The notes under the pieces are model-generated. The model ran no database searches, was not told the origin of the DNA, and worked only from the letters and a program-made list of their open reading frames with translations. The position numbers and the translations under genes are program-made. This document shows positions 1-64,000 of a stretch of 64,000 nucleotides of DNA, one piece after another. The DNA is from Planctomycetota bacterium. Lineage in GTDB: Bacteria > Planctomycetota > Phycisphaerae > Phycisphaerales > SM1A02. Location: the NCBI GenBank assembly GCA_021414025.1, contig JAIOPG010000004.1, forward strand, positions 124,001-188,000, written 5' to 3'. Within the stretch, counting starts at the first letter, position 1. Each line of letters starts with the position of its first letter.

Positions 1-234
1 GTGGCGGGCGAATCCTTCGGAACGAATCTGCGGGCCACCGCCGCCACGACGGCGCCCAACCTCGTGCGGGGTTTCGCGGTGATCATCGTGATGGCGTGGG
101 AATTGCTGACGCCCGGCGCGGGCATCATCGGCGCGGCGGCACTGGTGGCTGCGATGGTGCTGGGCCTTGGGCTGCTCGCCGTCTGGCGGCTTCCCGAGCC
201 ATTTGATCGCGATCTGGATTTCGAGGAGGCGTGA
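1..234 (+). CDS. MFS transporter, C-terminal fragment (cut by window start)
   Basis: Only the last 77 residues are in the window; the GTG at base 1 is probably internal. The fragment opens with a segment (ESFGTNLRATAATTAPNLVRG) that resembles the cytoplasmic loop before the last helices of sugar/metabolite:H+ major facilitator proteins, where the E-x-F-x-T-x-x-R-A-T pattern is common. Two hydrophobic helices follow (about residues 24-40 and 43-62), then a short acidic tail. It would be an inner-membrane transporter; the substrate cannot be told from this piece. Family assignment rests on the loop motif and topology only. Confidence 0.6.
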   Translation: MAGESFGTNLRATAATTAPNLVRGFAVIIVMAWELLTPGAGIIGAAALVAAMVLGLGLLAVWRLPEPFDRDLDFEEA

Positions 235-330
235 GTTTTTCGGCCGAATCTCCGCAAGGATTCATCGCCGCAAGCTTGGCAACGCATCATTTTTGCATCA
301 TGGGCGGCCAATGCAGTCGATAGGAGGGTG

Positions 331-1077
331 ATGAACAACGAGCCGCATCCGCACGGGCAGCACCAGTCCATCTGGCATCCGGAGCGGCGGAAGCACTATC
401 AGAAAGTGGTCAATCCCATGCACTGGCTGCGCAACCGGTGCTTCCCCCTTTTCGTCGCGCTGGTGCTGCTGCTTTTCATCTATCCGCAGTTCGCCAAGGG
501 CGACGACGACACCTCGCTGATCGGCGCCTCGCTCTTCGCGCTGCTGCCCGCCATCGGCGTGATCTCGCTCTCGGGCAAGCGCGGCATCGTGGTCACGCTC
601 ATAGCTCTGGTGGTCTGCCTGATCCTCGCTTTCTCCATGGAGAAAGACCTGCGGCACGCCCTGGTCGGCTGGCCCGGCCTGGTCGTGATTGGTTACTACC
701 TGTTTTCCACGGTGCTCGTGGCCCACGCCGTCTTCAAGAAGGACGCGATCCAGGACGACCGAATCTATGGCGGGGTCTCCGTCTACATGCTGATCGGCAT
801 CTTCTTCAGCATCATTCACCACCGCATCAACGAGCTGAACCCCGGCGCCTACCAGACCAGCGTGACCAGCATTCCCGCCCTGCAGCAGTTCAACTGGGAT
901 GATTTTCTCTACTTCAGCTTCACGACGCTGACCACCATGGGTTACGGCGACATCGTTCCGGTGGCGGCGCGCGCCCGCAGCACTGCCCTGGTCGAAGCGG
1001 TGATCGGCGTGCTCTATCCCGCCGTGCTGATCGCGCGTCTGGTGAACTGGCCTTCGTCCGGCGCCGCCAAGACATGA
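331..1077 (+). CDS. Two-pore-helix-type potassium channel-like membrane protein
   Basis: A 248-residue inner-membrane protein. Residues 30-140 hold about four hydrophobic helices. The C-terminal part has a pore-loop signature, TLTTMGYGDIVP (about residues 195-206), followed by a last helix, as in Ion_trans_2 potassium channels; GYGD is the K+ selectivity filter. There is no cytoplasmic RCK/TrkA domain after the last helix. AGGAGG at 322-327 is a strong Shine-Dalgarno; it is too close to GTG 328, so ATG 331 is chosen, though even that spacing (3 bases) is short. A start at Met 418 would lose the basic N-terminus. Family fairly sure, ion specificity inferred. Confidence 0.75.
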   Translation: MNNEPHPHGQHQSIWHPERRKHYQKVVNPMHWLRNRCFPLFVALVLLLFIYPQFAKGDDDTSLIGASLFALLPAIGVISLSGKRGIVVTLIALVVCLILAFSMEKDLRHALVGWPGLVVIGYYLFSTVLVAHAVFKKDAIQDDRIYGGVSVYMLIGIFFSIIHHRINELNPGAYQTSVTSIPALQQFNWDDFLYFSFTTLTTMGYGDIVPVAARARSTALVEAVIGVLYPAVLIARLVNWPSSGAAKT

Positions 1078-1131
1078 CACCAACATGGTGGCCGGACGCT
1101 TCGGTTCCGGGTCAACCGACCGGGTGTGACT

Positions 1132-1920
1132 TCAGTCGTTGAAGCCTTCGACCGAGCCGGCACCGTAGGTCAGCATGCCCGAGCCGTCGCCCATGAAGGG
1201 ATTCCAGGTCACCGGGACCCCGGCCCCATTGTTGCCGACGCGGGCGTTCGTGTTGTTGACATACATGCCTCCGCCGCCGGCACCGTCCACACCTCCGCCT
1301 GGAGTGGAAGTTCGGACATTCATCGGATTGACGGCCTGGTTCATGTCGTCGGGATTCACATATTGCGCTTGGGCGTAGCCCGGCTGCACATTGCCCACGA
1401 ATCCGCCGCCATTCTCATAGTGGTAGTGGTAGTGAACATGGTTCATGGCCTCGCTTTGCAGGGCGTCGGGATTGACCATGCCGCCGGGATTGTTGTAGCC
1501 GGCGCCCCGTGGAATCGAGCTCTGGTTCGGCAGCGCCGTGCCGGGAGTGCTCCAGGTATTTTCATTTCCATTCGGATCCTGTTGCAACTGGCTGGTGGGA
1601 ATGGATCGGTCGGTGTTGCGGGGATCGCCGCCGGCGGGGACCGGAACCGATTGCTGCGGAGGCATCGGCGCGGGCCGTCCGGAGGGCCGAACCTGCGGAG
1701 ACGCTTGCGCCCCCTGGACGCTGCGGATGCCGGGCTGGGCGGACGCAGGTGGCTGCGCTCCCGCCGGCGTCGCCGGAGCCGGCGCGGGTTTGGTCTGGGG
1801 CGTCGCAGGTTGCGTGGGCGGAGTGTTTTGAGCCGCCGCGAGCGCGGCGGTCAACACCATGGCGGCGGCAATCGGTGCAACGATGGTTCGCGGAAAACGG
1901 AAGGTGCTCTTTGGATTCAT
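1132..1920 (-). CDS. Secreted Pro/Gln/Ala-rich protein of unknown function
   Basis: 262 residues. Starts with a clear Sec signal peptide (basic MNPKSTFRFPR, then a hydrophobic run ending in ALAAAQ). The mature part begins with a long P/A/T/Q-rich linker (about 70 residues), then a Gly/Asn-rich region with an alternating HVHYHYHYE stretch, and ends with a Gly-rich tail. No enzyme domain is recognised; it is probably a periplasmic or surface protein. Start choice: an upstream in-frame Met at 2055 would put 45 charged residues before the signal peptide, whereas ATG 1920 has AGGAG (1929-1933, minus strand) eight bases ahead. A TAGGAT -10-like box lies at 1940-1945 on the minus strand. The gene is divergent from transketolase. 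Confidence 0.75.
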   Translation of the reverse strand: MNPKSTFRFPRTIVAPIAAAMVLTAALAAAQNTPPTQPATPQTKPAPAPATPAGAQPPASAQPGIRSVQGAQASPQVRPSGRPAPMPPQQSVPVPAGGDPRNTDRSIPTSQLQQDPNGNENTWSTPGTALPNQSSIPRGAGYNNPGGMVNPDALQSEAMNHVHYHYHYENGGGFVGNVQPGYAQAQYVNPDDMNQAVNPMNVRTSTPGGGVDGAGGGGMYVNNTNARVGNNGAGVPVTWNPFMGDGSGMLTYGAGSVEGFND

Positions 1921-1966
1921 GGCGGGGTCTCCTGGGGAAATCCTATCCAGTTCGACTTCATTCGAT

Positions 1967-1995
1967 CGGACATTCTTGCGGTTCGTCGGTACCCT
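1967..1995 (+). promoter_or_regulatory. Candidate promoter of transketolase
   Basis: CGGACA (1967-1972), 17-base spacer, TACCCT (1990-1995). The transcript would start near 2002, leaving a leader of about 25 bases with the AAGGA ribosome site at 2014-2018. Confidence 0.4.
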
Positions 1996-2026
1996 GAAGT
2001 TCCGCCCCCTTGCAAGGAAACATCGA

Positions 2027-4150
2027 ATGACCACCGCGACCGTCTCAGCGTCCACGCCCGCAACGCCCTATGCCGGCACTCCCGGGAATGTGCCCGTGGA
2101 GGACGTGCTCGCCATCAATACCATTCGGACACTCTCAATGGACGCGGTGCAGGCCGCCAACAGCGGCCACCCGGGCACGCCGATGGCGCTGGCGCCGGTG
2201 GCCTACGCCCTCTGGCAGAACGATTTGAAGTTCGACCCGGCCGATCCGCTTTGGCCCAACCGCGACCGCTTCGTTTTGAGCAACGGCCACGCGTGCATGC
2301 TGCTCTACAGCCTGCTGCATCTGTCGCGCACCCAGGAAGTGGGCAAGAACGGCAAACCCACGGGCAAGCCGGCGGTTCCGCTCGAGTCGATCAAGGCGTT
2401 CCGCCAGCTGGACAGCCTCTGTCCGGGTCATCCGGAGCACGGCTGGACCAGTGGGCTTGAAACCACGACCGGTCCGCTGGGGCAGGGCCTGGGAAATTCG
2501 GTGGGCATGGCAATGGCCTCGAAGTGGCTGGCCGCGACCTTCAACCGTCCCGGCTACGAGCTATTCAATTTCCGCACCTACGCGATCTGCGGCGATGGCT
2601 GCATGATGGAGGGGATCAGCGGCGAGGCGGCGAGCATTGCGGGCCATCTGCAGTTGGACAACCTCGTCTGGATCTATGACAACAACCGCATCACGATCGA
2701 GGGGGCGACCGACCTCGCCTACAGCGACGATCCCTCCACCCGTTTCCTGGGCTACGGCTGGAACGTGCTGCGCGTCGGGGACGCCAACGATCTGGACACG
2801 GTGGTCCGGACGCTTGCGGTCGCGGCGCAGACGAAGGGCCGGCCGACACTTATCGTGGTGGACAGCCACATCGGATTCGGATCGGCGCGGCAGGACACCT
2901 GCACCGCCCACGGGGAGCCACTGGGCGAGGAAGTGATCCGCAAGACGAAGAAGCTCTACGGCTGGCCCGAGGACGCCAAATTCCTGGTGCCCGATGGCGT
3001 GATGCAGCGCTTCGCCGAGGGCGTGGGCAAGCATGGCCGCGAGGCGAATGCGGCGTGGAAAACTTTGTTCGCGAATTACGCCAAGCAATTTCCCGACCTG
3101 GCGAAGCAGCTCCAGCAGATGTGGAGCCGCGAGCTGCCCCAGGGATGGGATTCGGAGATCCCGGTGTTCCCTGCGGACGCCAAGGGCATGGCCAGCCGCG
3201 TCTCCGGCGGGAAAGTGCTCAACGCGATCGCGAAGAAAGTTCCCTGGATGATCGGCGGCTCCGCCGACCTGACCCCCAGCACCAAAACGGCCATCGACGG
3301 CGCCGCGAGTTTTCAGGCGGGAAGCTACGGCGGACGCAATCTTCACTTCGGCATCCGCGAGCACGCAATGGGCGCCCTCTGCAACGGTCTCGCGCTGAGC
3401 GGACTGCGCCCCTACGGAAGCGGATTCATGATCTTCAGCGATTACATGCGCGGCTCGATGCGCCTGAGCGCCTTTATGGATCTGCCCGTGATCTACGTCT
3501 TCACGCACGATTCGATCGGCGTGGGCGAGGATGGCCCGACCCATCAGCCGATCGAGCAACTGCCCGGGCTTCGCGCCGTGCCGGGGCTTTTGGTGTTCCG
3601 TCCTGCGGATGCCAATGAAACCGCGGAATGCTGGAGAGCCGCCATGACGCACACGCATGCCACCAGCGTGCTGGCGCTGACCCGGCAGGATCTTCCCACG
3701 ATCGATCGAAGCCTTTACGCCAAGGCCGACGGCTGCGCCAAGGGCGCCTATGTGCTCAGCGACGCCAAGGGCGGCGCCGCCCAGGCGATCCTGATCGGCA
3801 CCGGAAGCGAAGTGAACCTCTGCCTGCAAACCCAGGAACTTCTGGCCAAGGAAGGCATTGCCACTCGCGTGGTGAGCATGCCCTGCTGGCAATTGTTCCA
3901 GAAGCAGGACCAGGCCTACCGAGACTCGGTGCTCCCGCCTGCGATGCGGACTCGCATTGCCGTTGAGATGTCCAATCCGCTGGGATGGGAACGGTGGGTC
4001 GGATTGGACGGCGCGATCGTCGGCATGCACACCTTCGGCGCCAGCGCGCCATTCAAGCAGCTCCTGAAGAAATTCGGCTTCGAGCCCGAGCCCGTCGCCG
4101 CCGTGGTGCGGGCGACCATCGCCAGGAACAAGACGGGGGCGGCGCGATGA
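2027..4150 (+). CDS. tkt: Transketolase
   Basis: 707 residues, the usual length for bacterial transketolase. It moves two-carbon ketol units between sugar phosphates in the non-oxidative pentose phosphate pathway using thiamine diphosphate. Visible motifs: the N-terminal substrate His region NSGHPGTPMA (about residues 43-52), the TPP/Mg motif GDGCMMEG (about 190), the active-site Glu region FGIREHAMGA (about 445), and THDSIGVGEDGPTHQP (about 497-512), a hallmark of transketolases. ATG 2027 is preceded by AAGGA (2014-2018); longer in-frame starts back to 1859 run into the divergent gene and lack a ribosome site. The stop overlaps the start of rpiB (ATGA), so the two pentose-phosphate enzymes are co-translated. 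Confidence 0.97.
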   Translation: MTTATVSASTPATPYAGTPGNVPVEDVLAINTIRTLSMDAVQAANSGHPGTPMALAPVAYALWQNDLKFDPADPLWPNRDRFVLSNGHACMLLYSLLHLSRTQEVGKNGKPTGKPAVPLESIKAFRQLDSLCPGHPEHGWTSGLETTTGPLGQGLGNSVGMAMASKWLAATFNRPGYELFNFRTYAICGDGCMMEGISGEAASIAGHLQLDNLVWIYDNNRITIEGATDLAYSDDPSTRFLGYGWNVLRVGDANDLDTVVRTLAVAAQTKGRPTLIVVDSHIGFGSARQDTCTAHGEPLGEEVIRKTKKLYGWPEDAKFLVPDGVMQRFAEGVGKHGREANAAWKTLFANYAKQFPDLAKQLQQMWSRELPQGWDSEIPVFPADAKGMASRVSGGKVLNAIAKKVPWMIGGSADLTPSTKTAIDGAASFQAGSYGGRNLHFGIREHAMGALCNGLALSGLRPYGSGFMIFSDYMRGSMRLSAFMDLPVIYVFTHDSIGVGEDGPTHQPIEQLPGLRAVPGLLVFRPADANETAECWRAAMTHTHATSVLALTRQDLPTIDRSLYAKADGCAKGAYVLSDAKGGAAQAILIGTGSEVNLCLQTQELLAKEGIATRVVSMPCWQLFQKQDQAYRDSVLPPAMRTRIAVEMSNPLGWERWVGLDGAIVGMHTFGASAPFKQLLKKFGFEPEPVAAVVRATIARNKTGAAR

Positions 4151-4599
4151 ACATCGTGATGGCCTCGGACCATGCCGGCTTTGAATTGAAGGAGTCGCTG
4201 AAGAAGCTGGTGGCGTCGCTCGGGCACAAGGTCAACGACGTCGGCGCCCACACCTACGACGCCGAGGATGACTACCCCGATTTTGCCGCCGCTCTCTGCA
4301 AGGTCCTTCGGGCGGGGCAGGCCGATCGCGGCATCCTGCTGTGCGGCTCCGGCGTCGGGGCCAGCATCGCGGCCAACAAGTTCAAGGGCATCCGCGCCGG
4401 TAACTGCGAGGACTACTACTCGGCGCACCAGGGCGTGGAGCACGACGACATGAACGTGCTGGTGCTGGGAGGCAGGATCGTGGGGGCGTCGCTGGCCGAG
4501 GACATGGTTCGCGGCTATCTGGCGGCAAAATTCAGCGGCGAAGCCCGCCACCTGCGTAGGCTGAACAAGGTGAAAGCCATCGAACAAGGAGAGGTCTAG
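4147..4599 (+). CDS. rpiB: Ribose-5-phosphate isomerase B
   Basis: 150 residues, full length for the RpiB/LacAB family. Interconverts ribose 5-phosphate and ribulose 5-phosphate. The start SDHAGFELK (7-15) is the family signature; Cys66 in LCGSGVGASIAANK is the catalytic base of bacterial RpiB, and His94/His99 in the YSAHQGVEHD segment match the phosphate/ring-opening region. It overlaps transketolase by four bases (ATGA), which places both steps of the non-oxidative pentose phosphate pathway in one unit. LacA/LacB or allose-specific relatives are less likely given the transketolase context. Confidence 0.96.
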   Translation: MNIVMASDHAGFELKESLKKLVASLGHKVNDVGAHTYDAEDDYPDFAAALCKVLRAGQADRGILLCGSGVGASIAANKFKGIRAGNCEDYYSAHQGVEHDDMNVLVLGGRIVGASLAEDMVRGYLAAKFSGEARHLRRLNKVKAIEQGEV

Positions 4600-4680
4600 G
4601 CGGTCAGCGGGCGACTGCGAATCCGCGCTTCTTGGATTAGCATCGCCGCGCGGCTTTGGTCCGCTTCACAGGAGAATTGC

Positions 4681-5670
4681 ATGCAAGCTCGCCCTCATCG
4701 TTTCATTGGAATGCTCGCCGCGTTTTGCGCGTCGTCGCTCATGTCGACGGCCCTCGCCCAGGGGGCCGCTCCGCCTCCGGGCGACGTGGACTATTCGCAA
4801 CTTCCGCCCGATCCCAAGACGCTTGAAGTGGAGCTGGCAACCTTCAAGATGGATGCCGGCGCCGCCATGAAGGCCGCCGCCGAGGCCACCGGCGGCAAGG
4901 TCATGACGATGCGGATCCTGAAGAACAAGGACAAGGTGGACTACGAGTTGATCTGCATGCAGAACGGGCTGCCCTCGCGCGTGCTGATCGACGCCAAGAG
5001 CGGCGAGCTCCGCGTGGCCAAGCTTGAGGCCCTGGCTGCGGTGGAGAAAGCCCTCGTGGCGGTGCCCGGCAAAGTGGGCAACGTGGAGGGCGACCTGATG
5101 GGGGATCCGCCGACTTGGAAGGTCTCGGTCTTCGCCGGCGGCAAGAGTCATCTGGTCAGCGTGAACGCGATCGACGGATCGATCGTCTCCGATCAGGTGG
5201 CGTCGCAGTTGCCGGGAGAGGCGACCGACCTTCCGATGCAGGGTGAGTTCGGCGGAGTTCAATGGATCGTGCTCAAGGAAGGCACGGGAGCATCACCCAA
5301 GGGCCCCGACTCGATGGTGAAGGTGAACTACACCGGCTATCTCGTCAACGGAGTCAAGTTCGACAGCAGCGTCGACCGCGGCAAACCGCTGGAGTCTCGC
5401 CTGGACCGCCTGATCAAGGGCTGGACGCAGGGCGTGATGGCCATGAAGGTCGGCGAGAAGCGCAAGTTGATCATTCCCTACAACCTGGCATGGGGCGACA
5501 CAGGACGCCCGCCGATGATTCCGCCCAGGGCGGCGGTGATTTTCGACGTGGAGCTGCTCGACACCGACATGGCGCCGCCCGCTCCCAGGACCACCTTGCC
5601 CGCCGTGCCGCCGGCAACGGCACCGGCCACTCCAGCGGGTGGTGCGACACCGCCCAAGGGCGGCGGATGA
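4681..5670 (+). CDS. Secreted FKBP-type peptidyl-prolyl isomerase with N-terminal PepSY-like repeats
   Basis: 329 residues. Signal peptide 1-26 (ends STALAQG). Residues about 45-165 contain two PepSY-like units, each an A-x-x-A-A-x-x-x-x-G-G-K helix start followed by strands ending in IDAKSGEL and VNAIDGSI. Residues about 190-300 form an FKBP domain: VNYTGYLVNGVKFDSS, then LIKGWTQGVMAMKVGEKR, then IPYNLAWGDTGRPPMIP; the usual active-site Tyr of the LAYG motif is Trp here. The C-terminus is a Pro/Ala/Thr tail. Probably an extracytoplasmic folding catalyst. AGGAGA at 4670-4675 precedes ATG 4681, and a TAGCAT box at 4638-4643 may be the -10. The stop lies 17 bases before the next gene, likely the same operon. 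Confidence 0.88.
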   Translation: MQARPHRFIGMLAAFCASSLMSTALAQGAAPPPGDVDYSQLPPDPKTLEVELATFKMDAGAAMKAAAEATGGKVMTMRILKNKDKVDYELICMQNGLPSRVLIDAKSGELRVAKLEALAAVEKALVAVPGKVGNVEGDLMGDPPTWKVSVFAGGKSHLVSVNAIDGSIVSDQVASQLPGEATDLPMQGEFGGVQWIVLKEGTGASPKGPDSMVKVNYTGYLVNGVKFDSSVDRGKPLESRLDRLIKGWTQGVMAMKVGEKRKLIIPYNLAWGDTGRPPMIPPRAAVIFDVELLDTDMAPPAPRTTLPAVPPATAPATPAGGATPPKGGG

Positions 5671-5687
5671 AACCGAAGGAGGCCGCG

Positions 5688-6032
5688 ATGTCCGTCGATC
5701 GACTTCAACACGCCCGTGCGCATTGGCGGACCGTGGCCGCAGCGCTGAGCATCGGATCGTTGGCGTGCCTTGCGTCCTGCGGCAAGACGCCGGATTCCAA
5801 GCCCGTGGTTGTGCCCAAGGCCGCGGGAAATCGCGAGAGCACCTACGGCAAGGCGATGGACAGCGCGGAGAATCTCAAGGCCAAGGTCGCCGACTACAAC
5901 GAGAGCATCGAGCAGACCATCGATCAGGGCACCAAGGCGGAGCCGCCGCCGAAGAAGCCGAAGGATCCAAAGGAACCGCCGGGAACTCCGCCGGCCGACA
6001 CGCCGAAGCCGCCGACCTATCCGCCGGAATGA
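5688..6032 (+). CDS. Small lipoprotein with Lys/Pro-rich tail
   Basis: 114 residues. The signal peptide ends in a lipobox LASC (about residues 26-29), so it is probably lipid-anchored. The mature chain has a short charged helical part (AENLKAKVADYNESIEQ) and then a K/P-rich disordered tail ending PPTYPPE. Function unknown. An in-frame ATG at 5667 overlaps the stop of the FKBP gene, but AAGGAGG at 5676-5682 points to ATG 5688. Likely co-transcribed with the upstream isomerase. Confidence 0.75.
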   Translation: MSVDRLQHARAHWRTVAAALSIGSLACLASCGKTPDSKPVVVPKAAGNRESTYGKAMDSAENLKAKVADYNESIEQTIDQGTKAEPPPKKPKDPKEPPGTPPADTPKPPTYPPE

Positions 6033-6041
6033 TTCGGCTCG

Positions 6042-7166
6042 TCACGCCAGCTTGTCGGGGTTGAGTCCCTCGAGATCCTTCACGACGAAGATGCCGTCCT
6101 TTCGGATCACCTCGCCGTCGAAGGAGATGGTGCCGCCGCCGTACTCGGGACGCTGGATGCAGACCAGGTCCCAGTGGATGTCGCTCTTGTTGCCGTTGTC
6201 GGTCTCCTCGTAGCAGCGGCCCGGCGTGAAATGGAAGCTGCCGGCGATCTTCTCGTCGAAGAGGATGTCCTTCATGGCGTCGCGGATGTGCGGGTGGAAG
6301 CCGATGGCGAACTCTCCGACATAGCGGGCCCCCTCGTCGGTGTTGAAGATGCTCTCCAGCAAGGCCTTGTCGCCGGAGGCACAGTCGGTTTTCACGATTT
6401 TCCCCTTGGAGAACTCCAGGCGGATGCTTTCGAAACTGTTGCCGTTGTGCAGCGTGGGCGTGTTGTACTGCAGCACGCCCTCGACGCTGTCGCGCACCGG
6501 CGCCGTGAAGACTTCGCCGTCGGGAATGTTGCGGTCGCCGCAGCAGGGGACCACGCCGATGCCCTTGATGCTGAAGCGCAGGTCGGTGGCGCCGGGGCCC
6601 TTGATGTGCACCTTGTCGGTCCGCTCCATGCGGGCGGCCAGCGGCTTGGCGGCCTTGTCCATCGCGGCGTAGTCCAGCGTGCAGACGCGGAAGTAGAAAT
6701 CCTCGAAGTCCTGCGTGCTGGTCTGGGCCAGCTGCGCCATGCTGGGCGAGGGCCATCGCAGCACGCACCAGCGCGTGTGGTTGATGCGGCGTTCGAAGTG
6801 GACGGGCTTCTGGTAGAGGCGGCCCAGGGACTTCATCTGCGTATCGGCGATGCCGCGCATCTCGCTGGCGTTGTCGGCGCCGCGCACGCCGATGTAGCAC
6901 TGCATGCGCTTCATGCGATCAAAGTCGAACTCGCCCCAGACGCGGAGGCCATCCTCGCCCCCCTGATTCAGTTCGCGCATGACTCGGTTGCGACGCGTCT
7001 CCACGTGAGGGTGGCCCTTGGCGGCGCGGGCGGCCTCGCACAGGGCGACCGCGATTTCGTCGGGGCAGTCGAAGGTTTCGATCAGCACATGCTCGCCCTT
7101 GGCCAGCTTGACGGAGTGGTTGATCAGGAGGTCGGCCAGACGGCGGATGCGTGGATCGGTGAGCAT
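6042..7166 (-). CDS. M29-family aminopeptidase (thermophilic/AmpS type)
   Basis: 374 residues, a normal length for the M29 metallo-aminopeptidases. These remove N-terminal amino acids in the cytoplasm using two metal ions. Conserved family segments are visible: NIPDGEVFTAP (first Glu ligand), VGEFAIGFHPHI (second Glu), GSFHFTPGRCYEETD, and SDIHWDLVC with the His and Asp ligands. The N-terminal half carries the ELL..HSVKLAKGEHVLI start typical of the family. There is no Shine-Dalgarno; TACATT lies seven bases before ATG 7166 on the minus strand. The next gene upstream (threonine aldolase) ends 32 bases away and faces the same way. Confidence 0.9.
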   Translation of the reverse strand: MLTDPRIRRLADLLINHSVKLAKGEHVLIETFDCPDEIAVALCEAARAAKGHPHVETRRNRVMRELNQGGEDGLRVWGEFDFDRMKRMQCYIGVRGADNASEMRGIADTQMKSLGRLYQKPVHFERRINHTRWCVLRWPSPSMAQLAQTSTQDFEDFYFRVCTLDYAAMDKAAKPLAARMERTDKVHIKGPGATDLRFSIKGIGVVPCCGDRNIPDGEVFTAPVRDSVEGVLQYNTPTLHNGNSFESIRLEFSKGKIVKTDCASGDKALLESIFNTDEGARYVGEFAIGFHPHIRDAMKDILFDEKIAGSFHFTPGRCYEETDNGNKSDIHWDLVCIQRPEYGGGTISFDGEVIRKDGIFVVKDLEGLNPDKLA

Positions 7167-7173
7167 GGCGGCA

Positions 7174-7179
7174 AATGTA
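7174..7179 (-). promoter_or_regulatory. -10-like hexamer TACATT, 7 bases before the aminopeptidase start
   Basis: Matches the TANNNT pattern recurring before SD-less starts in this window; would place the transcript start at or next to the ATG. Confidence 0.4.
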
Positions 7180-7198
7180 GCCGCTCGGTCGACTCCGC

Positions 7199-8266
7199 TC
7201 AGCCGCGCCGGGAGGAACCGGCCAGCTCGCGGGCGACCTCACCGAACTGGGCAATGGCATGGGTGATGTGCGCCGAAGTGACATCGAGGTGGGTGACGGC
7301 GCGAAGCCGCGCGGGATCCAGGGGCAGCGTGCGGACGCCGCGCTTTTCCAGGGCCGCGGTGAATTGCGCCGCGCTGCCCAGGGAAGGGTCGACGTTCACA
7401 AAGACCATGTTGGAAGGGATGGAATCGGGTGCCGCGTGGGGACGCAGGCCGGAGACGCGGCCCACGCCTTCGGCGAGTTGCTTTGCATGTCGATGGTCCT
7501 CGGCGAGCCGCTTGATGTTGTGGTCCAGCGCGAAGAGGGCGGCGCCGGCAAGCAGGCCGCTCTGGCGCATGCCGCCGCCGAACATCTTGCGGAAGCGGCG
7601 GGCGCGCTCGATCATCTTTCGGGTTCCGCACAACGCTGAGCCCGCGGGGCAGCCGAGTCCCTTCGAGAAGCAGACGCTGATCGAGTCGGCATGCTCGGCG
7701 AAGGCGCCGGGCTCATATCCGCCGGCGACGCAGGCGTTCCAGAGCCTCGCGCCATCAACGTGGATGAGCAGGCCAATGTCGCGAGCCTTGGTTGCGACGC
7801 ACTTGAAGGCCTGGAGGGTCCAGACGGTCCCGCCGCCACGGTTGTGCGTGTTCTCCACCACCAGCAGGCGCGGCCGCGGCGCGTGGATGTTCGCCGGGCG
7901 GTGCGCGGCGGCAACATCGTCGGCGGTGAAGATGCCGCCTTCACCCTCCAGCGGATTAATCATGCAGCCGGAAAGCGCGGCGGGGGCTCCGGTCTCGTAG
8001 TGAATGATGTGGCTGTCGTGGTGGGCGACGATCTCATCGCCGCTCTCGCACTGCGACTTGATGGCGAGCTGGTTGGCCATGGTGCCGCTGGGCGTGAAGA
8101 GCGCGGCCTCTTTGCCCAGCAGATGCGCGATCCGCTCCTCGAGTTTCTGGACCGTCGGTTCGTCGCCGAGCACGTCGTCGCCCAGCGGCGCAGCGCGCAT
8201 TGCCTGCCACATGGCCTCGCTGGGGCGAGTCACGGTGTCGGATCGAAGGTCGGCGATCATGCTCAC
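7199..8266 (-). CDS. ltaE: Low-specificity L-threonine aldolase (PLP enzyme)
   Basis: 355 residues. Fold type I PLP enzyme that splits threonine or allo-threonine into glycine and acetaldehyde. Diagnostic segments: DLRSDTVTRP near the N-terminus, TPSGTMANQLA (PLP phosphate region), HVDGARLWNA with Asp171 holding the PLP nitrogen, and Lys202 in CFSKGLGCPAGS as the Schiff-base lysine. Two starts are possible: GTG 8266 or ATG 8260. GTG 8266 is favoured because TACAGT lies exactly six bases ahead of it, as in other apparently leaderless genes here, and neither start has a ribosome site. Confidence 0.94.
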   Translation of the reverse strand: MSMIADLRSDTVTRPSEAMWQAMRAAPLGDDVLGDEPTVQKLEERIAHLLGKEAALFTPSGTMANQLAIKSQCESGDEIVAHHDSHIIHYETGAPAALSGCMINPLEGEGGIFTADDVAAAHRPANIHAPRPRLLVVENTHNRGGGTVWTLQAFKCVATKARDIGLLIHVDGARLWNACVAGGYEPGAFAEHADSISVCFSKGLGCPAGSALCGTRKMIERARRFRKMFGGGMRQSGLLAGAALFALDHNIKRLAEDHRHAKQLAEGVGRVSGLRPHAAPDSIPSNMVFVNVDPSLGSAAQFTAALEKRGVRTLPLDPARLRAVTHLDVTSAHITHAIAQFGEVARELAGSSRRG

Positions 8267-8272
8267 GCGGCC

Positions 8273-8278
8273 ACTGTA
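8273..8278 (-). promoter_or_regulatory. -10-like hexamer TACAGT, 6 bases before GTG start of ltaE
   Basis: TANNNT box on the minus strand; its position favours GTG 8266 over ATG 8260. Confidence 0.4.
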
Positions 8279-8320
8279 CGAGCCCGAAGCGGCGGATGCG
8301 AGGCGCGGCGAATGGGAAAT

Positions 8321-9085
8321 TTAGTTGCGACGGGGGGACTGTGCGATTTCGCCGCCGCCCAGCGGAGTCAGCGTCAGGCCACCCGCGTTCTCGATCTGCA
8401 GTTCGTAAACCTGGCCCGCGGAGACGGGCTTGTAGACCGCCTCTCCCTGTGCCACGCGGATCCCCTCGCGCGCGGCGGCCTCCGGATTGCTGGCCAGCCG
8501 CCAGAATCCCTTCCAGACCGACTGCTCGAAGCGCTGCGGCTCGCCCGCCGCGTAGCCATCGGGCACGCTTCCCGGCGTGTCGATGGGAAAACCATCCTTG
8601 GGCTTCATGGCGTCGGAGTAGATGCGGCGCAGCAGCACCAGCGAGCGGCCGCGCAGAAAATCGTCGGCGACCACGGACTCCTGCGGGAATCGCACCGTCC
8701 ACGCGTCGACGAAGAGGGTTGTGCCGGGAATCGTGTAGGAGCGCCGGCCGACCTCGCGGCCATGCTCATCCATCTCGATCCAGTTCAAGGTGGTAGTCAG
8801 CGTGTTCGGGTCCAACGCGGCGGCGGCCTTGGCGGAGAGCGGCGTCTTGGCGGGATCGTTGGCGAGTTGTTGCGAGCGGATCTCGACGCGACCGATCCGG
8901 CGGGTCTTGCCCAGCCGCTCCGACATTTCCTGCCGCAGCGCCTTCTGATGCTCGATCTCGACTTCGAGCCGGGCCACCTCGCGCTGCAACTGCACCGTGC
9001 GCATGATGGAGATGGCAAGCCAGCCGCCGCCGGCCACCAGGGCCAGGGCCAGACTGAGGGAAAGGATTCGAACGAGGCTGCGCAT
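8321..9085 (-). CDS. Single-pass membrane protein with coiled coil, unknown function
   Basis: 254 residues. One N-terminal membrane segment (about 5-27, rich in Leu/Ala/Val), then a heptad-like charged stretch (about 30-65, LQREVARLEVEIEHQKALRQ) that should form a coiled coil, then a mainly beta-type soluble domain (about 95-245). No catalytic motif or known family is recognised. The topology resembles envelope proteins anchored with their bulk in the periplasm. No Shine-Dalgarno and no TANNNT box at 6-9 bases is seen before ATG 9085. It is divergent from the large fusion protein gene at 9176. Confidence 0.65.
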   Translation of the reverse strand: MRSLVRILSLSLALALVAGGGWLAISIMRTVQLQREVARLEVEIEHQKALRQEMSERLGKTRRIGRVEIRSQQLANDPAKTPLSAKAAAALDPNTLTTTLNWIEMDEHGREVGRRSYTIPGTTLFVDAWTVRFPQESVVADDFLRGRSLVLLRRIYSDAMKPKDGFPIDTPGSVPDGYAAGEPQRFEQSVWKGFWRLASNPEAAAREGIRVAQGEAVYKPVSAGQVYELQIENAGGLTLTPLGGGEIAQSPRRN

Positions 9086-9163
9086 CGTTCAGGAACATCG
9101 GCACAATGGGGATCGGGGACGCAAAAGTCGCGTTCGATAGAGGGCGGGCGCGATGGAAAGCGA

Positions 9164-9169
9164 TACGCT
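9164..9169 (+). promoter_or_regulatory. -10-like hexamer TACGCT, 6 bases before GTG 9176
   Basis: TANNNT box with the spacing seen before other SD-less genes; it is the main reason to choose the GTG start. Confidence 0.4.
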
Positions 9170-9175
9170 GGGGCC

Positions 9176-11689
9176 GTGACGGACGCATCGAATCAAGAGA
9201 GCCTGCAACTGTGCCGGGCGGTGTCCGAGGCCCTGCGCGGCGATGCCATGACCGGTGCCTGGGCCGACCGCATGAAGGGGCAGCCGGGCGTGTTGGTCTC
9301 AGGAGGTCCCAGCCTCTCCCGCAATGGCGAGGTGCTGGCCGACCGCGATTTCTTCGACCGCTTCGTTCTGGTGGCGACCGCCGCCGCCGCGGGATCGCTG
9401 CGCGCGATGGAGCTGAAGCCGCAATTGGTCGCCGCGACCGCGCCCCTGGGCGAGGCGATCCGGCAATGGCTGCACTCCATGAACGCCAATTGCGTCTGCG
9501 CCGTCGAGCAGGCCGGCGCGGATTGCGGCGGCATCGGCCTGCCCGCGCCGGCGGGCTTGGTCGACTCGCTGCTGGGACACCTGTTGTTGCGGCATCTGGG
9601 CTGCGACCCGGTGGTGCTGGTCGGATTCGACCTGGCCTTCATCGACGGCGTCGCCCACGCCAAGGGCAACGAGCTCGACCTGGAGTGGAGCGCGCAGATT
9701 TCTCCGGTGCGAAGCTGGGACTGGTGGCACGCCCATTGGATCGCCGGTCACTCGCGCGACCTGCGGGCCGAGCCCGCGCGGAGCGGGCAGAGCGTGCTCA
9801 CCAACCGCGAGCTGCAGCGCGAGTTGCAACTGCTCGAGGCGGCCTTCGCCCAGGACCTGACCCAGGGTTTGCAGGTGATCGACGCGACCGAAGGGGGAGT
9901 GGCCAAGCGCAACGTCCAGGAGGAAGCGCTGTCGGAGTGCATGGCCCGTCTCGCGACGAACCGAAATCCCAAGATGCGATGGGCGCAGCGGACCCGTTCG
10001 AAGGCGTCGGCGGCGAAGACGGTGGTGGTCATCCGCGAGGCGCCGCGCGTGGCCGCGGTGCTGGCGATCGATCCGGCGCGCGGAGGCACGGGCGTGGAGC
10101 GCTCGCTGGAGCTGGAGTTCGGCGGCCGATCGGTGCTGCGCCGAACGATCGACCGGCTTCTGCAGAGCGAGGAGATCGAGCATGTCTGCCTGGTGGCGCC
10201 GGAGAACTGGGATCACCGCGCGGCCCTGGAAGGACTTGAACCCAACTCGCATCTCCACCTGCTGCGCGTGCCCGGCTCCGCCTTCGGTTCGGGCCACGGG
10301 GACATCCGCCTGGCGCGGGCGTGGAGCGACTCCTGCTGCCGCGGCGGAATCGCGAATCTCTCCGTCTACGACGAGGCGTATTCCGCCAAGGCGGCGCTGC
10401 AAGCCTGCGAGGAGGTTCACGCCAACGCCGCGCTGATCTGCGGCGCCGATTGGCCGCTGATCGCCGTGCAGGAGTCCTGGGGGGTGCGTGGTCTCGTGCA
10501 GCGCTGGCGCGAGGCGGCCGAGCCGTTGAAATTCGTCTGTTCGCTTGCGGCGGTCGGCGTCGGATCATGCCTGCTGCCGATCGAAAGCGTGCGGCTGCTG
10601 GCCGGAGGGTCCGCGGTTTCCATCGGCCAGTGGATCGAGGAGGTCGCCGACGAGCTGGAGGCCGGCGGCGCGGCGAAGCTCGGTCCGATCGTGGCCGTCC
10701 CGCAATACGCCGCGAGCGTGGCCGAGCGCCTGATCATGGACACGCCACGATCGATCCAGCGCATCCGGCGGGCGCTGGAGCCCTTGCTGCACGGTTCCGA
10801 ACTCTCCGCGCTGGCGCAGTTCGAGGCACTGGACCGCCACGCGGGCGCGCCGCCGACCTTCGTACCCCAGCTGCTCACCATCGAGCTCAACACCGGGCGC
10901 CGCGGCTGCGGTCTGGCCAGTCCGCACCGATTCGGCACGTTGCAGCGACCCACGATGACGCCCAAGCGGATGGACCGGATCCTCTCGCGGATTTCCGAGA
11001 CCCGCGATGTGGTCGTGACCCTGGCCGGCGCCGGCGATCCACTGGTGCACCCCGACGTTGCCGCGTTCGCGGCGCAGATCCGCAGGGCGGGCGCGCTCTC
11101 CCTTGCGGTGCGCAGCGAGCTGCTCTCGCCCGACGCCCTGGAGAAGCTGGCGGAGATCGATCCCGATGTGGTTACCGTCGACCTGCATGCGACGAACTCC
11201 GAGGAATACTCGCGCATGATGGGCTACGACCGGTTTGACTTTGTGCAGGAGGCGATCGAGCGCGTGATCCGCGGCCGGCGCCGCGAGCCGGGCGCCGCCG
11301 AATGGATCGCCCGCCCCTGGGTGCTGCCGCGCATCGAGCGCTTGCGCGACATGGTGGACCGCATCGCCGAATTCGGCGAGCGCTGGCGGAACCGGGCCGG
11401 GGGCTATTGCGTCGACTCGCCGCCGCAGGTCGACCCGTGGGGCGACCCCATCCCGGACGCGCCGATCTCAGCGGAAGGTTGGATCTACGGCAGCAGCCAC
11501 CAAGATCGATCGGCCCTCACGGTGCTTTCGGATGGCCGCGTGCCCGCCCGCAACGACGACCTGCTGGGCACCACCTCGGTCGGCAGCGTGGACAGCGAGG
11601 AATTGCTCACGCTCTTCCGCTACGCGCGGCAGCACCGGGCGCGGACGGCGGTCAAGCGGCATGAACTGCTCTCCTTCGTGGAAAGGTGA
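9176..11689 (+). CDS. Three-part protein: DUF115/MptE-like + nucleotidyltransferase-like + degenerate radical-SAM-like
   Basis: 837 residues from GTG 9176. Residues about 15-175 look like the DUF115 (MptE-like) fold found in flagellin/surface glycan genes: GVLVSGGPSLSRNG, a LKPQLVAAT segment, and LGCDPVVLVGFDLAF. Residues about 290-540 resemble an SpsF/CMP-sugar-type nucleotidyltransferase (AVLAIDPARGGTG, then GGRSVLRRTIDRL). Residues about 560-810 follow the radical SAM barrel order (LLTIELNTGRRGCG, VVVTLAGAGDPLVHPD, VVTVDLHATNSEEY) with a SPASM-like end, but the CxxxCxxC triad is missing; only one Cys remains, so it probably cannot hold a 4Fe-4S cluster. A surface-glycan role is inferred. 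An open frame extends upstream to 7691 but is antisense to two other genes. Confidence 0.75.
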   Translation: MTDASNQESLQLCRAVSEALRGDAMTGAWADRMKGQPGVLVSGGPSLSRNGEVLADRDFFDRFVLVATAAAAGSLRAMELKPQLVAATAPLGEAIRQWLHSMNANCVCAVEQAGADCGGIGLPAPAGLVDSLLGHLLLRHLGCDPVVLVGFDLAFIDGVAHAKGNELDLEWSAQISPVRSWDWWHAHWIAGHSRDLRAEPARSGQSVLTNRELQRELQLLEAAFAQDLTQGLQVIDATEGGVAKRNVQEEALSECMARLATNRNPKMRWAQRTRSKASAAKTVVVIREAPRVAAVLAIDPARGGTGVERSLELEFGGRSVLRRTIDRLLQSEEIEHVCLVAPENWDHRAALEGLEPNSHLHLLRVPGSAFGSGHGDIRLARAWSDSCCRGGIANLSVYDEAYSAKAALQACEEVHANAALICGADWPLIAVQESWGVRGLVQRWREAAEPLKFVCSLAAVGVGSCLLPIESVRLLAGGSAVSIGQWIEEVADELEAGGAAKLGPIVAVPQYAASVAERLIMDTPRSIQRIRRALEPLLHGSELSALAQFEALDRHAGAPPTFVPQLLTIELNTGRRGCGLASPHRFGTLQRPTMTPKRMDRILSRISETRDVVVTLAGAGDPLVHPDVAAFAAQIRRAGALSLAVRSELLSPDALEKLAEIDPDVVTVDLHATNSEEYSRMMGYDRFDFVQEAIERVIRGRRREPGAAEWIARPWVLPRIERLRDMVDRIAEFGERWRNRAGGYCVDSPPQVDPWGDPIPDAPISAEGWIYGSSHQDRSALTVLSDGRVPARNDDLLGTTSVGSVDSEELLTLFRYARQHRARTAVKRHELLSFVER

Positions 11690-11708
11690 CGCGGCGGGGC
11701 GCGGCCCC

Positions 11709-11714
11709 TAGCAT
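11709..11714 (+). promoter_or_regulatory. -10-like hexamer TAGCAT, 9 bases before ATG 11724
   Basis: TANNNT box; no Shine-Dalgarno is present between it and the start codon. Confidence 0.4.
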
Positions 11715-11723
11715 TGACCCGTC

Positions 11724-12446
11724 ATGCGCGACTCCATCGTGGTTGATTTCAATCGGCCCATCCCGCTCTTTCCGCTGGCGTGCGTCTCGCTTCTGCCGCA
11801 CGCGGTCCAGGGGTTGCACATCTTTGAGCCGCGCTACCGGCAGATGGTGGAGGACGCGCTGCGCCAGATGCGCCCCGGCAATCTGCTGACCGCGGGTCCC
11901 ATCGCCATGGCGACCATCGGCGGCCAAGCCTTCGACGCGGTCGGTGCCTCGCCCAAGCTGCGACCCGCGGTGTGCGTGGGCCAGATCGTGCAACACGAGA
12001 GGCTCAAGGATGGCCGGCACAACATTGTGTTGCACGGCGTCTGCCGGGCGCGCATCAAGGAGATCCAGGAGCCGGGCGCGCTGCGGGCCTACCGCACGGC
12101 TCTGCTGCAGCCGATCGACCCTCCCAACCAGACGCCGCCCAAGATGAAGGCGGCGCGAAAGGTCCTGCAGGAGCTTCTGCACCGGCCGTTGTTGCAGAAG
12201 CTGGCGAGCGTGAAGACCGTCGCCCAGTGGGCGGACCGTGCGGACATGCCCACGCACGCGGTGATCGAGCTGGTCGGGGCGGCGATCCTGCGCGACGAAG
12301 GGACGCGCTACCAACTGCTGGCCTGCGGCAATCCGTGGGAGCGGGCGCAGCTGGTGGCGGGGGAGATCGCCAAGCTGGAGGGGGTGGTGGCGGCGGCCGA
12401 GGCGCAGGGCGCGGCCAAGTGGCCCAAGGGACTCAGCTGGAATTGA
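11724..12446 (+). CDS. LON peptidase substrate-binding-domain protein
   Basis: 240 residues. The N-terminal PIPLFPLACVSLLPHAVQGLHIFEPRYRQMVEDAL is the typical opening of the Lon substrate-binding (LAN) domain, followed by CVGQIVQHERLKDGRHNIVLHGVCRARI, its second signature. There is no AAA+ ATPase or Lon protease part; such stand-alone LON-domain proteins are common and of unclear role. The C-terminal third is helical and ends in an Ala/Glu-rich stretch. The start has no ribosome site but has TAGCAT nine bases upstream. Confidence 0.9.
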   Translation: MRDSIVVDFNRPIPLFPLACVSLLPHAVQGLHIFEPRYRQMVEDALRQMRPGNLLTAGPIAMATIGGQAFDAVGASPKLRPAVCVGQIVQHERLKDGRHNIVLHGVCRARIKEIQEPGALRAYRTALLQPIDPPNQTPPKMKAARKVLQELLHRPLLQKLASVKTVAQWADRADMPTHAVIELVGAAILRDEGTRYQLLACGNPWERAQLVAGEIAKLEGVVAAAEAQGAAKWPKGLSWN

Positions 12447-12573
12447 TTTTCGATTGGACGCGAGGCGCGGAACTGTTCGCCGACGGAAGGAACGGGTATC
12501 TTTCCCCTCGAGCCGATCTTGAATTGCATGCGAGGCCGGCGCGCTGAGCCGGTCAACCCCAGGAGAATTTCAC

Positions 12574-13134
12574 ATGCTTGTTCCCATCGTTCTGGCCTGT
12601 GTGATTGGCGGCGTCATCCTGATCGCTTCGGTGATCGGCATCTACAACGGCCTGCAGCGCCGTCGCATTGCCGCCGAGGGCGCCTTCGCCGACATCGACG
12701 TCGAGCTGCGCCGGCGCCACGACCTGATCCCCAACCTGGTGGAGACGGTCAAGGGTTATGCCTCGCACGAAAAGGAAACGCTCTCTGCCGTCATGCAGGC
12801 GCGGGCCGCCGCGACGCAGGCGCGCACGCTGCCTGACCGGGTGGCGGCCGAGGGACAGCTAACGCAAACGCTCGGGCGGTTGATGGCCGTCGCCGAGGCC
12901 TACCCAAACCTGAAGGCGGATGGCGGCTTCATCAAGCTGCAGGGCGAGCTTGCGGAAACTGAGAACCGCATCGGCGGACAACGACAGGGCTTCAACCAGG
13001 CCGTGGCCTCCTTCAACGAAGCGATCGCGGTTTTCCCCTCCAACATCGTCGCCGGCATCTTCGGCTTCACCAAACTGGACTTCTTCAAGGAAGACAACGA
13101 GGCGGCGCGGTCGGCTCCCCAGGTGAAGTTCTAG
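12574..13134 (+). CDS. lemA: LemA family membrane protein
   Basis: 186 residues, normal for LemA. One N-terminal helix (3-25) anchors it in the inner membrane; the rest is the helical LemA domain, recognisable by GAFADIDVELRRRHDLIPNLVETVKGYASHEKETL and by AYPNLKADGGFIKLQGELAETENRI. Function of the family is unknown. AGGAGA at 12561-12566 lies seven bases before ATG 12574, and TATCTT at 12497-12502 is a possible -10, giving a leader of about 65 bases. It ends three bases before ruvB, so the two are probably transcribed together. Confidence 0.95.
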   Translation: MLVPIVLACVIGGVILIASVIGIYNGLQRRRIAAEGAFADIDVELRRRHDLIPNLVETVKGYASHEKETLSAVMQARAAATQARTLPDRVAAEGQLTQTLGRLMAVAEAYPNLKADGGFIKLQGELAETENRIGGQRQGFNQAVASFNEAIAVFPSNIVAGIFGFTKLDFFKEDNEAARSAPQVKF

Positions 13135-13137
13135 TCC

Positions 13138-14169
13138 ATGCCCCGCGAGCGCCTAGTCGCCCCCGAGGAAGTCGGCGAGGACCATCTCGATCCACAGGCG
13201 CACACGCTGCGGCCGCGGGCGCTGGACGACTACATCGGGCAGTCGGCGCTGGTGGAGCGCATCCGCATCGCGCTGGACGCCTCGCGCGCCCGCGACGAGC
13301 CGGTCGACCACGTGCTGCTGCATGGGCCGCCGGGACTGGGCAAGACCACGCTGGCCCACGTGATCGCCGCGGAGATGGGCTCGCGCGCCTACGTCACCAG
13401 CGGGCCGGCGCTCACCAAGGCGGGCGACCTGGTCGGCACGCTCACCCGCATGCAGCCGCGCGATGTGCTCTTCATCGATGAGATCCACCGACTGCCCGCC
13501 AGCGTGGAGGAGTACATCTATCCGGCGATGGAGGAATTTCGCGTGGATTTCACCGTGGACAGCGGCATGCACGCGCGGGTCATCACCCTGCCGCTGAAGC
13601 CCTTCACGCTGATCGGGGCGACGACGCGGGCGGGGCTGCTGACGCAGGCGCTGCGCAGCCGCTTCGGCATCGCCCACCATCTGGATTTCTACGCCGACGA
13701 GGACCTGGAGCGGATTCTGGTCCGCGCCGCGGATCTGCTCGCGATGAAGGCCCCGCGCGGGGCGCTGGTCCGCATCGCCGGGCGCAGCCGCGGCACGCCG
13801 CGAGTGGCACTGCGGCTGCTGCGCCGCGTTCGCGACTGGGCGGCGGTGAAATCAGGCGGGCGAGTGGATGACCGCGCGGTGGATGGCGCGCTTGAGCTCG
13901 AAGGCGTGGATGCCATGGGGCTCGACGAGCTCGATCGGAAATATCTGACCACGCTCGCAAGGCAGTACCGCGGCGGGCCGGTCGGACTTGAAGCGCTCGC
14001 GGCCACGCTGGGCGACGACGCGGGAACGCTCGAGGACATGGTCGAGCCCTACCTGCTGCGCTGCGGCTTCCTGTCGCGCACACGGCAGGGGCGCCGACTC
14101 ACCGTGGAGGGCGCGGCCCACATTGGCGAGAAGCTCGAAGAGACCGCCGGCACGCTCTTCGCCGAATGA
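13138..14169 (+). CDS. ruvB: Holliday junction branch-migration helicase RuvB
   Basis: 343 residues, full length. ATPase motor that drives branch migration with RuvA during recombination. It shows the RuvB-specific LRPRALDDYIGQ segment (24-35), Walker A GPPGLGKT (63-70), Walker B with LFIDEIHRLP (111-120), sensor ATTRAGLLTQALRSRFGI, and the C-terminal winged helix with GVDAMGLDELDRKYL. The arginine finger context GRSRGTPRVALRLLRRVRD is present. Neither ruvA nor ruvC is in the window, so the ruv genes are scattered. Start follows the lemA stop by three bases without its own ribosome site. Confidence 0.98.
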   Translation: MPRERLVAPEEVGEDHLDPQAHTLRPRALDDYIGQSALVERIRIALDASRARDEPVDHVLLHGPPGLGKTTLAHVIAAEMGSRAYVTSGPALTKAGDLVGTLTRMQPRDVLFIDEIHRLPASVEEYIYPAMEEFRVDFTVDSGMHARVITLPLKPFTLIGATTRAGLLTQALRSRFGIAHHLDFYADEDLERILVRAADLLAMKAPRGALVRIAGRSRGTPRVALRLLRRVRDWAAVKSGGRVDDRAVDGALELEGVDAMGLDELDRKYLTTLARQYRGGPVGLEALAATLGDDAGTLEDMVEPYLLRCGFLSRTRQGRRLTVEGAAHIGEKLEETAGTLFAE

Positions 14170-14205
14170 GTTTTCAGGATGGGTGCGGCACCGCCGCGAA
14201 CAGAC

Positions 14206-17200
14206 TCACTGGCTCAGGCCCGTGGTGGTGTTGCCGGCCAGGCTCGGCGTGGATGCGCCGATGGCCGGGATCGACAGGCCGACGCCGAACGAGGTGACCT
14301 GGGTGAGCTTGTCGTAGCCGACCGAGACGCTCAGGTTGTAGTCGGGGAAACTTCGCGTCAGCGAGGCGGAGGCGGCGCGGAGGTCTCGCGCGACGAGATC
14401 GATCTGCGGAGTGACCGAGATGAAATAGAGTTTCGAGATCTGATAGTTCACGCCCAACTGCAGCAATTCGTCATTGGAGTACACGCCCGTTGGATCAACA
14501 AAATTGTTGATGGTTCGATACTCAATGAAAAAACTCGTGTCGGGCGTGTGCTGCATTCGAATGCCAATGGAGCCGCGAGCCAGATTTCTGAATTGGCCGG
14601 TGGTGTAGGTCGGCACATTGTCCAGCATCCATTTCACAGAGCCGTAGGCGGTGAAGGTGCTGGAGACTTCCCACGAGGTGCTGCCGTAGAGATGGCTGCC
14701 CCATTGGGAGAGCTCGGGTCGCCATGAGTAGAAGGAGGGTGTGGGGCTCTGCGCGTAGGCGAGGCCGGTGGCGCTGGTGCGGCCGAAGTTGTTGCTGCTG
14801 TTGTTGACGACGGCGCCGAGGTCGAGCGTGATCCAATCGACGCTCTTCCAGGCGCCGGGCCCGCCACGGTAGGTCTGCAGCCTCTGCTTGACGCCGATTT
14901 GCGCCACCTGCGCCGCTGAAATGCCTTCGACATTCTGGTCGAAGATCGGGTACTGGCCCTTGTCCGCCGTGTCGTAGGCGGCCCAGACGGTCGAGGTGGG
15001 CTGCACCACATAGCGCAATCGATTGATGTCCATGGCCGCGTTTTGCACGCCGTCGAACATCTGGGAAAATTCCGCGCTGGCCCGCGCGCCGGTGCCGATC
15101 AGGCCGCGAAAGACGCCGGACTGACTGGTTTGGCTCGGGTAGTTGTAGTTGCCGTTGAAGTCATTCAGCGCGTATCCAATGGCGGTGGCGTTGACGAAGG
15201 GAGTGACCTTGACCGGCGCGAGGTCGATGGGATAGGCCAGCTCCTGCCGGGTGTAGGCGCGGACATAGATGTCCTCGTTGTAGCCCGCATTTTCGTAGGC
15301 ATTGGAAATATCCGTGTTCCCGAAGAAGACGGGACTCGCAGGGGTTCCAACCCCGCCGGCGGGATAGTTGAGTGCGAACGTTGGAACGGCGATGGTTGCG
15401 GGCGTTCCATCCTGCAGACGCATCGACATCGCATTGGCCGAATATTCCTGCGTCCACGTGAAGCGGTCGGAGAAGAGCGAGTCGCCGTAACGGCGATAGG
15501 CTGCTTCGGGAAGCTTGTTGACGGTGTAGGGCCGGCTCGCCAGCTGCCAGCTGTTGCTGATGTATCCATCCAGGTCGTTCTTGAGGAGCAGGGAGAAGGC
15601 GCTGTTGCCCGACTGCAATTTCAGGAAGGCCATCGTCTCGTACTCAAGGCGGCTGGTGAAGTCGTCCTGGCGGAAGGTGTTCACGAAGGCGCCGTCGCTG
15701 ACCCAGGCCACGGAGGTCTGCACCAGCGAGTGCTCGTCGATCAGGAAGGTGTAGTTGCCGTCGATGAGGCCGCGGTATTGCAATCCCGAGGTGTATTGCA
15801 CGCCGGTCGAGGCCTGCTCATTCTCCTCGAAGTCGTAGAAGCCGTACATGTTGAAACGGCCGCGCTGGTCGTGCAGATTCACCCCCAGGCCGACGCCGTT
15901 GTAGGTGTAGATGTCGTTGACCAGTTTGGCCTCGATGCCGGGCAGCGGGTTGTATCCCAGCAGGGCCCACAGATCCCAGCGCGTGCCGAGTGTGACGCCG
16001 CGGAACTCGTTGTATCCCGCCATGATCTCGGGCAGCACCATCTTGTCGGCCGAGCCGCGCATGTAGGGCCAGTAGAAGATCGGCGTGTTGCCCGACCGGA
16101 AGACCACATGGTCGGCCTCGATCATGGTGCCTGAGTCCTTGCCGGGGTTCTTGGTCACGGTGATCCGGTCGGCGCCGACGGAGAGGTGCGGCGTGAAGAA
16201 CTCGCTGATGCTCACTTTCGCATCGGTGGCCTCGAACTGGTCGGCGGAGATCTGCCGCAGCTCGTTGGCCCGGGCGTACACCGGAATGCCGGTCCGCAGA
16301 TAAGTGCGCAGCACGGCCTGGGCGGCGACGGCGCGGTTGAGCGCGACGTCGTAGTACACCTGCTGCCCGCGCATGATGTAGTTGCCGTCGGTGGCGATGA
16401 CATCGCCTTCAAGGTAAATGCCCTCCACCGCCTTCACATCCAGCTGGCCGGCGTCCTCGCGAATCTGCGCAATGGTTCCCGGCTTCAGGAAGACCACGGC
16501 CCGTTCGGAGGAAAGACGGAGCTGTCCGGTCTCCAGGCGCGGATCATTCGCGCTGAGATCGATCTGCGCGTTGCCGGTCACCAGGATCGTGTCGCTTTGC
16601 TCGTCGATCGAAGTGTTGCGGCCGGCGAAGATCAGCTTGTCCCCGGCCTGGAAGATCGCGGGCGTTCCACGCTGCGGCAGCGCCACCGTGGTGCCGGGGA
16701 GCTCCGGAAGCGGCGGAGGCGGGGGCTGGGCGCCGACCACCATCGGAAGCTCGCCCGCCTGCGCCGGGGGTTGGTCGACCTCGGTCCGAGTCCGAAGCCG
16801 GGCGGGCGCTGCGGCCAGCTGCTGCAGGTAAGTCTTCAAGCGCTGATCGCCCTTGGCGTAGTACGACATGTGAGGCGGCTGCTCCTGCAACAGCGGAACC
16901 TTCAGCGTGGTCTTGCCACGGAAGCTCGAGGTCACCAGGACATCGTCGCCGGCCACGCCCAGTCCGGCGCGGCGTGAGGGCTCGCCCACCTGAGGGAAAA
17001 ACATCGCGGCCTGGGTGATCACGCCATCGGCGGAGGGAATCCGGTTGATCCACACCACGACTTGGCGCGTGGCGAAGGAATAGGCGCCCACGGTCACGCG
17101 GACATCTCCCTCGACGACCAGGCGCCGCGTGTCGTCGACTTTCCAGCTGTAGGCGCGGGTGCCCTCGATGACGAGGTCGCTCTGAACGGGAACAATGGGA

Positions 17201-17307
17201 AGCACGAAGCCGCTGAGCCGGTCGCCGGTCACCGGGACGTCGTTGATCAGCTGGGCGGCCGCTTGGCCGGCGAGCAACAATCCGAGGATGGCCAGGCGCA
17301 TGACCAT
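14206..17307 (-). CDS. lptD: LptD-like outer-membrane LPS-assembly protein
   Basis: 1033 residues. Signal peptide MVMRLAILGLLLAGQAAAQ. The N-terminal third contains OstA/LptA-like beta-jellyroll repeats (SSERAVVFLKPG, VEGIYLEGDVIATDGNYIMRGQQVYYD). The middle and C-terminus are rich in alternating aromatic/polar strands typical of a large beta-barrel, including TPIFYWPYMR and INRLRYVVQPTSTVWAAY, both recognisable in LptD. It should deliver lipopolysaccharide to the outer leaflet. I see no cysteine, so the disulfides that E. coli LptD needs are absent. ATG 17307 or 17301 fits the signal peptide; TAGCAT lies ten bases ahead of the former. No lptE is nearby. Confidence 0.85.
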   Translation of the reverse strand: MVMRLAILGLLLAGQAAAQLINDVPVTGDRLSGFVLPIVPVQSDLVIEGTRAYSWKVDDTRRLVVEGDVRVTVGAYSFATRQVVVWINRIPSADGVITQAAMFFPQVGEPSRRAGLGVAGDDVLVTSSFRGKTTLKVPLLQEQPPHMSYYAKGDQRLKTYLQQLAAAPARLRTRTEVDQPPAQAGELPMVVGAQPPPPPLPELPGTTVALPQRGTPAIFQAGDKLIFAGRNTSIDEQSDTILVTGNAQIDLSANDPRLETGQLRLSSERAVVFLKPGTIAQIREDAGQLDVKAVEGIYLEGDVIATDGNYIMRGQQVYYDVALNRAVAAQAVLRTYLRTGIPVYARANELRQISADQFEATDAKVSISEFFTPHLSVGADRITVTKNPGKDSGTMIEADHVVFRSGNTPIFYWPYMRGSADKMVLPEIMAGYNEFRGVTLGTRWDLWALLGYNPLPGIEAKLVNDIYTYNGVGLGVNLHDQRGRFNMYGFYDFEENEQASTGVQYTSGLQYRGLIDGNYTFLIDEHSLVQTSVAWVSDGAFVNTFRQDDFTSRLEYETMAFLKLQSGNSAFSLLLKNDLDGYISNSWQLASRPYTVNKLPEAAYRRYGDSLFSDRFTWTQEYSANAMSMRLQDGTPATIAVPTFALNYPAGGVGTPASPVFFGNTDISNAYENAGYNEDIYVRAYTRQELAYPIDLAPVKVTPFVNATAIGYALNDFNGNYNYPSQTSQSGVFRGLIGTGARASAEFSQMFDGVQNAAMDINRLRYVVQPTSTVWAAYDTADKGQYPIFDQNVEGISAAQVAQIGVKQRLQTYRGGPGAWKSVDWITLDLGAVVNNSSNNFGRTSATGLAYAQSPTPSFYSWRPELSQWGSHLYGSTSWEVSSTFTAYGSVKWMLDNVPTYTTGQFRNLARGSIGIRMQHTPDTSFFIEYRTINNFVDPTGVYSNDELLQLGVNYQISKLYFISVTPQIDLVARDLRAASASLTRSFPDYNLSVSVGYDKLTQVTSFGVGLSIPAIGASTPSLAGNTTTGLSQ

Positions 17308-17317
17308 GAATGAAGGG

Positions 17318-17323
17318 ATGCTA
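17318..17323 (-). promoter_or_regulatory. -10-like hexamer TAGCAT before lptD
   Basis: Minus-strand TANNNT box, 10 bases before ATG 17307, slightly outside the 6-9 base spacing seen elsewhere. Confidence 0.3.
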
Positions 17324-17382
17324 CCGATGTGCGGCCGGACGGGCCGCGGCCGGCGGCGCAGCGGCACGGCAAAGAGTTCGGA

Positions 17383-18348
17383 TCAACCGCGCCAGGCGGT
17401 GGCTTGGCCGATCATCTCGTGGACTTCGCGCGCCAGCCAGGAAAGAGCCCACAACATCGCGGCAAACACGGTGAAAACCACGCACCACTGCGTCTGGGCG
17501 ATCGACAGCATCCAGGCGGCGGCGGCCATGGGGGGGAACATCGCGGCGGCGCGGCCCAGCAGGCCGGCGGTCTCATTGGCGTCCCGCGCCGCCAGGGCCC
17601 GGGTGGATTGCCAGGCGAAGATGGCCATCGCCGCGATCGGCGGCAGCGTCCGCCATGCGTCGCCCTCGGGCCACTCCGCGGCGCCGCGCCGGATGGAGAG
17701 CCAGGCCAGTCCCGCGATCGCCGCCGCGGCGAGGAACGCCAGCAGGATCGTGGCCGAGCGGTCCAGTCGCGGGCGCTTCTCGAGCACCTTGTGCAGCAGC
17801 GATCCGGTGGCGATGGTCTGGACCAGGATCAGCGACGCGGGGAGGGTGAAGGGCTGTCCCATCCAGGGAATGAAAAAGCTGCCGGCCTGGGCCAGCCCCA
17901 GCATGAGCAGGCCGACCGCGGGAACGAAGCGGCCCATCGCGTTCCACATGGCGATGCCGAAGGCGGTGAAGATGGCAACGCGCACGCTGGACTCGCCGAA
18001 CATGTTGGCGCCGACCATGCTGGCGAAGAGCGCGCAGAAGGTGAGCAGCGTCGCCTGCGGTGTGGTGAGGCGGCCCGAGGAGAGCGGGCGGTTGCGCTGG
18101 AAGGTCTGGTCGCGGCGCGCGTCGAGCAGGTCGTTCATGCCGGCGGCGAATCCGAAGAGGCCGGAGCCGACCACCGCCGCCGCGAAGAGCACCGCCCACA
18201 GCGGCAGGGTGGAGACGGGAAGGTCGGACGCCGCCGGATCGAGCCGGGCCAGGATCGCCGCGAACATCAGGTTCACCGCGGCTCCCGCCGCCAGCGGAAT
18301 GCGCATCAATTGCAGGGCGGCAAAGATTCGGACCAGCGAAAGACGCAT
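17383..18348 (-). CDS. UbiA-family prenyltransferase-like membrane protein
   Basis: 321 residues, about eight or nine hydrophobic helices. The first Asp-rich motif of the family is intact: NDLLDARRDQTFQRNRPLSSG. This loop binds the Mg-diphosphate of the prenyl donor. The second Asp motif (DxxxD) expected roughly 100 residues later is not visible. The substrate is unknown; menaquinone, tocopherol-like or ether-lipid pathways are possible, and mqnE elsewhere in the window shows that the cell uses the futalosine route. Start: ATG 18357 overlaps a TAGCAT box, whereas ATG 18348 lies seven bases after it and is chosen. Confidence 0.8.
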   Translation of the reverse strand: MRLSLVRIFAALQLMRIPLAAGAAVNLMFAAILARLDPAASDLPVSTLPLWAVLFAAAVVGSGLFGFAAGMNDLLDARRDQTFQRNRPLSSGRLTTPQATLLTFCALFASMVGANMFGESSVRVAIFTAFGIAMWNAMGRFVPAVGLLMLGLAQAGSFFIPWMGQPFTLPASLILVQTIATGSLLHKVLEKRPRLDRSATILLAFLAAAAIAGLAWLSIRRGAAEWPEGDAWRTLPPIAAMAIFAWQSTRALAARDANETAGLLGRAAAMFPPMAAAAWMLSIAQTQWCVVFTVFAAMLWALSWLAREVHEMIGQATAWRG

Positions 18349-18355
18349 TCCATCC

Positions 18356-18361
18356 ATGCTA
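18356..18361 (-). promoter_or_regulatory. -10-like hexamer TAGCAT, 7 bases before ATG 18348
   Basis: Minus-strand TANNNT box overlapping an alternative upstream ATG (18357), so it argues for the downstream start. Confidence 0.4.
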
Positions 18362-18397
18362 CGGAATGGCCGATTGCGGCGAGTGCTTCAGGATCAC

Positions 18398-18403
18398 TAC
18401 CAT
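18398..18403 (+). promoter_or_regulatory. -10-like hexamer TACCAT, 9 bases before ribH
   Basis: TANNNT box in the 64-base region between the divergent UbiA-family gene and ribH; no Shine-Dalgarno before ATG 18413. Confidence 0.4.
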
Positions 18404-18412
18404 CACGCATCT

Positions 18413-18904
18413 ATGCGGCGCCACACGAGTGAATCAGCGGAAGTTCCCAGCGCGCTGGGCGTGCGCATCGGCATCGCCGCCGCCGAATATCACCGCGACA
18501 TCTTCGAGCGGCTGCTGGGCGGCGCCGAGAGTGCCTATCAAAAGGCGGGAGGACGCGCCGAGGACCTGCGCCGCGCCGGCGCCGAGGGAGTCTTCGATCT
18601 GCCGCCGCTGGTCGCCGAGCTGCTCCATCGCAAGGATGTCGACGGCGTGGTCGTGATCGGCTGCGTTCTCCGGGGCGACACGCGGCACGACCGGCACATC
18701 GTCGATGCGGCATTCGGACAGTTCACGCAGCTTGCGGCGGCGCACCGCAAGCCGGTCTCCCTGGCGGTGCTCACGGTGGACACCATGGGCCAGGCCAAGG
18801 CACGCTCTGGCGGACGAAAGGGCGACGCGGGGGCTTTCGCCATGAACGCGGCACTGCGCACCCACGCCGAGCTTCACAGACTTCGGGCGGAGAAGCATTC
18901 ATGA
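18413..18904 (+). CDS. ribH: 6,7-dimethyl-8-ribityllumazine synthase (divergent)
   Basis: 163 residues, the family length. It joins the ribityl-pyrimidine and a four-carbon phosphate in riboflavin synthesis. Recognisable blocks: GAEGVFDLPPLVAELL, VVVIGCVLRGDTRHDRHIVDAAF (active-site loop with the His after RGDT), PVSLAVLTVDTMGQAKARSG, and RKGDAGAFAMNAAL. Several positions differ from the consensus: the Asn after the first strand (usually RFN) is replaced in AAEYHRD, FELP is FDLP, and HFDYV is HDRHIV. It overlaps nusB by four bases (ATGA), a ribH-nusB pairing common in bacteria that supports the call. Confidence 0.9.
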   Translation: MRRHTSESAEVPSALGVRIGIAAAEYHRDIFERLLGGAESAYQKAGGRAEDLRRAGAEGVFDLPPLVAELLHRKDVDGVVVIGCVLRGDTRHDRHIVDAAFGQFTQLAAAHRKPVSLAVLTVDTMGQAKARSGGRKGDAGAFAMNAALRTHAELHRLRAEKHS

Positions 18905-19344
18905 GCGTTTCGAAAGATCGTCGCAATGCGCGGCGCTGCGCATTGCAAGCGATGTATGAAATGGATCTGGGTGGCGGAGCCGCCAGCCCGGACAACGCCG
19001 TCGACAGCCTGGCCGGCGCCTTTCGCGACGACGCGGAGATTTCTGAAAGCAAGGCGTGCCTCGAGCAGGGGCTCGAGCTTGCCCGGGCGGCGTGGTCGGC
19101 CCGGGAGATTTCCGACGTCGCCATCGCGTCGCTCTCCCCCGAGTGGCCCATCCACCGGCAGCCCGCGGTCGACCGCAACGTCATTCGCATTGCGGTCTAC
19201 GAGATCTCGCTGGGCGTCGAGCCGCCGGTGGCCGTGATTGACTCTGCCGTGGAGCTGGCCCGCGAGTTCGGCGGCGAACAGAGCCCCGCCTTCGTCAACG
19301 CGGTGCTGGACCGCTGGTGGAAAGAGCGCGGGGGCAAGCGCTGA
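18901..19344 (+). CDS. nusB: Transcription antitermination factor NusB
   Basis: 147 residues. RNA-binding all-helical protein that acts with NusE/S10 in rRNA transcription. The N-terminal RRNARRCALQAMYEMDLG and the C-terminal PAVDRNVIRIAVYEI, PPVAVIDSAVELAREFGGEQSPAFVNAVLDR segments are classic NusB blocks. It sits between ribH (ATGA overlap) and ftsY (TGATG overlap), so translation is probably coupled across all three. Confidence 0.95.
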   Translation: MSVSKDRRNARRCALQAMYEMDLGGGAASPDNAVDSLAGAFRDDAEISESKACLEQGLELARAAWSAREISDVAIASLSPEWPIHRQPAVDRNVIRIAVYEISLGVEPPVAVIDSAVELAREFGGEQSPAFVNAVLDRWWKERGGKR

Positions 19345-20279
19345 TGTTTCGCTCGGCGCTGGAGGCGCTGCGCCGCGGCATCTCCAAGACTGCGGCCTCG
19401 GTGGGCGGCGGACTTCGAACCGTGCTCAAGGGGCGCGACCTCGACGAGGAACTCATCGACCGGATCGAGAGCACGCTGGTCTCGGCGGACATGGGTGTGC
19501 GCGTGGCCCGCGAAGTGGTGGACGAAGTGCGCCGCGCCTTTCGCGGCGGCACCGCCAAGCGCGGCAGCGACGCCGTGGCGATTTTGAAAGACCGGTTGAA
19601 GGAGCGGCTGCGCGGAAGTGATCTGTCGCTGGCGCGGGTCGCCTCGGGGCCGACGGTGATCCTGGTCGTGGGCGTGAACGGATCGGGAAAGACCACCAGC
19701 GTGGCAAAGATCGCCAGGGCGTTGAAGGATGAGGGGCGCTCGGTATTGCTGGCGGCGGGGGACACCTTCCGCGCCGGCGCCGTGGCCCAGCTGGAAGTGT
19801 GGGCCAAGCGGCTGGACATCGACATGGTGCGCGGCTCACCCAACGCCGATCCGGCGTCCGTTGTGTTCGACGCGGCCGAGGCGGCAATCGCGCGCAAGGC
19901 GGACGTGCTGCTGGTGGATACTGCGGGGCGATTGCACAACCAGGAAGGTCTGATGCGCCAGCTTTCGAAGATCCGCGCGGTGCTGGCGAAAAGAATTCCC
20001 GGTGCGCCGCATGAGACGCTGCTGGTACTCGACGCCACCACCGGTCAGAGCGCCATCGCCCAGGCCAAGGCATTCGGCGAGGCAGCGGGCATCACCGGCG
20101 TCTTCCTCTCCAAACTCGACGGCACGGCTCGCGGCGGTTCGGTGGTCCAGATCCGCGACGAGCTCGGCGTTCCGGTGAAGCTGGTCGGCGTGGGGGAAAC
20201 CCCCGAAGATGTCGAACCCTTCGACGCCGACCGCTTCGTCGAGGCTCTCTTCGAGTCGCTCGACGATTTGAAGGAATGA
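19344..20279 (+). CDS. ftsY: Signal recognition particle receptor FtsY
   Basis: 311 residues: the NG core with almost no acidic A domain. GTPase that receives the SRP-ribosome complex at the membrane. N domain helices at about 1-95; G1 GVNGSGKTTS (110-119); the AGDTFRAGAVAQLEVWA insertion-box region (141-157); G3 VDTAGRLHNQEGLM; G4 LSKLDGTARGG; and GVGETPEDVEPFD near the end, which separates FtsY from Ffh. Start ATG 19344 overlaps the nusB stop by one base. Confidence 0.97.
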   Translation: MFRSALEALRRGISKTAASVGGGLRTVLKGRDLDEELIDRIESTLVSADMGVRVAREVVDEVRRAFRGGTAKRGSDAVAILKDRLKERLRGSDLSLARVASGPTVILVVGVNGSGKTTSVAKIARALKDEGRSVLLAAGDTFRAGAVAQLEVWAKRLDIDMVRGSPNADPASVVFDAAEAAIARKADVLLVDTAGRLHNQEGLMRQLSKIRAVLAKRIPGAPHETLLVLDATTGQSAIAQAKAFGEAAGITGVFLSKLDGTARGGSVVQIRDELGVPVKLVGVGETPEDVEPFDADRFVEALFESLDDLKE

Positions 20280-20289
20280 ACCGAGGGCC

Positions 20290-20295
20290 TACCAT
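20290..20295 (+). promoter_or_regulatory. -10-like hexamer TACCAT, 6 bases before ATG 20302
   Basis: A TTGAAG sequence at 20268-20273 lies 16 bases upstream and could be the -35; no Shine-Dalgarno follows. Confidence 0.4.
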
Positions 20296-20301
20296 GGCCC
20301 C

Positions 20302-20976
20302 ATGCGAATGGCGCGCCGTGGATTCACACTCATCGAACTGCTGGTGGTGATCGGCATCATCGGCCTGCTGATGGGCATCGCCTTTCCGGCCTTCTCCATG
20401 GTGCGTGCAGGATCGCGCAACGCGGTGTGCACCTCGAACCTGCGGCAGCTGGACACGCCGATCCGCGCCTACTCGCACTCCAACGGGGACCGGATTCCGA
20501 TTGCCAACATGTTGCCCGCGGTCGGTTTGCACGGACCCGAGAGCGGACTGCCCCAGTTGCTCAAGGGCTACATCGATCCGACCAGCGAGGTCTGGCTCTG
20601 TCCTGCCGATCTCGATTCGGAGAGCCTGGCCACCGGCACCAGTTACATGTACATGCCCGGACTGCTGCGCTTCACCCCCGAGGTGCAGATGGCGGTGGCC
20701 AAGAGCCTCTTCCTGCAGAAAAATCTTTCCGAGAAGGGAATGGCGAAAGCGCGGACCGATCTGGAAGGCCAGCTCATGGAGACCTTTTACACCGGCATCG
20801 ACAAGCGGCCCGGCGGGGTCGGACCGCGTGCGGGGTACTATCCGCTGCTCATGGACTCTGCGGACCGTCATCCTGGAACGCGCTCGCCGCGCAACGCCCT
20901 CTTCGTCGACGGGTCGGTGCGCGAGGCGATTCAACAGGAAGAGGAAGCGACCGCGGACCCGGAGCAATCCGAATGA
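20302..20976 (+). CDS. Pseudopilin-like protein (type IV prepilin N-terminus)
   Basis: 224 residues. The N-terminus is a type III prepilin leader: short basic MRMARRG, then FTLIELLVVIGIIGLLMGIAFPAF, with cleavage expected after Gly7 and Glu5 of the mature chain present. The rest is a soluble domain with a conserved CTSNLRQLD segment and an end, RNALFVDGSVREAI, like planctomycete DUF1559-type proteins with an H-x-DG tail. These proteins are numerous in planctomycetes; the role is unknown, presumably export or surface structures. It overlaps the next gene by four bases (ATGA). Confidence 0.85.
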   Translation: MRMARRGFTLIELLVVIGIIGLLMGIAFPAFSMVRAGSRNAVCTSNLRQLDTPIRAYSHSNGDRIPIANMLPAVGLHGPESGLPQLLKGYIDPTSEVWLCPADLDSESLATGTSYMYMPGLLRFTPEVQMAVAKSLFLQKNLSEKGMAKARTDLEGQLMETFYTGIDKRPGGVGPRAGYYPLLMDSADRHPGTRSPRNALFVDGSVREAIQQEEEATADPEQSE

Positions 20977-21680
20977 GCTTCGCCCTTCCTTACAAGATGC
21001 AGATGTTCCTTGAGGATCGCAGGAAGCTGGCGAAGATCGGCGGCGTTTTGTTCGCGGCCATTCTGATCTGCGTCGCCCTGGTCTGGAACTCCACACGCTT
21101 CCGCAAGCCGCCGAGCATCTTCGACACGCCCATCGACAACACACTGAGCTACCTCACGCTGAAGGATTTCTCCAAGCTTCCACTTGCCGAGCGCATCCGC
21201 TTCATGTTGGAGTTCGCCGACCGATTCCGCAGCATGAAGGCCAGCGAGAGCGCTGCGATGGCGGCGTTCCTGGCCGGCCTGGCCGGACCGGCCCGCGACC
21301 AGCTGCGCGACAACATCAAGTCGATCGCCAAGGACGTGCTCGCCGAAGGCGCCGAAACCTACATGTCGCTGCCGCCCTCCAAGCGCGGCGAGTTCATCGA
21401 CTCGTGGGTCGTGCAGTGGCAGCGCACCATGGAGAAGGCGGTGACCGGCAAGGAGGACAAGAAGTCCGACTCCGAGCGGCTCGACGAAATGCGCGACCAG
21501 GGCAAGCGCAACGAGGAGCGGCAGAGCGCCCGGGCCGGAGCCGGCGGCCTGAGCGACCGCGGGGCCAACGGATTTCTGGACATGTGGCAGGGGGAGATCC
21601 AGGGCAGCAGCACGCCGAAGGAGCAGGGGCAGATCACCAAGTTCCTCGACGATGTGCGGACGCGGATGATGACCCGCTAG
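20973..21680 (+). CDS. Membrane-anchored helical protein, unknown function
   Basis: 235 residues. One membrane helix at about 21-41 (LAKIGGVLFAAILICVALVW), then a helical, charged domain (DFSKLPLAERIRFMLEFADRF; GPARDQLRDNIKSIAKDVLAEGAETY) and a Lys/Asp/Glu/Arg-rich C-terminal region. No family recognised. Its four-base overlap with the upstream pseudopilin gene suggests that the two products act together, perhaps in envelope assembly; that is inference. The stop TAG coincides with a TAGAGT sequence before hrpB. Confidence 0.7.
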   Translation: MSFALPYKMQMFLEDRRKLAKIGGVLFAAILICVALVWNSTRFRKPPSIFDTPIDNTLSYLTLKDFSKLPLAERIRFMLEFADRFRSMKASESAAMAAFLAGLAGPARDQLRDNIKSIAKDVLAEGAETYMSLPPSKRGEFIDSWVVQWQRTMEKAVTGKEDKKSDSERLDEMRDQGKRNEERQSARAGAGGLSDRGANGFLDMWQGEIQGSSTPKEQGQITKFLDDVRTRMMTR

Positions 21681-21718
21681 AGTTGGCGCGTGCCCCCCAA
21701 GCGACAGCAGGTTTCGAA

Positions 21719-24226
21719 GTGAAGCGCGACGCGGACGACGCGGCAGCGCTGCCGGTTCGATTGATGGCCGCGCAGCTGGCCGCGGCGCTGGCGCGAACCG
21801 GTCGGCTGATCGTGACGGCGGAAACCGGCTCCGGAAAGACCACACAGCTGCCGCAGATTTTGGCGCAGCACGGGACCAAAGGCACAATTCTTGTGTTGGA
21901 ACCGCGTCGGCTTGCAGCTCGCCTTGTAGCGAGGAGGGTCGCAGCCGAGATGGGGACCGACCTGGGCGACACAGTCGGGTTTCGCACGCGATTTGATTCG
22001 GCGTGGAGTGCCAACACGCGGATCGGCTTTGTGACCGAGGGCGTCTTTCTGCGCATGCTGCTGGGCGATCCGCAGTTGCGCGGCGTCGGCGCGGTGATCG
22101 TGGATGAATTCCACGAGCGCTCCCTGCAGGCGGACATGGCAATCTCGGCGGTGGCGAGCTTGCAGAAAACCCGCGGCGACCTGGCCTTCGTGGTGATGAG
22201 CGCCACGCTCGACGCGCAGTCGCTGGCCGCGTCGCTCACCGCCGAGCACGTGCACGCGAGCGGCCGTAACTTTCCGATCACGATCGAGCACCGGCGCGAA
22301 CCCCTCTGGAAAGACATGCCCGCGGCCGCGGCGAAGGAGGCGGTGGAACTGGCGCAGCGCCTGCAGGGGGACGTGCTGGTCTTCATGCCCGGCGCCGCCG
22401 AGATCGACGCAACCCTTCGCGAGCTGCAGCCGCTGGCCCGCGCGTTGGAGATTGAAGTGCGCCGCCTGCACGGCTCCATGCCGCCGCAGGAGCAGGACGC
22501 GGCGCTCGATCCGTCGAAGCGCCGGCGCATCGTGGTCTGCACCAACGTCGCGCAGACCTCCATCACCGTGCCGGGGATCTGCGGCGTGGTGGACGCGGGT
22601 TACGCGCGCATCCATCGCTTCGACGCCAAGCGCGGCATCGACGTGCTGCGCCCCGAACGCATCAGCCGCGCCGCCGCCGACCAGCGCGCCGGCCGTGCAG
22701 GGCGGACCCGGGCGGGCTGCTGCGTGCGGCTCTGGAGCGAGGCGGACCACGACCGGCGCGAGGCCTTCGACCTTCCCGAGATCCAGCGGAGCGAGCTCTC
22801 GGAGGCGGTCATGCTGGCTGCGGCATTGGCGGGGAAACATGGGGATTTCCGCTGGATCGAAGCCCCGGCGGCGGAGTCCCTGAAGCGGGCGGTGGACAGC
22901 CTTCAGGCACTCGGGGCGATCGACGCCGCGGGCGCCCTGACTGCGCGGGGCCGGAGCATGAGCCGCATTCCGGCGCCGCCGCGAGTGGCGAGTCTGCTGA
23001 CCGAGGCGGCGCAGCGCGGATGTCTGCGCCGCGCCTCACGCTGGGCCGCCATCATCACTGAGCGCGACATCGTGCGCTCTGCGACCGCGACTGCTCTGCT
23101 GCACGCATTGCACGATGGCGATCCGCCGAGTGACATTCTGGTGCGCGAACGCGTCCTGGAGGCGTGGCAGGCGCGGAAGCTGCCGCGGTCAATCGAAGTG
23201 TCGGAGGAGGCGCTGCGCGAAGTGCTCCGCGCCGCCGAGCGCCTCGAGCAGGCGACGCGATCGGCGCTGGATCTGGAGCGGGAGGTCGATCTGGGCGCTT
23301 CGCTGGAGAACCTGACCCTGTCGCTGCTGGCCGGCTACGCGGACCACATCGTGTGGAAGCCCGACGCGCGGCGGCCGCATGTGCTCGCCTCCGGCCGGCG
23401 CAAGGCTCTGGTGGATCGCGATTCGGTGGTCTCGCACGCGGGCTTCTTGCTGGCGCTGGAGGCACGGGAGAATCCCGCAGATCCCGCGGCGCAGTTGCTC
23501 TCAATGATCGCTCCGATCGAGAAGGAGTGGCTCGAAAAGGTCATGCCACAGCGGTTTGCCACCAAGAAAGTCATCCGATGGAACGACACGCTCAAGGCCG
23601 TCGAGGAAGCGGAAGAGGAGGACTTCGACGACATCGTGCTCAGCTCGACCAGCCGCCCGCCCAAAGACCTTGCCCAGGCCGCCGCAATCCTGGTCACCAA
23701 GATTCGTGAGGGCGTCGTGTCGCTGCCGCTCTGGGACGATGAAGTGACGCAGTGGATCGAGCGGGTCCGCTGCGTGTCGCTCTGGCATCCGGAGCGAAAT
23801 CTACTGGCCTACGACGAGCGCGACGTTGAATGCATCCAGCTGGAGATCGTCAGCGGGGCGGTCCGCGCCAACGAGCTGCAGTCGCGGCCATGCCTCGCGG
23901 CCGTGAAGGAGGCGCTCTCCTACGAAGATCAACGCTTCGTGGAGAAGATGGCGCCTGCTGCTCTGAAGTTGCCCAGCGGCCGCTCGATGCCGCTCAAGTA
24001 CGAGGCGGGATCGCCTCCGCGCGGCGCGGCGAAGATCCAATGGCTTTACGGGCTCGACGCCACGCCGGCGGTCGGCGGTGGCCGCGCTCCGATCGTGCTG
24101 GAGATCCTCGGCCCCAACATGAGGCCCCTGCAAGTGACCGGCGACCTGGCAGGTTTTTGGCGCACGCTTTATCCGCAATTGCGAAACAACCTGAAACGGC
24201 GCTATCCAAAACATGAATGGCGCTGA
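21719..24226 (+). CDS. hrpB: ATP-dependent helicase HrpB (DEAH box)
   Basis: 835 residues, close to E. coli HrpB. Walker A ETGSGKTT (35-42), DEFH motif (129-132), SATLD motif III, a helicase C domain ending in the QRAGRAGRTRAG arginine-finger motif, and the HrpB C-terminal domain (LPSGRSMPLKY, then GDLAGFWRTLYPQLRNNLKRRYPKHEW), which is diagnostic for HrpB against HrpA. RNA helicase of unclear role. GTG 21719 is chosen because AGCAGG (21706-21711) lies seven bases ahead; TTG 21683 and ATG 21764 are alternatives. A ten-codon frame from GTG 21690 ends in a GTGA overlap with this start. Confidence 0.94.
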   Translation: MKRDADDAAALPVRLMAAQLAAALARTGRLIVTAETGSGKTTQLPQILAQHGTKGTILVLEPRRLAARLVARRVAAEMGTDLGDTVGFRTRFDSAWSANTRIGFVTEGVFLRMLLGDPQLRGVGAVIVDEFHERSLQADMAISAVASLQKTRGDLAFVVMSATLDAQSLAASLTAEHVHASGRNFPITIEHRREPLWKDMPAAAAKEAVELAQRLQGDVLVFMPGAAEIDATLRELQPLARALEIEVRRLHGSMPPQEQDAALDPSKRRRIVVCTNVAQTSITVPGICGVVDAGYARIHRFDAKRGIDVLRPERISRAAADQRAGRAGRTRAGCCVRLWSEADHDRREAFDLPEIQRSELSEAVMLAAALAGKHGDFRWIEAPAAESLKRAVDSLQALGAIDAAGALTARGRSMSRIPAPPRVASLLTEAAQRGCLRRASRWAAIITERDIVRSATATALLHALHDGDPPSDILVRERVLEAWQARKLPRSIEVSEEALREVLRAAERLEQATRSALDLEREVDLGASLENLTLSLLAGYADHIVWKPDARRPHVLASGRRKALVDRDSVVSHAGFLLALEARENPADPAAQLLSMIAPIEKEWLEKVMPQRFATKKVIRWNDTLKAVEEAEEEDFDDIVLSSTSRPPKDLAQAAAILVTKIREGVVSLPLWDDEVTQWIERVRCVSLWHPERNLLAYDERDVECIQLEIVSGAVRANELQSRPCLAAVKEALSYEDQRFVEKMAPAALKLPSGRSMPLKYEAGSPPRGAAKIQWLYGLDATPAVGGGRAPIVLEILGPNMRPLQVTGDLAGFWRTLYPQLRNNLKRRYPKHEWR

Positions 24227-24231
24227 CCCAA

Positions 24232-24243
24232 AAATCGCGATTT
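24232..24243. repeat. 12-bp perfect palindrome AAATCGCGATTT after hrpB
   Basis: Lies 6 bases after the hrpB stop, in an AT-richer spacer. Could be a protein-binding site or part of a 3' structure. Confidence 0.4.
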
Positions 24244-24312
24244 GGAAACACCGCGAAAATCCCTCGTTTGGACCGCGGATCGTCGAGTGCGACCATTTAG
24301 CGCAACTGCCTG

Positions 24313-24342
24313 TCAAATCACGCATTAGATGCGTCAATTTGA
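24313..24342. repeat. Nested dyad upstream of folC
   Basis: Outer arms TCAAAT / ATTTGA (24313-24318 and 24337-24342) enclose inner arms ACGCAT / ATGCGT (24320-24325 and 24329-24334) with a TAG centre. The right outer arm overlaps the candidate -35 of folC, so an operator role is plausible. Confidence 0.45.
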
Positions 24343-24368
24343 TCTCTAACCCTTGTTTTCGCTAGTAT
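24339..24368 (+). promoter_or_regulatory. Candidate folC promoter
   Basis: TTGATC (24339-24344), 18-base spacer, TAGTAT (24363-24368); ATG follows after 8 bases, so the transcript would be leaderless or nearly so. Confidence 0.45.
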
Positions 24369-24376
24369 CGTTCCTT

Positions 24377-25837
24377 ATGTCACGAACGACCGCGAAGAAG
24401 CCCGCCAAACCCGCCAAGTCCACAATCGAAACCAAGCCGGAGGTCCGCAGCGCCAAACTCCCGGATCTTTCGACCTACCCGCTGTGCCTGCGCTGGCTTC
24501 ACGAACGTGCCGACTACGAAAAGGTGCGCAATGTCCAGTACACGGACAACGCCTTCAAGTTGGACCGCATGCGCAAGCTGCTCGCGCTGCTGGGCAATCC
24601 CCAGGAGCAAGTCAAGACCGTGCACGTCGCGGGCACCGTGGGCAAGGGCAGCACCGTGGCGATGATCGCCAGCATCATGCGCGAGTGCGGCTACACCGTC
24701 GGCGAGTTCGTCAGCCCGCACCTGGTGGATGTCCGCGAGCGCGTGGTCGTCAATGGCCGCATGGTCAGCAAGAACGATTTCACCGCCCTGATCCGCGCCG
24801 TGGCCAAGGCCTCGCTGAAGCTCACCGACCAGCCCACCTTCTTCGAGGTGATGACCGCGATCGGCCTGAAGCACTTCGCCGACGAGGCCGTCGACATCGC
24901 CGTGATCGAGGTCGGCCTCGGCGGGCGATTGGACAGCACCAATGTCATCACTCCCGAGGTGTGTGTGGTCACCACCATCGACTACGACCACTGCAAGCTG
25001 CTGGGGAGCACTCTGCCGCAGATCGCCCGCGAAAAGGCCGGCATCTTCAAGAAGGGCGTTCCCGCCCTGGTCTTCGATCCGCCCAGCGAAGTTGAAAAAG
25101 CCTTCCGCGAAGTCGCTGCCAAGGTCGGCGCCGATCTTCGCGTGGTCAACAAGGACATCGAATTTTCGAGTCGCTTCTGCTCCGACCCGGATCTCGGTCC
25201 GCACGCTCGCGTCTGTCTCTACACCAAGACCAGCCGCCTTGAGCACCTTCCCGTGCCGCTGCCCGGCGAGCACCAGAGTTCCAACTGCGGACTGGCTCTT
25301 TCGGCCGTCGACATCCTCAAGAGCCTCGGTTTCGATTGCCCGGAAAATAAAGTCACCCGCGGACTCGGCAACGTCAAGGTGCCGGGACGCATGGAAGTCA
25401 TCAGCGAGCGCCCGCGCATTTTGGTGGATGGCGCCCACAATCCCGCCAGCGTGCAGAGCCTGATGAAGTGCGTCGGCGCCCACGTGCCCTACGACAGCAT
25501 GGTCTGCATTTTCGGCTGCTGCGCCGACAAGGACGTGCCCTCGATGCTCGACAAGGTGAACCTGGGCGCGGACAAGGTCATCTTCACCCGCGCCACGACC
25601 ACGCCGCGAGCGGCCTCGCCGGAAGATTTGCAGAAAATGTTCTCCGAGCGCAGCGGCAAGATGAGCCAGGTGGCCCGCACGCTTCCTGAGGCCCTGGAAA
25701 TCGCCACTCGCGCCGTAAGCCGCGAGGATCTGATCGTGGTGACCGGCTCCTTCTACCTGGTGGGCGAGGCGATCAAGCACGTCCAGCAGGATGCGAACCA
25801 CACTCCGCCAAATCCGGTTCGCGCCCTGAAGGATTGA
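24377..25837 (+). CDS. folC: Folylpolyglutamate / dihydrofolate synthase (Mur ligase family)
   Basis: 486 residues. ATP-dependent addition of glutamate to (dihydro)folates. P-loop VAGTVGKGSTVAMIA (usual GTNGKGS with Val for Asn), SPHLVDVRERVVVNG, EVGLGGRLDSTNVI, the central-domain ITTIDYDH-like VVTTIDYDHCKLLG, and the C-terminal ILVDGAHNPASVQSL. An N-terminal Lys/Ala-rich extension of about 25 residues precedes the fold. ATG 24377 is chosen; a TTG-started extension to 24353 would lie upstream of the predicted transcript start. A short overlap of function with pabB (p-aminobenzoate) in this window concerns folate supply, but the genes are 8 kb apart. Confidence 0.93.
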   Translation: MSRTTAKKPAKPAKSTIETKPEVRSAKLPDLSTYPLCLRWLHERADYEKVRNVQYTDNAFKLDRMRKLLALLGNPQEQVKTVHVAGTVGKGSTVAMIASIMRECGYTVGEFVSPHLVDVRERVVVNGRMVSKNDFTALIRAVAKASLKLTDQPTFFEVMTAIGLKHFADEAVDIAVIEVGLGGRLDSTNVITPEVCVVTTIDYDHCKLLGSTLPQIAREKAGIFKKGVPALVFDPPSEVEKAFREVAAKVGADLRVVNKDIEFSSRFCSDPDLGPHARVCLYTKTSRLEHLPVPLPGEHQSSNCGLALSAVDILKSLGFDCPENKVTRGLGNVKVPGRMEVISERPRILVDGAHNPASVQSLMKCVGAHVPYDSMVCIFGCCADKDVPSMLDKVNLGADKVIFTRATTTPRAASPEDLQKMFSERSGKMSQVARTLPEALEIATRAVSREDLIVVTGSFYLVGEAIKHVQQDANHTPPNPVRALKD

Positions 25838-25883
25838 TCGGGCCGCAAACCCTCCGTCAAACCCGTCGAAACCCAGGAGTTTG

Positions 25884-25889
25884 TAGGCT
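25884..25889 (+). promoter_or_regulatory. -10-like hexamer TAGGCT, 9 bases before leuS
   Basis: TANNNT box; the AGGAG-like AGGAGT at 25875-25880 is too far (18 bases) from ATG 25899 to serve as a ribosome site. Confidence 0.4.
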
Positions 25890-25898
25890 TCGCCATCC

Positions 25899-28763
25899 AT
25901 GACCGAACTGGAGACTCCATTTCGCTACGACGCCGCCTTCGCCGATGGACTCGAGCGCAAGTGGCAGGCGTGGTGGGAGGAGCGGAGGTCATTCCAGGCG
26001 CGGAATCCGGGCGAGCCGGGCTTCGACGCCACCAAGCCCAAGTTCTACGTGCTCGACATGTTCCCCTATCCCTCGGGGGCGGGCCTGCATGTGGGCCATC
26101 CCGTCGGGTACATCGGCACCGACATCGTGGCCCGTGCCAAGCGCATGAAGGGATTCAACGTGCTTCATCCGATGGGATGGGACGCGTTCGGCCTGCCCGC
26201 CGAGCAGTACGCCGTGCAGACCGGAGTGCATCCGCGGCTCACCACCAGCGCCGCCATCAAGACCTTCCGCCAGCAGTTGAAGCGATTCGGCTTCTCCTAC
26301 GACTGGAGCCGCGAGTTCGCCACGATCGATCCCGACTATGTGCGCTTCACGCAGTGGATCTGGCTGCAATGCTGGAACGCCTGGTACGACGAGAAGGCCA
26401 GGAGGGCGCGACCGATCGAGGAGTTGAAGAAAGAGTTCGAGTCCGGCGCACGCCGCGTCGAGCTGGCGAACAAGGCAACGAAGTTGTGGAACGACTGCAC
26501 GCCGGGCGAGCGGCGCGAGGCCATCGATGCGAAGCGCCTCACCTATCTGGGTGAGCAGCTGGTGAACTGGTGCCCGAAATTGGGCACCGTGCTGGCCAAC
26601 GAGGAAGTGGTCGACGGCAAGAGCGAGCGCGGCGGCTTCCCCGTCATGCGCAAGCCGCTCAAGCAATGGATGTTCCGCATCACCGCCTACGCGGAGCGAT
26701 TGTTGAACGACTTGAAGCTGGTCGAATGGCCGGAGAGCACGCGCACGCAGCAGGCGGAATGGATCGGACGCAGCGAGGGGGCGGAGATTCATTTCAAGGT
26801 CCGCGCGGCAGGCGGAGCATCGAGCTCCGCGAATGCCAAGACTCCCGCTGGAAATGCGGCGGTTTTCCCCGATCTCACGGTTTTCACCACGCGTCCCGAC
26901 ACGCTCTTCGGCGCCACCTACATGGTGGTCGCGCCGGAGCATCCGCTGGTCAAGCTGGCCAGCGCGCACGCGGGCGGCGCCGCGCAACAAGAAATCGTCG
27001 CCTACGTCGAGGCCGCGCGGCATCGCTCTGACATCGACCGGCAATCCGAGGGCAAGGCGAAGACGGGCGTCTTCACCGGGCTCTGCGCGGTGAATCCCGC
27101 CACCGGCGAGGACATTCAAATCTGGACCGCTGACTACGTGCTGATGAACTACGGCACGGGCGCCATCATGGCGGTGCCCGCGCATGATCAGCGCGACTTC
27201 GAGTTTGCCCGGGCCTTCAAGCTGCCGATGCGCACAGTGGTGATCGCACCGAGCGTCGTGCCGGCGGAAGATGGCGCGGCCTACGGCGGCGAAGGAATCG
27301 CGACCTCAAGCAGCAACGCGGAAGTGTCGCTCGACGGTCTTGCGACAGCGCAGGCGAAGGAAAAAATCATCGCCTGGCTCGAGACGAAGGGCCTGGGCCG
27401 CAAGCGCGTCAACTTCCGCCTTCGCGACTGGCTCTTCAGCCGGCAGCGCTATTGGGGCGAGCCCTTCCCTGTGGTCTTCGATCCCCAGGGCATGCCCTTC
27501 GCGATTTCCGAGAAGGCACTGCCCGTGCGCCTGCCCGAGCTGGAGGATTTCAAGCCCACCGAAAGCGAGACGCCGCGGCCGCTCCTTGGCAAGGCCGCGG
27601 AATGGATCCGCACCACCGCCGGCGCCGCGGGCGTGAGCGCCGAGGATCTGCCGCCGGAGACACCGGTGACGCGCGAGGCCAACACCATGCCCAACTGGGC
27701 GGGCTCCTGCTGGTATTACCTGCGTTACTGCGACCCGAAAAACACCAAGCGATTCGTCAGCCCCGAGGCGGAGAAGTACTGGATGGGCAAGCAGGGCGTC
27801 GACCTCTACGTCGGGGGCTCCGAGCACGCGGTGCTGCATCTGCTCTATGCCCGCTTCTGGCACAAGGTGCTCTTCGACCTGGGCCATGTCTCCACGCCCG
27901 AGCCCTTCGCCCGACTTTTCCACCAGGGTTTGATCACCAGTTTTGCATACCAGCGCGACGATGGCACGCTGGTCGCCGCCGACGCGGTGGAGGAGAGCGG
28001 CGAAGGCAAGTTCCTGGAGAAGGCCACCAAGAAGCCGGTGAAGCAGGTGGTGGCCAAGATGAGCAAGAGCCTGAAGAACGTGGTGAATCCGGATGACGTC
28101 ATCGCCAACTTCGGCGCCGACACCTTCCGCCTCTACGAGATGTCCATGGGTCCGCTCGAGGCCTCCAAGCCCTGGAACACACGCGACATCGCCGGCAGCT
28201 TCCGCTTTCTCCAGCGCGCCTGGCGCCTCGCCGTGGACGAACACACCGGAGAACTGCTGCTCGCCGCTGAAGCGGACCCCGCCATCGAAAAGTTGCTGCA
28301 CCGCGCCACAAAGAAAGTCGGCGAAGACATCGACCGCCTCGCCTTCAACACCGCCATCGCGGCGCTGATCGAAGTGGTCAACGCCGCAACGCGATCGACC
28401 TCGTCGTCGAATGCGCCGCAAGGCGGCCTGACGCGAGACCAACTGATCCGCTTCGTCAAGCTGCTCGCGCCGTTCGCGCCGCACTTCTGCGAGGAGATCT
28501 GGAGCAAGCTTGGCGAGCGCGAGGCTCTGGCCTGCGCGCCCTGGCCCGCCTTCGACGCCGCGCTGCTGGTCGACGATGAGGTCGAGCTCGCCGTGCAGCT
28601 CTCCGGCAAGGTAAAGACGCATCTGCGCGTTCCCTCGTCCGCCGACGCGGCCAGCATCGAGCGCATGGCGCTGGCCGAACCCAAAATCCTGGAGCTGCTC
28701 GCCGGCCGCGCCCCGAAGAAGATCATCATCGTCCCCGGCCGCCTGATCAACATCGTGGCGTAG
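25899..28763 (+). CDS. leuS: Leucyl-tRNA synthetase
   Basis: 954 residues; bacterial LeuRS is usually about 860, so this one carries extra segments. Class I motifs: HIGH as HVGH (64-67) in FPYPSGAGLHVGHPVGY and KMSKS (720-724). The CP1 editing domain is visible (TTRPDTLFGATYMVVAPEHPL; GTGAIMAVPAHDQRDFEFA), so misacylated tRNA can be cleared. After TMPNWAGSCWYYLRYCDPKN comes the catalytic core, then an anticodon-binding helical domain and a short C-terminal domain. Extra length includes a stretch near 150-205 (RRARPIEELKKEFESGARR) and about 695-718 before KMSKS. No Shine-Dalgarno; TAGGCT nine bases upstream. Confidence 0.97.
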   Translation: MTELETPFRYDAAFADGLERKWQAWWEERRSFQARNPGEPGFDATKPKFYVLDMFPYPSGAGLHVGHPVGYIGTDIVARAKRMKGFNVLHPMGWDAFGLPAEQYAVQTGVHPRLTTSAAIKTFRQQLKRFGFSYDWSREFATIDPDYVRFTQWIWLQCWNAWYDEKARRARPIEELKKEFESGARRVELANKATKLWNDCTPGERREAIDAKRLTYLGEQLVNWCPKLGTVLANEEVVDGKSERGGFPVMRKPLKQWMFRITAYAERLLNDLKLVEWPESTRTQQAEWIGRSEGAEIHFKVRAAGGASSSANAKTPAGNAAVFPDLTVFTTRPDTLFGATYMVVAPEHPLVKLASAHAGGAAQQEIVAYVEAARHRSDIDRQSEGKAKTGVFTGLCAVNPATGEDIQIWTADYVLMNYGTGAIMAVPAHDQRDFEFARAFKLPMRTVVIAPSVVPAEDGAAYGGEGIATSSSNAEVSLDGLATAQAKEKIIAWLETKGLGRKRVNFRLRDWLFSRQRYWGEPFPVVFDPQGMPFAISEKALPVRLPELEDFKPTESETPRPLLGKAAEWIRTTAGAAGVSAEDLPPETPVTREANTMPNWAGSCWYYLRYCDPKNTKRFVSPEAEKYWMGKQGVDLYVGGSEHAVLHLLYARFWHKVLFDLGHVSTPEPFARLFHQGLITSFAYQRDDGTLVAADAVEESGEGKFLEKATKKPVKQVVAKMSKSLKNVVNPDDVIANFGADTFRLYEMSMGPLEASKPWNTRDIAGSFRFLQRAWRLAVDEHTGELLLAAEADPAIEKLLHRATKKVGEDIDRLAFNTAIAALIEVVNAATRSTSSSNAPQGGLTRDQLIRFVKLLAPFAPHFCEEIWSKLGEREALACAPWPAFDAALLVDDEVELAVQLSGKVKTHLRVPSSADAASIERMALAEPKILELLAGRAPKKIIIVPGRLINIVA

Positions 28764-28855
28764 GCCGCGGGGCCGCGAAGGATTCGACGGATCAAATGCG
28801 GGTAGGATTTCCCTCCCACGCCTGATCCGACCTCATCTTTCCCTGGAGCAATTCA

Positions 28856-30745
28856 ATGACCTTCTCCACGCTGCTCGCCGTCGTCCTGTTGCTGCAAGCT
28901 CCTCCCGTCGCTCCCGCAGCGCGACCGGCTGCCACCAAGCCCGCCACCGCGCCAACCGCGAAGCCCACGCCGGCCACCGGCGCGCCCCAGGCGATTCCCG
29001 CGGCCAAGAGCGCCAACATCGGGCCGACGGTGGATGTCCCCGCGGAGCTCGCGGCGCTGGTGCCCACCGACGCCGTCGCCGTGGTCTACGTGCCCAGCGC
29101 CGCCGACGCCGAGGCGCTGACCGCGAAGCTCGAGTCGTTTGGCGGACCCATGCGCGGCGTGCTCGCACGCGACAAGGCGGTCCAGAAATTCCTCAAGACC
29201 AACCTGAAGACCGAGCTGGAGATTCCACTGGACCAGCCGGTGCTGCTCTGGTCGACCATGCCGGTCGCGGGTGAGAATGATCCCGATGCGAATCCGATGG
29301 GCGGCCCCGACATCCGCTCCTATCAAGCGGTGCGCATTCCCGGCGCGACCGCGGAGAACGTCAAGCCCCGGACCAAGCGCGTCAGCGTGACCATCCTCGC
29401 CAAGGACATGGTGGTGGTGAGCGACCAGAAGATCGCCTACGGGGTGCCCGCCGCGGGCAGCGCCGTGTGTCCGCTGCTCAAGCAGCTTCCGGCCGGCGCC
29501 ATCAGCGGCCGGCTCGACCTGGCCTCGATCATCCGCGAGCAGGAGGACAACCTGCGCATGGCGACCAGCTTTCTCAGCATGAATTTCGGGCAGGCGCCGC
29601 CGGTGGGCAAGGACGCCACCGAGCAGGAGCGCGAGGACGCCGACATGAAGCAGCAGATGGGGGCCGCGATCAGCGACCAGGCGACCCTCTTCGTGGACTT
29701 CATCACCGAGCTCAAGAGCGCCTCCTTCTCGATCGGCATGCAGGGCGATCAGTTGAATGTCTGGACGGACTGGACCCGCAACGACGCCTGGCCCGAGGGC
29801 ACGTCGGCCGCGGAATCCGCCGCGGATCTGGCCCTGCTGCCGCCGGGCATGCCGGTCTACGCGGGCCTCTCGCGCAGCACCATGGGCATCTCGCTGAACA
29901 AGCAGGTCACCTTCGACGACGCCATGATGACGCTGGGCGCCACCGACGAGCAGAAGAAGTCGTGGACTGCGGCCACGGAAAAAATGCGCGAGGTCATCGC
30001 CATGATGAGCGGCGGAGTTGCCCTGGGCTTTGGCGACGTCGGCGGCAAGCCGGGCTACATGATCGGCCTGCGCGTGAAGGACGCCGCGACTTTCCAGAAG
30101 GCCTACACCGAGGGCATCGACCTCTTCGCCAAGACCGGCATCTACAGCGAGGCGAAGGTGGAGCGTGTCGGCGACACGCTCACCACCACGCTCACGCCCG
30201 ACGCCAAGCGTCTGAAGCGCATCGCGTCGGCGCTGGAAGGGGACCTGAGCCAGGAGCAGATCGAAGCCATCGACAAGTCCGCCAAGCCCCTGACCATCGC
30301 CATGGACCTCAAGGGAAACAACGTCACCACCAAGGTGACGCCCGATTTCGGCGTACCGGAAGGGGAAAAGATTTCATTTCCAAGCACCAAGGACATCCGC
30401 TCTCAGATCAACGCCAACGCGTGGGGCAACACCGACTGGTTCGCGTCGCTGGATCTGCGCTCGATTGTGGGCACCATGGGCACCCTTGAAATGAAGGATT
30501 TCCACCTGCCCGACGGGCCTCCGGCGCTGCTGACCATTCGCCAGGGTGTGCAGGGCGGCACGCAGCGGATCTCCATCACCACCGACGTGAAGAGCCTCGG
30601 CACCTTGATCGATCAGTACGAGAAGGAAGAGTCGCGGATCCGCGCGGAGAATCGCAAGAAGTCCCCGACCGCCGGCGACGATGCCCCGGAGGCCGACGCT
30701 CCGGACGCCGTGGCTCCGGACGCCTCGATGCCCGGCGCGAAGTGA
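28856..30745 (+). CDS. Large secreted or envelope protein of unknown function
   Basis: 629 residues. The N-terminus is a weak signal peptide (MTFSTLLAVVLLLQAPPVAPA) followed by a 40-residue Ala/Pro/Thr-rich linker. Residues about 60-590 are a mixed alpha/beta region (LAALVPTDAVAVVYVPSA start, AVRIPGATAENVK, repeated DLASI/DLRSIVGTMG strands) that reads like the planctomycete extracellular proteins that measure 'area per feature' (DUF3352-like), but I cannot assign it. The tail is an acidic Ala/Pro/Asp-rich stretch. GGAG before ATG 28856 is a ribosome site; TAGGAT at 28803-28808 may be the -10. Confidence 0.6.
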   Translation: MTFSTLLAVVLLLQAPPVAPAARPAATKPATAPTAKPTPATGAPQAIPAAKSANIGPTVDVPAELAALVPTDAVAVVYVPSAADAEALTAKLESFGGPMRGVLARDKAVQKFLKTNLKTELEIPLDQPVLLWSTMPVAGENDPDANPMGGPDIRSYQAVRIPGATAENVKPRTKRVSVTILAKDMVVVSDQKIAYGVPAAGSAVCPLLKQLPAGAISGRLDLASIIREQEDNLRMATSFLSMNFGQAPPVGKDATEQEREDADMKQQMGAAISDQATLFVDFITELKSASFSIGMQGDQLNVWTDWTRNDAWPEGTSAAESAADLALLPPGMPVYAGLSRSTMGISLNKQVTFDDAMMTLGATDEQKKSWTAATEKMREVIAMMSGGVALGFGDVGGKPGYMIGLRVKDAATFQKAYTEGIDLFAKTGIYSEAKVERVGDTLTTTLTPDAKRLKRIASALEGDLSQEQIEAIDKSAKPLTIAMDLKGNNVTTKVTPDFGVPEGEKISFPSTKDIRSQINANAWGNTDWFASLDLRSIVGTMGTLEMKDFHLPDGPPALLTIRQGVQGGTQRISITTDVKSLGTLIDQYEKEESRIRAENRKKSPTAGDDAPEADAPDAVAPDASMPGAK

Positions 30746-30810
30746 TCGGCGAGGCGTCGCGGCAACCTCGGCTGATTGTTTTCACGGCCAACCGCGCTTT
30801 CGTGTCGTGA

Positions 30811-30839
30811 TTCGCGGTGATTCCAGCTTTCACCGCGAA
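30811..30839. repeat. Perfect 10-bp inverted repeat (hairpin 1)
   Basis: TTCGCGGTGA (30811-30820) and TCACCGCGAA (30830-30839), nine-base loop. No T-run follows on either strand, so it is not a standard intrinsic terminator. Confidence 0.6.
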
Positions 30840-30851
30840 GCCCAAAACGCA

Positions 30852-30879
30852 GCAAACCTCGCACGAGGACGAGGTTTGC
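30852..30879. repeat. Perfect 10-bp inverted repeat (hairpin 2)
   Basis: GCAAACCTCG (30852-30861) and CGAGGTTTGC (30870-30879), loop CACGAGGA. Twelve bases after hairpin 1; no T-run follows. Confidence 0.6.
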
Positions 30880-31093
30880 CAATCATCTGTGTTCGAGGAA
30901 AGGGTTAACGAACACTCCGTCTCGGTCCCATTCTGACGCGAACCGGAACCGGCTTAGGCTTGGAGCCGAGCACAATTCGCACGAGTCGCGTGAGCAGGGA
31001 GCGGACGGATTCAAATGACATGAGCCATCAATAGCCCGCGTTGATCGAAACGCCAGAGGCAATTTCAAATTGAATGCAGATCGCGCGAAGAAC

Positions 31094-31121
31094 TTCGCAT
31101 GAGGATCCTATAAGATGCGAA
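31094..31121 (+). promoter_or_regulatory. -10-like box TATAAG framed by inverted repeat TTCGCAT/ATGCGAA
   Basis: Arms at 31094-31100 and 31115-31121 flank TATAAG (31109-31114). Position fits a regulated promoter for the gene at 31144 with a leader of roughly 23 bases containing GAGAAAG. Confidence 0.45.
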
Positions 31122-31143
31122 ACTCTCGCTGAGAAAGCCCGCG

Positions 31144-32505
31144 ATGGACGCAGAACCCGAAGCCTCCGAGCCCGACGATTCCGAAAAAGCATCCCCATGG
31201 ACGCTCGGCGAGGCTTTCTCCTCGAGCTGGGTGGCCTTTTGGCCGCACCAGGAAGCTCCGACCCGCGAGGAGATCGGCAGCGCCTTCACGGCGTGGCTGG
31301 GCCGTGACATCGACGCCCAAGCCCCCGAAAGCGAGGAAGAGGGCGTGCTCTGGGTCATGGCCTTCACGCTGGATGACATCGAGGCCCCGGCGGTGGTGTG
31401 GGCGGAGTCGGCGATTCCGATTCAGGATGAGGAGGGTCTGCAGGCGATTCGCGATTGCAAATGGGTCGTGCGGATGCAGGTGATGCTGCCCGAGAGCGAG
31501 CCGCACGAGGCCTATTTCAAGTCGGTCGCCCTGCTGGGCGGGGCGCTGGGCGATGTCGCCGGAATCCTCGACGCCGTCACCGGGCAGTTCATGCCGCGCG
31601 AGACGCTGGAGGCGGGATTCCTTTTGCCCGAGGCAAAGCCGCATGAGCGCTGGCTGTGGCGCGTGGGCGGCGTCGGCGTCGCGGGGGAGGAAGCCAACGA
31701 GGATCGACCGACGCTGCTCTTCACAACCGGATTGTGGCGCTGCGGCCGTCCCGAGCTGGAGCTGATGGAGATTCCCGCCAAGCACGTCCGCGCCGGTCTG
31801 ATCCTGATCGACGCCATGGCGGGCCTGTTGCTTGAAGGCGACATGCCCGAGGCGGGCGAGAAGATCGAAGTCGGCCCCGGTCTCGAGGTCTGCCTGCAAC
31901 CCTGGCAGGAAGTCGCCGCGACCGTGGAGGATGGTGCACCGGGATCGAACACCTTCCGCGCCGCCGCCCGATCGGAAGAGGGCTACTCGCCGCTGCTTGG
32001 GGTGCGCGCCGTTGTCTGCCACCCCGAAACGGTCGGCGAGTTCAAGAAAGTCTGGACCTGGCCCGCCAAGGTGATCGAGGCGCTGGAGACCGGGCACGCG
32101 GCGCTCTTTGCCACCGAGCATGCGATCGATGCGACCGCCGCGCGGGCGCAGAAGCACTTCGACGCCTTCGCCACGGCCTTCGCCAGCCTGCGGCGCAGCC
32201 CCGACGCGGCCCACCAGGCCCTGGTGGAGCGTGCTTTCCAGGTGCAGGCGCCGCTGGAGGGGGGCGAGGATCCCGACCGCATCGAGCAGGCCTGGTTCAT
32301 CGTCCGGAAGTTCGACGGGGAGTTCCTTGACACGGTTTTGCTGGATCGGCCCCACAGCCGCGGCGATCTGCAGGCGGGATCGGGGGTCCGGTTGCGGGTC
32401 GCCCAAGTCACCGACTGGCGCGTCGAGCTTCCCGAGGGCGATTTCAGTTCCGACATGTGGACCGAGCTGCTTCCAGCGGTGGATCGCCTGCGGGGCATCT
32501 CCTAA
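31144..32505 (+). CDS. Cytoplasmic protein, possibly DUF4026/DUF2314-like
   Basis: 453 residues, no signal peptide or membrane helix. The N-terminal 30 residues are acidic and disordered. Then several alpha/beta segments: SSWVAFWPHQEAPTREEIGSAF, VLWVMAFTLDDIEAPAVVWAESAIP, WVVRMQVMLPESEPHEAYFKSVALLGGALGDVAGILDAVTGQFMP. The last resembles the middle of DUF4026/DUF2314 proteins, in which a short-sequence phrase about vehicle 'DAxTGxxxxP' occurs; this assignment is from memory and uncertain. Function unknown. Its predicted promoter is inside a dyad, so expression may be regulated. The PilZ-type gene follows 32 bases downstream. Confidence 0.7.
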   Translation: MDAEPEASEPDDSEKASPWTLGEAFSSSWVAFWPHQEAPTREEIGSAFTAWLGRDIDAQAPESEEEGVLWVMAFTLDDIEAPAVVWAESAIPIQDEEGLQAIRDCKWVVRMQVMLPESEPHEAYFKSVALLGGALGDVAGILDAVTGQFMPRETLEAGFLLPEAKPHERWLWRVGGVGVAGEEANEDRPTLLFTTGLWRCGRPELELMEIPAKHVRAGLILIDAMAGLLLEGDMPEAGEKIEVGPGLEVCLQPWQEVAATVEDGAPGSNTFRAAARSEEGYSPLLGVRAVVCHPETVGEFKKVWTWPAKVIEALETGHAALFATEHAIDATAARAQKHFDAFATAFASLRRSPDAAHQALVERAFQVQAPLEGGEDPDRIEQAWFIVRKFDGEFLDTVLLDRPHSRGDLQAGSGVRLRVAQVTDWRVELPEGDFSSDMWTELLPAVDRLRGIS

Positions 32506-32537
32506 AGTCGCCCTCTTTTCGTGCCGATAGCCAAGGC

Positions 32538-33374
32538 ATGTCCGCGACCCGAAGCCGCAATACCGACTGGAAGAAAAGCCTGCAACAGGTGCTGGATCGC
32601 CAGCGCATGCTGGAACTGGCCGTGGAGCGCGAGCCCGGCGCCGACGAGGGAGTGGACATCATCTGGCGGAGCCAGATGCTGGCTCTGCACGACAACATGA
32701 TCGAGGTCGAGTCGCCCTCGGCGATCGGTCGCACCATCAAGCTGCGCGAGGGAGTGAAGCTGAACGCCGCCTTCGTGGTGGGGCAGAACCGCTTCGCCTT
32801 CCGCACCAGCATCCTGCCCAAGCCCCCGCATTTTCCGCACTCGCTCTCGCTCTTCCTGGCCCAGCCGGAATCGATCGAGCGCTGCCACCGCAAACACGAC
32901 CGCTTCGACCTGCAGGGATTGCAGCTTCCCAAGGCGACGCTTTGGACCCTCACCGATCCGCGCAGCGTGAGCCTGGCCGAGCGCGCCAACGAGCTCGCTT
33001 TCGAGGCCGTTTCGCGCGGCGAGAACGCGGTGCCGGACGCGGACCATTCCATGATGCCGGAGCTGGGTGCGCCCATCGAGGGAACCTTGATGAACGTCAG
33101 CGGCGGCGGTGTGGGCATTCAGTTTGCGCCCAGCGAGGCGGCGGCTATTTCACGCAACCGAAGTTTCTGGATCCGGATCGCCATGGGCAAGGCGAATCCC
33201 GTGCCGATCGTCTGCCGGGGCAAGCTCCTGCACACGCACATCGACTCCATGCAGAACACCTACGCGGGCATCGTCTTCGATTTCTCCTTCAATCCGGCGC
33301 ATCAGAAGACGGTCGCGGCCCAGATCGCGCTCTATGTGGAGCGCGTCCAGGCCAAGAAGATCATTCCGCGCTGA
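32538..33374 (+). CDS. PilZ-domain protein, YcgR-like
   Basis: 278 residues. The N-terminal half (about 40-115) looks like the YcgR/flagellar-brake beta-barrel. The PilZ part follows: RKHDRFDLQ (about 120-128) supplies the RxxxR c-di-GMP-binding arginines, and NVSGGGVGIQF (about 194-204) is the second motif, usually D/N-x-S-x-x-G. A roughly 45-residue acidic insertion separates them. It is therefore a probable c-di-GMP receptor in the cytoplasm. No flagellar or cyclase gene is adjacent. The ATG at 32538 has AAGG only one base ahead, a poor ribosome site; an in-frame extension to 32457 overlaps the previous gene. Confidence 0.8.
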   Translation: MSATRSRNTDWKKSLQQVLDRQRMLELAVEREPGADEGVDIIWRSQMLALHDNMIEVESPSAIGRTIKLREGVKLNAAFVVGQNRFAFRTSILPKPPHFPHSLSLFLAQPESIERCHRKHDRFDLQGLQLPKATLWTLTDPRSVSLAERANELAFEAVSRGENAVPDADHSMMPELGAPIEGTLMNVSGGGVGIQFAPSEAAAISRNRSFWIRIAMGKANPVPIVCRGKLLHTHIDSMQNTYAGIVFDFSFNPAHQKTVAAQIALYVERVQAKKIIPR

Positions 33375-33428
33375 GAAAAAAAGTCTCATGCACAAGCGGC
33401 GGAATTGTCCCGCCGGCTGTGATGCGAT

Positions 33429-34769
33429 TCACACTCCGGACAGGGCGGTTTCGCGGATCGCCTGCTCCAGCACGCGCACCTTGGCGTGCGACTCGGCGAC
33501 CTCCTCGTCGGGCCGCGAGTCGCTGGTGATGCCGCAGCCCGCGGCGTAGCTCAGGGCGAAGCGTCGCGGCTCGATCTCGCGCAGTTCCGCGGTGCGGATG
33601 GCCACGCTCAACTTCATCGCCCCCGAGTCGCTGAGATAGCCGATCGCCCCGCAATAGGGGCCGCGCGACACACGCTCCAGTTCGTCGATGACCTGCATGG
33701 CGCGGATCTTGGGGGCGCCGGTGACGGATCCCGGCGGGAAAGTTCCCGCCAGGAGATCGGCGCGGTCGCAGGTGTCCCGCAGCTCCCCGTGAATTTCCGC
33801 CACGCCATGCACCACGGTGCCGTGGGTCTCCAGCGTCCGCGCCTCGCGGACCTGCACCGTGCCCGGTCGGCATGCCCGCGAGAGGTCGTTGCGCATCAGG
33901 TCCACGATCATGTGCAGCTCCGCCGCGTCCTTGCCGCTGCGGGCGAGCTCCGCGGCGCCCGTTTCGCTGGGCCGCGTTCCCTTGATGGGGCGCGAGACCG
34001 CGCGGCGGCGCTCGTCGAGATCCAGGAAGAGTTCGGGGCTCATGCTCGCCAGCATTCCCGCGGGCGTCTCCAACCAGGCGCCGTAGCGGGCGGCGCTGCT
34101 CTGCAGCGCGCGATGGGCGAAGGCCCGGGGTGAGCCGCGCAGCTCGCCGTGCCAGCGCCGGGCGATGTTGGCCTGAAAGAGGTCGCCGGCGTGGATGAGC
34201 TCGATGGTCCGCCGCACGGCTTGGGCGTACTCGGCGTCGGAGGACTCCTCCTCGAGCGAGGTGCACTCGCAATGCTCCGCCACTTCGGGGTCGCGCAGCG
34301 CAACCCTGTCGATGGCGCCGCCGATGGACCACCACTGCCGTTGAAGATGGTCGAACACGAAGGCGTGCTCGCAGCGCGCCACCTGGATCAGCGGCCATGC
34401 CCGTGAAGCGTCGCGGGCTCGAGCCGAAGTCGTCCGGTCGCGCGCGGTCGGCTCCAGCACGCCGCCGAGTTCGTATGAAAATTGCGCGAACCAGCCGGGT
34501 CCCATCGGTGGTCCGTCGTCGGTTCGGCCCGTCGGTTTGGCGGAGACCGTTTCGCGCGTGATCGCGCGCAGCCATTCGATCGCATCGCCCGCCTTCAATC
34601 CATCGACCGGTCGCAGCGCATTCCACCGGCCGGGCGCTCCGATCACGGTGACCCGCGACCAGGGCGAATCCCCGCCGGAAAGCAGCGCCGCCAGAGGCGT
34701 TTCCGCCGGCCAGCGCCGCAGCACTTCCAGGGGTCGCAGGTTCCAATCCAGGCGCCGGGCCGTCGACAT
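33429..34769 (-). CDS. pabB: Aminodeoxychorismate synthase component I
   Basis: 446 residues. Chorismate-binding enzyme making 4-amino-4-deoxychorismate, the precursor of p-aminobenzoate and folate. Key features: MSPELFLDLDERRRAVSRPIKGTRP, where the Lys of PIKGT is the PabB nucleophile (TrpE has PIAGT); ELHMIVDLMRNDLSRAC; TFPPGSVTGAPKIRAMQVIDELE; and GPYCGAIGYLSDSGAMKLSVAIRT. The glutamine amidotransferase subunit PabA is not in the window. TAGCAT lies six bases before ATG 34769 and there is no Shine-Dalgarno. Confidence 0.93.
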   Translation of the reverse strand: MSTARRLDWNLRPLEVLRRWPAETPLAALLSGGDSPWSRVTVIGAPGRWNALRPVDGLKAGDAIEWLRAITRETVSAKPTGRTDDGPPMGPGWFAQFSYELGGVLEPTARDRTTSARARDASRAWPLIQVARCEHAFVFDHLQRQWWSIGGAIDRVALRDPEVAEHCECTSLEEESSDAEYAQAVRRTIELIHAGDLFQANIARRWHGELRGSPRAFAHRALQSSAARYGAWLETPAGMLASMSPELFLDLDERRRAVSRPIKGTRPSETGAAELARSGKDAAELHMIVDLMRNDLSRACRPGTVQVREARTLETHGTVVHGVAEIHGELRDTCDRADLLAGTFPPGSVTGAPKIRAMQVIDELERVSRGPYCGAIGYLSDSGAMKLSVAIRTAELREIEPRRFALSYAAGCGITSDSRPDEEVAESHAKVRVLEQAIRETALSGV

Positions 34770-34775
34770 GACGTG

Positions 34776-34781
34776 ATGCTA
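34776..34781 (-). promoter_or_regulatory. -10-like hexamer TAGCAT, 6 bases before pabB
   Basis: Minus-strand TANNNT box; predicts a transcript starting at the pabB ATG. Confidence 0.4.
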
Positions 34782-34829
34782 GGGATTTCGAGCCCCTTCG
34801 ATCGGACGTGCGGGAACGCACGGAATCCT

Positions 34830-34835
34830 TATCCT
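34830..34835 (+). promoter_or_regulatory. -10-like box TATCCT upstream of ppdK
   Basis: Would give a leader of about 55 bases that includes AAGAGG (34885-34890), the ribosome site of ppdK. Confidence 0.3.
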
Positions 34836-34896
34836 TGTGCGTCCGCGGCCCAAGCCGCCTTGCCCGCTCCGTCGCACAATTTCAAAGAGGTTCCTC

Positions 34897-37730
<2,834 letters not shown>

Positions 37731-37734
<4 letters not shown>

Positions 37735-38567
37735 TCCGAAGGTCGCGCGCATGGCTGCTGGCGCTCTTCGTGCTGGCCGGGTGCCAGCAGGACAGCTCCT
37801 ACGCGCCGTGGCCGCGCGAGCTGGCGCCGGGCACGGTGCGCCGCTATCCCTGCCGCTACACGATGACACCTCCGGTCCTGGACGGCCTGCTCGAGGACGC
37901 GGTGTGGACCAACGCGCCGTGGAGCGAGCCCTTCCTCGACATCACGGGCAGCGGCCCCATTCCCAAGTACGGATCCTGGATGAAGATGCTGTGGGACGAC
38001 AAGAACCTCTACATCGCGGCCTTTCTGCAGGAGCCCGACCTGTGGGGCACCTACGACCGGCGCGACATGATGGTCTACCACGAGAATGACTTCGAGGTCT
38101 TCCTCGATCCCGACGGCGACCATGACTCCTATTACGAGATCGAGGTCAACGTCATCGGCACCGTCCTCGACCTCTACCTCAACCGCGAGTACCGCCTCGG
38201 CGGTCAGGCCCACACCGAATGGAATTGCGAGGGGATGGACGGGGCGATCGACCGGGTCGGCACGCTCAACGACTCGACGGATGTGGACGAGGGATGGGCG
38301 ATCGAGATCATGATTCCCTTCAAGTGTCTGCGGCCACCGGTCACCGTGACCGATGATGCCGCGGAGAATGTCCGCAACGGCGACACGCCGGTGGTCGGCG
38401 AGATGTGGCGCATGAACTTCTCGCGTGTGCAGTGGCCGCTTGAAAAAGTCCCCACGGGATATGTGAAGTTGCCCGGCTCCAAGGAGGAGAACTGGGTCTG
38501 GACTCCGCAGTGGGCGGTGAACATGCACCAGATCGACCATTGGGGCCAGGTGACCTTCACCAAATAG
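37731..38567 (+). CDS. Lipoprotein with CBM9-like domain
   Basis: 278 residues from GTG 37731. Lipobox LAGC at about residues 15-18. The mature part starts around the [18 protein letters not shown] segment, the usual opening of family 9 carbohydrate-binding-like domains, then [67 protein letters not shown] and [10 protein letters not shown], all in the order of CBM9_2 proteins. It is probably an outer-surface or periplasmic binding protein. The GTGA overlap with ppdK is surprising for a cytoplasmic enzyme-lipoprotein pair. Confidence 0.85.
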
Positions 38568-38606
38568 ATCTGCGAAGGCGCCGCAAGTGCTTTGATTCAA
38601 GCGGGG

Positions 38607-39023
38607 TCAATCGCCCAGCGATTTGGCCATCCGCGCAGCCAGCAGCGCAGCCTCCGGATGATGCACCGGCTTTGCGGGCCAGGAAATTCCCAGCCCGCTC
38701 CCATCCTTGTATTTTGGAATGACGTGGAAGTGCACGTGCGGCACCTCCTGATGGGCTCGGGCGCCGTTGTTCTGCAGCACGTTGTAGTCCGCAGCCCCGG
38801 TGGCCCTCATCACCGCAGCCGCGACGCGCGAAATTGCCTCGCCCAGGGCCCGGGCGCTCTCGGGGGAGAGTTCATGCAGGAAGGCCTTCTCCTCCTTGGG
38901 CACCACCAGCGCGTGGCCGGTCGAGAGCGGATTCACATCGAGGAAGGCGATGACGAGCTCGTTGTCCAGGATCTTGTGGCAGGGGATTTCGCCGCGGATG
39001 ATGCGGGTGAAAATGCTGGCCAT
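38607..39023 (-). CDS. HIT-family hydrolase (HinT-like)
   Basis: 138 residues. Nucleotide-binding protein of the histidine triad family: FTRIIRGEIPCHKILDNE at the start, GHALVVPKEE in the middle, and the triad HEVPHVHFHVIP near residue 92-103 (HxHxHxx pattern). Usually an adenosine phosphoramidase. The C-terminus has a PVHHPEAALL extension. TACGCT on the minus strand (39031-39036) lies seven bases before ATG 39023; no Shine-Dalgarno. Confidence 0.95.
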   Translation of the reverse strand: MASIFTRIIRGEIPCHKILDNELVIAFLDVNPLSTGHALVVPKEEKAFLHELSPESARALGEAISRVAAAVMRATGAADYNVLQNNGARAHQEVPHVHFHVIPKYKDGSGLGISWPAKPVHHPEAALLAARMAKSLGD

Positions 39024-39030
39024 GCGTCGG

Positions 39031-39036
39031 AGCGTA
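39031..39036 (-). promoter_or_regulatory. -10-like hexamer TACGCT of the HIT gene
   Basis: Overlaps by two base pairs the plus-strand TACCAT box of nadC. Confidence 0.45.
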
Positions 39037-39040
39037 CCAT
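39035..39040 (+). promoter_or_regulatory. -10-like hexamer TACCAT of nadC
   Basis: Seven bases before ATG 39048; overlaps the opposite-strand box of the HIT gene by two base pairs. Confidence 0.45.
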
Positions 39041-39047
39041 CGGCTCC

Positions 39048-40007
39048 ATGCCGTCCGCGATGAAGAGCCGTGGTGCGAACCGATCGAAGAGTGCCGCATC
39101 CGCGCGAATCCCGCTACCGTCCGCCGAGCTGCGCCGCAGGCTCGCGGGATTTCTCCGCGAGGATCTCGGCGCCGCCGGCGACGTGACTTCAGATGCCATG
39201 ATCTCCGTCGATCGCCGCGCCACCGCCTTCGTGGTCGCCCGATCCGCCGGCGTGTTCGCGGGCGCCGGGGTGGCGCAAGCGCTGGCCAGAATCGCGGGCC
39301 CCTCGATCAAGATCCGTCTGCTCCTGCGCGACGGCGAGCGCTTTCGCGCGGGCCAGGCATTGATGCGGGTCTCCGGACGTCTGCGCGAAATCCTGCGGTT
39401 GGAGCGCACGCTGCTGAACCTGCTGGGCCGCATGTGCGGCGTGGCGACGCTGACCCGCGCCTTCGTGGATCGGACCCGGGGAACCGCCGCGCGAATCCGC
39501 GACACGCGCAAGACCACCCCCGGCCTGCGAGCTCTGGAGAAATACGCGGTCCGCTGCGGCGGCGGCGACTCGCACCGCGCCGGATTGTTCGACGCCTTCC
39601 TGGCCAAGGACAACCACGTGGCCGGACTGGTGCCCGATCGCATGGCGGCGGCGATCGCTCGCGGCGCCGCGGCAGCCCGGCGGAAGCGCAAGCTTTCGTT
39701 CACCATGGCCGAGGTCGACTCGTTGCGCCAGCTTGAGTCCCTGCTGCGGATCCGCCCCGCGGCGGTGGACGCCGTGCTCCTGGACAACATGAGCGCCGCG
39801 AAGCTTCGGAAAGCCGTCGCGCTTCGCGACCTGCTCGCGCCGCGCGTGAAGCTGGAGGCCAGCGGGGGAGTGACGCTGCGCACCGTCGGCGCGATCGCCC
39901 GCAGCGGCGTGGATTTTGTCAGCGTCGGCGCGATCACGCACTCCGCGCCTCAGATCGACCTGGGTCTGGACATCAAACCCGCGCAGCGAAGGGCCCTCCG
40001 CCGATGA
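39048..40007 (+). CDS. nadC: Nicotinate-nucleotide pyrophosphorylase (quinolinate PRTase)
   Basis: 319 residues. Converts quinolinate and PRPP to nicotinate mononucleotide in NAD synthesis. Signature blocks: FLREDLGAAGDVTSDAM, ERTLLNLLGRMCGVATLT, RDTRKTTPGLRALEKYAVRCGGGDSHRAGLFDAFLAKDNHV (substrate-binding Arg/His/Lys cluster), DAVLLDNMS and LEASGGVTLRTVGAIARSGVDFVSVGAITHS. The first 25 residues are a Ser/Ala/Arg-rich extension. ATG 39048 is fixed by the TACCAT box; the longer frame upstream to 38592 is antisense to the HIT gene. The stop overlaps birA (ATGA). nadA and nadB are not nearby. Confidence 0.95.
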   Translation: MPSAMKSRGANRSKSAASARIPLPSAELRRRLAGFLREDLGAAGDVTSDAMISVDRRATAFVVARSAGVFAGAGVAQALARIAGPSIKIRLLLRDGERFRAGQALMRVSGRLREILRLERTLLNLLGRMCGVATLTRAFVDRTRGTAARIRDTRKTTPGLRALEKYAVRCGGGDSHRAGLFDAFLAKDNHVAGLVPDRMAAAIARGAAAARRKRKLSFTMAEVDSLRQLESLLRIRPAAVDAVLLDNMSAAKLRKAVALRDLLAPRVKLEASGGVTLRTVGAIARSGVDFVSVGAITHSAPQIDLGLDIKPAQRRALRR

Positions 40008-40801
40008 GCGAGGCACGCGACCGCGCATCCGTCGCCACCATGGACACGCCGGTCGAGTTGTGGAGCGCGGCCATCCAGAAGGAAATCGCCGGGCTCGTCC
40101 ATCTGCATTGTGCCAGCGTGCGGAACGAGACCGGAAGCACGCAGGAGGACGCCGCCACGAGTCCGCTGGGGTGCGTCGTCGCGGCGGGCCGACAGCGATC
40201 TGGTCGCGGCCGGCTGGGAACCAAATGGGCGGACACCGGCGACGAGGGGCTCGCGGTGACCTTTGTGGTCAAGCCGCAGGCCGCCGAACGGCTGGCGATG
40301 GCCGCGGCGATCGCAGCGGCGGCGGCGCTGCGCTCCCTGGTCAACCATGAGGTCGCAGCGCGGATCGGGGTGAAGTGGCCCAATGACATCGTGGTGGCGC
40401 GGAGCGGCGGGCCGCCGCAGAAGCTTGCTGGCATCCTGGTCGAGAGCCGCAATGAGCGATCCCTGATCGGGATCGGCGTCAATGTCGGGCAAACGGTCTT
40501 TCCGGCGGAGCTCGTGCCGCGCGCCATCAGCCTGCGGCAGCTGGAGCAGCCCTGCGACCGGCTCGCGGTGCTGCTGCGGCTGACGCGGCTGCTGGATCAG
40601 TTTCTCTCTGCGTCCGACCGCGTGATCGAGGAGGCATACCAGTCGCTGGACCGGACTGCGGGCTTGCGCATGACGTTCCTCACCCCGCAGGGGGCGGTGG
40701 AGGGTGTGGTGCTGCGCTGCGACCCCGCCATCGGTTTGCTGGTCCAGACCGCGGATGGCGTCAAAAAACTGCCCGCCGCCACCACCCGGGTTCAAGGCTA
40801 G
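40004..40801 (+). CDS. birA: Biotin-[acetyl-CoA-carboxylase] ligase
   Basis: 265 residues. Attaches biotin to carboxylase carrier domains. The biotin-binding loop is SGRGRLGTKWADTGDEGLAVTFVVKP (usual GRGRxGRxWxS), then VKWPNDIVV with the catalytic Lys-Trp-Pro-Asn-Asp, LAGILVES and GIGVNVGQ, followed by the C-terminal SH3-like domain (VEGVVLRCDPAIGLLVQT). No N-terminal DNA-binding helix-turn-helix, so it should be a ligase only, not a repressor. Four-base overlap with nadC. Confidence 0.94.
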   Translation: MSEARDRASVATMDTPVELWSAAIQKEIAGLVHLHCASVRNETGSTQEDAATSPLGCVVAAGRQRSGRGRLGTKWADTGDEGLAVTFVVKPQAAERLAMAAAIAAAAALRSLVNHEVAARIGVKWPNDIVVARSGGPPQKLAGILVESRNERSLIGIGVNVGQTVFPAELVPRAISLRQLEQPCDRLAVLLRLTRLLDQFLSASDRVIEEAYQSLDRTAGLRMTFLTPQGAVEGVVLRCDPAIGLLVQTADGVKKLPAATTRVQG

Positions 40802-40819
40802 TCCCGGTTTCTGCCGAGC

Positions 40820-40825
40820 TACACT
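40820..40825 (+). promoter_or_regulatory. -10-like hexamer TACACT, 9 bases before ATG 40835
   Basis: TANNNT box between birA and the next gene; no Shine-Dalgarno. Confidence 0.4.
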
Positions 40826-40834
40826 AGCCAACCG

Positions 40835-41548
40835 ATGTTTGCCGCCGCCTCCATCCTGGTTCTTGCCCTCGCCATGGACGACGCCACTAAGCCCGGCGAT
40901 CTCGTGCCGATCGAGCAGGGACTCGCCGACCGATCCGTGACCGGCACCTCGCTGCGGATCCAGCCGGTCGAGCTGAGCACGACCACCAACTTCAACAAGT
41001 TGTACGGCGTCGCGGGAAGGCCCGATCTTTTCGTGCGCTCTCAGGGCGGCGTCTACGCGGTCTTCGACCAGGGCGCCTACCGGACGGTCTATGGAAAGAC
41101 GCTGTCGAAGACCTTCGCCCAGTGGCCGGCGGGAACGACCTTTCACATCGGACAACCCGACTTCACCAAGCTCAAGGCCTCGGGCATCCGCGAGGGCCAG
41201 ATCGGCGCCAACACTCCTCCCGGAACACAACTGACGCCGAAATCGGTCGGCGGACCCGACGCGCGGATCGGCGAAGCGCCGGTGGAGGGCTTGGTGAAGG
41301 TCAAGCCGCTGAGCGAGCGCTCGGGAGTCGAGCCCGCGAACCGGGACTCGCCGGCGAAGGTTTCCTCCAAGGACGCCGGGTTCGGACATCACAGCGTCGA
41401 CATGCCCGCTCCAAAGGCGGCGCCGGCGAAGCCGGCCGACAACGCCGCGGCAGCGCCGACCACTGCTGGGACAAAGAGCGAATCGATGCCCGCAGTTCCG
41501 AGCCCATCCTCGAAAGACGGTCCGGCGCAGCCTCCCGCGAAACCATGA
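40835..41548 (+). CDS. Secreted protein of unknown function
   Basis: 237 residues. Very short hydrophobic start (MFAAASILVLALAMDD) that could be a signal peptide or anchor with no basic n-region. Residues about 40-110 form a compact domain (TTNFNKLYGVAGRPDLFVRSQGGVYAVFDQGAYRTVYGK; AGTTFHIGQPDF). The last 100 residues are Ala/Pro/Ser/Lys-rich and likely disordered. No family recognised. Stop and next start overlap (ATGA), so it is expressed with the 557-residue secreted protein downstream. Confidence 0.7.
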   Translation: MFAAASILVLALAMDDATKPGDLVPIEQGLADRSVTGTSLRIQPVELSTTTNFNKLYGVAGRPDLFVRSQGGVYAVFDQGAYRTVYGKTLSKTFAQWPAGTTFHIGQPDFTKLKASGIREGQIGANTPPGTQLTPKSVGGPDARIGEAPVEGLVKVKPLSERSGVEPANRDSPAKVSSKDAGFGHHSVDMPAPKAAPAKPADNAAAAPTTAGTKSESMPAVPSPSSKDGPAQPPAKP

Positions 41549-43218
41549 GGTCAGACCTGTGGCGCGCGCTCGCGGTCGGTTCGCTCGCGTCGATCGCACT
41601 CGCGTCCGAGGCCGCTGCGCAGATTTCTGCGGCGATGGATCGACCAGCCGCGGTCCGTGGCGGCGTGATCGCCATTCCGCTCCACCAGCATCCGGCCAAT
41701 GAATCGTGGCCCTCAAGCCTGGGTATCGCGCCCGTCGATGGCGCTCCCGCGTTCGAGGGGGTGGTCGCGTGGATCGGCGCCAAGGCACCGCCGATGGAGC
41801 GATCCTGGACACAGTCCCAGGAACAGTTGGACATTCGCCCCATCGCCGACGCGCCCAAGGATCACGATCCGGAAGTGTCGGGATCGGTCGTGCTGCTGGC
41901 GCGGACGCCGCGCGACGTGCGCGGCCGGCTTCGCGTGGGCGATTCCACCATCGAGCCGACATGGCTGGAGCTGGCCGAGCTCGAGCCCGACGGGGCAAAG
42001 CTTCCCCTGGCCTTGGGCGATCCCTACGCGCTGCCCGATCCGGAATCTCCATCGGAGTGGTTCCGCTGGTGGCTCCTCGCCGACCAGGCGGACCGGAAGC
42101 CACCGCCTGCGAGCGGCGACGAGGCGCAGCGCCTCTTTGCGCTGCACCGCGCCCAGCTCTGGCAGGCGGGCATCGAGCGCATTGAGCGGCAGAGCCCGGG
42201 CGTCGCGGCGGAGATCCGGGAGCGGCTCACCGCGGTCTGCACCGAGTCCGGAACCGACTCCGCGAAGACTCCGACCCGCAAGGCTTGCTGGATCGCCAAC
42301 GCCGAGGCGCTCTCGTCGCTGCTTGCGAGCTTGATCACCACCGACCGAACCGACGAGCAGTCGATGCAGGCGTCGCTGGGACTGCTGCGGAATATTTCTC
42401 CGGTCACGCTCTGGCCCGAGGCCGACGATGGCCGCGCCATCCATTTCGCCGCGTGCAACGCCTCGCCCGAGGAGATCGTGATCCAATTCGCCTGGGTCGA
42501 GGCGCCCAGCCTGCCGCCGCTGGCGATGCTGCTTCCGCCCTACGGCATGGGGCGTCTTTCCATTGACCGGCCCGCGGAGCTGATGCCTGATCCGCTCACC
42601 GGGGAATCCAGCCCGATCGTCGGCTCTTTGCAGCTCACCGGGCCGGGCGGAATGCAGCGCATGAGCGTGGCGCCGGCGCAGTGCGTGATCCGACCGCCCG
42701 GCTATTCGCTGGGCCTCTTTCTGCCCATGCTTTCGCTGGCCGACGCGCAAACCGGAAAGATCCAGCCGGTTCCGGCGGGCTGGGGCACCACCGCAAGCGT
42801 GCGCCGCAAATTCGGACGCTGGGAAATCTTCGCCGAGTGCCTGCGCCGCGAGGTCCGGCTCGAGGATGAACTGGACCTTCGCATCGGCGACAGCGGCCGG
42901 CCGATGGGTCGAGTCCGCGTCGGCGAGGCGGGAGTGCGCGGCGTCGACGCGCCGGGCGGCGCCCCCGAGCCGGAGGTCCGCACGGATTCCTTCGCCGACC
43001 GTTGGCGCTGCGTCATCGAGATTCCCGAGGAATGGCTGCCCGCGGACGCCAAGGGACGTCCCTTCGTGATCGGCATCTCCCGCTCGACCAGCGGCGCCGC
43101 GTCGCGCCAGTCCGCGATCGCCGCGACTCCGCCCTGGCATGTCGGCCCGCCGCTCATCCAACTCGAGGCCTCGAAGTGGATCGATCCTCCGGTTCAGCGC
43201 GTCATTTCGGCGCCGTGA
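41545..43218 (+). CDS. Large secreted protein of unknown function
   Basis: 557 residues. Signal peptide MRSDLWRALAVGSLASIALASEAAAQ. The mature chain is acidic, with helical middle (WFRWWLLADQADRKPPP; HRAQLWQAGIERIERQSPGVAAEIRERL) flanked by beta-rich parts, and ends with WHVGPPLIQLEASKWIDPPVQRVIS. No domain recognised. It starts in an ATGA overlap with the preceding secreted protein, and the spacing suggests a two-gene unit of envelope proteins. A longer in-frame extension to 41122 is antiphase with the preceding gene and is rejected. Confidence 0.7.
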   Translation: MRSDLWRALAVGSLASIALASEAAAQISAAMDRPAAVRGGVIAIPLHQHPANESWPSSLGIAPVDGAPAFEGVVAWIGAKAPPMERSWTQSQEQLDIRPIADAPKDHDPEVSGSVVLLARTPRDVRGRLRVGDSTIEPTWLELAELEPDGAKLPLALGDPYALPDPESPSEWFRWWLLADQADRKPPPASGDEAQRLFALHRAQLWQAGIERIERQSPGVAAEIRERLTAVCTESGTDSAKTPTRKACWIANAEALSSLLASLITTDRTDEQSMQASLGLLRNISPVTLWPEADDGRAIHFAACNASPEEIVIQFAWVEAPSLPPLAMLLPPYGMGRLSIDRPAELMPDPLTGESSPIVGSLQLTGPGGMQRMSVAPAQCVIRPPGYSLGLFLPMLSLADAQTGKIQPVPAGWGTTASVRRKFGRWEIFAECLRREVRLEDELDLRIGDSGRPMGRVRVGEAGVRGVDAPGGAPEPEVRTDSFADRWRCVIEIPEEWLPADAKGRPFVIGISRSTSGAASRQSAIAATPPWHVGPPLIQLEASKWIDPPVQRVISAP

Positions 43219-43223
43219 TTCCC

Positions 43224-43229
43224 TATACT
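43224..43229 (+). promoter_or_regulatory. -10 element TATACT, 6 bases before parA
   Basis: The closest match to the bacterial -10 consensus in the set; ATG 43236 would be the first codon of a leaderless transcript. Confidence 0.5.
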
Positions 43230-43235
43230 CGCCGC

Positions 43236-44090
43236 ATGGACGGCAAGCCCACAATGCGGGTGGTGGCGCTCCTCAATCAGAAGGGCGGCGTCGGCAAGAC
43301 CACCACCACCGTCAATCTGGGTGCCGCGCTGGCCGCCACCGGGCTGCGCACACTGTTGATCGACCTCGATCCGCAATCCAATCTGAGCCTGCACTTCGGC
43401 GTGGAATCCTCCGCCGACGCGCCGCTGCCGGGCACCGCGAGTCTTTTTGCTGATCCGCCCTTGCCGCTGGCCAAATGCATCACCCGCGCGAGGGAGAATC
43501 TGTGGTTTGTCCCGGCTGATCCGGAGCTGGCCCTGGCGGAGGGGCAGCAGGACGCGCAGCGCGTGCTGGCCAACGCCCTTGAAACGGTGCGCGGACGCTT
43601 CGATGTGGTGCTGCTGGACTGTCCGCCGGGTCTGGGCGTGCTGAGTGTGAACGCGCTGACCGCCGCCGACGAGGTGATCGTTCCGATGCAGGCGCACTAT
43701 CTGGCGCTGCGCGGATTGGAAAAACTCCTGCAGACCGTGGCGGACATCACCGCGGGATTGAACCCCAGGCTGCGCTGCACCGGAGTTGTGCTCTGCATGC
43801 ACGAGAATCAGTCGAGCCATGGCCGCGCGGTGGTCGACGAGATCCGCCAGCACTTCGAGGGCTGTCGCGGAAGCGACCTGCCCTGGAGCGAGTGCCGACT
43901 GCTGCAGCCGCCGATTCGGCGCAACATCAAGCTGGCCGAGGCGCCCTCCTTCGGCAAGACCATCTTCGACTACGACCCAAAGTGCGCCGGCGCCGACGAC
44001 TACCGCGGCATCGCCGAGAGCCTGATCGCGATGTGGGGCGAGCGCCAAAGCGCCGGGATCCCGCGCGATCCCTCCGTGACTTCGGCCTGA
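43236..44090 (+). CDS. ParA/Soj-type ATPase (orphan)
   Basis: 284 residues. Deviant Walker A KGGVGKTT (16-23) with signature Lys, LLIDLDPQSNLSLHFG (Walker A'), VVLLDCPPGLGVLSVNALTAADEVIVPMQ (Walker B), and a C-terminal APSFGKTIFDYDPKCAGADDYR region typical of chromosomal Soj. It has no N-terminal DNA-binding domain. Chromosome or cargo positioning is the family role. No ParB or parS is seen next to it, unusual for Soj. The C-terminal part also contains a GCRGSDLPWSECRLLQPP insertion. Confidence 0.9.
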   Translation: MDGKPTMRVVALLNQKGGVGKTTTTVNLGAALAATGLRTLLIDLDPQSNLSLHFGVESSADAPLPGTASLFADPPLPLAKCITRARENLWFVPADPELALAEGQQDAQRVLANALETVRGRFDVVLLDCPPGLGVLSVNALTAADEVIVPMQAHYLALRGLEKLLQTVADITAGLNPRLRCTGVVLCMHENQSSHGRAVVDEIRQHFEGCRGSDLPWSECRLLQPPIRRNIKLAEAPSFGKTIFDYDPKCAGADDYRGIAESLIAMWGERQSAGIPRDPSVTSA

Positions 44091-44117
44091 AGAACGCGGC
44101 TCGCGCCGCAGCGGGCG

Positions 44118-44513
44118 TCACTTCACCGGACGGATGATCACGGTCGCCTCGCTCATCGAGGGATTCAGCTGCCCGGCCCGGAAATTCAGCTCAGCCTCGC
44201 GGTCCCCCTTTCGGAAGAAGAGGCTTCCCGAAGTCGGATGGACCTCGCGCTTGGTCACGTGCCAGCCCTGGCCCTGGAACATGGCGACGGCCTTGTCGGC
44301 GAACTCGACGGTATCCGGAATGGCGCCGCGGAAGGTGAAGAGTCCGCCGTCGAGCGTGCCGCTGCGCTGGTCAATGTTTGCGCTGTGGCGGCTCTCCATG
44401 GAGGGCGGAGCCGGAACGTCGCTCTCCAGAATCATGTCCGGCCCCGATGAGCAGCCGGTCGCGAGCGCCGCCCACGCAACGAGGAGAATGATTGCAGGCG
44501 GGATTCGCTTCAT
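44118..44513 (-). CDS. Small lipoprotein, unknown function
   Basis: 131 residues. Signal peptide with lipobox ATGC (about 18-21). The mature domain (DGGLFTFRGAIPDTVEFADKAVAMFQGQGWHVTKREVHPTSGSLFFRKGDREAELNF) is compact alpha/beta and resembles small periplasmic PASTA-unrelated domains seen in planctomycete lipoproteins; no family named. A TATTCT box (44525-44530, minus) lies eleven bases ahead of ATG 44513. Divergent from murJ. Confidence 0.7.
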   Translation of the reverse strand: MKRIPPAIILLVAWAALATGCSSGPDMILESDVPAPPSMESRHSANIDQRSGTLDGGLFTFRGAIPDTVEFADKAVAMFQGQGWHVTKREVHPTSGSLFFRKGDREAELNFRAGQLNPSMSEATVIIRPVK

Positions 44514-44558
44514 GTCGATATTCGAGAATACCTATTCCCCCCGTGACGAGGTCCGATC

Positions 44559-46148
44559 ATGTCGTTTGAAAAGCACGCGCGCACGGTCTCGCTGCTGACG
44601 CTGGTCAGCCGCGCGTCGGGGCTGGTGCGGGACGCGGCCCAGAGCCGCGTCTTCGGCGCGGGTCCGGTGATGGACGCCTTCGCCTTCGCGTTCATGCTGC
44701 CCAACCTCTTCCGTCGCCTCTTCGGCGAGGGCGCGCTGAGCGCCTCATTCACTCCGGTCTATGCCAAGCTCGACCACGCCGACCCGGCGCGGGCGCGGCT
44801 CTTCGCCTCGGTCACGATCACGCTGCTGGCGGTGGTTCTCGCCGCGCTCACCGCGGCCGGGGAACTGGTGCTGCTCTCGCTGCCGGCCGAGGATGCGAAC
44901 CAGCGGCTCGCCTTCCAGCTGATGGCGACCATGCTTCCCTACATGCCGCTGGTCTGCGTGGTGGCTTTCATCGGAAGCGTGCTCAACGTGCACGGCAAGT
45001 TCGGGGCCGCCGCCGCCAGCCCCATTCTTCTGAACGCGGCCATCGTCGCCGCGTCGGCGGGCGTCTCCTATGTGCACGGAGGCATGGAGCGGGCGGCGCA
45101 CATTCAGATCGTCGCCTGGAGCGTCGTCGGCGCGGGCGTTCTGCAGCTGCTGTGGATGGCATGGAGCCTGCGCGGCCGCGGCATCGGCCTCTCTCTGCAA
45201 TGGCGGGACAGCCGCGATTCGCTGCGCACCATGCTCACCACCATGCTGCCGATGATGGTGGGGCTGGGCGTCTTTCAGCTCAACACCTTCGTCGACGGTC
45301 TGATCGCCAGCTATCCGACCGTGATCGGCCCCACGATTTTCGGCTTCGACTTTCCCCTTGACACGGGCTCCAACGCGGCGCTCAATTACGCGCAGCGCCT
45401 CTACGAATTTCCGCTGGGAGTCTTCGGCATCGCCATCGCCACGGCCATCTTTCCCACGCTGGCGCGGCAGGCCTCCGATCCGGCGCTCTTCGCGCACACG
45501 CTGCGCCGCGGGCTGCGGCTGGCGCTCTTCATCGGGCTCCCGGCCAGCGCCGGGCTGATCGTGGTGCGGCAGCAGCTGACGGCGGTGATCTTCCAGGGCG
45601 GCCGGTTCACACCCGAGGACACCGCCCGCGTGGCCACCATCCTGCTGGGCTACGCCCCCGCGGTCGCGGCCTTCAGCGTGATGCACACGATGACGCGGGC
45701 CTTCTACGCGCTGGGCGACTCGAAGACGCCGACCCGGATCTCCATCCAGATGGTGGGGCTGAACTTCGCCCTCAACTGCACGCTGATCTGGACGCCGCTC
45801 AATGTCGCGGGGCTGGCCTGGAGCACCACCATCTGCGCGTGGATCCAGGTGGTCATCCTGATCCACAAGCTCCGCCATCGCATCGGGGATGTCCTCGACG
45901 CCCACACGCGCCTCGCCGCGATCAAGATCGCCGCCGTGACGCTGGCCATGACGGCGGCCACCGGCGCCCTGGCCTTCGCGCTTCCGACGGGGACTTCGTG
46001 GATGCAATGGCTGGCGCAGCTCGGGGCGATCACCGTCGCGGGCATCGTTTGCGTCTTCGGCCTCTCTTCCTGGTGGCGCATGCCGGAATGGCGATGGGCT
46101 CTCGGACGCGCCGAGCAGGAGATTCAGGCGATCGACGGCGGCCCCTGA
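44559..46148 (+). CDS. murJ: Lipid II flippase MurJ (MviN)
   Basis: 529 residues, about 14 membrane helices as in MOP-superfamily MurJ. N-terminal signature TLVSRASGLVRDAAQSRVFGAG and PNLFRRLFGEGALSASFTPVYA, plus the central QLNTFVDGLIAS and helix 7-8 region YAQRLYEFPLGVFGIAIATAIFPTLARQASD are diagnostic. The presence of a lipid II flippase fits planctomycetes that make peptidoglycan. GAGG (44548-44551) precedes ATG 44559. A candidate intrinsic terminator lies 120 bases after the stop. Confidence 0.96.
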   Translation: MSFEKHARTVSLLTLVSRASGLVRDAAQSRVFGAGPVMDAFAFAFMLPNLFRRLFGEGALSASFTPVYAKLDHADPARARLFASVTITLLAVVLAALTAAGELVLLSLPAEDANQRLAFQLMATMLPYMPLVCVVAFIGSVLNVHGKFGAAAASPILLNAAIVAASAGVSYVHGGMERAAHIQIVAWSVVGAGVLQLLWMAWSLRGRGIGLSLQWRDSRDSLRTMLTTMLPMMVGLGVFQLNTFVDGLIASYPTVIGPTIFGFDFPLDTGSNAALNYAQRLYEFPLGVFGIAIATAIFPTLARQASDPALFAHTLRRGLRLALFIGLPASAGLIVVRQQLTAVIFQGGRFTPEDTARVATILLGYAPAVAAFSVMHTMTRAFYALGDSKTPTRISIQMVGLNFALNCTLIWTPLNVAGLAWSTTICAWIQVVILIHKLRHRIGDVLDAHTRLAAIKIAAVTLAMTAATGALAFALPTGTSWMQWLAQLGAITVAGIVCVFGLSSWWRMPEWRWALGRAEQEIQAIDGGP

Positions 46149-46222
46149 AAATGGCCGCAATCAGGCTGAAAAACGGCCCGTTTCCGTCACACGGCCCAAA
46201 ATCAAGCGCGTAATTGAAATCG

Positions 46223-46266
46223 GCACGCTCGTCCGGGGGAGATTCACATCTACACACCGAGCGTGC
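46223..46266 (+). repeat. Hairpin in the murJ 3' region
   Basis: GCACGCTCG (46223-46231) pairs perfectly with CGAGCGTGC (46258-46266); 26-base loop. It directly precedes the terminator hairpin. Confidence 0.55.
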
Positions 46267-46267
46267 T

Positions 46268-46301
46268 GGCTGCGCCCAAGGTGGGCGCAGCCTCATTTTT
46301 T
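46268..46301 (+). terminator. Intrinsic terminator downstream of murJ
   Basis: GGCTGCGCCC (46268-46277), loop AAGGT, GGGCGCAGCC (46283-46292), then TCATTTTTT. A perfect 10-bp GC stem followed by a T-run on the plus strand; the minus strand has no T-run, so mqnE is not served. Confidence 0.8.
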
Positions 46302-46324
46302 GACAGATCGATGGGCGACGCGGA

Positions 46325-47623
46325 TCAACTCGTGCCGGACAGAGACCACGTCGCGCCGTCGCGATCGACGCGTCGGTAGAGCGTGTCGCGCTCGACCGGC
46401 TCGCACCCCGCGTTGCGGATGGCGCGGACCAGATCGTGGACGGAGGTCTCCTGGTGGTTTCCTTCTCCGACCGCCTTGGTGATGTCGTACCACACCACGG
46501 TGCCGTCCAGGTCGTCGGCGCCCGCGCCCAGCATGAGCTCGGCCATCGGCAGCGTCTGCATGATCCAGAAGGCCTTCACGTGGGGGAAGTTGTCCAGCAT
46601 CAGCCGGGCGATTGCCAACGTGCGCAGATTCTCGATGCCGGTCGGCGCCGGCAGATGCTCCAGCTCGCTCTCGTTGGGGTAGAAGGGCAGGGGAATGATC
46701 GTCTGGAAATATCCGGTCGAAAGTCCCTCATGTCCGGCCATGGGCAGCCGCTGACGCGGATAGAACTCCTCCGGACCGGTCAGCACCACTTCGTCGGGAT
46801 GCTTCATGCGGATGCCCTGCGCCCGCGCCCACCCCCGCAGCGTGAAATCCTGCTGCGCCCGCAGCAGCCCCAGGTGATGAAGCCGTTCGGGACGGCGGTC
46901 GATGTGGCCGTAGAGCATGGTGGCGTTGGAGTTCAGTCCCAACTCGTGCGCGGCGCGGTGCACATCCAGCCAGTGGTCGCCGCGGATCTTTCCCTTGAAG
47001 GCCTCGTCGTGCACGCGGTCGTCGAAGACTTCGGCGCCGCCTCCGGGCAGCGAACCGAGCCCCGCATTCATCAAGTCGCGCAGCACCGCCTTGATGCCCT
47101 CGTAGTCCTCGCCGCCGCGCTTGGACACGCGCTGCAGGTGGACGATCTCCACTGCGGTGAAGGCCTTGATGTGGATCCCCGGCGCCGCGGCCTTCATGGC
47201 CCGCAGCACGTCCAGGTACCACTCGAAGGGCAGCCAGGGATGGAGACCGCCGACCATGTGGATCTCGGTGGCGCCGGCGGCCGCGGCTGCGGCCGTCTCC
47301 CCGGCAATGTCCTGGGCCGTCTTTTCATAGGCGCCCTCCTGGCCCTTCTTGCGGTGGAAGGCGCAGAACTTGCACGAGAGCGCGCAGACATTGGAGTAGT
47401 TGATGTGACGGTTGACGTTGTAGAAGGCGCGCTTCCCGTGCAGGCGCCGACGCACCAGGTCCGCCAGGGCCAGCACGCGGTGCAGGTCGCGCGTCTCGTA
47501 GAGGCGCAGGCCCTCCTCCTCGCTCAGGCGGATGCCGCCAAGCACCTTGGCCTCGATCGCGTCCAACGCGGCGTCATGCCCGGGCGGAAGCGTCGGAGCG
47601 AGCGTGGGATTCAACAGAGTCAT
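46325..47623 (-). CDS. mqnE: Aminofutalosine synthase MqnE (radical SAM)
   Basis: 432 residues. Radical SAM enzyme that makes aminofutalosine in the futalosine menaquinone pathway. Radical SAM cluster motif Cys80, Cys84, Cys87 in SNVCALSCKFCAFHRK; then HMVGGLHPWLPFEWYLDVLRAMK, HIKAFTAVEIVHL, and GLGSLPGGGAEVFDDRVH, all characteristic of MqnE rather than MqnC. The N-terminal 50 residues are longer than usual. No other mqn gene is in the window. It starts seven bases after the M16 gene stop, so it is the last gene of that unit. Confidence 0.92.
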   Translation of the reverse strand: MTLLNPTLAPTLPPGHDAALDAIEAKVLGGIRLSEEEGLRLYETRDLHRVLALADLVRRRLHGKRAFYNVNRHINYSNVCALSCKFCAFHRKKGQEGAYEKTAQDIAGETAAAAAAGATEIHMVGGLHPWLPFEWYLDVLRAMKAAAPGIHIKAFTAVEIVHLQRVSKRGGEDYEGIKAVLRDLMNAGLGSLPGGGAEVFDDRVHDEAFKGKIRGDHWLDVHRAAHELGLNSNATMLYGHIDRRPERLHHLGLLRAQQDFTLRGWARAQGIRMKHPDEVVLTGPEEFYPRQRLPMAGHEGLSTGYFQTIIPLPFYPNESELEHLPAPTGIENLRTLAIARLMLDNFPHVKAFWIMQTLPMAELMLGAGADDLDGTVVWYDITKAVGEGNHQETSVHDLVRAIRNAGCEPVERDTLYRRVDRDGATWSLSGTS

Positions 47624-47629
47624 CAGCGG

Positions 47630-49213
47630 CTATCGGGGCTGGGCCAGTCCCTCGCCGCCGGTCGACGGAGGCGTGGGGGCGACTTGATCCATCTTCACGA
47701 TGGGCTGCATCGTCATGGGATCGCGCAGCGGCAGGTGCGTCACCTTGCCGCCGAGCAGGTCGTCCATCTTGGCGCGGCCGGTGCTGTCGCCGGGGCCGAC
47801 GGTGCTCCAGTCGCCCACCACCAGCAGGACCATCTGGTTTGGATCCACGTACTTCTTGGCGACCCGCTGCAGGTCGGCGGGGGTGGTCGCCATCACCTTC
47901 TCGCGGAAGGTCTTCCAGTAGTCCTTGGGCCGGTTGGTCATTTCGTCGTTGACGAACACGCCGAGCATGGCGGGCTTGCTCTCGAAGGTGCGCGGGAAGG
48001 TCTCGATGAACTGCCGCTTGGCGGTCTCCAGCTCCTCGTCGGTCACGGGCTGGTTGCGGACCTTGTCCATCTCCTCCAGCACGATCTTGGCCGCCAGCGC
48101 CACGGTGGGGTTCTTGCTCTCATAGGCCGCTGCGAAGACGCCGGGGTAGTAGACCTTGGGCGAGAGTCGGCTGCCGGCCGAGTAGGCCAGCCCCTCGTTG
48201 CTGCGCACCTGCTGCATGATGCGGCTGGTGAATCCACCGCCGCCGAGGATGTCGTTAAGCATCAGGTAGGGGACGTAGTCGGGGTCGTCGCGCTTGATGG
48301 AGCGCATGCCGACGCGCACCTTGCCCTGCGGGATGTCCTTCTGCACGTGGTAGATCCCGGGCACGATCGTTGCGGTCGGCGCGGGCGGGTCGGGCATTTT
48401 CTCGCCGCGGGCCCAGCCGTCGAAGGCGGCGTTGAGCTTGGCCAGCATCTCCTGCGGCTCGAAGTCGCCGCTGACGGCGATGATCACATTGCCGGGATTG
48501 AAGATGCGGGTCTGGAACTCGCGCATCTTCTCCGGGGTGATCGATTTCAGGCTGACCTCGGTGGAGTCCAGCGACTCGAAGTGGTCGCTGCCGTACATCA
48601 GGCGGCTCCACTCGCGTCCCATGATCGACCCCGCGTCGTCGTTGCGCTGCTTCATCTGCTCCAGGGCCTGGCCGCGGTTGGTTTCGAGGCGCGCCGCGTC
48701 GAACCCCGGGTTGCGCAGCATGTCCATGAAGAGCTTCAGGCTCGCGTCGAAGTTCTTCGAAAGACAGTTCATGCCCGCGGAGCTGGTGACGTCGCCGCAA
48801 TTCGCGGAAGCCTGCGTGGCGAGGAAGTCCAGCGCCTCGTCGAACTCGGCCGGCTTCATGGTGGTGGTGCCGCCTTCGCGGATCATGCGCCCGGTCATGC
48901 CGGCCAGGCCGACCATGTCCTTGGGCTCGAGGTAGCTGCCGCCCTTGAAGGTCATCGACAGGTTGATGAGCGGGAACTCCTTGCTCACCGCCATGTAGAC
49001 CGGCGTCCCGTCCTTCAGCGTGGAGCGGAACTTGGCGGCTTCGGGCGGCTCGAAGGTCAGCGGGCCGTACTTGATCTCCTCGGGGCGCTTGGGAACGCCC
49101 GTTCCCTTTTGCGAATCAGCGGCGAAGAGGGGGAGGGCGACGGCTGCGAGCACGAGTGTTGCGATGGTGGTCTTCATGGTGTTGGTTCCGTTCTTCATTT
49201 TGAAACGAATCAT
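47630..49213 (-). CDS. M16-family peptidase homologue lacking the zinc motif
   Basis: 527 residues. Signal peptide around MKTTIATLVLAAVALPLFAADS. Two M16 half-domains are visible (ENLSMTFKGGSYLEPKDMVGLA...; VRVGMRSIKRDDPDYVPYLMLNDILGGGGFTSRIMQQVRSNEGLAYSAGS), but the HxxEH site is absent: the expected position reads GLAGMTGRMIREGGT. It is thus a probable non-catalytic partner of the active M16 protein upstream. ATG 49213 overlaps that stop (ATGA); Met 49177, directly at the signal peptide, is an alternative start. Confidence 0.88.
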   Translation of the reverse strand: MIRFKMKNGTNTMKTTIATLVLAAVALPLFAADSQKGTGVPKRPEEIKYGPLTFEPPEAAKFRSTLKDGTPVYMAVSKEFPLINLSMTFKGGSYLEPKDMVGLAGMTGRMIREGGTTTMKPAEFDEALDFLATQASANCGDVTSSAGMNCLSKNFDASLKLFMDMLRNPGFDAARLETNRGQALEQMKQRNDDAGSIMGREWSRLMYGSDHFESLDSTEVSLKSITPEKMREFQTRIFNPGNVIIAVSGDFEPQEMLAKLNAAFDGWARGEKMPDPPAPTATIVPGIYHVQKDIPQGKVRVGMRSIKRDDPDYVPYLMLNDILGGGGFTSRIMQQVRSNEGLAYSAGSRLSPKVYYPGVFAAAYESKNPTVALAAKIVLEEMDKVRNQPVTDEELETAKRQFIETFPRTFESKPAMLGVFVNDEMTNRPKDYWKTFREKVMATTPADLQRVAKKYVDPNQMVLLVVGDWSTVGPGDSTGRAKMDDLLGGKVTHLPLRDPMTMQPIVKMDQVAPTPPSTGGEGLAQPR

Positions 49214-51225
49214 TGTCCGCCGCTCTTTGGCGTTCCCGCCGCGGGAGTCTTGCTTTTCGCCGGAGGAGCGCCCTTGGTGGGCGGGGCCGCCGGTGGTGGA
49301 GTCTTGCCTGCCGCCGGAGCCGCGGGCGCGTCCTTGGCCGCGGCCGGCGCGCCGCCCGCTTCAAGCTGCGCGATCCGGTCGTTGATCTTCTTCTTCATGT
49401 AGTCGAACATGGGCTTCATCTGCGGCGGAACCTGGGCGCTCTGGGCTTCCATCGCCTCGAGCCCCTTGCGAAGATTCTCCGGATCCGTTTCCTGGGTCAG
49501 CTGGGAGGCCATCTGCTTGGCGCGGGCCCGCATCGGCGCGGGCAGCGAGGCCAGATCGGGATCGTCCCCGGCGGCGGCCGCTCCGGCCTTGCGCTTGTAG
49601 GTCGCCACGCTGCGGTTGCTCACGTCGAAGTAGGTCTTGGCCACGCGCTGGATGTCGGCCGCCGTCACCGCCTGCAGCTTCTTGGGAAGTTCATTGAGCT
49701 CGCGCCAGCCGACGGTGCTCTCCGCGAAACCCAGCTGCACCAGCAGTGAGAAATTGTTCTGAAGGCGGCGATAGCTGTTGGCCGCCACCCCGTTCTTCAC
49801 CTTTTGCAGCTCGAGGTCGGGCACCAGCTCGTCCTGCAGTTTCTTCAGCTCGTCGTACCAGGCCTGCTCAAGCTGCTCCGGAGTGGAGTCGCCCTTGGTC
49901 TCGGCGTCGAAGGAGAACGCGCCGGCGTACTTGCGGCCGTCGTAGTTGGCGCTGGCGCTGGAGGCGATGCTGCGGCCTTCGATCATGCCCTTGTAGAGGC
50001 GGCCGGTGCGGCCGTTGAGCACCTCGCTCATCATGTCGAGGGCGTAGCCATCCTTGTGGCCCAGCGGAACGGTGTGGTAGCGCACCTCGACTTCAGGCTG
50101 GAAGTCGCCTTCGGCGTTCATGCGCTGTTCGGCCATCTGCTTGGTCTCCAGCGTCACTACCGGCGGCGGCTGGATCTTGCCCGGCTCGAGCCGTCCGAAG
50201 TATTGCTCGATCTTGGCCTTGACCTCTTCGGGCTTGAAGTCGCCGACCACCACACCCACCAAATTGTTGGGGCGGTAGTAGGTGTTCCAGTATTCCATCG
50301 CGCCATCCATCGTGTAGCTGTTCAGATCACTGGTCCAGCCGATGACCGGCCAGAGGTAGTTGCTCGAGATCCAGAACATCGCCTCGAACTGCTCCTGGAA
50401 GCGCCCGGTCGGCGTGCTTTCGGTGCGCAGGCGGCGCTCCTCGTGCACCACGTCGCGCTCCGAGTAGAACTCGCGGAAGACGCTGTCCATCAGGCGGTCG
50501 CTCTCCATCCAGGCCCACAGCTCGAACTTGTTCGACGGGACGTTGATGAAGAAGAAGGTGATGTCGTAGCTGGTGAAGGCGTTCATGCCGCTGCCGCCGG
50601 CCTTGGTGTAGACCTGGTCGAACTCATCCTTGACGATGCTGGACTGGGCGGTCTGCTCGAGCTCGAGCTTGGCGATCTGCTTCTGGATCTCCTCCGTCTG
50701 CTTCTTGCCCTCGTCCGTCTTGGGCAGCGCGGCCAGATCCTTCTTCAGTTTGGAGATGGCGTCGGCGGAGGAGCGGCCCTGCTGCTGGTCCATCGACTTC
50801 TTCAGCTGGGCGCGAAGGTCCTTGAGCTCGGTCGTGTCATTGGAGGGGTTCCACGGATCGTCGATCTCCCCCTTGAAGAAGCGGGTGTACTGGGTGGTCC
50901 ACACCTGGTTGTTGATCTGGCCGCGCAGGGCCTTCTGCTGGGCGCGGTACTCGGCGTCCTTCTGCGGGTCGCGGGTGCCGATGGTGTTGGTTCCCTTGAA
51001 CATCATGTGTTCGAAGAAGTGGCTGATGCCGGTGATGCCCGGCCGTTCGTTGACCGAGCCGACCTTGGCCAGCCAGCCGGCGCTGATGACGTTGGGCTGG
51101 TCGGTCCGCGGCACCAGCAGGAACTTCATGCCGTTGGGAAGGGTGAATTCCTGCACGTCCACTTGCTGGGCCGAGGCAGTGGCGGCGACCACGAGAAGGG
51201 ACACGAGGGCGAGAAGTTGTCTCAT
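49210..51225 (-). CDS. Secreted M16 zinc peptidase (insulinase family)
   Basis: 671 residues. Signal peptide MRQLLALVSLLVVAATASAQ. Inverted zinc motif HFFEH at about 70-74 in GISHFFEHMMFKGT, with the third ligand Glu in ERDVVHEERRL. Between them lies a roughly 130-residue insertion with coiled-coil-like charged repeats (LKDLRAQLKKSMDQQQG; LKKDLAALPKTDEGKKQTEEIQKQIAKLEL), as in some planctomycete and Bacteroidetes M16 proteins. The C-terminus is an Ala/Pro/Lys-rich tail. AGGAG is six bases before ATG 51225. It overlaps the inactive M16 homologue (ATGA). Confidence 0.92.
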   Translation of the reverse strand: MRQLLALVSLLVVAATASAQQVDVQEFTLPNGMKFLLVPRTDQPNVISAGWLAKVGSVNERPGITGISHFFEHMMFKGTNTIGTRDPQKDAEYRAQQKALRGQINNQVWTTQYTRFFKGEIDDPWNPSNDTTELKDLRAQLKKSMDQQQGRSSADAISKLKKDLAALPKTDEGKKQTEEIQKQIAKLELEQTAQSSIVKDEFDQVYTKAGGSGMNAFTSYDITFFFINVPSNKFELWAWMESDRLMDSVFREFYSERDVVHEERRLRTESTPTGRFQEQFEAMFWISSNYLWPVIGWTSDLNSYTMDGAMEYWNTYYRPNNLVGVVVGDFKPEEVKAKIEQYFGRLEPGKIQPPPVVTLETKQMAEQRMNAEGDFQPEVEVRYHTVPLGHKDGYALDMMSEVLNGRTGRLYKGMIEGRSIASSASANYDGRKYAGAFSFDAETKGDSTPEQLEQAWYDELKKLQDELVPDLELQKVKNGVAANSYRRLQNNFSLLVQLGFAESTVGWRELNELPKKLQAVTAADIQRVAKTYFDVSNRSVATYKRKAGAAAAGDDPDLASLPAPMRARAKQMASQLTQETDPENLRKGLEAMEAQSAQVPPQMKPMFDYMKKKINDRIAQLEAGGAPAAAKDAPAAPAAGKTPPPAAPPTKGAPPAKSKTPAAGTPKSGGQ

Positions 51226-51344
51226 TGGGAGCTCCTGAGCGATGCGATGTTGGGGACGGACCGAGCAAAGCCGCCAAAGGCGGCGGGTCGCGGATGATAT
51301 ACGGACTTTCGCTTGTTCAATTCTTGATTTTGACCAAAATATTC

Positions 51345-51373
51345 TTGGACTCCCGCGGATAACGGGATACTCT
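51345..51373 (+). promoter_or_regulatory. Candidate promoter TTGGAC-17-TACTCT before ATG 51380
   Basis: -35-like TTGGAC (51345-51350), 17-base spacer, TACTCT (51368-51373), six bases before ATG 51380. Confidence 0.5.
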
Positions 51374-51379
51374 TGCCCC

Positions 51380-53227
51380 ATGCTCAAGACCCGCATGTTT
51401 GTGGTTCTGTTGGCTGTTCTCGGCTGGGCCGCCACCGCGTCCGCGCAGCTGCGGGTGTTCCACTTCAACATCGCCGGCTACCACGGGGATGACACCGCGA
51501 TGAGGGGTGTTCTTGCGGCCGCTCAGGCCGACGACAAGATGGGATGGGCGCAGCCCGTCGATGTCTTCGTCTTCAATGAGTGCATCTTGTCGGCCAAGCC
51601 CCAGATCCAGGCGGCGATCAACGCCACAGCTCCGGTCGGCGTGACCTACGCGCTGGGCACCTACACCTCCGCCAGCGGCGAGGATTCCGCATCCGGCGCA
51701 CAGTGCATGTTCTACCGCTCCGACAAATTGACCGAGGTCGTCAGCGGGCATTTGGACATTTCCACGGGAGCAAGCCGCTACGCCGACCGCTGGCTGCTGC
51801 AGCTCAACGGGTACACCTCGCCGCTCTCCAAGTTTTATCTCTACGGCGCCCACCTGAAGGCGAGCACCGGCAGTTCAAACGCCGCCATCCGTCAAACCGG
51901 CATGCTGGCCATGCGCAACAACGCGGACGCGCTGGGTGCCGGCATCCCGTCCATCTTCACCGGCGACTTCAATTTCTACAACAACTCCGAGGCGGGATAC
52001 GCCACGCTGATCGCCGCCGGAAACGCCCAGGGCATTGATCCCTTGGGCAATGGAAACTGGACCGGCGCCGCAAACTCTTGGAAGCAGACGCAGGCGCCGC
52101 TCATCAACGGCTACAACAACATGGTCGGCGGGGGACTGAACGATCGATTCGACTTCATCGTGCCCAGCCTCGGGGCCGCCGACGGACACGGCATCTCCGG
52201 ACTCGCGTCCACCATCCGTGCCTTCGGCAACGATGGCAACCACTACAACATCGACATCAACTCCGGCAACAACACCTACTATCCCGCGGACATCGCCCGC
52301 TCCAACGCTCTGGCCGACGACCTGGGCATGGCCAGCGACCACATTCCGCAGCTCATGGAGTTCCAGGTTCCGGCCAAGATGTCCGCCTCGCTGATCGGCG
52401 TTCCCACGAAGGTCATCAAGAACGCCGTTTCCTCGATCGAGGTGAAGGTTCAGAACACCGCGCCCTATTACAACTCCATCGGAGTCGATCCGCTGGCTTT
52501 CGCCGTGGCCTGCACCGGAAGCGTGTCGGGCGCCTCCAGCGGAACCGCGCCGCTTTCCCCGGGTTCGATCAGCAAGTTCGTCACGCTCAACACCGCTGCC
52601 GTCGGCACCGTGACCGGCACCGTGAATGTCACCAGCAGCAACGAGGCGGTCGAATCGCCCGCCATCGCGCTGCCGGTCTCCTCCCAGGTGGTCCGCTCGA
52701 GCAATCCGACCCTCGACCTCTCCACGGATGTCGACAGCGTCACTCTGATCATGGACGTGGAGACCGACACCGGATCCGCAGCGGTCGACGCCTCCGTGAA
52801 GAACTACCTCTACGACACCAACCAGGCCAAGCTCGACATCGACAGCGTCTCCTTCGCCGGCGACCTCGCCAGCCGGCTCTCCATGTCCAGCGGCCTCGGT
52901 GCCGGCCTGACCAGCGGCGTCCGCACGCTGCACTTCCTCTTCGACACCGCCGGCGTCACGCCCGGCACCTACGCCGCGGTCGCGACGGTGGTGACCAGCG
53001 ACGAGAACATTCTTGGCGCCGCCTCGCGGAACATCACCGTCAACTTCGACATCGCCGTGGGCAGCGGTGTCTTCGGCGACATCAACGGCGACGGCTATGT
53101 CGACGGCGGCGATCTGGGTCTGATGCTGCTGGACTTCGGCCCGTGCCCTGGTTGCGCGACGGATCTTGACGGCGACGGCGTGGTGGATTCCGGCGATGTC
53201 GGTCTGCTGCTCCTGTCCTTCTCCTGA
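51380..53227 (+). CDS. Secreted endonuclease/exonuclease/phosphatase-family protein with GC-type dockerin
   Basis: 615 residues. Signal peptide MLKTRMFVVLLAVLGWAATASAQ. Residues about 24-330 follow the EEP fold: VFHFNIAG, FNECIL (catalytic Glu), LYGAHLKAS, TGDFNFYNN (Asp/Asn), NDRFDFIV, and ASDHIPQ (Asp-His). The middle (340-555) has two or three Ig-like beta domains. The C-terminus has paired Asp-rich repeats DINGDGYVDGGDLGLMLLDFG and DLDGDGVVDSGDVGLLLLSF joined by a PCPGC linker, the GC-type dockerin. Probably an extracellular nuclease or phosphodiesterase held by a calcium-binding module; no cohesin is in the window. Confidence 0.9.
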   Translation: MLKTRMFVVLLAVLGWAATASAQLRVFHFNIAGYHGDDTAMRGVLAAAQADDKMGWAQPVDVFVFNECILSAKPQIQAAINATAPVGVTYALGTYTSASGEDSASGAQCMFYRSDKLTEVVSGHLDISTGASRYADRWLLQLNGYTSPLSKFYLYGAHLKASTGSSNAAIRQTGMLAMRNNADALGAGIPSIFTGDFNFYNNSEAGYATLIAAGNAQGIDPLGNGNWTGAANSWKQTQAPLINGYNNMVGGGLNDRFDFIVPSLGAADGHGISGLASTIRAFGNDGNHYNIDINSGNNTYYPADIARSNALADDLGMASDHIPQLMEFQVPAKMSASLIGVPTKVIKNAVSSIEVKVQNTAPYYNSIGVDPLAFAVACTGSVSGASSGTAPLSPGSISKFVTLNTAAVGTVTGTVNVTSSNEAVESPAIALPVSSQVVRSSNPTLDLSTDVDSVTLIMDVETDTGSAAVDASVKNYLYDTNQAKLDIDSVSFAGDLASRLSMSSGLGAGLTSGVRTLHFLFDTAGVTPGTYAAVATVVTSDENILGAASRNITVNFDIAVGSGVFGDINGDGYVDGGDLGLMLLDFGPCPGCATDLDGDGVVDSGDVGLLLLSFS

Positions 53228-53247
53228 TCGGATCCCGGCGGCGCTCG

Positions 53248-53267
53248 GGTTCAGCGTCCGCTGAACC
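53248..53267. repeat. 8-bp hairpin after the nuclease gene
   Basis: GGTTCAGC, loop GTCC, GCTGAACC, followed by an A/T-rich tail AAATTCAAATCAAATTC rather than a T-run. A 3' structure of unclear role. Confidence 0.45.
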
Positions 53268-53390
53268 AAATTCAAATCAAATTCAAAAGGGTTCTTGGCG
53301 CAACCTTGACCACGGCGTTTCTTTCGCCGCGCACACTCCTTGGCGTCCGCTCAATCGGGCGTGATTCCATCTTTCCCCCAAGGAACCCCC

Positions 53391-55076
53391 ATGAACACCA
53401 CCTTCGCCGCTGTGTCCTTCGCCGCCCTTCTGTCCACGCAGGCACTGGCCGGCGGACTGATCATGAACGAGTACAACGCCGTCGGCTCGACGAAGATGCT
53501 GACCGGCTCCGACCCGGTTTTCGGGCAGGTCCTGAACAACGGCGGCAACTGGATCGAGCTGGTCGTCACGCAGGATCATCTGGACATCCGCGGCTGGAAG
53601 CTGAAGTGGGCTGAGACGGGCAACAGCACCGGCAATGGAACCGACTATTGGTATGGAAACGGCTCGATCGACCAGGGCATCATCACATTCTCCAACAACG
53701 CGGTGTGGAGCGATCTGCGCAGCGGAACCATCCTGACGGTGATCGAGACGGATGCATCCGGAGTCGGCCGCAACGACGATTTCACCTTCGATCCCTGCTC
53801 CGGCGATTGGTGGATCAACGTCCACACCTTCAACAATCCGACCTACGTCTCGACGGTCACCAACAAGATCGGCAAGGTCGCCGGACAGTTCAGCACCGGC
53901 AACGCCAACTGGATGATGGAAATCTGCAACGCCGCCAACGCATTGGTGACTCCCGCGTTTGGCGAGGGCGGCCCGATCTATGGAGGCAGCGGCATCAGCA
54001 GCACCGAGGTTGGAAAGCTCCGAGCCGATCCCAGCGCCGGCGTCACCAACGCATCGTTCAACGACGGGGACAGTTCCTCCTTCGGCAGGCCCAACACGTG
54101 GAGCGACCCGCTGGTTCCGATCTGCAAGGTCCGGCAGGACTTCGCCGCGCTGCGAAGTTCCGTGATGGATGGATGTCCTTCGTGCACGCCGATCGCCCTG
54201 AATGAATACAACGCGGTGACCTCGGTGACCTTCCTCAACGGCGGAACGCTGGCCGCGGATTCCGCGGGCGGCGCGGCGGCGGACTCCTATTTCGGTCGCG
54301 TTGCGGGCAACGGCGGCAACTGGATCGAGATGGTCGTGATTCAGGACCGCCTCGATCTCCGAGGCTGGACCCTGGAATGGCAGGAAAATGTCGCGGATGG
54401 CAACCATGGAACCGTCACCTTCTCGCAGTCCCCCGCGATCTCGGCGATCCCCTCCGGCACGATCCTGACCCTCACCGAGAAGAACGCGGCGGGCGGCGGC
54501 AAGGACACCGACCTGGTCGGCGTCATCAGCGGGGGCCAGCGCTGGATCAACATCTGGAGCCATGACACGGCACTCATCGACAGCACCTTCAGCACCAAGG
54601 TCGGCGACAACGCCTATGGCGCGTTCTCCGTGACCAACAGCAAGTGGTCGCTCACCTTCCGCGACGGCTCCAACATGGTCGTGGCAGGTCCCTTCGGCGA
54701 GGGAGCTCCCGGGTACTCCCTCGGTGCCGTCGGCAACACCAGCGTCTGCCGCCTCAAGCAGGACCTGGCGACGCGCCTTACGGGCACCAACGATTACGAC
54801 GACACCGCGACGTACAGCACTTTCGGGTCACCCAACCGCTGGATCATCTGTCCCGATGAAAGCACCATTTTCACGCAGAGCTTCGCCGCCCTGGGGGAAG
54901 GCGTCTGCCAGGCCTACGCGCCATGGGACCTGGACATGAATGGCTCCATCGACGGCGGAGACATCGGCCTCTGCCTGTTGGACTTCGGCCCGTGCCCCGG
55001 TTGCGCGGCCGACATCGACGGCTCGGGCGAAGTGGACGGCGGCGACATCGGCATCATCCTCCTCAACTTCAACTGA
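53391..55076 (+). CDS. Secreted protein with duplicated lamin-tail-like domain and GC-type dockerin
   Basis: 561 residues. Signal peptide ends ALAGG. Two units of about 240 residues follow, each opening with a NEYNAV motif, then GNGGNWIEMVV (first copy NNGGNWIELVV), QDxLDxRGWxLxW, and a later GxFSxxNxxWxxxxxxxxNxxV block and FGEGAP/FGEGGP. This resembles lamin-tail-domain proteins secreted by planctomycetes. The end has the paired repeats DMNGSIDGGDIGLCLLDFG and DIDGSGEVDGGDIGIILLNFN with PCPGC. AAGGA precedes ATG 53391. It ends 14 bases before a pseudopilin gene. Confidence 0.85.
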   Translation: MNTTFAAVSFAALLSTQALAGGLIMNEYNAVGSTKMLTGSDPVFGQVLNNGGNWIELVVTQDHLDIRGWKLKWAETGNSTGNGTDYWYGNGSIDQGIITFSNNAVWSDLRSGTILTVIETDASGVGRNDDFTFDPCSGDWWINVHTFNNPTYVSTVTNKIGKVAGQFSTGNANWMMEICNAANALVTPAFGEGGPIYGGSGISSTEVGKLRADPSAGVTNASFNDGDSSSFGRPNTWSDPLVPICKVRQDFAALRSSVMDGCPSCTPIALNEYNAVTSVTFLNGGTLAADSAGGAAADSYFGRVAGNGGNWIEMVVIQDRLDLRGWTLEWQENVADGNHGTVTFSQSPAISAIPSGTILTLTEKNAAGGGKDTDLVGVISGGQRWINIWSHDTALIDSTFSTKVGDNAYGAFSVTNSKWSLTFRDGSNMVVAGPFGEGAPGYSLGAVGNTSVCRLKQDLATRLTGTNDYDDTATYSTFGSPNRWIICPDESTIFTQSFAALGEGVCQAYAPWDLDMNGSIDGGDIGLCLLDFGPCPGCAADIDGSGEVDGGDIGIILLNFN

Positions 55077-55089
55077 TGGGAGCTCATCC

Positions 55090-56052
55090 ATGAACATCTC
55101 AAGCATGAAAAGGGTCCGTGGCTTCACCTTGGTGGAACTGCTGGTGGTCCTCGCCATCCTGGCGCTGCTCATCGGCCTGCTCATACCGGGTATCAACCAT
55201 GTGCGCTCCCGCGCCAAGGAAATGGCCAGTCAGTCCAACATGAAGCAGTGGGGGATCGGCTACGTCAATTTCGCCACCGAGCGCAAGGGCCTGCTTCCCT
55301 GGGAGGGAGAGAAGGACGCCGCCAAGATGCCGCTCAATCTGGCGGACCGGCAGCGCTGGTGGGGCAACGTCGTGCCGCCCTACGTGGATCAGCCCGCCTA
55401 CGCGAGCCTGGCTCTTCCCGACGCCGCGGTTCCGGTGCCGCCCGATTCCGGGTCGATCTTCATCGATCCCTCTGCGAAGACACCCTCGGGCTTTGCCAGC
55501 GGACAGAGCGTTTTCACGGGGTGGACGATCCCCAACTCCAAGTCGAAGTTCTTCTTCTGCTACGTGCCCAACTCCAACCTGAACAACTCGCTCGCCGCCG
55601 AGATGGACGCGCTGCCCTCGACCGACGAGCGCAGCACCGCGAAGAAGTATGACCCCAAGACCGGGGCCACCACGCCCGAATGGATCGACGCGCGCCGAAT
55701 GCGCGTCTCCCGACTGAAGAAGCCCTCGAACACGGTGCTGCTCATGGAGATGCGCAGCATTCCGGAGGAACTCGACGGGGCGGGGACGCGCGACGGCAAG
55801 ACCCCGGACCTCTGGCATCCCTACTACGGTGAGACCCTTAACCGCCATCGAGGGGACTGGCAGCGCTTCGCGGCGCGGCATCGCAACGGCGGCCACATCC
55901 TCTACGCCGACGGCCACGCGGATTGGTATGAGAACACCGTGGCGTGCACGCCTGCCGGCGGAAGCGAGCCTTCGAAGGACAAGACGGTCGATTTCAACCG
56001 CGCCGACCTGATCTGGGATCCGCTCGGGCGATCGACGCTGTCGGATCTTTGA
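55090..56052 (+). CDS. Pseudopilin-like protein with H-x9-DG tail (DUF1559-like)
   Basis: 320 residues. Prepilin N-terminus: basic MNISSMKRVRG then FTLVELLVVLAILALLIGLLIPGI, cleavage expected after Gly11. The soluble domain has a CNMKQWGIGYVNF-type segment (here NMKQWGIGYVNF) and ends with HRNGGHILYADGHADW, the H-x9-DG signature common in planctomycete proteins of this kind. Role unknown. It follows the dockerin protein closely (GGGAG at 55078-55082 before ATG 55090), so the two may be co-expressed. Confidence 0.85.
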   Translation: MNISSMKRVRGFTLVELLVVLAILALLIGLLIPGINHVRSRAKEMASQSNMKQWGIGYVNFATERKGLLPWEGEKDAAKMPLNLADRQRWWGNVVPPYVDQPAYASLALPDAAVPVPPDSGSIFIDPSAKTPSGFASGQSVFTGWTIPNSKSKFFFCYVPNSNLNNSLAAEMDALPSTDERSTAKKYDPKTGATTPEWIDARRMRVSRLKKPSNTVLLMEMRSIPEELDGAGTRDGKTPDLWHPYYGETLNRHRGDWQRFAARHRNGGHILYADGHADWYENTVACTPAGGSEPSKDKTVDFNRADLIWDPLGRSTLSDL

Positions 56053-56078
56053 GCCGCGGCGGTGCGAACGGAATCGAA

Positions 56079-56152
56079 AGGCCGAGGTGGGATTTGAACC
56101 CACGAATCACGGATTTGCAATCCGTTCCCTTAGGCCACTTGGGTACTCGGCC
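56079..56152 (-). tRNA. tRNA-Cys (anticodon GCA)
   Basis: 74 bases on the minus strand. Acceptor stem GGCCGAG/CTCGGCC; D arm CCC-TTAGGCCACTT-GGG; anticodon stem ACGGA/TCCGT with loop TTGCAAA (anticodon GCA); 5-base variable loop GATTC; T stem GTGGG/CCCAC with loop TTCAAAT. The discriminator base is T (U73), as in tRNA-Cys. CCA is not encoded. Confidence 0.96.
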
Positions 56153-56193
56153 GAGACCGTATCCTTGCATCGAACGCCGTTCGCGTCAACGCA

Positions 56194-57261
56194 ATGAACT
56201 CTCGATTTCACGAATCTTTTCCTGCGATCGTCATCGCCCTGTTGTTTTCGCCCGCCGTTGAGGTTCGCGCGGATCCGCCCGCATCGAGTCCGGTCGTCGC
56301 GCCGGCTTCAAGCGCCGCCGGCGCGAATCAAGCCTTGCCCGCCAAATCCATGGAGCGGCCGCCGCTGCTTCCCGAGGGAGCGTTCCTGACGCAGGCGGTC
56401 GGATCCCTCGAGCCCGGCGAAGGGGATCGCGGCTGGCAGTTTCGATTTCGCGATTCCTTCGAGGGCGAGTCCGACCGGGTCGTGCAACTGCTGCCCTCCA
56501 TCACGCTCGAGGACATGATCCGCAATCGGGCGCAGCTGGCTCCGGGCACGGTCGCGAAGTTCGCGCTCACCGGCAAGGTGACGGTCTACCGCGGATCCAA
56601 CTATGTCGTGCCGCTCTTCGCGACGGTGATCGCCTCTTTTCCGCCCCGGCAGACCCGCCCGACGCTGGCGCCGCCGGGCGCGTGGTATGGATCGAACGAG
56701 GCGGCCGAGTCGAACAAGTTCAGGCTCGCTGAGGAGGAGCTGGCCCGCAGGAACGCCTCCCTTGCGGTGGTGCGCCGCGCCTTTCTTTCCCTCGCCTCGC
56801 CGCTTTCTCCCGAGGCGCAGGCGGCGGAGCAATCCCAAAGGCAGACATTGACCGGCGGCATCTCGGCCGATGACATCGAGCAGGAACTTGTCGCCCGAGT
56901 GGGGGATGTGCCGCGTTCCATGGACGCGGCGCGCCTGCCGCCCGCCGATCCCGCATCGCCGAACTCGATGAAGTGGCTGCAGCCGGGGCGGCGGATTCAC
57001 GACCGGCTGGGCACCGTGATGCGCGACCCGGTCAACGGCGTCTGGCGCTTCGTCTTCGAATCCGCCCGCGGCCCCGTGGGCGAGCGCGAGGCGGAGCTGC
57101 TTCCCTGCCAGATGACGGAGTGGATCGCGCGGCAGGCCCAAACCAACGGAGGCCTCAACTCCGGAATCATCTCGGGGGAAATCACGCTCTTCGAGGGGCG
57201 CTCCTACCTGCTGCCCACCAACTTCGCGGGATTGCGCACCGGGAAACTGCTTTCGCGCTAG
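56194..57261 (+). CDS. Secreted protein with an internally duplicated domain, unknown function
   Basis: 355 residues. Signal peptide about 1-24 (MNSRFHESFPAIVIALLFSPAVEVRA), then a Ser/Ala/Pro linker. Two copies of a roughly 85-residue unit are visible: copy 1 about residues 70-150 (DRGWQFRFRDSF, VQLLPSITLEDMI, GKVTVYRGSNYVVP), copy 2 about 270-345 (NGVWRFVFESA, AELLPCQMTEWIA, GEITLFEGRSYLLP). The charged middle between them is helical. The pattern is W-x-F-x-F, LLP, and G-x-V/I-T-V/L-Y/F-x-G-x-N/S-Y. No family named. TATCCT (56160-56165) may be its -10. Confidence 0.7.
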   Translation: MNSRFHESFPAIVIALLFSPAVEVRADPPASSPVVAPASSAAGANQALPAKSMERPPLLPEGAFLTQAVGSLEPGEGDRGWQFRFRDSFEGESDRVVQLLPSITLEDMIRNRAQLAPGTVAKFALTGKVTVYRGSNYVVPLFATVIASFPPRQTRPTLAPPGAWYGSNEAAESNKFRLAEEELARRNASLAVVRRAFLSLASPLSPEAQAAEQSQRQTLTGGISADDIEQELVARVGDVPRSMDAARLPPADPASPNSMKWLQPGRRIHDRLGTVMRDPVNGVWRFVFESARGPVGEREAELLPCQMTEWIARQAQTNGGLNSGIISGEITLFEGRSYLLPTNFAGLRTGKLLSR

Positions 57262-57308
57262 GCATTCCGCGGCGGCGCCACCGCACGTTGCGCCGCCGAA
57301 AAGATTGC

Positions 57309-57314
57309 TACCCT
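57309..57314 (+). promoter_or_regulatory. -10-like hexamer TACCCT, 9 bases before ATG 57324
   Basis: TANNNT box; no Shine-Dalgarno before the cyclophilin start. Confidence 0.4.
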
Positions 57315-57323
57315 CAATCGACC

Positions 57324-57800
57324 ATGGCCTACCCAACCGCGACCATCTCAACGGAGCTCGGCGACATCGAAGTGGAACTTTGGAACGACGTGGCTCCCGG
57401 CCACGCCGAGAATTTCCTCAAGCTTGCCAAGAAGGGCTTCTACGACGGGCTCATCTTCCACCGGATCATCCCCGGCTTCGTCATCCAGGGCGGTTGCCCC
57501 AAGGGCGACGGCACCGGCGGTCCGGGCTGGCAGGTGAAGGCTGAGTTCAACAAGAAGCAGCATGTGCCCGGCACCCTCAGCATGGCGCGAAGCGGCCATC
57601 CCGACAGCGCCGGCAGCCAGTTCTTTGTCTGCCTGACCCGCGAGCAGTGCCAGCACCTGGACAATCAGTACACCGCGTTCGGCCAGGTCACCAAGGGCAT
57701 GGAGGTCGTCGAGAAGATCGCGGCCACGCCGGTGGAGCCGCGCTCGGGCCGGCCGCTCAAGCCGACCAAGATGACCAAGGTCACCGCGTCTGCGAAGTAG
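57324..57800 (+). CDS. Cytoplasmic cyclophilin-type peptidyl-prolyl isomerase
   Basis: 158 residues. Short bacterial cyclophilin without signal peptide: ENFLKLAKKGFYDGLIFHRIIPGFVIQGGCPKGDGTGGPGW, GTLSMARSGHPDSAGSQFFVCL, and the C-terminal KGMEVVEKIAATPVE. The catalytic Arg (FHRI) and the Phe/Gln pocket residues are present. It ends in a 20-base convergent overlap with the next, secreted cyclophilin on the other strand. Confidence 0.95.
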   Translation: MAYPTATISTELGDIEVELWNDVAPGHAENFLKLAKKGFYDGLIFHRIIPGFVIQGGCPKGDGTGGPGWQVKAEFNKKQHVPGTLSMARSGHPDSAGSQFFVCLTREQCQHLDNQYTAFGQVTKGMEVVEKIAATPVEPRSGRPLKPTKMTKVTASAK

Positions 57801-59070
57801 GAACGGAAGCGGGCGGCTCGACGCTCTCGGCACGCACGCGCTGGTCGCGCCGGTTCTCCCCGGGCACGCGCGGCGGCGCCGGAACGATCTCGACGCGCAG
57901 AATCTTCGGTGCATTGGCGGGCCGCCCCGTGGCCGCGTCGGCGATGCTCGCCTCGGCCATCTTGCGGAGCGTGTCGCGCCCGGCCACCGCGTAGGCGAAG
58001 GCGCAATACTGACCGTCCAGCCGCGCCGTTCCCGCGCGGGAGAGCGCAAAGTAGAACTGGCTCCCCGCGGAATTGGGATCGTCGCCGCGGGCCATGCCGA
58101 CCACGCCGAAATCGTGCGGTAAATCGCTGGGTTCAAGGGCCAGGTTCCAGCCCGGTCCGCCATCGCCCGTGCCGGTGGGATCCCCGCCCTGAATCACGAA
58201 GGGCTGCCCCTCGCGGTTCATGGGGACGATGCGGTGGAAAATGGTGTTGTTGTAGAAGCCCTGGTCGGCGAGCGTGACGAAGTTCCGCACCGTCGCGGGC
58301 GCCGCGTCCGGCGCGAAGGCGATGCGGATCGTTCCGGCGTCGGTGGTCATCACCGCGTCCACATCCTCTTCCGTGCGGAAACCGCTGAGGATGATGGGCT
58401 CGGAGGCGATCCACTGCGCGGAGGCGGCCACCACTTCCTGGTCGGCGGGATTGAGCAGACGATCGCCCCATCCCACCACGCGCGAGTAGGGCTCGTTGGT
58501 TCCCTTGCGCAGGCCGCGCATGGTGCGCACCGAAGGCGGGCTGCGCAGCGGCTCCAGCACGATGGGGGAGCCGATCGGTTTTCCATCCTCGAACAATTGG
58601 ACCCACGCCGCCTTGGAAAGATTCTCGATGTTGGGGACCAGCGGACGCAGATCGACGATGCCCGGGGTCACGCCGAGGTCGCCCAGCGATTTCCCCTCCG
58701 TGTCCAGCACCTGAATGGTGAGGATGCCATGCGAGGTCGGCGCCACCACGCGGATCTCGACCGGCTCCTGGGCCCGGTGGAAGCGGCGCGCGCACTCCAG
58801 GGCCGCCGATTTCGCCGGCGTGTTGTGCGACGCCGCCGAAACCGGACTCGAAGCCGCGACGACCGGCGCCTCCGCGCCGTCGCTCTTGGCCGCGACCACG
58901 GATTGGGAGAAGTTGCCGGATTCCGCGCTTGGTGCGGCGGCCTTGCCTGATCCTTTGCAGGACAAGGCGCCAGCGGCGAGCGCCAGAGCGAAGCAGCGCA
59001 TTGCGATCGACGTGCGCGTCCGCCATCGGGCCGCAGCGCTTCGAGCCGGATTGTCGGTTGGTTCGATCAT
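57781..59070 (-). CDS. Lipoprotein cyclophilin-type peptidyl-prolyl isomerase
   Basis: 429 residues. A long basic n-region ([24 protein letters not shown]) precedes the hydrophobic stretch and lipobox ALSC (about 35-38). A roughly 170-residue middle domain of unknown type follows (LSLGDLGVTPGIVDLRPLVPNIENL region). Residues about 245-400 are the cyclophilin domain: TVRNFVTLADQGFYNNTIFHRI, QPFVIQGGDPTGTGDGGPGW, VGMARGDDPNSAGSQFYF, with the catalytic Arg retained. TAAAGT nine bases before ATG 59070 supports that start; Met 59001 next to the lipobox is an alternative. Confidence 0.88.
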   Translation of the reverse strand: MIEPTDNPARSAAARWRTRTSIAMRCFALALAAGALSCKGSGKAAAPSAESGNFSQSVVAAKSDGAEAPVVAASSPVSAASHNTPAKSAALECARRFHRAQEPVEIRVVAPTSHGILTIQVLDTEGKSLGDLGVTPGIVDLRPLVPNIENLSKAAWVQLFEDGKPIGSPIVLEPLRSPPSVRTMRGLRKGTNEPYSRVVGWGDRLLNPADQEVVAASAQWIASEPIILSGFRTEEDVDAVMTTDAGTIRIAFAPDAAPATVRNFVTLADQGFYNNTIFHRIVPMNREGQPFVIQGGDPTGTGDGGPGWNLALEPSDLPHDFGVVGMARGDDPNSAGSQFYFALSRAGTARLDGQYCAFAYAVAGRDTLRKMAEASIADAATGRPANAPKILRVEIVPAPPRVPGENRRDQRVRAESVEPPASVPTSQTR

Positions 59071-59079
59071 TGCGAATTC

Positions 59080-59085
59080 ACTTTA
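59080..59085 (-). promoter_or_regulatory. -10-like hexamer TAAAGT of the lipoprotein cyclophilin
   Basis: Overlaps the plus-strand TATAGT box of gatB; the shared ACTTTATAGT island sits between start codons only 25 bases apart. Confidence 0.4.
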
Positions 59086-59089
59086 TAGT
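59084..59089 (+). promoter_or_regulatory. -10 element TATAGT, 6 bases before gatB
   Basis: Near-consensus -10; the transcript would begin at the gatB ATG. Confidence 0.5.
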
Positions 59090-59095
59090 GTCCCG

Positions 59096-60604
59096 ATGCC
59101 GTTGGCTATCCAGCACACCCGCCTGATCGTGGGGCTTGAGATCCATGTCGAGCTCTGCACGCGCAGCAAGATGTTCACCCGGGCCCCTAATCCCGCCCAC
59201 GTGGACTTCGACGGGTCCGAGCCGAACTCGCTGGTGGACCCGCTGGTGGCGGCTCTTCCGGGCACGCTGCCGGTCATGAACCGCGCCGCGGTCGAGATGG
59301 CCGTGCGGGTCGGCATGGCCCTGGAGTGCGCGATCGCCGGGCAGTGCCGCTGGGACCGGAAAAATTATTTTTATCCCGACCTGCCCAAGGGCTACCAGAT
59401 CAGCCAGTACGACCAGCCCCTTTGCGGCGAGGGGAAATTCGAGCTGCCCCTGGAGGATGGAACCACCAAGAGCATCGGCATCATTCGCGCTCACTTGGAA
59501 GAGGACACCGGCAAGCTCGGGCATGAGCTGCCCGGCGGCCGCAAGTATGACGGCAGCCTGGTGGATCTGAACCGTGCGGGCACGCCGCTGCTGGAGATCG
59601 TCACCGCGCCGGACTTTTCCACCGCCGGCGAAGTGGTCGCCTTCGCGCAGGCCCTGCGCGTGCTCTGCCGCTTCCTCGGCGTAACCGAAGGTGTGATGCA
59701 GAAGGGCCACATGCGCTTCGAGCCCAACATCAATGTCGAGATCACGCTCGCGGATGGCTCCGCGGTGCGCACTCCCATCGTCGAAGTGAAGAACCTGAAC
59801 TCCTTCAAGGCGGTGCGCGGCGCCATCGAATACGAGCACATTCGACAGGTCGAGGCCTGGAAGCAGGATGGACGCGTCATGGGTCGGGGCATGAAGGCGA
59901 CGCGCGGCTGGCTCGACGAGAAGAACGAGACCGTGCTGCAGCGTGAGAAAGAGGACGCGCACGACTATCGCTACTTCCCCGATCCCGATCTGGTGCCGGT
60001 GCGGGTCGACGCCGCATGGCAGAAGCACATTCGAGACTCCCTGATCGAGCCGCCGCTGCGGCGCCAGCGCCGCTACCAGCAGGAATGGGGTTTGCTCCCG
60101 ATCGACGCTGAAAACCTGGTGGCCGAGCGGCCCGATTGCCTCTATTTCGAGGAGTGTGTCGCCGCCGCCGGGTCGACGCCCGCGGCGGGTTTCGCCGTGG
60201 GCAAGCTGCTGCTCAATGCGGGCTCCAAGCGGGCCAACGAGAAGAAGGTTCTCATCCATCAGTTGGGCGCCAAGCCGGCGCGCGTGGCCGAGTTGGTGAA
60301 GCTGCGCGAGTCGAACGAGGTCGGTCCGCAGGCCGCCGATCATCTCTTCGGATTCATGTGCGACTCCGACGAGCCTGTGCGGGTGCTGGCGGAAAAGCAT
60401 GGATTGCTTCAGGTGCGTGATGATTCGGCGCTGGACGCGTGGGTGGAGGAGGCGATCCAGGCGCAGCCACAGGCCGCGGCCGACGTTGCTGCGGGCAAGG
60501 ACGCCGCGACCGGGCGGCTGGTCGGTCATGTCATGAAATTGTCCAAGGGAAAGGCCGACGCCAAGAGCATCAACGAGCGGCTTCTCAAGCGGCTGCGGAA
60601 ATGA
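59096..60604 (+). CDS. gatB: Aspartyl/glutamyl-tRNA amidotransferase subunit B
   Basis: 502 residues. Kinase/transamidation subunit of GatCAB, which turns Glu-tRNA-Gln (and Asp-tRNA-Asn) into Gln- and Asn-tRNA. GLEIHVEL at the start, KNYFYPDLPKGYQISQYDQPL, IRAHLEEDTGKL, SLVDLNRAGTPLLEIVTAPD, VEVKNLNSFKAVRGAIEYE, and the C-terminal YqeY-like helical domain (GKLLLNAGSKRANE...). gatA and gatC are not in the window. It is followed four bases later by hpt. Confidence 0.97.
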   Translation: MPLAIQHTRLIVGLEIHVELCTRSKMFTRAPNPAHVDFDGSEPNSLVDPLVAALPGTLPVMNRAAVEMAVRVGMALECAIAGQCRWDRKNYFYPDLPKGYQISQYDQPLCGEGKFELPLEDGTTKSIGIIRAHLEEDTGKLGHELPGGRKYDGSLVDLNRAGTPLLEIVTAPDFSTAGEVVAFAQALRVLCRFLGVTEGVMQKGHMRFEPNINVEITLADGSAVRTPIVEVKNLNSFKAVRGAIEYEHIRQVEAWKQDGRVMGRGMKATRGWLDEKNETVLQREKEDAHDYRYFPDPDLVPVRVDAAWQKHIRDSLIEPPLRRQRRYQQEWGLLPIDAENLVAERPDCLYFEECVAAAGSTPAAGFAVGKLLLNAGSKRANEKKVLIHQLGAKPARVAELVKLRESNEVGPQAADHLFGFMCDSDEPVRVLAEKHGLLQVRDDSALDAWVEEAIQAQPQAAADVAAGKDAATGRLVGHVMKLSKGKADAKSINERLLKRLRK

Positions 60605-60608
60605 AACC

Positions 60609-61172
60609 ATGAGCGAACCCAATCTTGAACCTGGTGAAGTGGTCGTGGCCCAGGAAGCCATCGCACGGCGGCTTCCGGTGCTGGCCGCGGAGATCGCGGC
60701 CTCGCTCGGGAGCAATGTCGAGGGCTTGGTCATCATGCCGGTCCTCACCGGAGCGCTGGTCTTCGCCGCGGACCTGATCCGCTGCATGCCCAACCGATTG
60801 CGCGTCGATCTGGCGACCGTCCGCAGCTATGGCTCGGGCACCACGAGCCAGGGACCGAAAATGGAGGGGGTCATTCCCCAGGGGGTGAAGGGACGGCATG
60901 TCCTGCTGGTCGACGACATTCTGGACAGCGGCCGCACGCTCACCTACCTGCGCAAGGTGGTGCAGGAGAGCGGGGCCTTGAGCGTGCGCTCCTGCGTGCT
61001 GCTGCGCAAGCAGCTGCCCGCGGCGATGGCGACCCCCTGCGAGTTCGTCGGATTCGAGGTGGCGGATCTCTTCGTCGCCGGCTACGGCCTCGACTACGAC
61101 GGCTGGTACCGGAATCTTCCCGATGTGGTCTGCCTGCGTCCGCGAGGTCAGTCCGGCGCCGTGGTGCGCTGA
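60609..61172 (+). CDS. hpt: Hypoxanthine (guanine) phosphoribosyltransferase
   Basis: 187 residues. Purine salvage: base + PRPP to nucleotide. PRPP-binding loop VDDILDSGRT (101-110), an N-terminal VIMPVLTGALVFAADLIR, and VATVRSYGSGTTSQG (flexible catalytic loop) are HPRT features; FVAGYGLDYDGWYRNLPDV near the end contacts the purine. Starts four bases after gatB, so probably the same transcript. Confidence 0.93.
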   Translation: MSEPNLEPGEVVVAQEAIARRLPVLAAEIAASLGSNVEGLVIMPVLTGALVFAADLIRCMPNRLRVDLATVRSYGSGTTSQGPKMEGVIPQGVKGRHVLLVDDILDSGRTLTYLRKVVQESGALSVRSCVLLRKQLPAAMATPCEFVGFEVADLFVAGYGLDYDGWYRNLPDVVCLRPRGQSGAVVR

Positions 61173-61226
61173 AAATTTTTCTGCGCGGCGCAGCCGCGAC
61201 CTTCCGAATGATTGATCGGCCCGGCG

Positions 61227-62126
61227 CTAGGTGGTCTTGAGTTCGGACCACGGGGCCCCGACGCGCGGCGAAGGCAATCGCTCGCCGAGCTGGCGCATGA
61301 ACTCCGCGTCCTCGGGCGAGAGCGCAGCGGGGGGCTCGATGCGCACCACGGCGAAGAAATCCCCGGTGCCCTGCGGGCAGTGAATCCCCTTGCCCTTCAG
61401 GCGCAGCTTGCGCCCGCTCGGCGTGCCCGGCTCGATCCGGATCTCGGCCGAGCCCTGCAGTAGGGGAACAGAGACCTTGGCTCCCAGCGCGGCCTCGGAA
61501 ATTGAGATCGGCACTTCGAGCTGGATGTCCAGCTCGTCGCGCCGGAACCATGGATGAGGGGCGATCTTCACGCTCAGCACCAGGTCGCCGCTGGGTCCGC
61601 CGCCCGATCCTGCCGCGCCCTTGCCGCGAAGGCGCAGTTTGCCGTCGGCGGTGATGCCCGCGGGAATCCGCACGTCCATGGAGATGGGTCCGGAGGGTCC
61701 CTGCAGGTCGACGTGGTGTGTGCCCCCCAGCGCCGCGGTCATGAAGCCGACCTGGATCGAGGAAGTGAGATCCTCGCCCGGCTGCGGCCCGCGGGCGCGC
61801 TTGGCCCGTCCGCGTCCGCCGCCCATGAAGCTTCCGAAGATCGACTCGAGCGTCTCCGCGTCGGCGCCGCCAAACCCGCCCATGTCCGGGCCGCCCGCCG
61901 GGCCGTGCGATTCGCCGGCGTGGCCGAAGCGATCGTATTTGGCGCGCTTCTCCGCGTCGGAGAGCACCGCGTAGGCCTCCTGCGTCTCCTTGAACATCGC
62001 CGCCGCATCGGGCGACTTGTTCAGGTCGGGATGATATTTGCGGGCGTGCTTGCGGTGGGCGTCGCGAATTTGATCGGCTGTGGCGTCGCGTGCAACGCCA
62101 AGGATCTCATAGTAGTCACGCGCCAT
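61227..62126 (-). CDS. DnaJ-domain co-chaperone (CbpA/DnaJ type without zinc finger)
   Basis: 299 residues. J domain 1-70 with HPD at 32-34 (KYHPDLN), a Gly/Arg-rich linker (about 78-112), then the DnaJ C-terminal domains I and II (DLTSSIQVGFMTAALGG; ISMDVRIPAG; FRRDELDIQLEVPISISEAALGAKVSVPLLQG). No CxxCxGxG zinc finger, so it is type II (CbpA-like). It stimulates DnaK. It lies three bases downstream of the PTS IIA-like gene. Confidence 0.93.
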   Translation of the reverse strand: MARDYYEILGVARDATADQIRDAHRKHARKYHPDLNKSPDAAAMFKETQEAYAVLSDAEKRAKYDRFGHAGESHGPAGGPDMGGFGGADAETLESIFGSFMGGGRGRAKRARGPQPGEDLTSSIQVGFMTAALGGTHHVDLQGPSGPISMDVRIPAGITADGKLRLRGKGAAGSGGGPSGDLVLSVKIAPHPWFRRDELDIQLEVPISISEAALGAKVSVPLLQGSAEIRIEPGTPSGRKLRLKGKGIHCPQGTGDFFAVVRIEPPAALSPEDAEFMRQLGERLPSPRVGAPWSELKTT

Positions 62127-62129
62127 GCG

Positions 62130-62591
62130 TCACTCGGCGGTTTCAGCCTTGCGGAACAGACTGTAGATCGATTCGGCGCACTGGGCCTCGTACAACTTTT
62201 CGCGAAACTCCGGATTGGTCATCAGTCGGCTGATGCGGCCCAGCGCCTGAATGTGCTCGGAGACGCACTCGGGCGGGCTGACCAGCAGGACGATCAGCCG
62301 CACCGGCTTCTTGTCGATCGAGTCGTACTCCATGGGCGCCCCCGGCTTGCCGATCGCCATGGCAATGCGCTTGACTGCGGCGCTCTTGCCGTGGGGCAGG
62401 GCCAGGCCCTCGCCGATCCCCGTGGAGCGCTGCGATTCGCGCTGCCAGACGACCTGCTTGATCGCCGCCGCGTCGGAGACCGCCCCGGAGGCCGCCAGTG
62501 CGTCGACCAGCTCATCGATCACCCCGTGCTTGTCGCGGGCGATCAATGGAACTTTGACGCAATCAATATTCAGGACTTCAAGAACATTCAT
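62130..62591 (-). CDS. PTS EIIA-like (PtsN/fructose-type) protein
   Basis: 153 residues. PTS EIIA type-2 domain: STGIGEGLALPHGKS with phospho-acceptor His67, preceded by a VVWQRES helix and followed by RLIVLLVSPPECVSEHIQALGRISRLMTNPEFREKL. It is probably a regulatory PtsN-like protein, since no sugar-transport EIIB/C gene is nearby. ATG 62591 is chosen; the longer frame from 62645 would start upstream of the TAGCAT box at 62615-62620, the candidate promoter. Confidence 0.88.
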   Translation of the reverse strand: MNVLEVLNIDCVKVPLIARDKHGVIDELVDALAASGAVSDAAAIKQVVWQRESQRSTGIGEGLALPHGKSAAVKRIAMAIGKPGAPMEYDSIDKKPVRLIVLLVSPPECVSEHIQALGRISRLMTNPEFREKLYEAQCAESIYSLFRKAETAE

Positions 62592-62614
62592 GGGAAAATA
62601 AGTCGATTCGGTCG

Positions 62615-62620
62615 ATGCTA
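62615..62620 (-). promoter_or_regulatory. -10-like hexamer TAGCAT for the EIIA-dnaJ unit
   Basis: 23 bases before ATG 62591; a leader of about 16 bases is expected, unlike the closer boxes elsewhere. Confidence 0.3.
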
Positions 62621-62651
62621 CCAAGAGCAGGCCCCCCGCGTCCATCGCGGA

Positions 62652-63995
62652 TCAATGATTCGAGAAGATGGCCGCAAAGGCCCCGTCCTGCCAGATCGCG
62701 GGGGTTTCGCCCGGCAACCCCTGAGGCATCTTCCGCTCGGACTTGCGAAGCGGGGTCTTGAGCCGCTGGGCAATCCAGCCCGCCATGCGCTCATTCTCCT
62801 CCTGTTCCAGGCTGCAGGTGGCGTAGAGAAGCGTTCCATGGTCCGCCAGCAGCGGCCGGTGTTCGTCCACGATTTTTCGCTGCAGCGCGACGAGGCGATC
62901 CACATTGGAGGGGGCGAAGCGGTACTTCGCCTCGGGCCGCCGCGCGAAGACGCCGCTGTTGGAGCAGGGTACGTCCAGCAGGAGCAGGTCCGCCTTGCCG
63001 AACCACTGCCCGATCTCCTCGGGTGTGACCACCTTGATGGCGGCCGCGCCTGCCGCCGCGGCCCGCCGCGCCGTGTCCTGAAGCGACGTCCGACGATGGA
63101 CGTCCGGATCGCTGGCGATGATCTCGGCGCCGGGGTAGCGCGCCGCCAGCTGCAGGGTCTTGGTGCCGCGCCCGGCGCAGGCGTCGATGATGATTTTGGG
63201 CGCCGTCAACTCCAGCAGCGACACCGCGAGGGCGCTGCCGACATCCTGCACACGGGCCAGCGGATATTTTTCCAGCGCCGCCAGCAGCGCCGAGTGAGTG
63301 CCATTCCAGAGGCGCGCACCGGGCGCCCCGTGGGGAATCGTCTCCGGCTCATCCACCGGCAGGCCGTAGAGCGTCAGCGGCGGATCGGTGAGTCCGTGGA
63401 AGCAGACGCGCCGCGCGTCCTTGGCGCCGAAACGGTTGGTCCAGCGCAGGACCAGCTCCAGCGGATGGCTCGTCTGCTGCGACAAGCGTTCCGGCGCCGA
63501 GCTGGCGAAAACCTCCGCCGACAATTTCCACGCCCCGCCATCCTCCAAGGGGAGATGATGGCGCTCAGGGCCCGTCAGCTTCATGAAGGCCTCCGCGGAA
63601 ATCCTTTCCACGCGCAGGGCGGCGATCTTGCGGAGCACGGCGTTGACCATGCCTCCGGCGCCAACGCGGATTGCGGTCTTGGCCCAGTGCACGGTCTCAT
63701 CCAGCACCGCGTGGTCGGGAATGCGGTCCATCAGCAGCAGCTGCGCCGCTCCGCCCATGAGCGCGGCGCGAAGCGCGGGCTGCACATTGACCCAGGGGCG
63801 GTCCAGCAGCGGGGCGACCACCGCCTCGAGCGTCAGCCAGCGCCGCACCACCTGCAGTTCAATCGTCCTACCCAGCGCCTTGTCGCGCGCGTCGATCCCC
63901 TCGGTCGGCGCCGCGTCAACCTGGAAGTCGAAACGGGGCCACTCCGCCGCGTAACGGGCGAGTCGCTCGTACGCCGACGCGCGACCGGGATTCAC
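62652..63995 (-). CDS. rsmB: 16S rRNA (cytosine-C5) methyltransferase RsmB/Sun (start may lie outside window)
   Basis: 447 residues from GTG 63995; the true start may be just beyond the window end. The N-terminal 140 residues form a NusB-like RNA-binding domain (RVGAGGMVNAVLRKIAAL), followed by the SAM-dependent methyltransferase: DACAGRGTKTLQLAARYP (SAM loop), VPCSNSGVFARRPEAKYRF and ATCSLEQEENE, which carry the two catalytic cysteines of m5C methylases. It modifies C967 of 16S rRNA in other bacteria. It ends 61 bases before the EIIA-like gene and points the same way. Confidence 0.92.
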   Translation of the reverse strand: MNPGRASAYERLARYAAEWPRFDFQVDAAPTEGIDARDKALGRTIELQVVRRWLTLEAVVAPLLDRPWVNVQPALRAALMGGAAQLLLMDRIPDHAVLDETVHWAKTAIRVGAGGMVNAVLRKIAALRVERISAEAFMKLTGPERHHLPLEDGGAWKLSAEVFASSAPERLSQQTSHPLELVLRWTNRFGAKDARRVCFHGLTDPPLTLYGLPVDEPETIPHGAPGARLWNGTHSALLAALEKYPLARVQDVGSALAVSLLELTAPKIIIDACAGRGTKTLQLAARYPGAEIIASDPDVHRRTSLQDTARRAAAAGAAAIKVVTPEEIGQWFGKADLLLLDVPCSNSGVFARRPEAKYRFAPSNVDRLVALQRKIVDEHRPLLADHGTLLYATCSLEQEENERMAGWIAQRLKTPLRKSERKMPQGLPGETPAIWQDGAFAAIFSNH

Positions 63996-64000
63996 GCTGC

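Follow-up and report, generated by a model that had tools for sequence, protein, structure and literature searches.

A DUF115/Maf-like core joined to SpsF-like and radical-SAM-like segments without catalytic signatures in a planctomycete genus

Results

A three-part chain shared among relatives

The window, the whole 64,000-nucleotide stretch of planctomycete DNA analysed here, contains an open frame on the forward strand (9176..11689, +) with a putative GTG start at 9176 and a stop at 11689. The 837-residue protein joins a DUF115/Maf core to SpsF-like and radical-SAM/SPASM-like parts, and the open frame and profile matches agree with the first-pass annotation, which had described three domain types in one chain; the motifs that it quoted, GAGDPLVHPD at residue 618 and VVTVDLHATN at residue 665, are both present. 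A search for the same architecture among relatives, as that annotation had suggested, recovered all or part of the chain from 34 of 41 related genomes, so the arrangement is neither a chance join nor one made by assembly, and a fusion arising from assembly error is ruled out. A 16S probe target for planctomycetes was matched in 0/41 genomes, a result that speaks neither for nor against the Phycisphaerae named in the first-pass annotation. In nine other frames from the genus, similarity to the window protein starts at residues 1–22. Five genus relatives with 43–71% identity to the window protein are among the 15 chains of our alignment A1. Structure prediction from the single sequence, without an alignment, gave a mean pLDDT of 39.3 for residues 546–837 and 36.5 for the whole chain, values too low for the models to inform the domain assignments.

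The N-terminal segment (residues 1–275; 9176..10000, +) resembles the MptE-like family PF01973, the central part of Maf proteins. It scores 31.8 bits, just under the cut-off of 34.6, and 38 with its neighbours in frame; the five genus relatives score 32.0–39.5 bits, three of them over the cut-off, and the family is matched in 15/15 chains of A1. The GPSL motif (residues 44–47; 9305..9316, +) is invariant in all 15 and belongs to the central domain that the window protein shares with the Maf/DUF115 flagellin glycosyltransferases (PF01973, NF050051 FlagModPseD and PDB entry 5mu5). The best PDB match of the A1 profile is 5mu5 (E 3.4e-5), an entry annotated as uncharacterized that we take to be the Magnetospirillum Maf. 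In four relatives, the NCBIfam family that the DUF115 part matches best is FlagModPseD, at scores far below its cut-off of 670.

The longer relatives resemble Maf further in matching Maf_flag10_N, in adjoining Neu genes and in co-occurring with flagellin. In contrast, the window form has the central part only, with the SpsF/radical-SAM-like extension added, and no flagellin was found in its genome. Its chain has 43 residues ahead of GPSL and a linker of 46 residues after the core, compared with 243–315 and 181–219 residues in nine long chains (stop-to-stop frames for the former), and genus chains as a group are missing the Maf N-terminal region and 120–170 linker residues. In profile searches Maf_flag10_N matched 8/15 chains of A1 and 0/6 genus chains. 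The genus DUF115 part is also diverged, its best stretch scoring 22–44 bits versus 102–135 in other relatives, and it might be inactive.

An SpsF-like segment without the cytidylyltransferase signature

Residues 288–545 (10037..10810, +) form an SpsF-like segment whose nucleotidyltransferase fold is recognised through relatives. On the single window sequence NTP_transf_3 scores an insignificant 12.9 bits against a cut-off of 27, and PF02348 is not listed among the protein's Pfam matches. NTP_transf_3 is matched in 10 of 18 standalone homologues (set A3), and the A3 profile finds the cytidylyltransferase 6oew (E 8.5e-9), so that by profile the relatives share the fold of the NeuA/PseF/SpsF-type enzymes (PF02348).

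Cytidylyltransferases of the NeuA/KdsB/SpsF kind bind nucleotide through an RxGS signature. This signature was found at its site in 0/59 chain-family rows, as opposed to 15/15 of the operon cytidylyltransferases (NeuA); a bare RxGS occurs in 14/59 proteins of the tree set, but in every case away from the place where the SpsF-like part would carry it. These counts were made on the first 140 residues of one 59-row set and then on the whole proteins of both sets; the 59 rows of the RxGS count differ from the 59 of the tree and represent 58 proteins, because L054 and L108 denote a single gene. Thus the earlier assignment to a CMP-sugar-synthase/SpsF-like domain holds for the fold and not for the signature, in the absence of which an active CMP-sugar synthase domain in the chain is unlikely.

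A radical SAM homologue that has lost its triad

The third segment begins with a radical-SAM-like barrel (residues 546–740; 10811..11395, +). Pfam Radical_SAM (PF04055) scores 33.6 bits on the window protein, over its cut-off of 29.5, which identifies a radical SAM homologue, as first proposed, and rules out an unrelated TIM barrel; five genus relatives score 21.8–32.3 bits, two at or over the cut-off and three below. The match runs over residues 592–697 on profile positions 26–136 and leaves unmatched the first 25 positions, which hold the CxxxCxxC triad. At the expected site, ELNTGRRGCGLAS (residues 570–582; 10883..10921, +), the three cysteine positions read Arg575, Gly579 and Ser582, and CxxxCxxC occurs nowhere in the window chain. 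The triad loss noted at first reading is therefore real, but the segment is not cysteine-free, having Cys578 and Cys745, and the loss is not peculiar to this chain: the triad is found in 0/59 homologues from the phylum, where its absence is an old state. It is kept in 15/15 ordinary radical SAM proteins and in 9/15 spirochaete spiro-SPASM relatives, is carried by L248 and L249, and our search for genomes retaining the cysteines found them only among spirochaetes. Downstream lies GAGDPLVHP (residues 618–626; 11027..11053, +), presumably the counterpart of GGEP, a motif known from radical SAM enzymes. On its sequence the window protein is a homologue of the radical SAM proteins and probably not a member as an enzyme.

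The tree set omits L093, which is truncated by a stop, the 203-residue L262, family f2 and L107–L109 (from the same genomes as L053, L054 and L058); L074 is labelled 'class' in the tree, yet belongs to the window's order.

The chain ends in a tail (residues 741–837; 11396..11686, +) that is like the SPASM/twitch domain (PF13186) but in which all four cysteines for an auxiliary cluster are missing. All four are present in four of the 19 rows from the order, in 15/15 spirochaete members and, invariantly, in the 18 standalone relatives. The profile of these 18 finds BtrN (E 1.6e-16) over barrel and tail, with the tail cysteines aligned. Unlike BtrN and further enzymes of the radical SAM/SPASM or twitch kind, these homologues have no CxxxCxxC, and the window form lacks the tail cysteines as well.

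In 10/10 loci fetched, the gene immediately preceding the standalone form is a Maf gene, and the window chain is thus an old gene pair that has become fused. For both the window protein and the standalone relatives scanned, the best NCBIfam match is the spiro-SPASM family TIGR04321, and the 59 phylum homologues form a family related to it. The window protein scores 45.7, below the cut-off of 250, and differs from TIGR04321 in being fused to DUF115 and in lacking the triad and SPASM cysteines; no protein exceeded that cut-off in 298 class and 294 phylum genomes. Judged by name alone, TIGR04347 (pseudo-SAM/SPASM) is a curated precedent for pseudo-radical-SAM relatives of SPASM proteins, to which L070 gives a weak match of 28.1 bits that does not approach the cut-off of 525.

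Neu operons and flagellin go with the chain in relatives but were not found with it in the genus

Outside the genus, the chain is usually the first gene of a nonulosonate (Neu) operon that also holds a cytidylyltransferase, NeuB and NeuC; this cytidylyltransferase is a separate gene that bears the signature. A cytidylyltransferase/NeuB-cluster gene follows the chain in 18/19 flagellated order loci, a pattern checked on L049, L033 and L057. Outside the genus the chain is also found in 19 of 20 genomes with flagellin, the exception being G022, and in 0/5 without (Fisher p = 1.1e-4, not corrected for kinship), and NeuB is present in all 19 genomes that have both flagellin and the chain.

Within the genus, we found the chain in 15/16 genomes and neither flagellin nor FliG in any of the 16. 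NeuB occurs in two of them and KdsB exceeds its cut-off in all 16. None of the 11 genus loci examined has Neu genes beside the chain, and this, with the missing flagellin and FliG, makes it probable that the chain's present target there is not flagellin. The link to nonulosonate and flagellin pathways drawn in the first-pass annotation accordingly finds support in the operons of relatives and not in the genus loci examined. A PseI polysaccharide locus in the window's own genome makes a nonulosonate donor possible there.

Discussion

We favour, with a probability of roughly 55%, the reading that the window gene encodes a Maf-type transferase core mounted on two catalytically dead modules and re-aimed in this genus at a target other than flagellin. 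The gene would consist of a stripped-down Maf-type (DUF115) core and a carrier, the latter made of two enzyme homologues, one a nucleotidyltransferase of the SpsF/NeuA kind and the other a radical-SAM/SPASM barrel, which have both shed their catalytic signatures. For the flagellated relatives, the most likely role of the full-length protein is to transfer a nonulosonic acid, synthesised through the adjacent Neu genes, to flagellin in the cytoplasm. We infer that its SpsF/radical-SAM-like half would perform no radical chemistry and would serve to hold or place either the CMP-sugar or the acceptor. Retention of the chain in a genus lacking flagellum genes suggests that the protein now probably decorates something else. 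Given that these genomes also mostly lack NeuB, that the Maf regions are missing and that selection has been kept up, it would most likely transfer a CMP-activated ulosonic acid to another acceptor. A candidate donor is CMP-Kdo, produced via KdsB; a Clostridium Maf is reported to accept both CMP-Kdo and CMP-Neu5Ac (PMC11339370).

We regard as improbable the proposal that the barrel is still an enzyme, which on sequence grounds might bind SAM or another nucleotide through GxGDP, with Arg575 replacing the cluster, and carry out non-radical chemistry on a CMP-sugar. GxGDP and His625 are invariant in 15/15 chains, Arg occupies the first triad position in all 19 rows that the order contributes to the tree set (family f2 being excluded from it), and in 3/3 comparisons between the window and the relatives closest to it pN is lower in the barrel than in the other three segments. 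However, many homologues from class and phylum carry another residue at that position, and in the pair G007–G013 a segment other than the barrel is the most constrained. Moreover, family f2 has lost the barrel motifs and the SPASM tail while retaining flagellin, so the pseudo-radical-SAM part is dispensable at least in that family, which counts against the favoured reading too.

A transferase kept under selection also has to be weighed against a relic, functionless since the loss of flagella and NeuB and slowly decaying, which we consider marginally less probable again. The missing flagellin, FliG and Maf regions, the mostly absent NeuB and the weak DUF115 scores would fit such decay, as would the frame of G009, split over two ORFs, and a dN/dS that rises to 0.35–0.59 between the distant members window and G007 (dS 1.1–1.3). 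Set against this, nine genus loci besides the window have long open frames, including the five aligned in A1, and all the dN/dS values quoted lie below 1: 0.02–0.28 in the two closest pairs, each with dS below 0.9 in every segment, and 0.26–0.34 for G007–G013 (dS about 1), the remaining pairs being largely saturated. The low pN of the triad-less barrel in the window's clade is likewise not what decay would give, and the chain is absent from four further genomes of that family in which flagellin is also lacking. We reject as highly improbable a chain that makes a cofactor and not a glycan, its DUF115 part acting as a pterin diphosphokinase of the MptE kind: PF01973 bears the MptE name and the A1 profile weakly matches the pterin pyrophosphokinase entries 8sd5 (E 0.019) and 8sbu (E 0.081), but its best PDB match is 5mu5, and the FlagModPseD and Maf_flag10_N matches and the Neu genes of the operons also point away from a pterin kinase.

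The open-access library searched yielded nothing on spiro-SPASM, on pseudo-radical SAM proteins or on planctomycete flagellin glycosylation with radical SAM, and for TIGR04321, TIGR04347 and pseudo-SAM none of the matches listed was on the subject. Flagellin sialylation by Maf enzymes is known, and PMC11339370 describes what the outer domains of Maf do as unclear. The Maf-type transferase described here has a conserved partner, both halves of which are apparently catalytically dead. A tentative extension of the favoured reading, somewhat less likely than not to be correct, is that two former enzymes, one of the radical SAM/SPASM type and one a CMP-sugar synthase, became non-catalytic transferase parts of a protein-glycosylation system throughout the phylum, and that in one genus without flagellum genes this system was released from the flagellum and given a new protein or envelope target. 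If so, the repeated loss of the triad in spirochaetes would be the same conversion happening again. Nature offers a series, from proteins with triad and auxiliary cysteines, through those with auxiliary cysteines only and those with neither, to the stripped Maf of a genus where no flagellum genes were found, and this series would be useful for probing the role of the partner and for finding out which parts of Maf serve flagellin only.

Results

The open frame at 9176-11689 (+) has a GTG start and encodes 837 residues, comprising a DUF115/Maf core, an SpsF-like segment and a radical-SAM/SPASM-like segment. In Pfam searches Radical_SAM matches the protein at 33.6 bits (cut-off 29.5), the match beginning at profile position 26, MptE-like falls slightly short at 31.8 bits (cut-off 34.6), and NTP_transf_3 is non-significant; five relatives from the same genus score 21.8-32.3 bits with Radical_SAM and 32.0-39.5 bits with MptE-like. 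The top NCBIfam match is TIGR04321 spiro-SPASM (45.7 bits; cut-off 250). Both motifs quoted in the first-pass annotation are present, at residues 618 and 665, and the CxxxCxxC triad of radical SAM enzymes is indeed gone from the radical-SAM-like segment, its positions being held by Arg575, Gly579 and Ser582. The word "cysteine-free" was inexact, given C578 and C745 in that segment. A separate radical SAM match lies at 46883-47404 (-) of the window (55.8 bits, above the Pfam cut-off).

A protein search found the chain, whole or in pieces, in 34 of 41 related genomes. Thirteen relatives from other genera carry it as one frame (1124-1310 aa), and in two families, f5 and f6, the DUF115 and SpsF/rSAM-like parts are separate ORFs, adjoining in five of six genomes. 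One genome, G009, has its chain split across two overlapping ORFs (L036:5437-7277), a frameshift or an assembly error. Residues that never vary across 15 aligned chains include the GPSL motif in the DUF115 part, GxGDP with H625 and, at the former triad site, E570, T573 and R575. Among these chains Pfam finds MptE-like in 15, Radical_SAM in 12, Maf_flag10_N in 8 (none of the six from the genus) and SPASM in 2. A profile built from the 15 chains matches PDB entry 5mu5 (E 3.4e-5), labelled uncharacterized in the PDB, which we take to be the Magnetospirillum Maf structure. PF01973 is single-copy wherever detected (33/41 genomes) and is weaker in the genus (14/16).

In our tree set the triad is absent from its site in all 59 phylum rows (1 window, 18 order, 29 class, 11 phylum) and present in 15/15 ordinary radical SAM proteins; elsewhere in the whole phylum proteins CxxxCxxC occurs only at L074, in the tail, and L091, upstream. 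On the spirochaete side, 15 of 18 genomes have TIGR04321 above cut-off, and these 15 proteins all retain the SPASM cysteines, the triad being present in nine and absent from six. The branch setting the 59 phylum rows apart has an SH-aLRT of 97.8 in a quick tree in which one row is long and 19 are of odd composition, and the triad state requires at least four changes on it; the tree itself is blind to direction, and repeated loss is far likelier than gain. At spirochaete L282:6940-10299 a homologue with the triad is flanked by a PPIC-type prolyl isomerase on one side and a cytidylyltransferase on the other. Ten spirochaete stretches yielded no recognisable DUF115 gene with our own profile or, for ten neighbours drawn from three of the stretches, with Pfam.

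The cytidylyltransferase signature RxGS was found by a regular-expression test in all 15 cytidylyltransferase genes adjoining the chain and in 0/59 rows (58 distinct proteins) of the chain's SpsF-like part, and a whole-protein recount agrees. Judged by its sequence, the SpsF-like part is a second, putatively dead part of the chain. The SPASM cysteines are complete (4/4) in four of 19 order rows, reduced to one in one and missing from fourteen; a CxxC tail is present in 29/29 class and 11/11 phylum rows. Family f2 (four genomes, L031-L034) has a fused chain without barrel motifs and SPASM tail, yet its genomes encode flagellin. A weak sulfotransferase-like gene follows the f2 chain at L033.

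TIGR04321 matched 231/298 genomes of the class and 246/294 of the phylum, none above cut-off, and these weak matches take in ordinary radical SAM proteins too. The 30 best class loci encode standalone proteins of 501-713 aa stop to stop, one of them cut. In 18 diverse standalone members the four SPASM-type cysteines are invariant and the triad is absent; their profile matches BtrN (E 1.6e-16), in an alignment that pairs the tail cysteines, as well as the cytidylyltransferase 6oew (E 8.5e-9). Among ten chosen loci of the phylum (L287-L296, L287 being from the window's order), a NeuA-, NeuB- or NeuC-like gene was recognised nearby in five. A DUF115 gene lies directly upstream of the standalone gene in 10/10, and the window protein is therefore a fusion of this partner pair.

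By neighbour clustering, all but one (L055) of the 19 flagellated order loci have a cytidylyltransferase/NeuB-cluster gene after the chain (18/19), and 14/19 have a NeuC-cluster gene; the full trio follows in 12/19, provided that the long cluster-1 proteins at L058 and L059 are, as at L057, fusions. In f2 the cytidylyltransferase alone of the trio follows. Neighbour identities were checked by Pfam and NCBIfam on L049, L033 and L057, and the NeuC of L049 exceeds its NCBIfam cut-off, NeuB and the cytidylyltransferase their Pfam cut-offs. Outside the genus the chain occurs in 19/20 genomes with flagellin versus 0/5 without (p = 1.1e-4, uncorrected for kinship); G022, the sole flagellin-bearing genome lacking it, also lacks NeuB. 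FliG is present in 20/20 flagellin-bearing genomes, and G018 and G019 have weaker FliG_C matches and no flagellin. Nine relatives belonging to f1, f3 and f4 encode, close to the chain operon, a protein of ~820-1170 aa (clusters 18 and 26; for example L046:4498-7233 and L049:4038-6818), and Pfam matched neither of two such proteins scanned. A small cluster-3 gene stands between operon and protein gene in seven of the nine, its L049 copy being DUF4440-like, below cut-off.

Within the genus, flagellin and FliG had no match in 16/16 genomes, and no Neu genes adjoin the chain in 11 loci (the window and ten others; two of the 11 are short). The chain is nonetheless present in 15/16 genomes; G004, which lacks it, is 73% complete. 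KdsB is above cut-off in 16/16, and NeuB occurs in 2/16, including the window's own genome, where it sits in a pseudaminate-type polysaccharide locus (G000:C5 150000-169900). The locus encodes PseI, scoring above cut-off, along with another member of the NeuB family and a PFTS polysaccharide protein. In six genus chains 43-121 aa precede GPSL, the upper values coming from stop-to-stop frames, versus 243-315 in nine long chains, and the linker spans 46-62 versus 181-219 aa.

Using our own Nei-Gojobori script over four segments, we obtained dN/dS of 0.02-0.28 in two pairs with dS < 0.9, 0.26-0.34 in one pair with dS ~1, and 0.35-0.59 for the window versus the far genus clade, other pairs being largely saturated. 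In each of three comparisons between the window and its closest relatives, pN is lower in the barrel lacking the triad than in any other segment; this does not hold for the G007-G013 pair. That the genus chain is a relic, a reading favoured by the higher dN/dS of the distant pairs, seems improbable.

Discussion

Maf transferases, SPASM proteins and TIGR04321 are already known kinds, and TIGR04347, an NCBIfam family named pseudo-SAM/SPASM, is a precedent known here by name alone. In the open-access literature we did not find this Maf partner gene, the loss of both its signatures, its fusion or its persistence without flagellum genes. PMC11339370 and PMC4065374 describe Maf enzymes as cytoplasmic transferases that attach CMP-activated nonulosonates to Ser/Thr of flagellin, and the Magnetospirillum Maf structure as a sialyltransferase-like centre flanked by N-terminal Rossmann-like and C-terminal helical domains of unclear role; a Clostridium Maf also accepts CMP-Neu5Ac and CMP-Kdo, as stated in PMC11339370. 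In freshwater Nemodlikiaceae (Phycisphaerae, mean genome 2.6 Mb), according to PMC6461901, sialic acids decorate the surface.

In flagellated relatives, the chain would transfer to flagellin the sugar produced by the adjoining Neu genes, and the SpsF/rSAM-like half, conserved without catalytic signatures, may act as a carrier that binds donor or acceptor. With the non-core Maf parts that could serve flagellin missing and the core and carrier kept, we infer that in this genus the protein would serve a new acceptor, with a donor resembling CMP-Kdo; for the window's own genome, a pseudaminate may also be the donor.
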